Below are positions 1 to 41,207 of a stretch of 41,207 nucleotides of DNA, in pieces (positions within the stretch are counted from its first letter, which is position 1; each line of letters opens with the position of its first letter). Both the position numbers and the translations under genes were made by a program. The notes under the pieces were generated by a model. That model was not told the DNA's origin, ran no database searches, and saw only the letters and a program-made list of their open reading frames with translations. The DNA comes from Thiohalobacter sp. (GTDB lineage: Bacteria; Pseudomonadota; Gammaproteobacteria; DSM-19610): positions 1-41,207 of the forward strand of contig JALSRZ010000134.1 of assembly GCA_026984515.1 (NCBI GenBank), given 5' to 3'.

Positions 1-1221
1 GGCGGCACGCAGCGCCATGTCGGCGGTATCCTCATCGCGTACTTCACCTACCAGGATAATGTCGGGGTCCTGGCGCAGCATGGAACGAATGCCACTGGCG
101 AAATCCAGTTTGGCGGCCGCGTTCACCGACGTCTGGCGGATCATGGACATGGGATATTCGACCGGGTCCTCCAGGGTCATGATATTGACCGATTCACTGT
201 TCACGTAGTTGAGCATCGAATACAGCGTGGTGGTTTTGCCGCTGCCGGTAGGCCCGGTGACCAGCAGGATACCTTCCGGTCGCGCCATCATCAGGCGCAG
301 CGTGGCCAGCGCCGTATCACTCAGGCCCAGCTGGTCCAGGGGCACGATGCCCTTGTTGCGGTCGAGTATGCGCAGCACAATATTTTCGCCGAAGGTGGTC
401 GGCTGTGCGGATACACGGAAGTCGATGGGCCGACCGAACAGTGTCAGCGAGATATGCCCGTCCTGCGGTGCACGGGTTTCCGCGATATTCATGCCGGAGA
501 TGACTTTCAGCCGCACCGCAATGGCCGACCAGTAGTTCTGGTGCAGGCTGCGCACCTGGCGCAGCACGCCGTCGATACGGTAGCGGATGCGCAGGAAACC
601 GTGCTCGGGCTCGAAATGGATATCGGAAGAACCTTTCTTGACCGCATCGGACAATATGGCATCCACCAGCCGAACCAGCGGCTGGCTGTATTCGTCTGAT
701 TCACCGGGCATGGCGCTGTAGTCGATCTGCCCGGTTTCGATTTCGCGCAGGATACCGTCCACGGACAGTTCAAAACCGTAGAACTGGTCGATCGCGTTTT
801 CGATTTCGGATTCGCCGGCCAGCACCGGGTGAATATCGATTTTTCCGCCCAGCAGCGCCCGCAGCTGGTCGATGGCGACCACGTTGAAGGTATCGGAAAT
901 GGCCACCGTGAGCAGGTGCCTGTGCGTATCGATCGACAGTGGCATGATCTGGAAACGACGGGCGATATCCTTGCCGACCAGTTGCAGGACTTCCGTATCG
1001 ACCACGACCTTGCCCAGGTCGACACTTTCATGGCCCAGCGCTTCACCCAGTACATCACGTACCACCGCCTCGGTGGCGAAACCCAGGCTGACGATGATTT
1101 TGCCAAGCTGTTCCTTGCACTTTTTCTGTTCGGTGAGGGCGATGTCCAGCTGATCCTTGGTGAGGATGCCTTTTTCGATCAGCAGGTCGCCGATGCGTTT
1201 TGGTTTTGCCACGGCGCTCAT
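1..1221 (-). CDS. mshE: MSHA pilus extension ATPase MshE (GspE/PilB family), 3' end cut by window edge
   Basis: Reading the minus strand from ATG at 1221 gives 407 codons that run off the left edge. The N-terminus carries two MshEN-type motifs (RIGDLLIEKGILTKDQLDIAL from residue 9, and a second LGKIIVSLGF-type copy about residues 35–60). In this family that domain binds cyclic di-GMP. The secretion-ATPase core follows, with a Walker A GPTGSGKT near residue 325 and an ILVGEVRDEDTA Walker B-type segment at the very edge. The protein should power assembly of a mannose-sensitive-haemagglutinin-type type IV pilus at the inner membrane. Its start overlaps the stop of the upstream TPR gene by 4 bp (ATGA), so the two are probably translationally coupled. 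The family is clear. MshE rather than PilB/GspE is favoured by the MshL/M/N neighbours. The C-terminus, with the tetracysteine region if present, is not visible. Confidence 0.9.
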   Translation of the reverse strand, partial: MSAVAKPKRIGDLLIEKGILTKDQLDIALTEQKKCKEQLGKIIVSLGFATEAVVRDVLGEALGHESVDLGKVVVDTEVLQLVGKDIARRFQIMPLSIDTHRHLLTVAISDTFNVVAIDQLRALLGGKIDIHPVLAGESEIENAIDQFYGFELSVDGILREIETGQIDYSAMPGESDEYSQPLVRLVDAILSDAVKKGSSDIHFEPEHGFLRIRYRIDGVLRQVRSLHQNYWSAIAVRLKVISGMNIAETRAPQDGHISLTLFGRPIDFRVSAQPTTFGENIVLRILDRNKGIVPLDQLGLSDTALATLRLMMARPEGILLVTGPTGSGKTTTLYSMLNYVNSESVNIMTLEDPVEYPMSMIRQTSVNAAAKLDFASGIRSMLRQDPDIILVGEVRDEDTADMALRAA

Positions 1222-2432
1222 GGCGTATTCCCCACAGAGCGTTGCAGTTGCCGGATCCGGTTGTCCGCCCGGGTTGTGTTGAACAGCGCGGTATGCTCCG
1301 TGGCCAGGCGCTGTGCAATCCGGTAGTAATCCAGGGCTTGCCTGCGCAGACCCAGCTGGTCAAGGCTGATCGCCAGGTTGAATGCGTAGTCCGGTTGTTC
1401 CGGGTTGATACGCTGTGCCTCGAAATAGGCCTGTTGCGCTTCCTTCCATTGCCCCGCAGAAGCATAGCGGTTGCCCAGCGCAAAATGCAGCTGGGCATTA
1501 TCGGGATCATTCTGCAGCCAGTGTTTCAGCTGGCTGGTGTCGCGCAAGTCGTTACCCGGGTTGCCCAGTGAGTTTAGTGCAACCCGGGCTGTTTTATCGG
1601 CCGGGTTGGCTTTCAGCACGCGCTGGTAGTAATAACGTGCAATTTCGGGTTTGCCCTGGTGCATGGCGATGCCTGCCAGTCCGAGTGCGGCGTCACGGCT
1701 GCCCGGGTTGCGTTTCAGCGCCTTCCGGTAGAGCTGTTCCGCTGCCACGTAGTGCTGTTGCTGGTAGGCGTTATAGGCTTTTTGTATCACGGGTTGCACA
1801 GCACGGATTCGGCGGCTCTTGTGGATTTCAATCCGTTGTTCGGTTTGTGCCGCAATCGCGCCAGCTCCAGCGCCGGGGTCAGGAGCCCTGTCAACCGGCT
1901 GTTGCGCCAGGGTCGGAGTCGGTGCAGCAGGTGCGGGTACGGCTGCCGCAGGGTGGTCCGGAACAGCAGGCTTATGTGACGGTGCCGTGGCCGGTGGCAC
2001 CCGGTTCGTGCCCGGGTCCGGTGCGTCAATCAGCGTGGCAGTGTGTGCCGCATCCGGTACCAGGGGCTGTTCACTGCGCCAGAAGTAATAGCTGCCGGTC
2101 AACAGGAGGATGGTGACAAAACCGGACAGGAAGTACAGGGCTTTTTTCTGCCAGGGTGCTGCCGGTGCACCCAGCAGGGCGGCCGCTGATTTCGGCGGCT
2201 CAACGGGTGGTTCCTTATCCGGGTTTTCCGCGGGCTCATCCCGCTTGTCAACGGCAAAGGCATCTGTCTCGGTCTCCAGCTCTTCGACCAGTTGCGCCGC
2301 TGCATCCAGCGGCTCCAGCTGCATGTCAGCCGGATCTGCCGCTGGCGGCGTTTCGGTGGTTGCGCTTTCACTCGCGGGCGGCTGTTCCTGCTGCGTCTCT
2401 GCCCGGCGCAATGCATCCATCAGGAGACTCAA
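1218..2432 (-). CDS. mshN: MSHA biogenesis protein MshN-like, membrane-anchored TPR protein
   Basis: A 404-residue protein starting MSLLMDALRRAE, the usual opening of MshN/GspB-like accessory proteins. A cytoplasmic acidic, Ala/Pro-rich stretch (about 15–90) precedes one transmembrane helix (about 95–115, LYFLSGFVTILLLTGSYYF). A long Pro/Ala-rich periplasmic linker follows (about 125–200), then at least four tetratricopeptide repeats from about 215 to the end, recognisable by A-LG-A and NP-D---A--NL patterns. Such proteins are thought to help assemble or position the pilus secretin. The start overlaps the mshL stop by 4 bp and the stop overlaps the mshE start by 4 bp, so it sits inside one operon. 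The assignment rests on architecture and context; overall identity to Vibrio MshN was not measured. Confidence 0.82.
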   Translation of the reverse strand: MSLLMDALRRAETQQEQPPASESATTETPPAADPADMQLEPLDAAAQLVEELETETDAFAVDKRDEPAENPDKEPPVEPPKSAAALLGAPAAPWQKKALYFLSGFVTILLLTGSYYFWRSEQPLVPDAAHTATLIDAPDPGTNRVPPATAPSHKPAVPDHPAAAVPAPAAPTPTLAQQPVDRAPDPGAGAGAIAAQTEQRIEIHKSRRIRAVQPVIQKAYNAYQQQHYVAAEQLYRKALKRNPGSRDAALGLAGIAMHQGKPEIARYYYQRVLKANPADKTARVALNSLGNPGNDLRDTSQLKHWLQNDPDNAQLHFALGNRYASAGQWKEAQQAYFEAQRINPEQPDYAFNLAISLDQLGLRRQALDYYRIAQRLATEHTALFNTTRADNRIRQLQRSVGNTP

Positions 2433-4060
2433 TTGCGCTTCCTCTGCTCGTTGGCGTAACGGGGACCCAGGGGTGCGGTCGGGTCTGGAAGGTAGTCCGT
2501 GTAGGTGTCCAGTTGCTGATCGATACTGGCGATGACGCGTGGTCGCAGAAATATGACCAGCTCGGATTTCTTGATCTTGTTGTTGCGATAGGTAAAGGCA
2601 TCACCGACATAGTCCAGCTCGGTGAGGCCCGGGATTCCCTGGTCGTTGAGCTGGATGGAGTCCTGGATGAGGCCGCCCAGTACCGCCATCTGGTTGCTGC
2701 GTACACGCAACACCGACTCCATCTCACGTACCTGTATCTGTGGTATCTGGCTGACGATGTCGTTTTTTGCCAGTGCCGGGTTGGGGTCGTTTACAAAACC
2801 GGTAACGCGGGAAATCGTTGGCCGTACATTGAGCGTGATGGCATCTTCGCGGCTGATCTGCGGAGTGACCGACATGACGAAGCCCACCGGTACCGTATGG
2901 GGGGTACTGGTGAAGGTAGTCTGTGAGTTGGTCTGGTTGGTTACGGTATCCGCTTCGAGCGTAAAGTAGACCACGTTTTCCACCACTTTGAGCAAAGCGG
3001 TCTGGTTGTTGATGGCCATGATCTTGGGGCTGGACAACACCTTCACATTGCCGAATTCCTGCAGCATTTTTACCGAACTGGCGATACTGCCCCAGCTCTT
3101 GTTGGTGAGGTAGTCCACCTTGAATACCGGGGGTGAATTGAGGTTTGAACCCAGCAGGTTTTGCGAAACGCTCAGACCGGTGCCGTTATCGGCCAGTACC
3201 GACCAGTCGACGCCGAACTGGTAGTTATCGTTTAGCTCCACTTCCACAACGGTGGCCTCGATCAGTACCTGTCGCTGCGCGCTGGTCATCAGCCGGTCCA
3301 GGTATTCCTGGATCAGCAGGTGCTGGGACTGGGTGGCGCGTACGGTTAGCAGACCGGTTTCGGCGTTTACGATTACAGAAACGTCAACAGCGCTGTCTTC
3401 ACTGTCCAGGCCGATAAAACTGGCGACATTGGTGCGCAGCTGTTTCCAGAACTGGTTTTCAGAAGTAGTGGTTACCGATGTGCTGGAGCTGTTGGAGCCG
3501 CTACTGCTGCTGCCCCCGCCGCTGGAACCGCCGGAACCCTCCAGTGCGGACTGGCCGGTGGTGGCAATCTGTGTCGAGACGCCGTTGCTGCTTTTACTGT
3601 TGCGAACCAGGTTGACGTAATCGATATAGTAGCTGCGCAGGTAGGGCTGGTCTGCTTCCACGACCAGCAGGTCGTCTTCGAAGTGGTAGCGTATCGGGAC
3701 CTGGGCGGCGATGCGGTCGAGAATCTGCAGCAGGGTCTGGTCAATGGCATTGAGAGTCACCTTGCCGGTCAGGCCCGGGTGTACATCGATATTCATTTTG
3801 GCATCGCGTGCCAGCGTGAACAGGAGTTCCGCCAGTGGCACATCGGTGACCACCACGCTGTAGGTTTCCTGTGCAATGGGCGGTGTCGGTTCCGGCACGA
3901 CCGGGGCACGCGTTACCGGGCTGGGGATCTGCTGCGAGAGGTGCGAACGGTCTGCTTTCGGGATATTTTCCAGGTGTCCGGTCGACGGCCGGTCCGGCAC
4001 TGGAACGCATCCGTACCCCAGCAACACAATAGCCAGTAACAGAAGTCTAGCTGTAGTCAT
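2429..4060 (-). CDS. mshL: MSHA pilus secretin MshL, outer-membrane lipoprotein
   Basis: The frame stays open upstream to 4273, but ATG at 4060 gives a protein beginning MTTARLLLLAIVLLGYGC, a signal peptide with lipobox LGYGC (about 543 residues in all). An STN-like N-terminal domain (about 75–150) is followed by an unusual Gly/Ser/Thr-rich linker near residues 175–205. The secretin core comes next (about 255–510), with VLIEATVVEVELND, VLSSPKIMAINNQ and the VPVGFVMSVTPQIS and RVRSNQMAVLGGLI segments typical of type II/IV secretins. It should form the outer-membrane gate for the pilus. The start overlaps the mshM 3' end by 14 bp. In Vibrio the order is mshL then mshM; here mshM comes first. 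Secretin identity is certain; MshL subtype is from context. Confidence 0.9.
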   Translation of the reverse strand: MTTARLLLLAIVLLGYGCVPVPDRPSTGHLENIPKADRSHLSQQIPSPVTRAPVVPEPTPPIAQETYSVVVTDVPLAELLFTLARDAKMNIDVHPGLTGKVTLNAIDQTLLQILDRIAAQVPIRYHFEDDLLVVEADQPYLRSYYIDYVNLVRNSKSSNGVSTQIATTGQSALEGSGGSSGGGSSSSGSNSSSTSVTTTSENQFWKQLRTNVASFIGLDSEDSAVDVSVIVNAETGLLTVRATQSQHLLIQEYLDRLMTSAQRQVLIEATVVEVELNDNYQFGVDWSVLADNGTGLSVSQNLLGSNLNSPPVFKVDYLTNKSWGSIASSVKMLQEFGNVKVLSSPKIMAINNQTALLKVVENVVYFTLEADTVTNQTNSQTTFTSTPHTVPVGFVMSVTPQISREDAITLNVRPTISRVTGFVNDPNPALAKNDIVSQIPQIQVREMESVLRVRSNQMAVLGGLIQDSIQLNDQGIPGLTELDYVGDAFTYRNNKIKKSELVIFLRPRVIASIDQQLDTYTDYLPDPTAPLGPRYANEQRKRN

Positions 4061-5426
4061 CCTTGTTCTTCCCTGTGCGTGTGTCCGGGCCCGTCGCCTG
4101 AAAACGGTTTCGCAGCGGACCCAGAGAACGTAAATACGGCTGACGCCGTTGTATCCTCTCGGGTAAATCGGCCAGCGCGGCCAAAGCTTTTGTCCGGGTA
4201 TCGAATTCACCAAACAGGATGCTCCAGCGCTGGCGTCCGGCAACTTCGCTGCGATACAGGTAGAGGTCGGCAAGGAGCTTGTTATAGGGTTGTCTGGAAA
4301 AGAGTTTTTCGACAGCGTGCAGATCGTCGTCCTCGGTCAGAAGCAGTTGAATGGTGAGTCCGCTTTGGTTCGGCTGTTGCAGCCAGCGGCTGGAGGCAAG
4401 CAGGCGCCCGGATACCAGCGGCAATCCGCCGGACGCTGGACGGGTTTGCAGCGCAGCCGCCCGTAATTCGTCAATATTTTGGCTGATTGCTGTCCGGTGT
4501 ACCGTGTTTTCCTGACCGGGAGGCGCGTACCGGGTGATGACGGCGAAGCCGATCAGTGCTGCGGTTGCACCGGCACCGAGGCCCGCGGCGAGGCTCCGGG
4601 GGAGAAATGGCCGCCTGCGCACCCGCGCGTTGTCGGTGCGGGCACGCCACACGTGCCGCCAGCCCACGCGGTCGGACTGTGCCGCAAAGGCAGCCAGCAG
4701 GGCCTTGTCGGCCAGGATATTCAGGCGACGGATCAGGCCACGGGAGGATACGGCCAGCAGCCGGTAGGCGAGCGGGGTAAAAAGATCGTTGCCCCGGTAG
4801 CCGGCACTGTGCAAGCGGAAGCGGAGGTAGTCCCTGACTTCGGGCTGGCTCAGGGGTGACAGTCGGAAGCAGTGGCTGATACGGTCACGCAATTGACGAA
4901 TTTCATGTTTTTCAATGAGTTGGTCCAGTTCTGGTTGTCCGAACAGCACCAGTTGCAGGAGTTTGCTGTAGCGTGTTTCCAGGTTGGACAGCAGGCGGAT
5001 TTCTTCCAGGGCATCGAGCGACATTTGTTGCGCTTCTTCTATAAATACAACAACTTGTCGCTTATTCCGGTGTGCTTCCAGCAGGTGGTTCTGTAACAGT
5101 TGCTGCAGCTGCAGTCGCGGGGTGTCTGCGCTGGCCGGCAGGCTCAGCTCCAGGGCAATGGCAGCCAGGATTTCATCCCGGCCGAGGCTGGGATTGGTAA
5201 GGTAGACCACCTCGACGGAGTCGGGCAGTTGTTCCTGCAACATGTGGCACAGCATGGTTTTTCCGGTGCCGACTTCCCCGGTTACCTTGACCATGCCTTC
5301 ACCGTGGGTAATGGCGTACACCAGTGAGTCCAGGATCTCGGCGCGCTGTCCGCCACCGAAAAAGCGCTGCGTATCGGGGGTAATGCGGAAGGGGTCCGCT
5401 GACAGTCCAAAATGCCTGTTATACAT
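4047..5426 (-). CDS. mshM: MSHA biogenesis AAA ATPase MshM (ExeA family) with extra C-terminal membrane and SPOR-like region
   Basis: A 459-residue protein. The first 265 residues are an ExeA/MshM AAA ATPase, with the family opening YNRHFGLSADPF, Walker A GEVGTGKT (50–57) and Walker B VVVFIEEAQ (125–133). A basic stretch and one transmembrane helix (about 278–298) follow. Residues about 350–455 (GLTIQLLLTEDDD…WSILFGEFDTRTKALAALADLP) resemble a SPOR/DamX-type peptidoglycan-binding fold, a plausible periplasmic anchor. ExeA-type ATPases help secretins insert through the cell wall. It is the first gene of the visible pilus operon, and the 86 bp upstream to pyrD (5427–5512) hold no obvious terminator, so readthrough from pyrD is possible. 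The ATPase call is strong; the SPOR-like reading is by eye. Confidence 0.87.
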   Translation of the reverse strand: MYNRHFGLSADPFRITPDTQRFFGGGQRAEILDSLVYAITHGEGMVKVTGEVGTGKTMLCHMLQEQLPDSVEVVYLTNPSLGRDEILAAIALELSLPASADTPRLQLQQLLQNHLLEAHRNKRQVVVFIEEAQQMSLDALEEIRLLSNLETRYSKLLQLVLFGQPELDQLIEKHEIRQLRDRISHCFRLSPLSQPEVRDYLRFRLHSAGYRGNDLFTPLAYRLLAVSSRGLIRRLNILADKALLAAFAAQSDRVGWRHVWRARTDNARVRRRPFLPRSLAAGLGAGATAALIGFAVITRYAPPGQENTVHRTAISQNIDELRAAALQTRPASGGLPLVSGRLLASSRWLQQPNQSGLTIQLLLTEDDDLHAVEKLFSRQPYNKLLADLYLYRSEVAGRQRWSILFGEFDTRTKALAALADLPERIQRRQPYLRSLGPLRNRFQATGPDTRTGKNKDDYS

Positions 5427-5512
5427 GTCAAACTCCTGTGTTTACCGGCTTGATCAGGAGTTACAAGCAAATTGTGCGCCACTGGCGTTGCGTGGCCCTG
5501 GCGGGAGGACTA

Positions 5513-6454
5513 CTAACCGTTCAGTTGCAGGCTGCCGGTGAGGGCGGCTACGTCTGGCAGCTGGTGCTGTTCGAGGTATGCGCGGATGCCGTCGTTCAGT
5601 TTCGGACAGATCAGCGGGTCGTAAAACAGGGCGGTCCCCACGCCGACAGCCGCAGCACCGGCGATCAGAAACTCGATGGCGTCCTGCACGCTGGTGATAC
5701 CGCCCTGCCCGATGATCGGGATATCGTGCGCCTTGCAGACCTGGTAGACCTGGTGAACTTTCAGTAACGCCACCGGTTTGATGGCCGGTCCTGACAAGCC
5801 GCCCTGGTTGTTGCCAATGACCGGCCTGCGCCGGTGAATGTCGATGGACATGCCCATCAGGGTGTTGATCACAGCAAAGGCGTCACTGCCCGCTTCGATA
5901 CAGCGTCGGGCATTTCCCGCGATGTCGGTCTGGTTGGGCGACAGTTTGGTGATCAGGGGTTTTCCGGTGGCCTTGCGACAGGTCTCTACCACGCGTGCGG
6001 ACATATCCGGATCATTGCCGAAGGCTACGCCACCTTCCCGGACGTTCGGGCAGGAGATGTTGATTTCGATTGCGTCAATCGGCGAGTCGTCGAAGCGACG
6101 GGTAACCTCATGGTATTCCTCCACCGTGGAGCCGGACACATTGGCGATGAAACGGGTTTCGCCGAAATCAAGCGTGGGCAGAATGGTATTCACGACGTGG
6201 TCGACGCCCGGGTTCTGCAGGCCGATGGCATTCAGCATGCCCGCCGGTGTTTCATCGATGCGGTGTGGCCGGTTGCCGGGCCGTGGTTCCAGTGTGGTGC
6301 CCTTCAGGCAGATGGCGCCGGCGTCACGGTTGGAAAATCCCCTCACCCGTGTATATTCTTCGCCGAACCCAACGCAGCCGGACAGTAATACCAGCGGTGT
6401 ATCGAAGTTGAGACCGCAGAAATCAAGCTGGAGAGGATTGCTGTTTTGAGTCAT
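5513..6454 (-). CDS. pyrD: Dihydroorotate dehydrogenase, class 1 (PyrD family) catalytic subunit
   Basis: ATG at 6454 gives 313 residues; the open frame upstream has no family similarity. Class 1 features are clear: LKGTTLEPRPGNRPHRI (50–66), TPAGMLNAIGLQNPG (69–83), the catalytic-cysteine segment INISCPNV with C135, the lysine in ITKLSPN (K170), and the C-terminal FMN-binding IIGQGGI and GAAAVGVGTAL stretches. The enzyme oxidises dihydroorotate to orotate in pyrimidine synthesis. Most gammaproteobacteria use the membrane-bound, quinone-linked class 2 enzyme with a catalytic serine, so a class 1B-like copy is less usual. Its normal electron-transfer partner PyrK is not adjacent. It is divergent from trmL across 196 bp, which should hold promoters for both. 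A related dehydrogenase of the same fold remains possible. Confidence 0.86.
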   Translation of the reverse strand: MTQNSNPLQLDFCGLNFDTPLVLLSGCVGFGEEYTRVRGFSNRDAGAICLKGTTLEPRPGNRPHRIDETPAGMLNAIGLQNPGVDHVVNTILPTLDFGETRFIANVSGSTVEEYHEVTRRFDDSPIDAIEINISCPNVREGGVAFGNDPDMSARVVETCRKATGKPLITKLSPNQTDIAGNARRCIEAGSDAFAVINTLMGMSIDIHRRRPVIGNNQGGLSGPAIKPVALLKVHQVYQVCKAHDIPIIGQGGITSVQDAIEFLIAGAAAVGVGTALFYDPLICPKLNDGIRAYLEQHQLPDVAALTGSLQLNG

Positions 6455-6650
6455 TGCCCGGGTATTGGACCTGAACTGCCGGGGAAAGTGAAGTGATTTG
6501 CAAAGGCCGACGGGCAGCTTCTGTGCGATGGTTTGCGGCACGCCACCCGGCCGGTTTTGAGCCGCAGCAATACTGGTGGCGTCGCACAGGACCCCGTTTT
6601 CTGCACGGCCATTGCCTGCCGAAGGCCTGGCTGTTTTCCCCGGAGAGCCC

Positions 6651-7115
6651 ATGTTTCATGTCGTACTCTATCAGCCGGAAATACCACCCAACACCGGCAA
6701 TATCATTCGCCTGTGCGCCAACACCGGAAGTCAGCTGCACCTGATAAAACCGCTGGGCTTCGAGCTGGAAGACAAAAGACTGCGTCGCGCGGGACTCGAT
6801 TACCGTGAATGGGCCCGTGTAGCCGAGCACGATTCGCTGGATGCGTTTCGGGCGGATGTAAAACCCGGTCGGATGTGGGCGGTATCTACGCGTGGACATC
6901 GCCTGTACAGCGAGGTTTCATACCAGCCCCACGATGCTTTTCTGTTCGGGCCGGAAACCCGCGGACTCCCCGAATCCGTACTTGAACAGCCGGGTCGGGA
7001 ACAGGTGATCCGTATTCCAATGGTCGTGGAGAGCAGGAGCCTGAACCTGTCCAACGCGGTGGCGATCCTGGTGTACGAGGCATGGCGTCAGCGAGGATTT
7101 TTCCAGGGCGGCTAA
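6651..7115 (+). CDS. trmL: tRNA (cytidine/uridine 34-2'-O)-methyltransferase TrmL (SpoU family)
   Basis: ATG at 6651 preceded by GGAGAGCCC gives 154 residues, the usual length. The protein opens MFHVVLYQPEIPPNTGNIIR, the TrmL hallmark. Later SPOUT motifs are FLFGPETRGLP (about 103–113) and IRIPMVVESRSLNLSNAVAILVYEAWRQ (about 122–149), which build the trefoil knot binding S-adenosylmethionine. The enzyme methylates the wobble ribose of tRNA-Leu isoacceptors. In E. coli trmL lies just beyond gpsA and cysE; here it faces gpsA tail to tail with a REP-like element between and no cysE. Family and function are well supported. Confidence 0.95.
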   Translation: MFHVVLYQPEIPPNTGNIIRLCANTGSQLHLIKPLGFELEDKRLRRAGLDYREWARVAEHDSLDAFRADVKPGRMWAVSTRGHRLYSEVSYQPHDAFLFGPETRGLPESVLEQPGREQVIRIPMVVESRSLNLSNAVAILVYEAWRQRGFFQGG

Positions 7116-7139
7116 GCCGGATTTCTCACCAGGTTCCGT

Positions 7140-7206
7140 AGCGAGCCTGCAGGTGAGGACATGGAACCGGTATCGCCCGGTCAAGACCGTCTGCCGCAGG
7201 GATGCG
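7140..7206. repeat. REP-like interspersed repeat, copy 1
   Basis: 67 bp filling the space between the convergent genes trmL and gpsA. The core 7157–7187 matches either arm of the inverted repeat at 16853–16967 in 29 of 31 positions (differences at 7175 and 7184). The preceding 17 bp (7140–7156) match the sequence outside the right arm there. The following 19 bp (CGTCTGCCGCAGGGATGCG) match the sequence inside the left arm. It stops exactly at the gpsA stop codon. The location between two 3' ends is typical of REP elements. Confidence 0.75.
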
Positions 7207-8220
7207 TCAGTGTGTTTCGGCTTTCGGTTCCCGGGCCAGCAGGGCATCCACTGCTGCCGACGCACTTTCCCCGTCATAGAGCACGCGTTTCACCTGCTGT
7301 GTGATCGGCATATCAACCTGTTGTGCGTCCGCAAGAGCGGCCAGTTCTTTTGCCGTGTGCAGACCTTCAACGGCCTGGCCGATATCCGTGACTGCCTGTT
7401 CCAGTGCAGTGCCCCGGCCGATGGCCAGTCCCAGGCGACGGTTACGTGATTGATCGTCGGTGCAGGTCAGCACCAGGTCCCCGACACCCGCCAGCCCCAT
7501 GAAGGTTTCCTGTCGGCCACCCATTTTGATGCCGAGGCGCATGATTTCGGCCAGCCCGCGTGTAATCAGCGCGGCGCGCGCATTGGCGCCGTAGCCGAGG
7601 CCGTCCGATATGCCGGCGGCGATGGCCAGTACGTTCTTGATGGAACCGCCCAGCTCGACACCGATGACATCGGTACTGGTATAGGCGCGGAACCGGGAGC
7701 CGTGAAACAGCCGGGCGACCCGGCCGGCATATGCGCCGTTTGCCGATGCCACGGTCACGGCGGTAGGCAAACCCATGGCGACTTCTTTTGCAAAACTGGG
7801 TCCGGACAATACGGCCATTGCGCCGTGTCCGGGCAGTTCTTCTTCCACAACCTGGTGCAGGAATCGGGCACTGCCGGGTTCCAGACCCTTGCTGGCCCAT
7901 ACCAGGTTGAATGCAGGACCGATCGCGTTGCGGACGCGTTGCAGAACGGAGCGAAAACCGGCGCTGGGTACGGCAACCAGCACGAAGTCAGAAGTATCCA
8001 GCGCGGAAAGCAGTTCGGCAACCGGTGTCAAATCCGGCGGAAACGCCAGGTCGGGCAGGTAACGCTGGTTGCACCGCTCGGCAGCCAGGCGTTGTACATG
8101 ATCTTCGTCACGGTCCCACAGTTTGACCCGGTTGCCGTTCCTGCGTAACAGCATGGCCAGCGCAGTGCCCCAGGAACCGGCACCCAGCACCGCAATGGCC
8201 GGACTTGACGAGTGCGGCAT
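7207..8220 (-). CDS. gpsA: Glycerol-3-phosphate dehydrogenase [NAD(P)+]
   Basis: 337 residues from ATG 8220. The N-terminal Rossmann motif is VLGAGSWGTALA (about 11–22). Later family segments are VWASKGLEPGS, LSGPSFAKEV, GVELGGSIKNVLAIAAGISDG with the conserved lysine, and ALITRGLAEI. The enzyme reduces dihydroxyacetone phosphate to sn-glycerol 3-phosphate for phospholipid synthesis in the cytoplasm. It begins 11 bp after secB, as in the conserved secB–gpsA pair, and probably shares the transcript that starts with the ArsR-family gene. Its 3' end abuts a REP-like repeat. Confidence 0.97.
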   Translation of the reverse strand: MPHSSSPAIAVLGAGSWGTALAMLLRRNGNRVKLWDRDEDHVQRLAAERCNQRYLPDLAFPPDLTPVAELLSALDTSDFVLVAVPSAGFRSVLQRVRNAIGPAFNLVWASKGLEPGSARFLHQVVEEELPGHGAMAVLSGPSFAKEVAMGLPTAVTVASANGAYAGRVARLFHGSRFRAYTSTDVIGVELGGSIKNVLAIAAGISDGLGYGANARAALITRGLAEIMRLGIKMGGRQETFMGLAGVGDLVLTCTDDQSRNRRLGLAIGRGTALEQAVTDIGQAVEGLHTAKELAALADAQQVDMPITQQVKRVLYDGESASAAVDALLAREPKAETH

Positions 8221-8231
8221 ATCCGGTGCGT

Positions 8232-8705
8232 CTAACTGGCGGAAGCGGCCTGCTGTGCGTTTTCGGCCGCCTTTTCTGCGTACATCATGTCAAAATTGAT
8301 CGGCGCGAGTAACAGGGGCGGGAACCCGCCCTTGGTGACCAGGCTGGAAATTTCTTCACGCGCATAGGGGAAAAGAATGTTGGGGCAATAGGCGCCGAGC
8401 ATCGTGCCTTTTTGTGCCTGGTCAAAACCCTTGAGTGAGAACAGGCCCGCCTGTTGAACCTCCACCAGAAAGCCCGTTTTCTCGCCCTGTTTGGCGGTCA
8501 CGGTAATATTAAGGCCGACCTCGTAGAGGTTTTCCTCGATATTGTTGACCGTGGTATTCAGCTGCAGGCTGATTTCGGGCTTGAAGTCTTCCGCAAATAC
8601 GCCGGGAGAGTTGGGCGCCTCGAGCGATACATCCTTTAGATAAATACGCACGATTGCAAATTCTGCTTCGCCTGCGGTGGCGGCCTGGGAGTTGTCTTCA
8701 GTCAT
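8232..8705 (-). CDS. secB: Protein-export chaperone SecB
   Basis: 157 residues, close to the E. coli length of 155. Typical segments are IVRIYLKDVSLEAPNSP (about 18–34), a beta-rich core with TVTAKQGEKTGFLVEVQQAGLF, and LGAYCPNILFPYAREEISSLVTKGGFPPLLLAPINFD (about 103–139). SecB tetramers hold outer-membrane and periplasmic precursors unfolded and hand them to SecA. The gene lies between yibN and gpsA as in E. coli, but the grxC gene usual between yibN and secB is absent. Confidence 0.97.
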   Translation of the reverse strand: MTEDNSQAATAGEAEFAIVRIYLKDVSLEAPNSPGVFAEDFKPEISLQLNTTVNNIEENLYEVGLNITVTAKQGEKTGFLVEVQQAGLFSLKGFDQAQKGTMLGAYCPNILFPYAREEISSLVTKGGFPPLLLAPINFDMMYAEKAAENAQQAASAS

Positions 8706-8736
8706 TTGAGTAATCCAGTGGTCAGATTGAATTGAA

Positions 8737-9168
8737 TTATTTTTTGCTGACGGGCAGGCTGGCGTTCAGCCAGGCTGCAAACCCGCCGCTGAGATTGTAC
8801 ACGTTTTCGAAACCGTTTTTTTTCAGAGTGTTGCCGACACTGCTGGAGCGGTTACCGGAACGACAGTAGGCGATAATCGGTAATTCCTTGAATTTCTTCA
8901 GTTCCGTAACCCGTTCCGGGAGTTGCTTGAGCGGGATATGGATGGCTTCGGGAATGTGTCCTTCCCGGTATTCCCGTTCTTCCCGGGTATCGAGAAACAC
9001 GGCATTTTCCCGGTTGCTCAGGCGGGTGGCCTGGGAGGGATCCACGGACTTCATACCGCCCAGGCGGCGCATGATTTCACTGGCGAAAAAGGCGCCCAGG
9101 GTGCCGATAAAAGCGAGTATCAGGATCGGGTGGTTGCCGATGAATTCGGGTATGCGGGCAAAATCCAC
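8737..9168 (-). CDS. yibN: Membrane-anchored rhodanese-domain protein (YibN family)
   Basis: A GTG start at 9168 with GGAGGAAAT upstream gives 143 residues. An N-terminal transmembrane helix (about 14–33, ILILAFIGTLGAFFASEIM) is followed by one rhodanese domain (about 42–138) with the active-site loop YCRSGNRSS holding the catalytic cysteine. Rhodaneses carry persulfide sulfur. The cytoplasmic domain of YibN is of uncertain role, and in E. coli the gene also sits upstream of secB. Here it is 42 bp downstream of a BigR/SqrR-like ArsR gene on the same strand, which suggests that expression responds to reactive sulfur (inference). Confidence 0.9.
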   Translation of the reverse strand: MDFARIPEFIGNHPILILAFIGTLGAFFASEIMRRLGGMKSVDPSQATRLSNRENAVFLDTREEREYREGHIPEAIHIPLKQLPERVTELKKFKELPIIAYCRSGNRSSSVGNTLKKNGFENVYNLSGGFAAWLNASLPVSKK

Positions 9169-9210
9169 GCGGGATTTCCTCCAGTTACAGGTGGCTGTGA
9201 AGCGGGTTGA

Positions 9211-9534
9211 TCAGCTGCCGGAAGGCATGCTGCAGAATACTTCCCGCATCATGCCGATCAGGCGCAGGGTGCGGGAATCGCTTACCCGGTAGTAGACCCG
9301 GTTGGCGTCCTTGCGCGACGCGAGAATGCCCTTGTCCCGGAGGATCGCAAGATGCTGGGAGATATTGCTCTGCGAAGTACCGACGTGTTCCACGATATCC
9401 TGCACGCTGACTTCCTGGTCGCCGAGTGTGCACAGGATTTTCAGGCGCAGCGGGTGCGACATGGCTTTCAGGGAGCGGGATGCGCGATCGATGTCTTCGT
9501 CACGGGTAATGAGGGTTTCACTGGCCGACGCCAT
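9211..9534 (-). CDS. ArsR-family repressor, BigR/SqrR-like (two-cysteine persulfide sensor type)
   Basis: The start is taken at ATG 9534 because GGAG (9544–9547) lies 9 nt ahead; in-frame ATGs at 9540 and 9561 have poor spacing or no ribosome-binding site. The 107 residues form a winged helix, with the recognition region HVGTSQSNISQHLAILRDKGIL (about 50–71) and wing RKDANRVYYRV. No ELCVCDL arsenic site is present. Instead there are Cys35 (LKILC) and Cys101 (REVFC), 66 residues apart. This is the spacing of the redox cysteines in BigR and SqrR, which sense persulfides by forming a disulfide or polysulfide link. The adjacent rhodanese fits. It heads the yibN–secB–gpsA run and is divergent from gpmI. 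Family certain; ligand inferred. Confidence 0.85.
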   Translation of the reverse strand: MASASETLITRDEDIDRASRSLKAMSHPLRLKILCTLGDQEVSVQDIVEHVGTSQSNISQHLAILRDKGILASRKDANRVYYRVSDSRTLRLIGMMREVFCSMPSGS

Positions 9535-9623
9535 CAGCATTTTCTCCACCTGTGGTGCCATCTAGACGTAATGAAAAAGCGTGCCGGGACCAATGTTTTA
9601 GCCCTGCCCTTTATAATCAAAAC

Positions 9624-9636
9624 ATTATACAATAAT
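9624..9636. promoter_or_regulatory. AT-rich 13-bp palindrome upstream of the ArsR gene (possible operator)
   Basis: ATTAT-ACA-ATAAT is a perfect inverted repeat about 90 bp upstream of the chosen ArsR start, in the 218-bp divergent region shared with gpmI. ArsR-family repressors commonly bind AT-rich dyads overlapping their own promoter, and the minus strand reads TATAAT here, a possible -10 element. No binding evidence exists beyond this pattern. Confidence 0.35.
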
Positions 9637-9704
9637 ACTCCTGTGAAGAAAGTCGCAAATTGTTCCAATGTTGCCAACGGCATAGCCAGCTTGCCTGTAT
9701 CGGG

Positions 9705-9719
9705 TTAGACTTGGTCTAA
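9705..9719. promoter_or_regulatory. 15-bp inverted repeat TTAGAC-ttg-GTCTAA upstream of gpmI
   Basis: A perfect 6-3-6 dyad 33 bp before the gpmI start codon, where a repressor would cover the promoter. I do not recognise the binding protein. It differs from the AT-rich dyad nearer the ArsR gene, so a second regulator is possible. Confidence 0.35.
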
Positions 9720-9752
9720 ATCATTGCGAACCACCCTGGTTTAATTGAGGTT

Positions 9753-11348
9753 ATGTCAAAATCACCACGCCCTGTAGCCCTGATCATCCTGGATGGTTGG
9801 GGTTACAGCGAAGATCTTGAATCCAACGCTATCGCTGCTGCCAACACCCCGGTCTGGGACCGGATGTGGCAGGCGTATGCCCATAGTTTCATTCGTACTT
9901 CCGGTGCGGCCGTAGGATTGCCGGGTGACCAGATGGGCAATTCCGAAGTCGGGCACCTCAACCTGGGTGCCGGTCGCGTGGTCTACCAGGAGTTCACGCG
10001 TGTCAGTCGCTCGATCAAGACCGGCTCTTTTTTTACCAACGCCACCCTGACAGATGCGGTAGATCTGGCAATCGAAGCTGAAAAGGCGGTGCATATCATT
10101 GGCCTGTTGTCGCCCGGCGGAGTGCACAGTCACGAAGAGCATATTCATGCGATGGCCCGGCTGGCGGTGGAGCGCGGTGCCGGCAAGGTCTATTTACACG
10201 CCTTCCTCGATGGACGTGATACACCGCCGCGCAGCGCAGCGGCATCCATCCAGGCAATGGATGACAAGTTCCGCGAACTGGGTAATGGCCGTTTTGCCTC
10301 GATGATCGGCCGATACTACGCCATGGACCGCGACCATCGCTGGCCCCGCATTCAGGCGGCCTATGATCTGATCACCGAGGGAAAGGCGGAGTTCGAGGCG
10401 CAGGACGCGATCAGCGGACTGGAAATGGCCTACGCGCGCGATGAGGGTGACGAATTTGTAAAGGCTACGCGCATCGTGCCCGAGGGCGAGCAGCCGGTGC
10501 GCGTGGAAGACGGCGATGTCGTGGTTTTCATGAACTTTCGATCCGACCGGGCGCGCCAGATCACCCGCCCCTTCATCCAGGATGACTTTGACGGGTTCGA
10601 ACGCGAGGTGGTACCCCGGCTGGGCCGTTTCGTCAGCCTTACCGAGTACAACGCGGAGTTTGACATCCCGGTTGCTTTTCCGCCGGAACGTTTAAAGAAC
10701 GTGTTTGGTGAATATGCATCCAGACTGGGCTTGCGCCAGTTGCGGCTGGCGGAGACCGAGAAGTACGCGCACGTTACCTTCTTTTTTAACGGTGGCAGGG
10801 AAGAGCCCTTTGAAGGCGAGGACCGCATCCTGGTGCCGTCACCGCTGGTGGCGACCTACGACCTGAAGCCGGAAATGAGCGCAGCGGAAGTGACCGACCA
10901 CCTGGTCGAGGCGATCCGGGGCGACAAATACGACGTGATTATCTGCAACTACGCCAACCCTGACATGGTCGGCCATACGGGTAATTTTGATGCGGCCGTG
11001 CAGGCGATAGAAACCATCGACCGGTGCCTGGGGCGGGTGTTCGATGCGCTGCAGGAAGCCGGTGCCGAGGCATTGATTACGGCGGATCACGGTAATGCCG
11101 AACAGATGCGCGGCAAGGAGACCGGTCAGGCACATACCGCGCATACATCCAACCCCGTACCCCTGTTGTACGTCGGCCGAGCGGCAAAGATGGCGGACGG
11201 TGCGCTGGCAGACGTTGCGCCCAGCATGCTGTACCTGATGGGGCTGGACATTCCGCGCGAGATGACGGGGCGCTCGCTGGTCGAGCTGGTCGACGAGCAG
11301 CGTTCCGGCAACGACTCCCCGCTAGCGCCACAGGAGGCGGAGGTCTGA
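9753..11348 (+). CDS. gpmI: 2,3-bisphosphoglycerate-independent phosphoglycerate mutase
   Basis: 531 residues from ATG 9753, preceded by TTGAGGTT. Alkaline-phosphatase-superfamily metal sites are intact: IILDGWG with Asp14, [14 protein letters not shown] with the catalytic Ser64, [23 protein letters not shown] and [10 protein letters not shown]. The enzyme interconverts 3- and 2-phosphoglycerate in glycolysis and gluconeogenesis and needs manganese or similar metals. gpmI followed 6 bp later by envC, and divergent from the yibN operon, is the E. coli gene order too. Confidence 0.97.
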
Positions 11349-11354
11349 TTCCCG

Positions 11355-12548
11355 GTGTCGGGTGCCTGCAATCATGCCCCGTACCGGTGCTGTCGCGTGC
11401 TGCTGTTGCTCTGCGGCCTCCTGCCGGGACCGGTATACAGCCTGGGTGCAGACGACCCTGCCGCAAAGGCGGCGGAACTCGCGACCCTGCGCGAGCGCAT
11501 GCAGACGCTGCAGAACCAGTTACGGCACAACCAGGATAAAAAAAGCCGCGCCGAACAGAAGTTGCGTGAGGTCGAAACAAAAATCGGTACGGCCAGCCGT
11601 GAGCTGCTCCGTGTCGAACACAGGCTGGAAAACAGTACCCGACAGCTCGCCGACCTGCAGGCGCGGCAGAAAGAGCAGACCCTTGCATTGCAACAGCAAC
11701 GCCGGCAAATCGCCAGGGAGGCACGTGCCAGCTACGCCATGGGCAGGCAGCAGCAGGTCAAGTTGCTGCTCAACCAGGAACAGCCGGCTGCTGTAGGCAG
11801 GGCACTGACCTATTTCGGCTATTTGTCACGTGCGCGTATGGCGCGCGTGGATTCCATTCATACTGCGCTGGAGCAACTGCAGGCAACCACGGCTTCCATA
11901 CAGGATACCAACCGTGAGCTGATGGAACTGCGTAACCGTCAGCTGCTGGCGTCGCGGCGCCTGCAGGAAAAGAAGCAGCAGCGTGAACAGGTAGTGGCGA
12001 AGATTGGTCGTGAACTCGAAAGCCAGAGCGACGAACTGCAGAGGCTCCGGCTGGACGAGAGGCGCCTGCGGAAACTGCTGGCCTCGTTGCGTGAGCTGCT
12101 GGCGGATATTCCCCTCGATGCCAGTCTCCATCAGCCTTTCGGTGCATTGAAGGGCAAGCTGAAATGGCCCGCACCCGGCCGGCTGACTTCGCGCTTTGGC
12201 AGCCGGCGCGGTAACAGCGGGCTGACCTGGCAGGGCGTCATGATTACTGCGCCCGAAGGTACCCGTGTGCGGGCGATTGCGCAGGGCCGCGTGGCTTTTG
12301 CGGACTGGATGCGCGGGTTCGGTCTGCTGCTGATCGTGGATCATGGTGATGGTTACATGAGCCTGTACGGTCACAACCAGGCACTGTATAAGGAAGTCGG
12401 TGAATGGGTCGATACAGGGGAAATGGTGGCAACACTGGGCGCCAGCGGTGGTCAGAACCGTCCCGGGCTGTATTTTGAGCTCAGGCACCAGGGGCGCCCC
12501 ATCAACCCGGTGCGCTGGTGCTCCGGCAGGCCGGCATCGCTGTCCTGA
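11355..12548 (+). CDS. envC: Murein hydrolase activator EnvC (degenerate LytM/M23)
   Basis: GTG at 11355, 6 bp after gpmI; 397 residues. A hydrophobic signal segment (about 13–30) precedes a long coiled coil rich in Gln, Glu and Arg (about 35–245). A C-terminal LytM domain follows (about 265–390). The zinc ligands of active M23 peptidases are replaced: the first histidine position reads GLTWQGVMI and the HxH position reads YFELRH. As in E. coli EnvC, this indicates a non-enzymatic activator of AmiA/AmiB amidases during daughter-cell separation, working in the periplasm with FtsEX. An alternative start at ATG 11374 would be in another frame, so GTG or a nearby in-frame codon must be used. Confidence 0.9.
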   Translation: MSGACNHAPYRCCRVLLLLCGLLPGPVYSLGADDPAAKAAELATLRERMQTLQNQLRHNQDKKSRAEQKLREVETKIGTASRELLRVEHRLENSTRQLADLQARQKEQTLALQQQRRQIAREARASYAMGRQQQVKLLLNQEQPAAVGRALTYFGYLSRARMARVDSIHTALEQLQATTASIQDTNRELMELRNRQLLASRRLQEKKQQREQVVAKIGRELESQSDELQRLRLDERRLRKLLASLRELLADIPLDASLHQPFGALKGKLKWPAPGRLTSRFGSRRGNSGLTWQGVMITAPEGTRVRAIAQGRVAFADWMRGFGLLLIVDHGDGYMSLYGHNQALYKEVGEWVDTGEMVATLGASGGQNRPGLYFELRHQGRPINPVRWCSGRPASLS

Positions 12549-12665
12549 TGTACGGCGGGCGCCCGGCTATGGTAAGGTCCGCTTTATCCGTGTAGCCGAT
12601 TCATAAGTAAGGCTTTTATTATTCACATATTGAGGTGATCAATCAGGTCACCAGGCTGGAATTGA

Positions 12666-13997
12666 ATGAGTGTAAAGAGAAAGAACGTTTTCCTGGTACT
12701 GGCCGGTGTAGTGGCCGGGCTTTCCCTGTCGATTGGCCAGGGTGTTTTCGCCGAGCGCGAAGCCACGGCAACGGCCGGCTTGCCGGTAGAGGAGCTGCGC
12801 ACCTTCAGTGATGTGTTCGGTCGTATCAAGAATGACTACGTCGAGGAGGTCTCCGACAAGGAGATGCTGGAGAATGCCATTCGCGGCATGCTTTCCGGTC
12901 TGGACCCGCATTCGGCCTATCTCGACCAGGATCAGTTCAAGGAGCTGCAGGTCGGGACGACCGGGCAGTTTGGCGGGCTGGGCATCGAAGTCGGCATGGA
13001 GGATGGCTTTGTAAAGGTCATCGCTCCCATTGACGACACGCCCGCGCAACGCGCAGGCATCGAGGCAGGCGACCTGATTATCCGCCTCGACGACACACCG
13101 GTAAAAGGGCTGACACTGAATGAAGCAGTAAAGATCATGCGTGGCAAGCCGGGTTCTGTGCTGAAGCTGACCGTGGTGCGCGAAGGTGTCGACCAGCCGC
13201 TGAAGATTGATATCAAGCGCGACATTATAAAGGTGAAGAGCGTCAAGCATCGCATGCTGGAAGACGGTTTTGGCTATGTGCGCATATCGCAGTTTCAGTC
13301 CAAGACCGCGGAGAACATGGTCGATGCGGTCGAGAAGCTGAAAAAGGAAGCGGGCGGTTCGCTGAAGGGCCTGGTGCTGGACTTGCGCAATAATCCAGGT
13401 GGCGTACTGAATGGAGCGGTTGCGGTATCCGATGCGTTCCTGAAGAAGGGCCTGATTGTGTATACGGAAGGCCGGGTGAATGACTCCAAGCTGAGGTTCA
13501 ATGCCACACCGGACGACATCCTGGATACGGCACCGCTGGTGGTGCTGGTCAACCAGGGTTCGGCGTCGGCATCGGAAATCGTTTCCGGGGCCCTGCAGGA
13601 TCACAAGCGGGCCATTATTGTTGGTTCCCGGACCTTTGGTAAAGGTTCGGTCCAGACCATACTGCCGCTGAGCAACGGTACTGCGGTAAAACTGACCACG
13701 GCACGTTACTACACGCCTTCCGGCCGCTCTATCCAGGCGGAAGGCATCGTGCCGGATATCCGCCTGGAGCCGGTGCGGGTTTCGGCGGTCGAGCGCTCTT
13801 TCGACCCGATCAAGGAGGCCGACCTGAGCGGTCACCTTACCAACGGCAAAAAGGAGAAAAAGAAAAAAACCAGTGCTGCCGACAGGGAAAAAACCAAACA
13901 GGATGAGGAAAAGTCCCTGGCACAAAAGGACTACCAGCTGTATGAGTCGCTGAACCTGTTAAAAGGCCTGGCGATTCAGCGGGAGAAAATGCAGTGA
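12666..13997 (+). CDS. ctpA: Carboxy-terminal processing protease CtpA (peptidase S41)
   Basis: 443 residues. An N-terminal signal or anchor (about 8–29) is followed by a cap helix, a PDZ domain (about 95–185), and the S41 core with the NNPGGVL loop (242–248), nucleophile Ser301 in GSASASEI and the general-base Lys326 in TFGKGSVQ. The end is lysine-rich (about 385–410). Such periplasmic proteases trim or degrade envelope proteins, including peptidoglycan hydrolases, so its place after envC is sensible. The 117 bp upstream (12549–12665) include a weak dyad GGTGA…TCACC (12634–12652). An intrinsic-terminator hairpin begins 7 bp after the stop, inside the next gene. Confidence 0.95.
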   Translation: MSVKRKNVFLVLAGVVAGLSLSIGQGVFAEREATATAGLPVEELRTFSDVFGRIKNDYVEEVSDKEMLENAIRGMLSGLDPHSAYLDQDQFKELQVGTTGQFGGLGIEVGMEDGFVKVIAPIDDTPAQRAGIEAGDLIIRLDDTPVKGLTLNEAVKIMRGKPGSVLKLTVVREGVDQPLKIDIKRDIIKVKSVKHRMLEDGFGYVRISQFQSKTAENMVDAVEKLKKEAGGSLKGLVLDLRNNPGGVLNGAVAVSDAFLKKGLIVYTEGRVNDSKLRFNATPDDILDTAPLVVLVNQGSASASEIVSGALQDHKRAIIVGSRTFGKGSVQTILPLSNGTAVKLTTARYYTPSGRSIQAEGIVPDIRLEPVRVSAVERSFDPIKEADLSGHLTNGKKEKKKKTSAADREKTKQDEEKSLAQKDYQLYESLNLLKGLAIQREKMQ

Positions 13998-14803
13998 TAA
14001 AACGAACCGGCCTCTGGCCGGTTCTTTTTTTGTGTGTCGCTTTTCTGCCATCGGCCCGGGCCGGCAGCTCCGCAGACCTGCCTGCCATCAGTATTATCAT
14101 CGATGACATGGGTAAACGCCTGGAAAGCGGGCGCCGGGTTCTGGCGCTGCCCGGCCCGGTAGCCTGTGCCTTCCTGCCGCGCGCACGACACACGGATTAC
14201 CTGGCGCGCCAGGCGCATACCGCGGGCCGGGAAATTCTGTTGCACCTGCCGATGGACAGTGTTGACGGGCGGCGTCTGGATGCGGGTGCGGTCACGCTGG
14301 ATATGACGGAAAAACAGTTTGCTGCCACGGTAGCGGCCGATCTGGGCGCCGTACCGTACGTCACTGGTATCAACAACCACATGGGAAGCTTGCTGACGCG
14401 TCATCCCGGGCATATGCTGTGGCTGATGCGGGCGATGCAGCAGCAGGCGGGGCTGTTTTTTGTCGACAGCCGTACCACGGTGGCTACCGTGGCGAAAAGG
14501 GTTGCCATGGAAAACGCAGTGCCCAGTACCGAGCGCAACGTGTTTCTCGACAATGAGCTGGGGGCGGATGCCATCGCGTTCCAGTTTGAACGCCTGCTCG
14601 CACTGGCCAGGAAGCAGGGCACTGCACTGGCTATTGGCCACCCTCACCCGCAGACACTGGCGTTTCTGGAGCAGCAGCTGCCGCAACTGGGGCAGCGGGG
14701 TTTTCGCTTGCTGCCGGTGCGCGACCTGATTGAACTTCAGCAACAGGGTGAAAACACATGGCAAGCGTCCTGGTCCCCCTCGCACAGGGGTGTGAAGAAC
14801 TAG
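13994..14803 (+). CDS. yibQ: Divergent polysaccharide deacetylase family protein (YibQ/DUF610)
   Basis: GTG at 13994 overlaps the ctpA stop (GTGA). The 269 residues open with a signal peptide (MIKRTGLWPVLFLCVAFLPS, cleavage near residue 23). The NodB-like domain begins at once: AISIIIDDMG, FLPRARHT, LLHLPMD and INNHMGSLLT carry the acidic and histidine positions of the divergent deacetylase family. The periplasmic role is unproven, but the gene follows envC in E. coli as well. The signal-peptide codons contain a complete intrinsic-terminator-like hairpin (see terminator at 14005). The 3' end overlaps the DJ-1 gene by 46 bp. Confidence 0.88.
   Translation: MIKRTGLWPVLFLCVAFLPSARAGSSADLPAISIIIDDMGKRLESGRRVLALPGPVACAFLPRARHTDYLARQAHTAGREILLHLPMDSVDGRRLDAGAVTLDMTEKQFAATVAADLGAVPYVTGINNHMGSLLTRHPGHMLWLMRAMQQQAGLFFVDSRTTVATVAKRVAMENAVPSTERNVFLDNELGADAIAFQFERLLALARKQGTALAIGHPHPQTLAFLEQQLPQLGQRGFRLLPVRDLIELQQQGENTWQASWSPSHRGVKN
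14005..14031 (+). terminator. Intrinsic terminator-like hairpin inside the start of yibQ, just after ctpA
   Basis: AACCGGCC (14005–14012), loop TCT, GGCCGGTT (14016–14023), then C and seven T (14025–14031). The 8-bp GC-rich stem plus U-tract is a textbook intrinsic terminator for ctpA, yet it encodes residues 4–13 of the YibQ signal peptide. Termination here would make yibQ expression depend on readthrough. Confidence 0.75.
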
Positions 14804-15312
14804 AAGCCGTTACCGTGGTGGATTTGTTGCGGCGCGCCGGTATCGGCGTGGTTACTGCAGGCCTGGATAACCGGCCGGTACGCGCATCAAGAGGCACGGT
14901 ACTGGTCCCGGACACTACGCTCGACGATGCACTGAAACAGCAGTATGACATGGTGGTCCTGCCCGGTGGTTTGCCCGGCGCAGAGCACCTGGATGCGGAC
15001 CCGCGCATACGCGGTGTGTTGAAGCAGATGACGGAGACGGACCGCTATACGGCTGCGATATGCGCGGCACCCAGGGTGCTCGCCGGGATGGGTCTGCTCG
15101 AAGGCCGGCAGGCGACCGGTTTTCCGGGCGTGCTGGATGATTTTGACGGCATCGAGTATCGCACGGATGCCGTGGTACAGGATGGCAAGGTCATTACCTC
15201 ACGTGGCCCGGGAACAGCGATGGATTTTGCGCTGGCGCTGATCGAGCAACTGGTCGGAAAAGAAAAACGTGATGAAGTGGAAGCCGGTCTGCAGCGGCCG
15301 AATCAGGGCTGA
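14758..15312 (+). CDS. DJ-1/PfpI family protein, YajL-like
   Basis: ATG at 14758 with GGTG a few bases ahead; 184 residues. The fold signature is complete: LAQGCEELEAVTVVDLLRRAG with the conserved Glu14, VVLPGGLPGAEHL (67–79), and the nucleophile elbow AAICAAPRVL with Cys102. The closest pattern is YajL/DJ-1, linked to oxidative-stress protection, protein deglycase or chaperone activities; the true reaction is debated for the whole family. It starts 46 bp before yibQ ends, an unusually long overlap that implies coupled translation. The stop is 11 bp before the DUF389 gene. Confidence 0.9.
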   Translation: MASVLVPLAQGCEELEAVTVVDLLRRAGIGVVTAGLDNRPVRASRGTVLVPDTTLDDALKQQYDMVVLPGGLPGAEHLDADPRIRGVLKQMTETDRYTAAICAAPRVLAGMGLLEGRQATGFPGVLDDFDGIEYRTDAVVQDGKVITSRGPGTAMDFALALIEQLVGKEKRDEVEAGLQRPNQG

Positions 15313-15323
15313 AAGGAACGCGG

Positions 15324-16334
15324 TTGAAACTGATTGAAGTTGTCGCGGATGCCGGGCACCTCGATACACTGACCGGTCTGGCGGAGCAGTACGGTGCGCT
15401 CGACTACTGGTACAGCCAGACGGTCGAAGACCAGCGCCGCAGCCTGCGCATGCTGGTGGATGATGCCAAGCGCCAGACAGTGCTCGATGCGCTGCAGAAC
15501 CTGCTGGGTGCCTCCGGCAACGCGCGCATCATCGTTCTGCCGGTAGAGGCGGTGCTGCCCAGGCCGGATCAGGATGCAGTTCCGGACAAAAAGAACGAGA
15601 GCAAGGCAAGCACCAGCACTACGCGCGAAGAACTGTACAACCAGATCGAAAAAGGAGCGCGCCTGGACGGGAATTACCTGATCCTGGTTTTTCTGTCCAC
15701 GGTGGTTGCCGCCATTGGCCTGCTGGAAAACAATGTGGCGGTGATCGTTGGCGCCATGGTGATTGCGCCGCTGCTGGGTCCGAACATTGCGCTGGCATTC
15801 GCAGCGACACTGGGCGATCGTGACCTGCTCCGGGAATCGTTCCAGACCAATCTTGTCGGTGTGGTATTTGCGCTTTTGCTGTCCGTCGTGATTGGCTGGC
15901 TGTGGCCCGTGTTCACTCCCAATGCGGAAATTATCGCGCGCACCGATGTTGGTTTTGACGGGGTTGTGCTGGCGCTGGCCTCCGGTGCAGCCGCCGTTTT
16001 GTCGCTTACCAGTGGTGTAGCCAGTGCGCTGGTGGGCGTTATGGTGGCCGTTGCCCTGCTGCCTCCCGCGGCTACCCTGGGTATGGTGCTTGCCTCCGGG
16101 CAGCATGAAATGGCGGCCGGTGCCGCACTGCTGCTGGCGGTGAACGTGGTTTGTGTGAATCTTTCCGCCAACCTGGTTTTTTTTATCAAGGGCGTCAGGC
16201 CCAGGACCTGGATCGAAAAGCGCAAGGCGAGACAGTCGGCGGTATGGATCGGCCTGTTCTGGGTCATTGCGCTGGCAGTACTGCTGTTCGCTGTGTATGC
16301 GCGCAATTTTGTCCAGGAGCCTGTCGGCCTGTAA
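15324..16334 (+). CDS. DUF389 / TIGR00341 family membrane protein
   Basis: A TTG start at 15324, 8 nt after GAAAGGAAC, gives 336 residues beginning LKLIEVVADAGHLDTL. A cytosolic alpha/beta domain (about 1–80) and a charged linker (about 85–105) precede at least six hydrophobic helices. Conserved stretches are YLILVFLSTVVAAIGLLENNVAVIVGAMVIAPLLGPN (about 114–150) and ASALVGVMVAVALLPPAATLG. The family is widespread and of unknown function. It is the last gene of the gpmI-side run and is followed by a long AT-rich gap. Confidence 0.88.
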   Translation: MKLIEVVADAGHLDTLTGLAEQYGALDYWYSQTVEDQRRSLRMLVDDAKRQTVLDALQNLLGASGNARIIVLPVEAVLPRPDQDAVPDKKNESKASTSTTREELYNQIEKGARLDGNYLILVFLSTVVAAIGLLENNVAVIVGAMVIAPLLGPNIALAFAATLGDRDLLRESFQTNLVGVVFALLLSVVIGWLWPVFTPNAEIIARTDVGFDGVVLALASGAAAVLSLTSGVASALVGVMVAVALLPPAATLGMVLASGQHEMAAGAALLLAVNVVCVNLSANLVFFIKGVRPRTWIEKRKARQSAVWIGLFWVIALAVLLFAVYARNFVQEPVGL

Positions 16335-16400
16335 GGAGGCGATTAATTCGTCGATAATATTTACAGAAAAATTTTAGCGCCGTCTAACCATAAAAACAAT

Positions 16401-16415
16401 ATAACACTATGTTAT
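16401..16415. promoter_or_regulatory. 15-bp palindrome ATAACA-cta-TGTTAT, candidate enhancer site
   Basis: A perfect 6-3-6 inverted repeat centred about 148 bp before the predicted sigma-54 start site. That is a usual distance for an upstream site bound by a bacterial enhancer-binding protein. A second dyad, TTATTG-a-CAATAA, lies at 16459–16471, about 91 bp upstream of the start. The surrounding 16381–16440 has only 12 G/C in 60 bases. The binding protein is unknown. Confidence 0.4.
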
Positions 16416-16458
16416 TTAAAATATATTAATGGATTCTTATGATCCGGCTGTGTCGGTA

Positions 16459-16471
16459 TTATTGACAATAA
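16459..16471. promoter_or_regulatory. 13-bp palindrome TTATTG-a-CAATAA, second candidate regulatory site
   Basis: A perfect dyad with a single central base, 59 bp upstream of the -24 element at 16530. It could be a second activator site, or a site for IHF-like bending of this AT-rich leader. Only the symmetry is seen. Confidence 0.35.
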
Positions 16472-16529
16472 AAAATTCAGCCAATTCCTGTGTTCAGGCA
16501 ACTCATTGATTTATAAGGAAGTGAAAAAC

Positions 16530-16545
16530 AGGCACGCTTGTTGCT
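16530..16545 (+). promoter_or_regulatory. Sigma-54 (RpoN) -24/-12 promoter
   Basis: AGGCACG-CTTG-TTGCT matches the consensus TGGCACG-N4-TTGC(A/T) at all but the first base. The invariant GG (16531–16532) and GC (16543–16544) are separated by exactly 10 bases. Transcription should start near 16556. No protein-coding gene lies downstream on this strand before the terminator at 16739. Confidence 0.7.
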
Positions 16546-16555
16546 CTATGTACTG

Positions 16556-16762
16556 TACCAAGACCGAATAATAAACAAGTTTTGAAACAGTGTTGCGGTA
16601 GATGCTTTTCGAAAACGGTGTTGGAGGAGTTAATTTATAATAAACGTTGACAGGTAGAGAGAACTTCACAGCGTATCGTTACAACAACAAGGCTCACAGG
16701 ACCACAAAAGCTATAATAATTGAAAGAGCCCATTCCGACCCGCCATTTTGGCGGGTTTTTTT
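16556..16762 (+). ncRNA. Putative sigma-54-dependent small RNA (~207 nt)
   Basis: The interval from the predicted sigma-54 start to a strong intrinsic terminator has no credible coding capacity. The longest ATG frame I see is 12 codons (16602–16640, weak ribosome site). The sequence is AT-rich against GC-rich flanks. It contains two AANAANAA stretches (within 16570–16580 and 16682–16690), which in Pseudomonas CrcZ-type RNAs bind Hfq/Crc. It also has a self-complementary TTTTCGAAAA near 16606–16615. It has too few GGA motifs for a CsrB/RsmY-type RNA. Alternatives are an untranslated leader that terminates early, or a very small peptide gene. The existence of a transcript is inferred from the promoter and terminator only. 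Confidence 0.5.
16739..16762 (+). terminator. Rho-independent terminator of the putative small RNA
   Basis: CCCGCCA (16739–16745), loop TTT, TGGCGGG (16749–16755), then seven T to 16762. It lies 404 bp beyond the DUF389 stop, too far to be an ordinary terminator for that gene. Confidence 0.88.
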
Positions 16763-16852
16763 ATGCCGGTCTACACTGCTGTCGCGTTAACCCGCCAACC
16801 ACGTGACCGAAATATAAGCGGCAGATACGTTTTGAGCCAGGTCGGGCAGCCC

Positions 16853-16984
16853 GGACATGGAACCGGTATCACCCGGTCAGGACCGTCTGCCGCAGGGATG
16901 CGGCAGTCGAGCGGCCAGGGATGGCAGGTTCTGCGTGTCCTGACCGGGTGATACCGGTTCCATGTCCTCACCTGCAGGCTCGCT
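16853..16984. repeat. REP/BIME-like inverted repeat, copy 2
   Basis: Two perfect 31-bp arms, 16853–16883 and 16937–16967, in inverted orientation around a 53-bp spacer. Just inside the left arm is a perfect small hairpin CTGCCGCA-ggga-TGCGGCAG (16887–16906). Outside the right arm, 16968–16984 matches the flank of copy 1 at 7140–7156. The element starts 29 bp below the ubiB stop, so it lies in the 3' region of the ubi operon. The double-arm structure resembles a bacterial interspersed mosaic element. The remaining gap bases (16763–16852, 16985–17013) show nothing further. Confidence 0.8.
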
Positions 16985-17013
16985 CCAACGTTAACGGGAC
17001 AGCAGTGGCCGGT

Positions 17014-18663
17014 CTATTCATCGGTCCAGGCATAGACCAGGAAAAAAACAGCCAGCCCGCCCAGCACCCAGCTGAGCATCGGTGCCCCGCCCCACATGGC
17101 CGGGGTATAACCGTCCAGGCCGAAGATGACGGAAGCGCTGATCAACAGTGCGCCGCCGACGATGGCGGCCAGCGAGCGCTGGCTGGAACGGCGCATCTGT
17201 TCCCGCAGTTTTTCCAGCTCACGGGATTCCCACTGGATCCGCAGTTTTCCTTCCGTTGCCTGCTGCAGAGTGCGGTGCACCAGCTGGGGTATCTCAGGCA
17301 GCTGTTCACTCCATTCCGGCAGGCTGCGGCCCATGCGACCAATGAACGCGCGTGCGCCGACCTGCTCGCTGACCCAGCGCTCCAGGAACGGCTTTGCCGT
17401 CTGCCACAGGTCAAGGTCCGGGTACAGCTGGCGCCCCAGGCCTTCGATGTTGAGCAGCGTCTTTTGCAGCAGTACCAGCTGTGGCTGGATTTCCATGTTG
17501 AAGCGGCGTGCGGTCTGGAACAGGCGCAGCAGCAGTTGCCCGAAGGAGATCTCCTTCAACGGGCGTTCGAAGATGGGTTCGCAGACCGAGCGAATGGCAG
17601 ATTCGAATTCATCGATACGCGTGCCTTGCGGGACCCATTCGGATTCGACGTGCAGTTCTGCCACACGGTGGTAATCACGACGAAAAAAGGCCAGGAAGTT
17701 CTCCGCCAGGTAGCGCTGGTCGCCGGGACTCAGGGTGCCCATAATGCCGAAGTCGACCGCCATGTAGCGGCCATCGGCAGAGACAAAGATATTGCCGGGG
17801 TGCATGTCAGCGTGGAAAAAGTTGTGCTGGAATACCTGGGTGAAAAAGATTTCCACGCCGCGTTCGGACAGCGACTTCAGGTCGATACCACTGCGCCGCA
17901 AGGCCTCGATGTCATTGACCGGAACGCCGTAGATGCGTTCCATGGTCATGACGTTGCGCCGGCAATAGGGCCAGTATACTTCCGGCACATACAGCAGGCC
18001 GGAAGCGCTGAAGTTTCTGCGCAGCTGTGAGGCATTACCGGCCTCACGCAACAGGTCCAGTTCCTCGCACAGCGTCTTCTCGAATTCGGCCACCACTTCC
18101 CCCGGGCGCAGGCGACGACCGTCACGCCAGTATCGCTCCGCGAGGCCGGCAATGTAGTGCAACAGGCTCACGTCGCGCGCAATGACTTTCTCCACGCCCG
18201 GTCGCAGGACCTTTACCACGACGTCTTCCCCACTCTTCAGCGTAGCGGCGTGCACCTGTGCGATGGATGCGGAAGCGAGCGGTTGTGCGTCAAAACGGTG
18301 GAACAGTTCACTGACCGGCTGCTGGAAGGCACGCTCGATGATCTGCTGTGCGTGTTCACCGGCAAAAGGCGGCACGCGGTCCTGCAGTTTGGCGAGTTCG
18401 CGGGCAATGTCATCGGGCAGCAGATCCTGGCGGGTGGAAAGGATCTGGCCGAACTTGATGAAAATCGGGCCGAGGTCTTCCAGGCTCCTGCGAATACGGA
18501 CTGCGCGTGGTGTTTTGCGTACGTACCAGTGCCAGGGCGCGAGGTAGCCCAGAAAACGGACGGGTCGGAACAGGTGGGTTGCAAGGACGACTTCGTCCAG
18601 GCCATTACGCACCAGTACCCAGTTGATATGCAGCAGGCGCAGCAGTTGGGCGGGCCGAATCAT
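17014..18663 (-). CDS. ubiB: Ubiquinone biosynthesis accessory kinase-like protein UbiB
   Basis: 549 residues, against 546 in E. coli. Signature features of the UbiB/ABC1/ADCK family are the KFGQ motif (70–73) with [11 protein letters not shown], the nucleotide-loop region [11 protein letters not shown]…[17 protein letters not shown] (about 283–290) and AVDFGIMG (about 300–307). Two C-terminal membrane helices follow (about 497–520 and 525–546). The protein is an unorthodox ATPase needed for coenzyme Q synthesis at the inner membrane. Its ATG overlaps the ubiJ stop by 4 bp. Order ubiE–ubiJ–ubiB is the classical operon. A REP-like element lies downstream. Confidence 0.96.
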
Positions 18664-19277
18664 GCGCTGCTATCGCTGTATTGTTGCAAACGACGGATGC
18701 GCGCCGCCAGGCGATCGGCGTCCGCGCGCAACCGGTCTACGTCTTCGAGAAAGTAGCCGGTTTCGACACGGGTCGGTAACAGGCGTGCTTCTTCCTGCAG
18801 GTATTCGGACAGGTCCTGTTGCAGGGTGTCGCGGCTATGCTCCAGCCATTGCCGGGTGTTGCGCACCAGCTTGCCGGCCTGGTGTGCGATCACATCCCCG
18901 GTAACGCGGGAAAGCATTTCTTCCCAGTCCAGGTCAACCGCTGACAGCAACTCCTGGAACTGCTGCCCGGTCTCCGTGTCTCCCTGTATATCCACGATGC
19001 CTGCGAACAGCACATCTTCCCTGGACTCCAGCGCCAGCCTGGCGAAGCCAAACGGTGAACCGCGCAGCCGGGTATCCGCTTCGCCCTCGTAACGGGAGCT
19101 GACCAGTATCCCCGTGGCGTCCGGCATGAAGTACAGCGACAGGTCGAGCCCGGTAATTTCTACCGCGATGACCTTGCCATCCAGGGTGGCATAACGTCGC
19201 AGCGCATCCGGGTCCTGCTTCAGGTAAAGGTCCAGTGCGGATTCCAGTGCGGCGGCCAGTGTCGAAGCGGGGGTCAA
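18660..19277 (-). CDS. ubiJ: Ubiquinone biosynthesis accessory factor UbiJ (SCP2 domain)
   Basis: No ATG fits; TTG at 19277 gives 205 residues whose opening ([19 protein letters not shown]) aligns in position and pattern with the E. coli UbiJ start, 23 bp after the ubiE stop. An SCP2 lipid-binding domain (about 10–110) contains [20 protein letters not shown] and a GSPFGFARL segment. The rest is a charged helical tail (about 130–205), probably coiled coil, ending in [10 protein letters not shown]. UbiJ works with UbiK as a scaffold of the ubiquinone synthesis complex, presenting the lipid intermediate. The open frame continues upstream through ubiE in another register, which is not coding. Confidence 0.87.
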
Positions 19278-19300
19278 GGGAGTATCCGGTTCAGCGCTGA

Positions 19301-20044
19301 TCAGTAGTGATAGCCACGATGCAGCGCCACGATGCCGCCACTCAGGTTGAAGTACTCGCAATCCTCGAAACCGGCGTCTTCCATCAGGCTTTTGAGTTCT
19401 TCCTGCCCCGGGTGCATGCGAATGGACTCCGCCAGGTAGCGGTAGCTGGACTCGTCTTTTGCAATCAGCCGGCCCATCAGCGGCAGTATCCGGAAGGAAT
19501 ACAGGTCGTAGAACGGTTTTATGCCGGGCATGGGCCTGGAAAATTCCAGTACCAGCAGGCGTCCGCCGGGTTTCAGTACCCGGTACATGGATTTCAGTGC
19601 CCTGGCCTTGTCGGTTACGTTGCGCAGGCCGAAGGCGATGGTGACGCAGTCGAAGCTGCTGTCGGGGAAAGGCAGGTTTTCGGCGTTGGCCTGTACATAC
19701 TGCACGTTGCCGCAAATACCGCGGTCCAGCAGGCGTGCGCGGCCGACGTTCAGCATGGCCTGGTTGATGTCCCCGACTACGACCTCGCCGTCCGCTCCGA
19801 CCAGCCGTGACAGGCGTTCCGCCAGGTCCCCGGTGCCGCCGGCCAGGTCGAGTATTTTCTGACCACGACGTACTCCGCTCAGCTCGACGGCAAAGCGTTT
19901 CCACAGGCGATGGATACCGAACGACATGACATCGTTCATCAGGTCATAGTTGTCGGCCACCGAGTCAAACACGCCACCTACGCGACGTTGTTTTTCCTTC
20001 CAGGCAACCTGTTCAAAGCCGAAATGCGTAGTGCGGTCATTCAT
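19301..20044 (-). CDS. ubiE: Demethylmenaquinone/2-methoxy-6-polyprenyl-1,4-benzoquinol methyltransferase UbiE
   Basis: 247 residues; E. coli UbiE is 251. The N-terminal [38 protein letters not shown] segment is diagnostic. The SAM motif is [12 protein letters not shown] (about 64–75), with later [14 protein letters not shown] and [12 protein letters not shown]. The enzyme performs the C-methylation step of ubiquinone synthesis, and of menaquinone synthesis where that is made. The start overlaps the end of the DUF971 gene by 1 bp, suggesting one transcript. Confidence 0.97.
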
Positions 20045-20430
20045 CAGGGCAGGGTCTTGTTGCCGAAAGCGGAGTGCGGCACGCCGGCTGCTTTCAGCCG
20101 GTCGAGATAGTCCTGCCAGTTTTTGTCCCGGTTGACGCCCAGCCTGTAGAGCGTATCCCAGGAGTAGATGCCGGTGTTGTGGTCGTCATCGAAGTAAATC
20201 TGGATGGCGTAGTTGCCGACCGGTTCGATGGACTTGATGTTGACGTCTTCCTTGTCCACCTGCAGTACGCCCTCCCCCGGCCCGTGTCCCTGCACTTCTG
20301 CCGAGGGTGAATACACGCGCAGATATTCGCAGCTCATTTCAAACTGTGCACCATCGTCAAACTTGATCTCCAGGGTCCTGGACTTCTGGTGCAGGTTGAC
20401 TTCGGTGGGGTGTGGGTGTGTTTCTGCCAT
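20044..20430 (-). CDS. DUF971 (gamma-butyrobetaine hydroxylase-like N-terminal domain) protein
   Basis: 128 residues, a single DUF971 domain: [16 protein letters not shown] (about 12–27), [50 protein letters not shown] (about 66–99). The same small fold is fused to eukaryotic gamma-butyrobetaine hydroxylase, and free-standing bacterial members have been linked to iron–sulfur or metal handling without firm proof. It commonly sits between hslU and ubiE in gammaproteobacteria, as here. Confidence 0.88.
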
Positions 20431-20451
20431 GTCAAACCTCGCTGGCGTTAC

Positions 20452-20471
20452 AGGGCCTGTTAACAGGCCCT
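20452..20471. repeat. 20-bp perfect palindrome at the hslU stop codon
   Basis: AGGGCCTGTTAACAGGCCCT reads the same on both strands and overlaps the hslU TAG. In the minus-strand RNA it folds to an 8-bp stem with a UUAA loop directly after hslU. No U-tract follows, so it is not a standard intrinsic terminator. An RNA-stability or partial-attenuation role before the DUF971 gene is plausible. Confidence 0.55.
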
Positions 20472-21807
20472 AGAGTATGTATCGGCTCAGGTCTTCATCC
20501 CGGGCCAGATCGGTCAATTGTGCATCCACGTAGTCAGCGTCGACGGTCACGCGTGCACCGGGTTGGTCCGCGGCTGAAAAGGACACCTGCTCCAGTAACC
20601 GCTCGATGACGGTGTGCAGGCGCCGTGCGCCGATGTTTTCCGTACGTTCGTTGATTTCCCACGCAATGGTGGCAATCCGTTCGATACCCTCCGCGGTGAA
20701 CTCGAGTTGCAGGCCCTCGGTATTCATCAGCGCGCTGTACTGTTCGGTCAGGGAGCCGTCCGGTTCGGTAAGGATGCGCACGAACTCCCGGGCGCCCAGC
20801 GCCTGCAGTTCGACCCGGATCGGCATGCGGCCCTGCAGCTCGGGGATCAGGTCGGAGGGTTTCGACATGTGGAATGCGCCGGAGGCGATAAACAGGATGT
20901 GGTCGGTTTTCACCAGGCCGTGCTTGGTGGTCACCGTGCTGCCTTCCACCAGCGGCAACAGGTCGCGCTGCACCCCCTCGCGGGACACGCCCGGGCTGCC
21001 GCCCTGGTCGCTGCGCTGGGTGACCTTGTCGATTTCATCGATGAACACGATGCCGTTCTGTTCCACCTTGTGCAGGGCGCTGAGTTTCAGTTCTTCCTCG
21101 TTGATCATTTTGCCGGCTTCTTCGTCACTCAGTACCTTGAAGGCGTCGGCGACACGCAGTTTGCGCTGCTTTGTACGGTTGCTGCCGAAATTCTGGAACA
21201 TGCCCTGCAGCTGGCTGGTCATTTCCTCCATGCCGGGCGGCGCCATGATTTCCACACCAACCGGTGTAGCGGAAATCTCCACCTCGATTTCCCGGTCGTC
21301 CAGCCGCCCTTCGCGCAGCATCTTGCGAAATTTCTGCCGCGTGTCACTGTTATCGGGTTCTTCCGTTGCAGCGTCAAAACCCGTGTTGCGTGCACGCGGC
21401 AGCAATGCGTCCAGGATGCGCTCTTCAGCGGCATCCTCGGCGCGATGCCGTACCCGCGCCATTTCCTCTTCGCGCGTGATCTTGATTCCGACGTCCATCA
21501 GGTCGCGGATGATGGATTCCACGTCGCGGCCGACATAGCCGACCTCTGTAAACTTGGTGGCTTCGACCTTGATGAAAGGAGCGTTGGCCAGCCGTGCCAG
21601 CCGTCGTGCAATTTCGGTCTTGCCGACCCCGGTCGGTCCGATCATGAGGATATTCTTGGGCGTGATCTCGCTGCGCAGCGGTTCGTCCACCTGTTGCCGG
21701 CGCCAGCGGTTGCGCAGGGCGATGGCAACGGCGCGCTTGGCGTCGTCCTGGCCGATGATGTGTTTGTCCAGTTCCTGGACAATTTCGCGTGGGGTCATTT
21801 CGGACAT
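20470..21807 (-). CDS. hslU: ATP-dependent protease ATPase subunit HslU (ClpY)
   Basis: 445 residues, against 443 in E. coli. N-terminal [34 protein letters not shown] is diagnostic. Walker A is GPTGVGKTE (about 53–61), Walker B is [12 protein letters not shown] (about 247–258), and an intermediate domain lies between (about 110–235). The protein ends LSRYIL, the tail that inserts into HslV to activate it. It unfolds substrates for the HslV peptidase in the cytoplasm, often under heat stress. It follows hslV by 17 bp. Confidence 0.98.
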
Positions 21808-21824
21808 AGGGGTATTTCAGTGCA

Positions 21825-22364
21825 TCAGCACTCGAGCTCTTCCAGGGTCAGGTTGTGGTTGGTATAGACGCACACACTGGCGGCGATCTCCAGGCCCTTC
21901 TCGACGATGCTGCGTGCATCCAGTTCGGTCGTATCCAGCATGGCGCGTGCTGCCGACTGTGCGAACGGCCCACCGGAGCCGATGGCCATCAGGCTGTCTT
22001 CCGGTTCGATGACGTCGCCGTTGCCGGTAATGATCAGGGAGCTTATCCGGTCGGCAACCACCAGCAGGGCTTCCAGGCGGCGCAACATGCGGTCGGTCCG
22101 CCAGTCCTTGGCCAGTTCCACGGCGGAGCGGACCAGGTGCCCCTGGTGTTTTTCCAGCTTGGCTTCGAACCGCTCGAACAGGGTGAAGGCGTCAGCGGTA
22201 CCGCCGGCAAACCCGGCCAGCACCTTGCCGTGGTACAGCGTACGCACCTTGCGCGCATTGCCCTTCATAATGGTATTGCCCATGGACACCTGCCCGTCTC
22301 CGCCGACCACGACACGGCCGTTACGGCGTACGGAAAGAATGGTTGTTCCACGATACTGTTCCAC
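21825..22364 (-). CDS. hslV: ATP-dependent protease peptidase subunit HslV (ClpQ)
   Basis: A GTG at 22364 with AGGA 6 nt ahead gives 179 residues beginning [14 protein letters not shown]; longer frames lack a ribosome site. The proteolytic threonine must be exposed after Gly6, so a six-residue propeptide is removed; E. coli has only Met, but similar short propeptides are normal in some proteobacteria. The core has [42 protein letters not shown], and [17 protein letters not shown]. Twelve HslV subunits form the peptidase chamber that works with HslU. Confidence 0.96.
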
Positions 22365-22383
22365 ACCAGGTCCTGAATCTGCT

Positions 22384-22410
22384 TCGGGGGGGCCGAAATT
22401 GTACACCAAG
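22384..22410 (-). promoter_or_regulatory. Possible heat-shock (sigma-32-like) promoter of hslVU
   Basis: The minus strand reads CTTGGTG, an 11-nt gap, then seven C followed by GA, a loose match to CTTGAAA-N11-16-CCCCAT. It is correctly placed about 20 nt ahead of the hslV GTG, giving a very short leader. The homopolymeric C run makes a chance match quite possible. Confidence 0.3.
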
Positions 22411-22451
22411 TGCGCGGCCGGGTTCAGGCCAATAGCGGAATCCTGCAGCAG

Positions 22452-23363
22452 TCAGGTGTTTTTTCCGGATTTGCGCGCGCGCGGGTGGGCCTGGTCGTAG
22501 ACCTCGGCGAGGTGCTGGAAGTCGAGGTGGGTATATACCTGTGTGGTGGCGAGGTTGGCGTGTCCCAGTAATTCCTGCACGGCACGCAGGTCGCCGCTGG
22601 ATTCCAGCATGTGGGTGGCGAAGGAGTGGCGCAGGGCGTGCGGGTGCAGGCGGCTGTCCAGGCCATGGCGCAGTGCCCAGCGGCGCATGCGCTGCTGCAC
22701 ACTGCGGGCGCTGAGGCGCGTGCCGCTGCGATTGATAAAAAGTGCCGACTCGCCCTCGGCGCAGTGTAGCGCACGGGTTGTTAGCCAGCGCGCGAGTACC
22801 TCGCACGCCTTGCGCCCTACCGGGACAATGCGGGTTTTGCGACCCTTGCCCAGTACCCTCGCCTCGCCCTGCCGCAGGTCGAATTGCTGCAGGTCCAGGT
22901 TCACCAGTTCGGCCAGGCGCAGTCCGGAGGAATACATCAGCTCCATGATGGCCAGGTCGCGCTGTGACAGCCAGTCATCCGGCCGGCTGTCCAGCAGGCG
23001 CTGGATACGGTCCACGTCCAGGCTGTGCGGCAGTTTATGCGGGGTCCTGGGGGCGCGGATGTCCTGGGCCGGGTTGTGATCCAGGACCTTCTGTCGGATC
23101 AGGTAGCGGCAGAAGCTGCGCAGCGCCGACAGTTTGCGCTGGATGCTGCGGCCACTCAGCCCCTGCCGGTGTACCCGGGCGGCATAGTTGCGTACCTGCT
23201 GCGGGTGCAGTTGTTGCCAGTGTGAAAGGCCCTGTTCATCACAGAAGCGGGTAACGCCAAGCAGGTCACGGCGGTAATTGCCCAGGGTATGGGGAGACAG
23301 TTGCCGTTCGTCACGCAGGTGGTGTTCGAATGCGGTCAGCTGTGCCAGCGCGTCAGTGTGCAC
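22452..23363 (-). CDS. xerC: Site-specific tyrosine recombinase XerC
   Basis: A GTG start at 23363, 3 bp after the DUF484 stop; 303 residues. A SAM-like N-terminal DNA-binding domain (about 5–90) precedes the catalytic domain. Conserved residues are the Arg in YSSGLRLAELVNL, the His/Arg pair in HPHALRHSFATHML, the His in LLGHANLATTQVYTHLD, and the tyrosine in VYTHL. XerC with XerD resolves chromosome dimers at dif. The order dapF–DUF484–xerC is conserved in gammaproteobacteria. Confidence 0.95.
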   Translation of the reverse strand: MHTDALAQLTAFEHHLRDERQLSPHTLGNYRRDLLGVTRFCDEQGLSHWQQLHPQQVRNYAARVHRQGLSGRSIQRKLSALRSFCRYLIRQKVLDHNPAQDIRAPRTPHKLPHSLDVDRIQRLLDSRPDDWLSQRDLAIMELMYSSGLRLAELVNLDLQQFDLRQGEARVLGKGRKTRIVPVGRKACEVLARWLTTRALHCAEGESALFINRSGTRLSARSVQQRMRRWALRHGLDSRLHPHALRHSFATHMLESSGDLRAVQELLGHANLATTQVYTHLDFQHLAEVYDQAHPRARKSGKNT

Positions 23364-23366
23364 GAC

Positions 23367-24071
23367 TCAGGGCTGGCGGTGTTTTTCCAGCAGGCACGCC
23401 AGCAGTGCGCCGAGGTGACTGAGAAACAGTGTGCCCATGCCGGAACTGAAGCGGTTTACCTCGCGACTGCCGATGGCAAGCAGGCCTTTATCGGCGCGTG
23501 TGCCGAGCGGGATGACCGCGGCCGATTCAATCGCAGCCGCCTGGTCATGGAAAAGAAAGTCCAGCTGATCCTGGCGGAGGCGGCCGCACTGTGGCCTGTC
23601 CTCAGAGAACGGGCCGGGAAACAGGGCTTTCAGCGCGTCATCGACGACCAGGTCTGCTGCGCCGGTCTCGCGCTGGCGGACTTCGTCCAGCCCGGGCAGG
23701 CGCAGGGTGATGGTGTCGGCGCTGAACTCGTTGCGCAGGTGGTTTTCCAGACTGTCCAGCAAATCCGTCAGTGAGCTGGTGCGCAGCAGGTCCAGGGTCA
23801 TCTGGTGCATGCGCTCGTTGAGCCGGTCGTTGTCGCGCGCCACATCGACCAGTTCCAGTAAGCGGGTCTTGATATCCTGGTTCTGTTCGCGCAATACCTG
23901 GACCTGGCGCTCGATCAGCGAGGTGGCGGAGCCACTCGAATGATTCAGCTGAAGGGTGGAGAGCAGTTCGGGACGTTCAGTGAAAAAGCGGGGGTGTTGT
24001 TTCAGAAAGGCGGTGACCTGTTCGGCATCGGGTTCGTTGACCCGGGTTTCAGCACTGGCTGTCGTGGTCAT
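23367..24071 (-). CDS. DUF484 (GAF-like) family protein, YigA-like
   Basis: 234 residues. The N-terminus EQVTAFLKQHPRFFTERPELLSTLQLNHSSGSATSLIERQVQVLREQN (about 18–65) is the family hallmark and runs into a helical, probably coiled-coil segment (about 55–100). The rest resembles a GAF domain (about 105–230), with VIPLGTRADKGLLAIGSREVNRFSSGMGTLFLSHLGALL. Function is unknown. It always travels between dapF and xerC. The stop of this gene is just ahead of xerC and its start overlaps the dapF stop by 4 bp. Confidence 0.88.
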   Translation of the reverse strand: MTTTASAETRVNEPDAEQVTAFLKQHPRFFTERPELLSTLQLNHSSGSATSLIERQVQVLREQNQDIKTRLLELVDVARDNDRLNERMHQMTLDLLRTSSLTDLLDSLENHLRNEFSADTITLRLPGLDEVRQRETGAADLVVDDALKALFPGPFSEDRPQCGRLRQDQLDFLFHDQAAAIESAAVIPLGTRADKGLLAIGSREVNRFSSGMGTLFLSHLGALLACLLEKHRQP

Positions 24072-24898
24072 ATGCGTATCTTCCCATCAAATACAAAGGT
24101 GGCAGGTCCTGTCATCAGTACCGGTTGATTTTCGCCCGCCCAGCTTACCACAAGATCACCACCACGTAGTTCCACATCCACGGTTTCGTCCAGCTTGTGC
24201 TGTATCCTGCCCACCACCACTGCAGCACAGGCCCCGGAGCCACAGGCCAGCGTTTCTCCCACGCCGCGCTCGAACACCCGCAGACGGATCCTGCCCCGGT
24301 TCACGATTTCCATAAAACCGACATTGACGTGATTGGGGAAGCGCGAATGCGACTCGATCTGTGGGCCGAGCCTGGCGATCGGTGCGGTATCCAGGTGCGG
24401 AACTTCCAGTACAGCGTGCGGGTTGCCCATGGATACTACACCGACTTCCACCGTCTCTCCGGCGGCAGACAGGGCGTACAGGGGTGCGCGCACAGTGGCT
24501 TCGAACGGGATGTCCTGCGGTTCGAGGCGCGGGAGACCCATGTCCACGGTAACGCGTTCGTCATCCTCGATGATCAGTTCAATACGGCCTGCCGTCGTCT
24601 GTACCGGGATGCGCCCGGCGTCGGTCAGACCCTTGTCACGCACAAAGCGGGCAAAACAGCGCGCGCCGTTGCCGCACTGTTCCACCTCGCGCCCGTTGGC
24701 GTTGAAAATCCGGTAGCTGAACTCCGTATCGTCCCGCTGCGGGCGTTCCACCAGCAGCAGCTGGTCAAAGCCTATGCCCAGCCGTCGGTCGGCAAGTTGA
24801 CGGACCTGGGCCGCGCTCAGGTCGACGGACTGGTTGATGGCATCGATGACCATGAAGTCATTGCCCAGGCCGTGCATTTTGCTGAAGGACAGTTCCAT
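24068..24898 (-). CDS. dapF: Diaminopimelate epimerase
   Basis: ATG at 24898 gives 276 residues (E. coli 274); an in-frame TTG nine codons upstream is less likely. Both catalytic cysteines are present: VEQCGNGARCFARFV and ETLACGSGACAAVVV. The N-terminal FSKMHGLGNDFMVIDA and GNPHAVLEV segments are standard. The enzyme converts L,L- to meso-diaminopimelate for lysine and peptidoglycan. In Pseudomonas-like genomes lysA directly precedes dapF; here two unrelated genes lie between them. Confidence 0.97.
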   Translation of the reverse strand: MELSFSKMHGLGNDFMVIDAINQSVDLSAAQVRQLADRRLGIGFDQLLLVERPQRDDTEFSYRIFNANGREVEQCGNGARCFARFVRDKGLTDAGRIPVQTTAGRIELIIEDDERVTVDMGLPRLEPQDIPFEATVRAPLYALSAAGETVEVGVVSMGNPHAVLEVPHLDTAPIARLGPQIESHSRFPNHVNVGFMEIVNRGRIRLRVFERGVGETLACGSGACAAVVVGRIQHKLDETVDVELRGGDLVVSWAGENQPVLMTGPATFVFDGKIRI

Positions 24899-24961
24899 AG
24901 CGGCAGGGTACGGGCTGGTGGGCAATTTGCAAGCGCGTCACGGGCATATCAGAATGAAGGC

Positions 24962-25486
24962 ATGACTCCAGAACCGGCCGGACAGACAAGGGATGTGCTG
25001 CGCGTGCAGGAAATTGGCCTGCCGGGACTGGAGTCCGTGCTGGCAAGGTACGGCCTGGCGTGTGAGCGGGTCGACCGGGCTGCGCCGATACCGGGCAGTT
25101 ACTGGGGAGATGAGGAGGCCGGCCTGATCGCCAACCGTCTGCTGGTGCGTGACGATACGCCGGTGCATTCCCTGCTGCACGAAGCCGGACACTTTGTCTG
25201 CATGACGCCGGAGCGCAGGGCGGGGCTGCATACCGATGCCGGTGGTGATTACGCGGAAGAAAACGGGGTGTGTTACCTGCAGATCCTGCTGGCGGACCAG
25301 CTGCCGGGCCTGGGGCGCGAGCGCATGATGCGGGATATGGACGCCTGGGGTTACAGCTTCCGGCTGGGTTCTGCCCGTGCCTGGTTCGAGCAGGATGCGG
25401 AAGACGCCTGGCAGTGGTTGCGCGACCGTAACCTGGTCGATGCATCGGGGCAGCCGACGTGGCAACTGCGTGACGGGGCCTTATAG
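24962..25486 (+). CDS. Small HEXXH-motif protein, putative zinc metallopeptidase-like
   Basis: ATG at 24962 is the only usable in-frame start; 174 residues, no signal peptide or membrane segment. The motif HSLLHEAGHFVCM places H73, E74 and H77 as a zincin-type HEXXH, and the acidic cluster GGDYAEENG (95–102) about 22 residues later could supply a third ligand and resembles gluzincin geometry. The rest has conserved-looking GSYWGDEEAGLIANRLLVRDDTPVHS and an aromatic-rich C-terminal half. I do not recognise a characterised family. The gene is divergent from dapF (63 bp) and its 3' end overlaps the methyltransferase gene by 6 bp. Metal binding or peptidase action is inferred from the motif only. 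Confidence 0.8.
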   Translation: MTPEPAGQTRDVLRVQEIGLPGLESVLARYGLACERVDRAAPIPGSYWGDEEAGLIANRLLVRDDTPVHSLLHEAGHFVCMTPERRAGLHTDAGGDYAEENGVCYLQILLADQLPGLGRERMMRDMDAWGYSFRLGSARAWFEQDAEDAWQWLRDRNLVDASGQPTWQLRDGAL

Positions 25487-26140
25487 TTCGCCGCAGACAA
25501 TAAAATGCCGGTCGCTGACCACTTCAATTGCCAGCTGTTCGAGCCCCTGTCGTGCCAGTTGCTGACGTACTTCGTCGGGCCGGTAGGCGGCCAGCAGGGA
25601 ATGGAAAAAATCTTTCTGCAATACGGCGGGTTCGTCAGCCGCGTATGTTTTCAGCAGGGACTCGGCCCGGGCGCGGTCCCCGGGTCTCATCAAATCCATT
25701 ACAAAGACCCTGGAGCCGGTCCGTCCGTGGCGGGCTATGGTCTCCCACAGGACTGCGGGTTCGGAGAGATGGTGCAGCAGGCTGTTGGACAGCAGCAGGT
25801 CATAGTGTGGCAGCGGCAGCGTTGCGTCTGGCAGGCGGGCGGAAAAATAGCGGATGCGTTCATCCAGCGACGCCGCCCTGGTGTCGCGTCGCGCCAGCTC
25901 CAGCATGGGCGCGGAGGCATCGATTCCGTGGATCCGGCAGTCCGGGAAACGCCGCGCGAAGCGCCGGCAGATATCACCGGGCCCGCAGCCGAGATCCAGC
26001 ACCGTCCCGCACAGCCCGGTGCCGAAACGCTGCGCCACCAGTTCGACAAAATAATCGTGCGGTGCGCTGAAGTCAGCCTGCGCATAGGCCAGCGCCTGGG
26101 CGGGGTCGTCCATGAGTTCCGGTTCCGGAATCCGTTCCAT
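25481..26140 (-). CDS. Class I SAM-dependent methyltransferase
   Basis: 219 residues from ATG 26140; GTG at 26146 is an alternative and neither has a clear ribosome site. Motif I is VLDLGCGPGDI (about 47–57), followed by HGIDASAPMLELARRD, a motif IV-like YDLLLSNSLLHHL (about 113–125) and FVMDLMRPG. The substrate is unknown; small-molecule methyltransferases share this layout. It begins 9 bp after lysA ends, so it may be co-transcribed with lptM–lysA, and it converges on the HEXXH gene with a 6-bp stop overlap. Confidence 0.87.
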   Translation of the reverse strand: MERIPEPELMDDPAQALAYAQADFSAPHDYFVELVAQRFGTGLCGTVLDLGCGPGDICRRFARRFPDCRIHGIDASAPMLELARRDTRAASLDERIRYFSARLPDATLPLPHYDLLLSNSLLHHLSEPAVLWETIARHGRTGSRVFVMDLMRPGDRARAESLLKTYAADEPAVLQKDFFHSLLAAYRPDEVRQQLARQGLEQLAIEVVSDRHFIVCGEL

Positions 26141-26149
26141 CGACACGCA

Positions 26150-27397
26150 CTACCAGTCGGGGATGGATTCGAATGCGAACAGGCTGTCGACGGTTTCGCG
26201 CCTGCGCACGACCTGTGCATCGGCGCCGTCCACCAGGATTTCGGCAGCACGCGGCCGGCTGTTGTAGTTTGAACTCATGGTAAAGCCATAGGCGCCGGCG
26301 GAACGCACGGCGAGCAGATCGCCTGCCTGCAGCGCCAGCACACGGTCCTTGCCGAGAAAATCACCGGTTTCGCACACCGGTCCCACGATGTCCCAGTGCA
26401 GTGGTTCGCCATCGCGCGGGCTGACCGGCACGATGTCCTGCCACGCGCCGTACAGCGCCGGCCGGATCAGGTCATTCATGGCGGCATCCACAATCGCGAA
26501 ATTCCGGTTGGCGCTCTGCTTCAGGTATTGCACTTCGGTTACCAGGATGCCGGCATTGGCGGCAATCGCGCGCCCGGGTTCGATCAGTATTTCCCGCTTG
26601 CTGCCGGCCAGGCGCGCGACCAGTGGCCGCACGTATTCAGTGGGTGTCGGCGGGTGTTCATCCCGGTACGGCACACCCAGGCCGCCACCGAGGTCCAGGT
26701 GATGGATGTCGATACCCTGAGTTTCCAGGCGATCGACCAGTTCCAGGATCCGGTCCAGGGCGTCGACGAAGGGCGCAATGGTGGTGAGCTGCGAGCCGAT
26801 ATGGCAATCCATGCCCTCTACCCTGAGGTGATCGGAATCGGCGGCCTGCCGGTAGGTGTCCAGGGCGGTGTCTACGGTGATGCCGAACTTGTTTTCCTTC
26901 AGGCCGGTCGAGATATAGGGGTGCGTGTTGGCGTCCACATCCGGGTTGACGCGCAGCGATACCGGCGCGCTCACCCCGTGGGTTCGGGCCACGGTCTCCA
27001 GGCGGGCCAGTTCAGCAGCGGATTCCACATTGAAGCAGCGAATACCGGCCTGCAGTGCCTGTTCCATTTCCGGCGCGGTTTTCCCTACCCCGGAAAACAC
27101 GACCCTGGCCGGGTCTCCACCGGCGCGCAGCACCCGCGCCAGTTCACCGCCGGAGACGATATCGAAGCCCGAACCCAGCCTCGCCAGCAGGGCCAGTACG
27201 GCCAGGTTCGAGTTGGCCTTGACCGCGTAACAGACCAGGTGTGGATGTTCCCCCAGTGCCTGGTCGAAGGCGGTCCAGTGGCGTTCCAGGGTGGCCCGCG
27301 AGTACACGTAAAGCGGTGTGCCATGCGTGGCGGCGAGCTGCCGTACATCGACCTGCTCGGCCAGCAGGTGGCCGTCCCGGTAATCGAAGTGATCCAT
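26150..27397 (-). CDS. lysA: Diaminopimelate decarboxylase
   Basis: 415 residues. The alanine-racemase-like barrel has the PLP lysine in CYAVKANSN (about 55–63), IVSGGELARVLRAG, FSGVGKT, the GMDCHIGSQ segment, and GGGLGVPY for phosphate binding. The C-terminal half has GPVCETGDFLGKDR with the substrate-binding Cys/Glu, and GAYGFTMSSNYNSRPRAAEILVDG. The enzyme makes lysine from meso-diaminopimelate. The start overlaps the lptM stop by 1 bp. lptM–lysA–dapF is the ancestral pattern, interrupted here. Confidence 0.97.
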   Translation of the reverse strand: MDHFDYRDGHLLAEQVDVRQLAATHGTPLYVYSRATLERHWTAFDQALGEHPHLVCYAVKANSNLAVLALLARLGSGFDIVSGGELARVLRAGGDPARVVFSGVGKTAPEMEQALQAGIRCFNVESAAELARLETVARTHGVSAPVSLRVNPDVDANTHPYISTGLKENKFGITVDTALDTYRQAADSDHLRVEGMDCHIGSQLTTIAPFVDALDRILELVDRLETQGIDIHHLDLGGGLGVPYRDEHPPTPTEYVRPLVARLAGSKREILIEPGRAIAANAGILVTEVQYLKQSANRNFAIVDAAMNDLIRPALYGAWQDIVPVSPRDGEPLHWDIVGPVCETGDFLGKDRVLALQAGDLLAVRSAGAYGFTMSSNYNSRPRAAEILVDGADAQVVRRRETVDSLFAFESIPDW

Positions 27398-27597
27398 CAG
27401 GGGGCGTCTTTTTCCGGTGCTTGCGCAGGTGCCGGGTCGGCCTGCGGGGGCGGTGCCTGCGTCTGCGTCTGTGTAACGGGTGCAGCGTCATCGGGAAGGT
27501 ATAGTGCTCCGTCCTGGCCGCAGCCGGACAGCATGGAACTGACAGCGGCCAGCGTAACGGTGATCCAGAGCAGGTACTGTACCCGGCAGATTGTCAT
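27397..27597 (-). CDS. lptM: LPS translocon maturation chaperone LptM (YifL-like lipoprotein)
   Basis: 66 residues from ATG 27597. A hydrophobic signal (about 6–22) ends in lipobox SMLSGC, then GQDGALYLPDD, the short conserved block of YifL/LptM proteins, and a Pro/Gln/Ala-rich tail. LptM assists disulfide maturation and assembly of LptD in the outer membrane. Small size and position before lysA are typical. It is divergent from the carboxylesterase over 229 bp (27598–27826), where promoters for both must lie; no distinctive site was recognised. Confidence 0.88.
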   Translation of the reverse strand: MTICRVQYLLWITVTLAAVSSMLSGCGQDGALYLPDDAAPVTQTQTQAPPPQADPAPAQAPEKDAP

Positions 27598-27826
27598 GGT
27601 TTTTCCTGGTTGCGTGCCTGGCACGAGTATACGAAGCGGGAGCCAAAAGCCCAAATCTGTGCGCTGGCCGGGAATTTCCGGTGGCGTGGACGGGGCGGCA
27701 CAGGACCCCTGCCCGCCCGGTTCAGACCGGGTGGTCGAGGTGTACCGGTTCGCTGCGGAACAGGTACCATACCGGCACAATCGGACAACGCAGTGCGCGC
27801 GCAGCGTGCTGGAAGCAGGACAGGCG

Positions 27827-28486
27827 ATGCTGGAAACACTGGAAATCGAGCCTTCCCGGGCAGCCAACGCGGTAGTCATCTGGCTGCATGGCCTGGGCGC
27901 GGACGGTCACGATTTCGTGCCGCTGATTCAACAATGGGGTCTTGTGGAGGAACTGAAGGTGCGCTTTGTGCTGCCGCATGCGCCGCGACGACCGGTCACA
28001 CTCAATAATGGCATGGTGATGCGTGCCTGGTACGATATCGCGGACCTGGAATTCGCGCAGTGCGAGGACCGCGCGGGTATCGAGCAGTCGCAGCAGCAGT
28101 TGCTGGCGTTGATCGACCGGGAGACCGGGCGTGGTGTGCCGGCCGACAGGATCCTGCTGGCCGGATTTTCGCAGGGTGGCGCACTGGCGCTGCACACTGC
28201 GCTGCGCATGACGGGGCCGCTGGCCGGGGTGCTGGTGCTGTCGGCCTACCTGCCACTGGCGGCACAACTGGCGGATGAAAAACGGGCAGACCCGGCGTTA
28301 CTGACCCTGCGCATGGATCATGGTGAACGGGACCCGGTGGTAAAATTCGCGGTGGCGGAGCGTTCCCGTGCCATCCTGGAAAAACAGGGCTACCACGTGG
28401 ATTTTCACCGCTATCCCATGGAGCACAGTCTGTGCCCGCAACAGATTGAGAGCCTGAAGCACTGGCTCACACGACAACTTGCTTGA
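27827..28486 (+). CDS. Carboxylesterase/phospholipase, alpha/beta hydrolase (YpfH/EstB-like)
   Basis: ATG at 27827 with AGGACAGG just ahead; 219 residues, the usual size. The catalytic triad is visible: nucleophile in LLAGFSQGGALAL (about 113–125), Asp in MDHGERDPVV, His in YPMEHSLCPQ. The oxyanion region is VIWLHGLGADGHDF. Family members hydrolyse short acyl esters or lysophospholipids, and some remove acyl groups from proteins; the physiological substrate is not predictable. The frame is open well upstream but without similarity. Confidence 0.93.
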   Translation: MLETLEIEPSRAANAVVIWLHGLGADGHDFVPLIQQWGLVEELKVRFVLPHAPRRPVTLNNGMVMRAWYDIADLEFAQCEDRAGIEQSQQQLLALIDRETGRGVPADRILLAGFSQGGALALHTALRMTGPLAGVLVLSAYLPLAAQLADEKRADPALLTLRMDHGERDPVVKFAVAERSRAILEKQGYHVDFHRYPMEHSLCPQQIESLKHWLTRQLA

Positions 28487-28533
28487 CGCATATCAAGGAC
28501 GCCTGGCCGCCGGCTCGCGCACAATATACCGCT

Positions 28534-29574
28534 ATGAATGTACTTGTAGTTTTTATGGTTTTGATCCTGTTGCCGCTTTCCACTGTCTCCGTGGCGGGGT
28601 CCGGTGAGGGTGCCGTGCTCTATCGGCAGAATTGCTCTGTGTGTCATGGTGTCGATGGCGATGGCGGTGTGGGTATCCCCCTGAACCTGCCTGATTTTCT
28701 GGCGGTCGCCAGTGATGATTACCTGCGTAACACCCTGCGCGACGGCCGTCCCGGTCGTGTCATGCCGGCCTTTACCAGTCTCAGTGATGCAGAGGTGGAG
28801 GCCATTATCGGTTATATACGCAGCTGGTCCGGGCAGGAAGCCCCGGTTTATCACAAGCACGCACTGCACGGTGATGTACAGCACGGCCGACAGCTGTTCG
28901 AGCAGCACTGCACGGCCTGTCATGGTAACCGGGGCCAGGGTGGCACCGGCACCGGGGTAACCTTTTCACGCCCGCGCGAGGCACCGGTGATGGCGCCGGC
29001 GCTGGACAATCCCGGATTCCAGGACTCGGTAAGCGATGCCATGCTGAAGGCCACGCTGTTGCGTGGCCGCAAAGGGACACCGATGCCCTCGATCGCGTCG
29101 CTTGGACTGAAAGAAAAGGATGCCGACGACCTGGTGGCCTACCTGCGCACCCTGAAGATAGAGTCTCTGGCCGGGGACAGTGAGGCACTGGAACCGGTCA
29201 TCCGCTACGAATCCGAATATGACCTCGAGCAGACACTGGAAAATCTCAAGCAGGCAGTGGTGGGGCGAAATTTCCGTGTGATCCGCGAGCAGTACCTGGA
29301 CCAGGGGCTGGCCGCCGAAGGTGAGGAAGATAAACACAGGGTCATCCTCTATTTTTGCAACTTTGCCTTCCTGAACGATGCGCTGGCCATCGATCCGAGG
29401 GTCGGCCTGTTCCTGCCCTGCCGCATCACGTTGATCGAAACTGAACACGGCGTACAGTTGATGAGCATCAACCCGAAAAATCTCAGCCGTCTGTTCAATA
29501 ACAGCGAGCTGGATCGCTACTGCGAGCAGATGCACGATCTGTACGCGGAGATCATGGAGGACGCCACGCTGTGA
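28534..29574 (+). CDS. Diheme cytochrome c fused to a C-terminal DUF302 domain
   Basis: ATG at 28534 gives 346 residues with a signal peptide (about 1–21, cleaved near STVSVA). Two class I cytochrome c domains follow: CSVCH (34–38) with axial Met77 in GRVMPAF, and CTACH (126–130) with Met184 in GTPMPSI. After the hemes, residues about 205–345 (YDLEQTLENLKQAVVGRNFRVIR…IDPRVGLFLPCRITLIE…) form a DUF302 domain. The protein should be periplasmic and redox active. Its last bases overlap a second DUF302 gene (GTGA). A role in periplasmic electron transfer, perhaps tied to sulfur or nitrogen compounds, is a guess from the heme content. Confidence 0.88.
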   Translation: MNVLVVFMVLILLPLSTVSVAGSGEGAVLYRQNCSVCHGVDGDGGVGIPLNLPDFLAVASDDYLRNTLRDGRPGRVMPAFTSLSDAEVEAIIGYIRSWSGQEAPVYHKHALHGDVQHGRQLFEQHCTACHGNRGQGGTGTGVTFSRPREAPVMAPALDNPGFQDSVSDAMLKATLLRGRKGTPMPSIASLGLKEKDADDLVAYLRTLKIESLAGDSEALEPVIRYESEYDLEQTLENLKQAVVGRNFRVIREQYLDQGLAAEGEEDKHRVILYFCNFAFLNDALAIDPRVGLFLPCRITLIETEHGVQLMSINPKNLSRLFNNSELDRYCEQMHDLYAEIMEDATL

Positions 29575-30017
29575 AAAGGCTTTTTCTTCTTCTGTCGTTA
29601 TTCCTGGTTTCGCCTTTGCTGGCTGCCCAGGACCTGTTCATGGTGCGTTCACAGCTGCCTTTCCCGGAAGCCATGTCGGTGTTGCAGCAATCCATCGGCG
29701 AAAGCGGTTTCCACATTTCACGCGTGCAGCGGGTGGATATCGGCCTGACAAAGTCGGGTTATAAAACCGACAAGTACCGGATCGTGTTCTTTGGCGACCT
29801 GGACGAGTTGCACTCGGTCAGCGACCGGCACCCGGACCTGATTCCCTATCTGCCGTTGAAAATCGCGATATTTGCCGAAAACGGCGAAACGCTGTTGCTG
29901 GCGTCCAGCTTCAAACACCTGCGCCCCTTCTATACCAGCCCGGACCTGCTACAGAAATTTGACCGCTGGGAATCCGCCATTCGGGAAATTCTCGAGCGGG
30001 TGCGTGTAGCCGAGTAA
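29571..30017 (+). CDS. Periplasmic DUF302 protein
   Basis: GTG at 29571 overlaps the cytochrome stop; 148 residues. A signal peptide (MKRLFLLLSLFLVSPLLAAQ) precedes a DUF302-like domain: SQLPFPEAMSVLQQSIGESGFHISRVQRVDIGL (about 27–60), DKYRIVFFGDLDELHSVSDRHPDLIPYLPLKIAIFAENGETLLLASS (about 67–113). The pattern SVLQQSI…GF, then PDLIPYLPLKIAIF, mirrors the C-terminal domain of the preceding cytochrome. The two may pair as subunits. Function of the domain is unknown. Confidence 0.85.
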   Translation: MKRLFLLLSLFLVSPLLAAQDLFMVRSQLPFPEAMSVLQQSIGESGFHISRVQRVDIGLTKSGYKTDKYRIVFFGDLDELHSVSDRHPDLIPYLPLKIAIFAENGETLLLASSFKHLRPFYTSPDLLQKFDRWESAIREILERVRVAE

Positions 30018-30023
30018 GCGTGG

Positions 30024-32957
30024 TCAGCGGCTTCTGATTTTCTGCAGTGCTTCATTCAGCAGGCTCTCGATGCGTTTCTTGTAGTTGAGGAAATGGATCG
30101 ATTGCACGCTTTCGGGATTCCCGCTGACCAGCATGGTCGGGCTTACATCAATATCTGAAATGTAGATCGGGTAGTGACTGCCGCTGCGCCTTTTGCGCGT
30201 AATATGGTCGGCCACTTCGGCAAACAGCGTGTTGCCGAACTCCAGCGCCGAGAATTCCTGCTTGCCGCAGAATATACTGAAAGAACCCTGCTGCCGGTCC
30301 TCGAGATCACCGATGATCTGTACGTCCAGGTAGCGCCGCGGACCGTTGCCGGCCGGTGGTTTGACCGGTTCAGCCGTGTACTGCCCCTGGCCATCCTGGT
30401 TGATCTGGTAGTAAACCGGGTGGTTGTCGTCCTGCAGGCGATCGTAGCTGCGCAGGTTACGCAGTCGGTAGTGTATATTGTCAATAAAGTTGCTGAACTG
30501 GCCCAGCAGTGTCTGCCGGTCATGAAATGCTACGCTCTGGTGAAACAATGAACCTCGTTCGTCCAGGATATAGACCTGGGCGCGTCCGCCGTGTACCCGG
30601 TAGAACATCTGCAGTACGTTTTCCCGGTTCATTTTCAGCGCTGCTGGCAGTGGGGAATCGTCCAGCATCTGGTCGTCCATGCGCACCGGACTGAATGCCG
30701 CCTGGGGCCTGCCGAGGTAGTTCAGCAACGCGCTGTGAGAATCCAGTTCGGTGTAGCGTGGAACATCGTTTTCGCATTGCAGAACGTAGTAATTCTGCCC
30801 GATGCGCAGCGCATAACGCGCATGTCTGCGCCAGTAATTTCGATAGAAGAACTCGCACAGGTCGTTGTAGAGCGTCTCCAGGCGGCGCGCTATTATGGCG
30901 CCGCGGGAAGAAGAAAAACTGAAGCAGGGAACGGGTGGCGGCATTTTCCCCTGGTTCACCGGCAGCCATGCGAAGTAGTCACACAGGCAGTCGAGCAGTG
31001 CAGTAGCGCCGCTGTAGCGGAAAGTCAGTATTTCTCCCCACGAACTTACGGCGATCATTTCGAAGCCGGTGGCAAGGTTTTCCCACTGTCCGCCGTAGCT
31101 CAGCGGATCGACGCGCTCACTGACCAGCTGCATGCCGTTACGGGTAAGCTTCTCCATCGGGTCGTGCGCCAGGTTGATAAACAGTCCCGCCTGCCGGATC
31201 GTTGCCGCGTCTGCCAGCGCCTGCATGTCGCTTTCCGGCGTTCTGCCATTGGGAAACATTTGCTGCAGGCAGTCCAGCACGCAACGTAACTCCCACTGGC
31301 TGAGGCTGCAGTCCGGCGGCTGGATACTGATACTCGAGGGATTGCGGTTGATCAGGCCGTTAAAATGGCACCAGGCAAGCAGTTCCAGCAGGCTCGAGGT
31401 GCGTTTCAGGGGCGTATGTTCGGCGGCGTCACGGGTCAGCACGTTACCCCGGTAGATGGCCCAGCCGGACCGGTTCTGGTCCAGGTAGTGCAGCGACAGG
31501 CGTTCCTCGGACAGGTCTTTCGATACTCCGGGGTTGATCATTTCGACCTTGCCGGACTTGCGCTCGAAGGCAACGTAGAGCTTGCGTCCCAGCAGGTTGA
31601 GATCGTCCGAGCGGATGGTCGCATCGCGGTTACTTTCACGACCGAATTGCGACAGGGCACGGTAACTGTGCGTGAGCTCTTCCACCAGCAGCTGACGTTC
31701 TTCCAGTACGCGCCTGATTTTCCACTGGCGGCGCTGGTCCAGTGAGGTCAGCCTGGCCTTGCTCCAGCCCCAGGTCTCGACCCGTTCACGCACCGCTTCC
31801 CGGCGCCAGGAGCGGTTGTGTCCCCGGTCCGGCTTGCTCATGGGCTCGTTGACCTTGAAGTAGAAGCAGCGCCTGGCGAGGTCCAGGCGTTCCAGTTCCC
31901 GGCGCGAAAACAGGTACTCCTCGACCGCGTTACACATCATGACGTAGGGATCCAGCTGGTCCAGCTGGGCCCGGGCGTTGTGAACGGCCTTCTTGAACTG
32001 TATCGCCAGCATCTCCATGTCCGGGTACTGGTTGGCGTAGGCTTCCAGCAACAGGATCTTGAGGATGGACTTGTACGGCGAATCGACAGCCTTATGGAGT
32101 TGCCACAGGGTGGCGCCGAAAAATTCTTCGACAGGCAGGTGCGACAGGCCACCGAAATCCACGATATCGCCTGCCTTGATGAAACGATTGGCAATCAGTT
32201 TGTCGACGTAGCGGTCGTATTCCTGCTCGTGTTCCGCCGGCACCAGCCACCAGACCGGGTAGCGCCCCGCAACCAGCAGACCGGTGCGGTAGAATTCGTC
32301 CAGCAACAGGTGGTGCTGGCAACTGCCGGCATTCTCGTTGCTTAGCTGCTGGTGCTCCTGCTGCCGGAACGAAACATCGTCCATGAGGAAGAAATGAACT
32401 TCGAGGCCCAGTGATTCCGCCCAGCTTTGCACCGCATCGGCTTTTTCCTGCAGGGCGGCGATGTCCTCCGCGACCAGCCCGGGGCGGTGACAGACCCAGA
32501 TATCGAAGTCGCTGGATTTCGAGTAGGCGATGGTGCCGGTGCTGCCCATCAGGTACAGGCCGTGAATGGAATAGCGGCGCTGGGCGCGTCGCCGGTAGCT
32601 GAAGCTTTTAGCCAGTTTGCGTGCTGCCTGTATGCAGCGTTTGCCGGGTGTGAAATCGGATATGCCACACGGTGTTTTGTTGGACAGGTAGCCGGGTAAC
32701 ATGGGGTGGTTGATATGAAACAGCAGTGGCAGCAGGCGGATAAAAATACGCTGACGCAGTTGCAGGGAGTCCTGTACCCGCCGCAGGCGGTCCTTGTTCA
32801 GGGCCAGGAAGCGGCGTTTGACGGCGCGCAGTTCCAGCGCGTCGATATCGATATCCCGGTGCCTGCTGAACTCCGCTGCAACCACGTCCTGTGTCGCGGC
32901 AACCCTGGCGGCCGGCACCGGCCGGGTATCCGGGGCGTGTTTGCGGGAGGAGGACAC
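30024..32957 (-). CDS. cyaA: Class I adenylate cyclase
   Basis: 977 residues from a GTG at 32957; E. coli CyaA is 848. The catalytic domain (about 30–550) holds YLMGSTGTIAYSKSSDFDIWV with G138–S139 and the metal-binding Asp150/Asp152. Further family segments are FFLMDD, WWLVPAEHEQEY, and SPYKSILKILLLEAYANQYP. The C-terminal half (about 560–977) is the regulatory region. It makes cAMP from ATP in the cytoplasm, for Crp-type control. It starts 12 bp after a GGDEF-like gene on the same strand, so both are probably co-transcribed. Its 3' end is 6 bp from the converging DUF302 gene. The exact start is uncertain since no ribosome site is evident. Confidence 0.94.
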   Translation of the reverse strand: MSSSRKHAPDTRPVPAARVAATQDVVAAEFSRHRDIDIDALELRAVKRRFLALNKDRLRRVQDSLQLRQRIFIRLLPLLFHINHPMLPGYLSNKTPCGISDFTPGKRCIQAARKLAKSFSYRRRAQRRYSIHGLYLMGSTGTIAYSKSSDFDIWVCHRPGLVAEDIAALQEKADAVQSWAESLGLEVHFFLMDDVSFRQQEHQQLSNENAGSCQHHLLLDEFYRTGLLVAGRYPVWWLVPAEHEQEYDRYVDKLIANRFIKAGDIVDFGGLSHLPVEEFFGATLWQLHKAVDSPYKSILKILLLEAYANQYPDMEMLAIQFKKAVHNARAQLDQLDPYVMMCNAVEEYLFSRRELERLDLARRCFYFKVNEPMSKPDRGHNRSWRREAVRERVETWGWSKARLTSLDQRRQWKIRRVLEERQLLVEELTHSYRALSQFGRESNRDATIRSDDLNLLGRKLYVAFERKSGKVEMINPGVSKDLSEERLSLHYLDQNRSGWAIYRGNVLTRDAAEHTPLKRTSSLLELLAWCHFNGLINRNPSSISIQPPDCSLSQWELRCVLDCLQQMFPNGRTPESDMQALADAATIRQAGLFINLAHDPMEKLTRNGMQLVSERVDPLSYGGQWENLATGFEMIAVSSWGEILTFRYSGATALLDCLCDYFAWLPVNQGKMPPPVPCFSFSSSRGAIIARRLETLYNDLCEFFYRNYWRRHARYALRIGQNYYVLQCENDVPRYTELDSHSALLNYLGRPQAAFSPVRMDDQMLDDSPLPAALKMNRENVLQMFYRVHGGRAQVYILDERGSLFHQSVAFHDRQTLLGQFSNFIDNIHYRLRNLRSYDRLQDDNHPVYYQINQDGQGQYTAEPVKPPAGNGPRRYLDVQIIGDLEDRQQGSFSIFCGKQEFSALEFGNTLFAEVADHITRKRRSGSHYPIYISDIDVSPTMLVSGNPESVQSIHFLNYKKRIESLLNEALQKIRSR

Positions 32958-32969
32958 GACAGCGGGCTG

Positions 32970-33797
32970 CTACAACGCGATGGCGTGCCCGGTCTGCCGT
33001 GCTCGAGCCTCTGACAGCGCCATGCCGGCGCGTCTCAGCAGAGTGCCGGCATTATCCTTTTTGCGCCAGCCGGCGACGCCGTAACAGGTGGTCAGTTCAG
33101 CGACGTTGATTTCATCGCCTGCTGCCGCGAGCAGCCGTTCGAGTTTACCGGCGAGTTGCAACGCCGACGTTTCGGTGGTCTCCGGCAGGACCAGTATCAG
33201 TTCGCGCTGCTCGTTGCAGCCGATCAGGTCCGCCCAGCGCAGCTGGTCTTTCAGCAGGCGGGCGATGTGCAGCAGCAATGGTTCCTGGTCGCCCTCGCAG
33301 TGGACTTCCATCATGATGACCGACATGGCGCTGTTGTAGCGCCTGGAGCGTGCCACCTGGGGTTCCAGCGCCAGCACGATGCCCCGGGAGTTCAACAGGC
33401 CGGTAAACGGGTCGGTCAGCACATGCTGTTTGAGTTCTTCGCTCAGGCGGGTATGCGCCTGTTCCAGCTCAACCTGTTTGCTGACATCCACATACAGCCG
33501 GGCCTGTTCGCATTCCTCTCCCGGCAGGTCGATACAGTGAACCTCGAAATGGTGCTCGGCGTCATTACGGTCCGTCCAGCGGATGAAACGGTCGTTGCCA
33601 AGCAGTATCCGTACCGGGTGATTTCCCAGCCCGGAGTGCTTGCGGCCCTGCAGGTCACTTGCCTGCAGGCGCCCGACCAGCTGCTCGAACGCAGGGTTGT
33701 AGCCACACACGCAGCCTTGCCGGTCCATCAGTACTACCGGGAAAGGAATAAGCTCTACAATCGCAAGGGCATGTTTCGGCGAAAGATTTTCCGACAT
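32970..33797 (-). CDS. PAS and degenerate GGDEF domain protein
   Basis: 275 residues. An N-terminal PAS-type domain (about 8–115) has VVLMDRQGCVCGYNPAFEQLVGR, a short coiled stretch follows (about 108–125), then a GGDEF-fold domain from LTDPFTGLLNSRGI (about 131–144). The catalytic signature is lost: GCNEQRELILVLPET stands where (R)xGGDEFxxLLP is expected, and the metal-binding aspartates are not recognisable. It is therefore unlikely to make cyclic di-GMP and may act as a sensor or binding protein. Position 12 bp upstream of cyaA suggests a link to cAMP production. Confidence 0.87.
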   Translation of the reverse strand: MSENLSPKHALAIVELIPFPVVLMDRQGCVCGYNPAFEQLVGRLQASDLQGRKHSGLGNHPVRILLGNDRFIRWTDRNDAEHHFEVHCIDLPGEECEQARLYVDVSKQVELEQAHTRLSEELKQHVLTDPFTGLLNSRGIVLALEPQVARSRRYNSAMSVIMMEVHCEGDQEPLLLHIARLLKDQLRWADLIGCNEQRELILVLPETTETSALQLAGKLERLLAAAGDEINVAELTTCYGVAGWRKKDNAGTLLRRAGMALSEARARQTGHAIAL

Positions 33798-33906
33798 CGG
33801 GCTAACACTCCAGGACAGGTACGGGGCAACTAGCGGCTACCTGTTGGTATATCGGAATCTGTGACCGGATCTTTATCGGGGGCGTGCGGCGTGCACAGTG
33901 CACGGG

Positions 33907-34275
33907 CTAGTCGTATTCCTCGGCGCGCAGGGCCTTGCCGCGCACCCGCTCGACCGGGTAGCGCTGTTCGTTGATGCGGATCTTGTCGAGCGCAGCGGCG
34001 ACCAGGTCGATATCCAGCTGGTCCGCGGTACGGACCAGGTAAATCAGGATGTCGGCCAGTTCCAGCCGTACGGCTGCCTTTTTAGCGGCCTCCGGCTGCC
34101 AGCTCTGTTCTTCTGTAAGCCATTGGAAATGCTCTACTAGTTCGGCTGCTTCGGCAATCAGTGCCATGGCCAGGTTTTTGGGGGAGTGAAACTGCTGCCA
34201 GTCCCGCCGTTCGGCAAAATCCGCCAGTTGCCGGCGTAACTGTTCGAGGCTGTCGGAAGGCTGCTGGCTGGACAT
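33907..34275 (-). CDS. MazG-like nucleotide pyrophosphohydrolase (RS21-C6/dCTPase type)
   Basis: ATG at 34275 gives 122 residues. The all-alpha NTP-PPase pattern is clear: FHSPKNLAMALIAEAAELVEHFQWL (about 29–53) with the first EXXE metal motif in EAAELVE, and RLELADILIYLVRTADQLDIDL (about 69–90) with the second E/D motif. These enzymes hydrolyse abnormal or surplus (deoxy)nucleoside triphosphates to monophosphates. The gene stands alone, 109 bp below the GGDEF-like gene, and is divergent from the cupredoxin gene. Confidence 0.9.
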   Translation of the reverse strand: MSSQQPSDSLEQLRRQLADFAERRDWQQFHSPKNLAMALIAEAAELVEHFQWLTEEQSWQPEAAKKAAVRLELADILIYLVRTADQLDIDLVAAALDKIRINEQRYPVERVRGKALRAEEYD

Positions 34276-34355
34276 GCGGCTAATTAAATCATATCGGGTG
34301 CCGATAAGCCTAAAACCGAAATAGTGAGCAGAAAAACAGGCGGCTGGGCAAACTT

Positions 34356-35042
34356 GTGATACCAGGGAAGCGATATCTGCTAGCGGCACTGACGGGATTC
34401 TGCACCTGTTTGCAGCTGGTTTCAGCCGCCGAAATCAGGGGGACCGTCACGGTCGAATACCAGGGCATGTTTGACCCTGACGGGGCGACGCCGGTATACC
34501 CGGTTGCCGTTGCCCTGCTGCCCGCCAGCGGACAGCACCTGCCGCGTCGCAGTCCGCACGTGGAACAGGTAGAGATCATCGGCAATCGCATGCGCCCGGC
34601 TTTCCTGATGGTGCACAAAGGTGACCGTGTCAGATTTATCAACCGTGACCATGTATTCCACGAATTGTTCACCCTGTCCGCCGATCACCCGGTAGCGCTG
34701 CAGCTGGGCAAGGCATCTACCGCCGGATCGCAGCAGTCACTGCGGCTGGATCAGACCGGGACGACCCATTTTTTCTGCCGGATTCACAGCAAAAGCTACG
34801 CGCGCATCGAAGTAGTGGATACCCCCTACCTGCAAATGGTGCAACCCGGGCACCAGTTTCACTTCGTTGGACTGGCGGCTGGTGAATGGAAGTTGCGTCT
34901 GGCTTCCGCAGACGGCAAAACGCGCTGGCTGCCGGTTACCGCCATGACTTCACCGGCTCCGCTGCGGCTGAGTGTGATGTCGCGCGGGGGTGGTCGTGGC
35001 GATACCAGCAGCATGATCAGTAGGAACAGACATGAATATTGA
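34356..35042 (+). CDS. Periplasmic cupredoxin-like protein (methylamine-utilization-protein-like)
   Basis: GTG at 34356; 228 residues with a signal peptide (about 1–25, cleaved near VSAAE). A beta-sandwich with cupredoxin spacing has DHVFHELF (His102) and GTTHFFCRIHSKSYARIEV with Cys141 and His144. The usual axial Met three residues on is Ser147, so a type 1 site would be altered or absent. Similar proteins are labelled methylamine utilization protein without evidence for that role. Its last 11 bp overlap the GGDEF/EAL gene, making a functional pair likely: the periplasmic protein could report copper or redox state to the sensor domain (inference). Confidence 0.83.
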   Translation: MIPGKRYLLAALTGFCTCLQLVSAAEIRGTVTVEYQGMFDPDGATPVYPVAVALLPASGQHLPRRSPHVEQVEIIGNRMRPAFLMVHKGDRVRFINRDHVFHELFTLSADHPVALQLGKASTAGSQQSLRLDQTGTTHFFCRIHSKSYARIEVVDTPYLQMVQPGHQFHFVGLAAGEWKLRLASADGKTRWLPVTAMTSPAPLRLSVMSRGGGRGDTSSMISRNRHEY

Positions 35043-37797
35043 GCAGAAAAATACCCTGTTCATTATTTCACTGGTGCTGCTGGTGCTGGTCAGTGTTGCC
35101 GGCGCGTCTTTTCTGCTGGTGCGCGACCACGTGGAGGACAGTATTCACGGTGACCTGAGGCGTGCGCAGGCGGTGTTTGTGCAGGCCCAGCGCAACCGCT
35201 TCGACAACCTGCTTACGGTTGCCCGCAGCCTGCGCGACGAGCCCAGCCTGATTGCTGCTTCCTTGACCGGCGATATCGGCACCGTGCGCGGTATGCTCGA
35301 TGATCTGTTTCCGCGTCCGGGAGCGGATTTCGTGGCCATTTATCTGGATACCGGCCCCGGCGGGGTCGCCGGTGCCGGTAACAAGCCCCACTATACGTCT
35401 CCACAGGTGCTGGGTGCCCGGTCACTGGTTGGCCTGGTCCGTGGCCTGACCCGGGGTGAGTCAGTCAGCCTGGGGAATGCATTGCTGTACGACAGCTGGT
35501 TACAGCTGGTCGCGATTCCTGTCGAGAGCCCGCTGGGCGGGCGGATCGGTGCCCTGCTGGTCGGCAAGCGGTTTGGTGATGAGGATTTACAGACCCTGCG
35601 CCAGCTGGTGAACGCCGATATGGCCATTTACAGCGGCAGCCAGTTGCTGGCAAGCAGCATCAGGGGATTACAGCCAACCCTGGGCCGGATTAACGCTTCC
35701 GGCGGCTCGGTGGAAAGCGGTACCTTTGACATTGACGGTGAACGTTTCAGTTTCCGCCTGTTGCCCGCACTGGAGCACAGTGGCAGCAGTGAACAGTCGG
35801 CTATGGTGCTGCTGGCAGCCAGGCATTCCAGCTACTGGGCGCCCTATATCACGCTGGGTGAAAATGCGTTGTATTTCTCGGCGCTCATCCTGTTGCTGGC
35901 AGGTTTGTTCGGTGTCAGTATCAGCCGGCACACACTCACCCGCCCTATCCAGTTGCTGGCGCGTGCGACCCAGGCCATCGCCAGTGGTGATATGAGCCAC
36001 AAGGTGTCGATAAAACGCAATGACGAGCTGGGCCAGCTCGGCAAGTCGCTCAATACCATGCTCGGTGCGCTGAGTTCCTCCCAGAGTGACCTGAAGCGCA
36101 GTCGTCAGCGCTTTCGCGATTTTGCTTCCAGTTCATCGGACTGGTTATGGGAAACCGATCGTGGCGGGCACTTCACCTTTGTTTCCAGCAGTGTTTCGGA
36201 AACACTGGGCATGTCTGCGGAGCACCTGCTGGGACGCACACCGGCGGAGAGCTTTCCCTGCAGCAGTCTTGGCGAGCTGATGGAAGCCTTGCGTCCGGCC
36301 GGCAAGAAACCGGGCAAGTTCCGCAATATAGAGATCTGGGTGCGATCGCTGAACGCGGACGAGCATTGCCTGCGTCTGAGCGGTGTACCGGTATACAGCA
36401 GTAAAACCTTCATGGGCTACCGTGGCACAGCCAGCGATATCACCAAGCTCAAGCTGGATGAAAAGCGCATGGTGATCCTCGCCAATCAGGATCACCTGAC
36501 CGGCCTTGCCAACCGGCGCCGTTTCCTGGAAGACCTGAACCACGAAATCCGCCGCGTAGAGCGGCATGGCCAGTTCGGGGTATTGTTACTGGTCGACCTG
36601 GATCACCTGAAACTGGTGAACGATACGGCAGGTCATGCGGCCGGTGACCAGATCATCGTGCAGGTGGCCGGTCTGCTCAAGCGGGCCTCACGTGACCAGG
36701 ATTTCCTGGCGCGCATCAGTGGTGATGAATTCGCGGTGGCTTACTCGGCGATGAACGAAAACCAGGGCTATGAAAAGGCAGCCCGGTTGCTGGAGCGTAT
36801 CAATGCACTGAAACCCCGCTACGGGGGCCGCACACTGAATATTTCGGCCAGTGTGGGCATGGTGACCTTCCCGAAGCAGGGCAAGGTGCCGGTTGAACTG
36901 ATGGCCAAGGCGGACGCCGCCATGAGCGTTGCCAAGGCCGGTGGACGTAACCGCGTGCACCGTTACAGTGAAACTGACATGATGCGCGAGCGCATGGACA
37001 ACCAGCTGGTGTGGAAAGACCGGCTCCTGGATGCGCTGGAAAATGATCGCTTGCACCTGGTCTTCCAGCCGATTGTCCTGGTGGCCAGCAACCAGGTGCA
37101 CCACTACGAGGTGCTGGTGCGCATGCGGGAAGATAACGGTGCCCTGATCGCGCCCGGTAAATTTATTCCTGCCGCGGAGCAGTTCGGCCTGATCCAGCAT
37201 GTCGACCGTCAGGTCGTCACCAAGGCGATCCGCTACCTGGCAGATCTGCCCCCGGACATGGCAAATGTCGGGTTTTCGCTCAACCTCTCCGGCCTGTCCG
37301 TGGGTCGGCAGGATATGTACGATCTCATTGAACAGGAAATTCGCGAGGGCGGTATCGACCCGGGCCGGCTTACCTTCGAGATTACCGAGACCGCCGCCTG
37401 CGAACAGATCAATACCGCAATGGAGTTTTTCCAGAAAATCCGCCAGCTGGGCTGCCTGGTTTCGCTGGATGATTTCGGTGTTGGATTTTCATCCTTTTCG
37501 TACCTGAAACATTTGCGCGCCGATATTCTGAAGATCGACGGCAGTTTTATTCGCGACATCCACAACAGCAGTGCTGACCAGCTGTTTGTCAAGGCACTGG
37601 TCGATGTGGCGCGTGGCATGGGGATGCGCACCATTGCCGAATTTGTGGAGAACGAACAGGTGTATGAGCGCGTGCGCGGCCTGGGGGTGGACTATGTGCA
37701 GGGCTACTACCTGGGTAAGCCGCAAAGCACGCCGGAGCCGGTAAACGAGGTGGCTGACAGGACTACCGGCGCCTCGGTTGCCTGGGTCAGATTATAG
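35032..37797 (+). CDS. Membrane sensor diguanylate cyclase/phosphodiesterase (periplasmic domain–HAMP–PAS–GGDEF–EAL)
   Basis: 921 residues. A first membrane helix (about 8–30) and a second (about 280–300) enclose a periplasmic sensor of about 245 residues, Cache- or CHASE-like. HAMP (about 300–355) and PAS (about 360–475) follow. The GGDEF domain keeps an active-type signature SGDEF (563–567) and [11 protein letters not shown] metal site. The EAL domain has E693-V-L in place of [21 protein letters not shown] (813–816) and LKIDGSFI, so the catalytic residues appear intact. The protein should make and/or break cyclic di-GMP in response to a periplasmic signal. Overlap with the cupredoxin gene and proximity to c-di-GMP-binding pilus components are notable. 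Its stop overlaps argH by 6 bp, tail to tail. Confidence 0.95.
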
Positions 37798-39183
37798 GAT
37801 TCTCTTCCGGGCGCGGCCGATGGCGGCCCTTACCTGGGCCGGTGCGGTGCCACCAAAATGATCGCGTGCCGATACCGAGCCCTCCAGGGTGAGCACTCCA
37901 TAGACGTCTTCTTCGATCCTGTCCGACAGGTCCTGCAACTCGGACAGGCGCATATCTGCAAGATCACGTCCGCTTTCAATTCCCAGGCGCACGGCCTTGC
38001 CGACGACTTCGTGTGCATCGCGAAAAGCCATACCCTTGCGCACCAGGTAGTCGGCCAGGTCGGTGGCCGTGGAATAGCCGCTCGCGGCGGCGCGCCGCAT
38101 GTTGTCGGCCCGGACCTGCAACGCCGGCACCATATCCGCAAAGGCACGCAGGCAGCCCAGTACCGTGTCCACGGTATCGAACAGTGGTTCCTTGTCTTCC
38201 TGGTTGTCCTTGTTGTAGGCCAGTGGCTGGGCCTTCATCAGCATCAGCAGCCCGACCAGGTGGCCGGTTACGCGGCCTGACTTGCCGCGCACCAGTTCCG
38301 GCACATCCGGGTTTTTTTTCTGTGGCATGATGCTGGAGCCGGTACAGAAACGGTCCGGCAGATCGATAAAAGCAAACTGTGCCGAGGACCACAGGATCAG
38401 CTCTTCGGAGCAGCGCGACAGGTGGGTGAGCAGTAGTGCGGCACAACTGCAGAATTCGATCACAAAGTCACGGTCGCTGACGGCGTCCAGCGAATTCTCT
38501 GCAGGTGCGGAGAAACCCAGCAACTCAGCGCTGTAATGCCGGTCGATCGGGAAGCTGGTGCCGGCCAGCGCGGCGGCGCCCAGCGGCATGATGTTGACCC
38601 GTTTCAGGCAGTCCATGAAGCGCTCACGGTCACGCTGCAGGTTCTCGAACCAGGCCAGCATGTGGTGACCGAAGCTCACCGGCATGGCGACCTGCAGGTG
38701 GGTGAAGCCCGGCATCAGCGTGTCGACTTCACGCTCCGCAAGATCCAGCAGGCCGGTCTGCAGGCGCAGCAGTTCCCCGCACACGGCCTGGATCTGGTCG
38801 CGCAGGTAGAGTCGCAGGTCGGTGGCGACCTGGTCATTGCGCGAGCGACCGGTGTGCAGTTTTTTGCCTGCCTCGCCGATCAGTGCGGTCAGGCGGGCCT
38901 CGATATTCATGTGCACGTCTTCCAGGCTGACCGACCATGCAAAGCGACCCTGCTCGATATCCTGCTCGATCCGGTCCAGCCCATCGATAATGGCGTCACA
39001 TTCGTTACGGTTGATTACCCCGACCTTCTCCAGCATGCGCGCGTGGGCGCGCGACCCCTGGATATCGTAGCGGTACAGGCGTCGGTCAAAATCCACGGAG
39101 GCGGTAAAGGCCTCGACAAAGGCGTCGGTCGATTCGGTAAAACGGCCGCCCCAGGGTTTATCGCTGCTGGAATTGTCACTCAT
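37792..39183 (-). CDS. argH: Argininosuccinate lyase
   Basis: ATG at 39183 gives 463 residues beginning [15 protein letters not shown]; an in-frame ATG at 39204 is less likely. Family residues are [16 protein letters not shown] (about 106–121), the [16 protein letters not shown] segment with catalytic His, and the signature [16 protein letters not shown] (about 281–296). It splits argininosuccinate into arginine and fumarate. argH divergent from algZ–algR is the Pseudomonas arrangement; 124 bp separate the two starts. Confidence 0.97.
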
Positions 39184-39307
39184 ATCAGGTCTGGTCAGGT
39201 TCATCCCGGTTCAACAGCACCGCAGTATACCTGAAGTTCCTGTAACGCTTGGCCGATATTCAGTTATTCCGTACCCAAAGGCAGGCCAGAGAGGCCGCTT
39301 CGTCGCT

Positions 39308-40357
39308 ATGAAACAGGGCCAGTCCACCACCCGTCAGCCTGACCGGCAGGAAACGCTGTTCCTGCCGGGCTTCTGTGATATCCGCATGGTGTTCGCCGTG
39401 GTGGTGATTGCCGAACTGCTGGCGTTCGTGCTGGTGCTGGCCGGCAGTCAGGGAGACCCCTGGAGCGAACTCGGCCTGACCTCGCTGTTCGTGCAGTGGA
39501 TTGCGCTCAGCAGCGCAGCCGTTCTGTGCCTGGCGCGCCCCATGCTCTCCCGTGTCAGTAATACAGCGGCAGCCCTGACCAGCTACCTGCTGCTGTTGCT
39601 GACCACGGCTGTGCTTACCGAACTGGCCTGGCAGCTGGGCGGCACCCGGCTCCATTCCGGACACGCCGGTTTCCTGTTCCGCAACCTGGGGATCAGCGCC
39701 ATCCTGAGTGCGCTGGTGTTGCGTTACCTGTACGTGCAGCACCAGTGGCGGCAGAAAATCCAGGCCGAGGCGCAGGCGCGCGTACAGGCCCTGCAGGCGC
39801 GTATCCGGCCGCATTTCCTGTTCAACAGCATGAACAGCATTGCCTCCCTGACACGCAGTGACCCGGTTCGGGCTGAACAGGCCGTGCAGGATTTGTCGGA
39901 CCTGTTCCGCATCTCCCTGCATGACGCATCCGGGCGGGTGACACTGGAGGATGAGCTGGAGGTGGCGCAGGGCTATTTACGCATGGAAGCGCTGCGGCTG
40001 GGGGATCGCCTGCAGGTGGAATGGGATATTGAACGCCTGCCCCGCAAGCGCCTGGTGCCTTCACTGATCCTTCAGCCATTACTGGAGAATGCCGTTTACC
40101 ACGGCATAGAACCCTTGCCGCGGGGCGGCCGGATTCGTGTCAGTGGCAAAGCAGAAGGCCGAAGAGTATCCATAACGGTGTGTAACCCACGCGTGCCGGA
40201 CGGTGCGGATGGCCACCCCGGGGGCAACCGGATCGCGCTGGAAAATATCCGCCTGCGCCTGCAGCTGGCCTTCGGTGAACAGGCCGGCGTGGCGTTGCGG
40301 GAAAACGGTGACCGGTTTGAAACCACGCTGTACTTTCCCAGGGAGAAGATGCAATGA
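39308..40357 (+). CDS. algZ: LytS/AlgZ-type membrane histidine kinase
   Basis: ATG at 39308 with GAGAGG upstream gives 349 residues; the open frame before it is antisense to argH. Four hydrophobic helices (about 27–46, 58–76, 90–108, 123–143) precede the unorthodox kinase core: the H-box IRPHFLFNSMNSIASL with His169, and the N-box LILQPLLENAVYHGIEPL (about 257–274). A glycine-rich ATP lid follows (HPGGNRIALENIRLRL). In Pseudomonas AlgZ (FimS) with AlgR controls type IV pili and alginate. The stop overlaps the algR start by 4 bp (ATGA). The pilus genes at the left end are possible targets (inference). Confidence 0.93.
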   Translation: MKQGQSTTRQPDRQETLFLPGFCDIRMVFAVVVIAELLAFVLVLAGSQGDPWSELGLTSLFVQWIALSSAAVLCLARPMLSRVSNTAAALTSYLLLLLTTAVLTELAWQLGGTRLHSGHAGFLFRNLGISAILSALVLRYLYVQHQWRQKIQAEAQARVQALQARIRPHFLFNSMNSIASLTRSDPVRAEQAVQDLSDLFRISLHDASGRVTLEDELEVAQGYLRMEALRLGDRLQVEWDIERLPRKRLVPSLILQPLLENAVYHGIEPLPRGGRIRVSGKAEGRRVSITVCNPRVPDGADGHPGGNRIALENIRLRLQLAFGEQAGVALRENGDRFETTLYFPREKMQ

Positions 40358-41091
40358 AATGCCTGGTTGTAGACGATGAACCGCTGGCGCGCCAGCGCCT
40401 GGTGCGGCTGCTGGAAACGACGCAGCAGTGCGAGGTATGCGGCGAAGCCGGCGACGGTCAGCAAACCCTGCAGGAAGTGCAGCAATTGCAGCCCGACCTG
40501 GTATTGCTGGATATTCGTATGCCGGGCATGGACGGGCTGGAGGCGGCGCGGCATCTCGCCTGCCTGGATAAACCGCCGGCAATCGTATTCACCACGGCAT
40601 ACGGTGATCATGCCCTGGAAGCGTTTGAAACCCAGGCGGTCGATTACCTGCTGAAACCCATACACCCCGAACGCCTGGTGCAGGCGCTGGAAAAGGCGCG
40701 GCGCCTGACCCGGGCACAGTTACAGGAATTGCAGGATGCAGAGGACGGGGGTGGCCGAAGCCACCTGTGCGCCCGTGTGCGGGGCAACCTGGAGCTGATC
40801 CCGCTGGTCGACGTGGTCTACCTGCAGGCCGACAACAAGTACGTAACCGTGCGTTCCCGGCAGCGGCAGATCCTGATCGAGGAATCCCTGAAATCGCTGG
40901 AGCAGGAATTTGCCAATCGTTTCATCCGCATACATCGTAATGCACTGGTGGCCGTCGCAGCGATTCGCGGGCTGGAGAAGGATGCCGAAGGTCACTGTTG
41001 CGTGGTACTGGATGGCGTCGAAGAGCGTCTTGAAGTCAGTCGACGCCTGTTGCCGGATGTCCGCAAGCGGATCCGCGCCGGTATCGTCTAG
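40354..41091 (+). CDS. algR: LytTR-family response regulator AlgR
   Basis: 245 residues. The receiver domain (1–120) has the acidic pair VVDDEPLARQRL (D7, D8), phospho-acceptor Asp53 in LVLLDIRMPGMDG and Lys in YLLKPI. The LytTR DNA-binding domain (about 138–243) contains IPLVDVVYLQADNKYVTV, SLKSLEQEFANRFIRIHRNALVAV and the C-terminal SRRLLPDVRKRI. It should bind DNA through the beta-type LytTR fold to control genes such as those for pili. In Pseudomonas hemC follows; here the downstream sequence does not encode HemC. Confidence 0.95.
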   Translation: MKCLVVDDEPLARQRLVRLLETTQQCEVCGEAGDGQQTLQEVQQLQPDLVLLDIRMPGMDGLEAARHLACLDKPPAIVFTTAYGDHALEAFETQAVDYLLKPIHPERLVQALEKARRLTRAQLQELQDAEDGGGRSHLCARVRGNLELIPLVDVVYLQADNKYVTVRSRQRQILIEESLKSLEQEFANRFIRIHRNALVAVAAIRGLEKDAEGHCCVVLDGVEERLEVSRRLLPDVRKRIRAGIV

Positions 41092-41102
41092 ACATCATGT
41101 TT

Positions 41103-41185
41103 TGACCTGCCCAACCTCAAGCAGCGTGGGTTAAGCTGGAGGTTGGAAACCCTTGGCTCAGAGCCACAATTGAGGAGGACAGGTC
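41103..41185 (+). mobile_element. Possible left end of an insertion sequence
   Basis: Directly after algR the sequence TGACCTGCCCAACC resembles the TGAnCTGCCC-type terminal repeats of some IS3-family (IS407-like) elements. It contains an inverted repeat CCAACCTC (41111–41118) / GAGGTTGG (41139–41146). TGACCTG (41103–41109) is mirrored by CAGGTCA just before the next start codon. The matching right end and any target duplication lie outside the window, so this is tentative. A terminator-like or regulatory hairpin for the next gene is the alternative. Confidence 0.3.
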
Positions 41186-41207
41186 ATGAAAGAGTTTACC
41201 GCAGAAG
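41186..41207 (+). CDS. Start of an unidentified gene, cut by the right edge
   Basis: ATG at 41186 with a strong ribosome site TGAGGAGGA 7 nt ahead begins MKEFTAE and runs off the window. Seven codons cannot identify it. An IS3-type transposase OrfA would fit the possible terminal repeat upstream. It is not hemC, the usual neighbour of algR. Confidence 0.5.

Follow-up and report, generated by a model that had tools for sequence, protein, structure and literature searches.

The RNA-1 locus and its distribution

The window analysed here, a 41,207-nucleotide stretch of DNA from a Thiohalobacter sp., contains a gap flanked by a DUF389 gene (15324-16334, + strand) and ubiB (17014-18663, - strand). 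The GC content is 0.34-0.39 across most of positions 16300-16700, compared with approximately 0.60 in the surroundings, in line with the AT-rich character remarked on in an initial annotation that proposed an orphan sigma-54 promoter driving a non-coding RNA of approximately 207 nt at this position. The -24/-12 promoter is indeed present at 16530-16545 (+ strand; AGGCACGCTTGTTGCT), with the GG at 16531-16532 and the GC at 16543-16544 separated by N10, an arrangement that is retained in all 15 homologues described below, and its position predicts a transcript start at 16556. The strong intrinsic terminator that had been noted downstream was located by a terminator scan at 16737-16763 (+ strand), where it comprises GACCCGCCATTTTGGCGGG and a T run, and is the strongest of four terminator-like sites, with 0.4 expected from shuffled sequences. 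The span from promoter to terminator defines a predicted small RNA of approximately 208 nt (16556-16763, + strand), referred to here as RNA-1, the length of which agrees closely with the original estimate.

With respect to coding capacity, the longest ATG-initiated open reading frame within the window's RNA-1 comprises 12 codons, and none of the 15 homologues revealed a conserved reading frame, however small, since neither frame nor start codon is kept; the view that the interval holds nothing credible to translate is upheld. A scan of RNA-1 against Rfam 15 returned no family at gathering score, and only chance matches of terminator level at E values of up to 5. The CrcZ, CrcY, GlmY and GlmZ covariance models, proposed earlier as a check, likewise gave no match, in keeping with the failure of the initial annotation to recognise the RNA. 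RNA-1 is very probably a discrete non-coding RNA, and the locus looks like a genuine regulatory-RNA gene, previously uncatalogued, of marine sulphur bacteria, namely Thiogranum and its relatives, with a product of approximately 208 nt.

When 56 related genomes were searched at the DNA level, the RNA-1 segment was located in two genera of the same family, the window's own and one other. A covariance model of the RNA-1 core detected the RNA in 15 of the 20 genomes of the GTDB family (Thiogranum/'Thiohalobacter' MAGs), with E values below 1e-21. Among the 15 are all genomes of the window's genus with a completeness of 90% or more, some below that level, and G017; the model did not find RNA-1 in three family genomes of 75-82% completeness, or in genus g3 (G018 and G019). 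The named genomes that carry the locus are those of Thiogranum, 'Thiohalobacter' and further gammaproteobacterial MAGs. The ubiB gene lies 3' of RNA-1 in convergent orientation in all 15 genomes, and the DUF389 gene lies 5' of it in at least eight. Common to the 15 homologues are the promoter, the near-invariant GGNGTTGGAGGAG, an AAC-repeat of the ACAACAACAA type and the terminator, and the spacing between promoter and terminator, on which the initial annotation had staked its reading, is conserved among the relatives. A class-wide covariance search of 369 genomes gave only weak matches outside the family, of at most 35 bits, and GTTGGAGGAG, a sigma-54 site and the activator box described below did not occur together in any that were examined. 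A pattern scan of approximately 85,000 genomes plus viral contigs yielded 12 true RNA-1 loci, all in Thiogranum-like MAGs; the remaining matches, including those to three viral contigs, scored 26 bits or less and were rejected as RNA-1.

Between the RNA-1 terminator and ubiB lies a 234-bp MITE-like insertion (16774-17007), which has terminal inverted repeats (CACTGCTGTC/GACAGCAGTG), a long inverted repeat inside and a 9-bp target duplication (GCCGGTCTA). The near-identical relative G007 has an empty site at this position, and a fragment related to the insertion is present at window position 7157.

Promoter architecture and the PEP-CTERM-type regulon

The promoter of RNA-1, earlier regarded as an orphan, reads instead as a member of the PEP-CTERM (PrsR-type) class, with the corresponding box, IHF site and spacing, an assignment that the sequence supports well. 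Haft et al. 2006 (PMC1569441) describe a 17-nt motif ('motif 1') with TTTACA at its end, which lies upstream of PEP-CTERM genes in Proteobacteria and is followed, after a spacer of 62.8 +/- 10.6 nt, by a sigma-54 motif. The phylogenetic profile of the motif is reported there to match those of PrsK, PrsR and PrsT, and the motif is attributed to the PrsK/PrsR two-component system. Additionally, the RpoN dependence of a PEP-CTERM gene has been demonstrated experimentally in Aquincola (PMC9850573).

In the window, a 17-nt activator box of this type (TGTCGGTATTATTGACA, TGTCGN6TTKACA; 16451-16467, + strand), the predicted PrsR site, was identified by pattern search, comparison with the literature and a survey of downstream genes. 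It shows one deviation from motif 1 (TTGACA), most relatives having TGTCGN6TTTACA, and is separated from the sigma-54 site by approximately 62 nt. Membership of the regulon was defined as motif 1 ending in TTTACA with a sigma-54 motif 32-92 nt later, and motif, spacer and sigma-54 site are all found at the RNA-1 promoter. Two upstream palindromes had previously been noted at enhancer distance, both of which are present in the window (ATAACACTATGTTAT, 16401-16415; TTATTGACAATAA, 16459-16471), but neither of which is conserved as a palindrome. The latter shares sequence with the box, in its 3' half, and it is this non-palindromic box that constitutes the conserved upstream site.

Between the box and the promoter is an IHF-type site (16499-16511, - strand) that matches the consensus perfectly (WATCAANNNNTTR on the minus strand; CAACTCATTGATT). 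The IHF consensus occurs with no more than one mismatch at 21 of 46 box-promoter sites, compared with 2.5 expected, and is mostly located 18-21 nt before the promoter GG. Alignment of the promoters side by side revealed, by eye, a further inverted repeat upstream, which is degenerate in the window (TATTAATGGATTCTTATG, 16424-16441) and takes the form ATAAG-N6-CTTAT in several relatives. This repeat occurs only in RNA-1 promoters, being absent from the other regulon sites compared, and suggests that a second input, perhaps a second regulator, may act at the RNA-1 promoter.

The box-spacer-promoter pattern gave 67 matches in 18 family genomes (58 in 16 genomes of the window's genus and nine in G016 and G017), of which a few are chance matches inside genes, compared with eight for a reversed control pattern. 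Eight out-of-family genomes gave a single match; three genomes were common to both box-promoter pattern scans. The window's own genome has four matches versus three in the control, and so the case for the regulon rests on the family-wide count and on the genes downstream. Some true sites also escape the pattern, that of RNA-1 in G009, which has ATTACA, being one.

The features located 3' of the box-promoter sites are VPLPA/PEP-CTERM proteins, a DUF5658 protein, a protein of approximately 60 amino acids, other secreted proteins and RNA-1. On contig C95 of the window's genome (G000), the box-promoter unit precedes two genes with VPLPA/PEP-CTERM-type ends, both of which score below the curated cut-offs, one of them just below; a protein behind such a unit in G017 exceeds the VPLPA-CTERM cut-off. 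The gene for the DUF5658 protein in the window's genome (L057, contig C116) also stands behind a PrsR-type promoter.

Two of these products are conserved behind promoters of this type. The first is a protein of 162-171 amino acids, encoded in many family genomes (L057, L060, L066, L067, L072, L197 and L198), which has the DUF5658 domain in the G000 copy and is not a PEP-CTERM protein. The second is a conserved protein of approximately 60 amino acids (MNARIEKMINGVPVSANPIFKDG...; L070, L030 and L069).

PrsT, PrsK, PrsR and an exosortase are encoded on one contig (C155) of the window's genome, PrsK, PrsR and the exosortase scoring over cut-off and PrsT being recognised by eye as a TPR protein beside prsK. 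Neither PrsR nor PrsK was found in G002, G004, G015 or G017, all four of which retain RNA-1 and the box, and PrsK was not found in G013, which retains RNA-1. Because PEP-CTERM genes with the box occur in G017, in which no exosortase was found either, missing MAG contigs are the simpler reading of the absence of PrsR and PrsK from these four genomes. PrsK and PrsR are also present in genus g3, from which RNA-1 was not recovered. The idea that this genus lacks the box was rejected, since a relaxed pattern applied to its PrsKR regions found a variant, TGTCAN6TTTACA, with a sigma-54 site (CTGC promoter) before a secreted-protein gene, at one site at least; the strict pattern is therefore too strict for g3.

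Judged from its promoter, RNA-1 is in all likelihood a member of the PEP-CTERM-type regulon, and PrsR is probably its activator. It is rather unlikely that a genuine RNA-1 is driven by some other enhancer-binding protein, for example one that is PilR- or NtrC-like. Such a protein could account for the four RNA-1 genomes that have no PrsR over cut-off, yet encode other proteins of this general type, and RNA-1 promoters are set apart from PEP-CTERM promoters by their extra inverted repeat. However, the box, spacing and IHF site are identical in kind to those of PEP-CTERM genes in the same genomes, and the box was tied to PrsR by phylogenetic profile by Haft et al. (PMC1569441). The switch parts common to RNA-1 and PEP-CTERM genes suggest that RNA-1 is part of the extracellular-matrix programme of these bacteria.

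A second box-sigma-54 site, followed by a conserved stretch of approximately 200 nt and a terminator, was found in G009, G011 and G013, and the corresponding RNA is referred to as RNA-2 (loci L062/L042 in G009, L050 in G013, L051 in G011 and L207 in G017). It adjoins a gene whose C-terminus resembles Ffh by eye. A covariance model built from four sequences detected RNA-2 in 14 of the 20 family genomes, the window's genome not being among them, and the promoter unit was confirmed with the strict pattern in six of the 14. RNA-2 has no match in Rfam, is apparently non-coding and is unrelated to RNA-1. There is perhaps an even chance that PEP-CTERM/exosortase control has a non-coding arm, in which PrsK/PrsR would turn on the surface proteins together with two or more unrelated small RNAs, RNA-1 and RNA-2 among them. 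If so, matrix production would be brought into step with other cellular activities at the post-transcriptional level.

Conserved elements of RNA-1 and possible modes of action

The 5' end of RNA-1 carries an element of the CCAA.ACC(G) type (CCAAGACCG; 16558-16566, + strand) that is predicted to pair with GGTGTTGG. The energy of this duplex beats that of shuffled sequences (p about 0.01-0.03) in eight of the 15 homologues and is unsupported in the other seven; the element is a possible lock on the RNA-1 seed. Further downstream is the near-invariant GGTGTTGGAGGAG (16617-16629, + strand), in which 12 of 13 positions are identical in all 15 homologues although the flanks diverge, the sole change being a T-to-A in G010. 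This segment is presumed to be a seed or a protein site. The motif ACAACAACAA (16681-16690, + strand), a candidate Hfq distal-face site, reads AYAAYAAMAA in every homologue.

Regarding structure, hairpin 2 (CGTTG...CAGCG; 16645-16673, + strand) has two-sided changes at three of its five pairs, each in one sequence, and the terminator has compensatory changes at two stem pairs. Hairpin 3, closed by GGCTC/GAGCC (16691-16730, + strand), is lost in G017 and conserved in sequence within the genus, and therefore provides no covariation evidence. RNAalifold alone found no covarying pair in the RNA-1 alignment, and so the structural evidence for RNA-1 is modest; the fold of the window's RNA-1 is slightly more stable than those of shuffled sequences (z -2.0). 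Of the two signatures that the initial annotation looked to in the gap of related genomes, the GG-N10-GC is thus universal among the 15 homologues and covarying stems are represented by some covariation in hairpin 2 and the terminator.

The following chain of events is put forward tentatively. The PrsK kinase would activate the response regulator PrsR, which would bind the box at 16451-16467; IHF would bend the DNA between box and promoter, and sigma-54 polymerase would initiate at 16556. RNA-1 would then bind Hfq via ACAACAACAA and its U tail, and GGUGUUGGAGGAG, which the 5' CCAA.ACC element would mask in part, would pair with C/A-rich sites in mRNAs, thereby coupling matrix-protein production to other genes. 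As a whole, including its mode of action, this scheme of a PrsR/sigma-54-controlled, Hfq-assisted, trans-acting small RNA of the PEP-CTERM/exopolysaccharide regulon has somewhat less than an even prospect of being correct, and the same caution attaches to Hfq-assisted base-pairing taken by itself. That mode of action is favoured on account of a single G/U-rich segment, which is under the strongest constraint and has an AAN repeat and a U-rich terminator 3' of it. Sequence features of the Hfq type in RNA-1 are the AAN/ARN motif and the U-rich terminator tail, and Hfq is encoded in the window's genome. Counting against seed pairing, GGUGUU is for the most part base-paired in the predicted structures.

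Among the matches listed, the perfect seed complement CTCCTCCAACACC occurs only once outside the RNA-1 locus, in G012, and none of them is a conserved perfect target outside the locus. A target survey limited to the exosortase/PrsKR loci gave no convincing target. The most attractive candidate in a real gene, a TCCTCCGACA site just before prsR, was rejected because it falls within the prsK coding sequence, at its end, and lacks conservation, differing in G003, G005, G008, G009, G010 and G011 of the 12 genomes compared.

Two other modes of action, both of which fit less well, are sequestration of CsrA and a CrcZ-like decoy. McaS and CsrB sequester CsrA, and RNA-1 might similarly titrate CsrA/RsmA through its GGA motifs, relieving exopolysaccharide genes of repression. 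The invariant GGAGGAG (GUUGGAGGAG) is consistent with such a role, as is a further GGAGG that G009, G011, G013 and G002 carry within the hairpin 2 loop or close to it. However, the second site is absent from hairpin 2 in the window, G007, G012, G015 and G005, and the number of GGA motifs per RNA-1 ranges from two to nine, rendering this reading unlikely. Less likely still is a titration of Hfq, alone or together with Crc, by A-rich repeats, a notion that accords with sigma-54 control and with the AANAANAA stretches that had been taken to recall Hfq/Crc targets. These AAnAAnAA motifs are mildly enriched, at 1-3 per RNA compared with 0.15-0.74 expected, but only the one at ACAACAACAA is conserved, Rfam provides no match, and the strongest constraint falls on GGTGTTGGAGGAG, for which a decoy has no need; the likeness to CrcZ/Crc perceived earlier is therefore weak. 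Finally, translation of a small peptide from GGAGGAG, a strong Shine-Dalgarno sequence, is highly improbable, there being no conserved ATG, GTG or TTG at a usable distance and no conservation of frame or start.

Comparison with known regulatory systems

RNA-1 resembles other sigma-54 small RNAs. It shares with CrcZ and CrcY of Pseudomonas and Azotobacter a sigma-54 promoter, an A-rich Hfq-type motif and an intrinsic terminator, but differs in having a single conserved A-rich motif, a different core, ubiB as neighbour and a PEP-CTERM-type box, and in its lack of an Rfam match. GlmY and GlmZ are sigma-54-dependent small RNAs of approximately 200 nt that are tied to envelope precursors; RNA-1 resembles them in length and in its predicted sigma-54 dependence, and has no Rfam match to either. 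McaS of E. coli, a biofilm-matrix small RNA with GGA motifs and Hfq, is similar to RNA-1 in its GGA motifs and, as far as these are predicted for RNA-1, in the involvement of Hfq and the tie to the matrix; RNA-1 has no Rfam match to it, and McaS is not known to be sigma-54-dependent.

The closest counterpart of the promoter is the PEP-CTERM/PrsR cis-element, which in the available text of Haft et al. 2006 (PMC1569441) is likewise intergenic and consists of a 17-nt box, a spacer of approximately 62 nt and a sigma-54 motif, in genomes that, like that of the window, encode PrsK, PrsR, PrsT and an exosortase. The box described there ends in TTTACA, that of the window in TTGACA, and the RNA-1 promoter is unlike the published element in driving a terminated unit without a protein downstream. 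A small number of additional sites, lying before genes of other kinds, are also reported in that text, with no mention of an RNA. In environmental Proteobacteria, PEP-CTERM/exosortase systems are linked to the formation of flocs and matrix, and their regulation is little worked out. In the open-access literature searched, no RNA was found to have been placed in this regulation. RNA-1 appears to represent a new family of small RNAs and, judged by that literature, is the first RNA to be linked with the PEP-CTERM promoter system. A conserved small RNA behind a PrsR-type promoter would offer a handle on what the system governs other than surface proteins.

In its logic, RNA-1 is nearest to Qrr1 of Vibrio fischeri, a sigma-54-dependent small RNA under the control of SypG, an enhancer-binding protein linked to aggregation (PMC10162802). 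Both combine a sigma-54 small RNA with an activator linked to matrix or aggregation, the activator being a predicted one in the case of RNA-1, which differs from Qrr1 in its activator, in its host group and in having no Rfam match. RNA-1 would add to the small set of sigma-54 small RNAs under matrix-related activators, of which SypG and Qrr1 provide an example.
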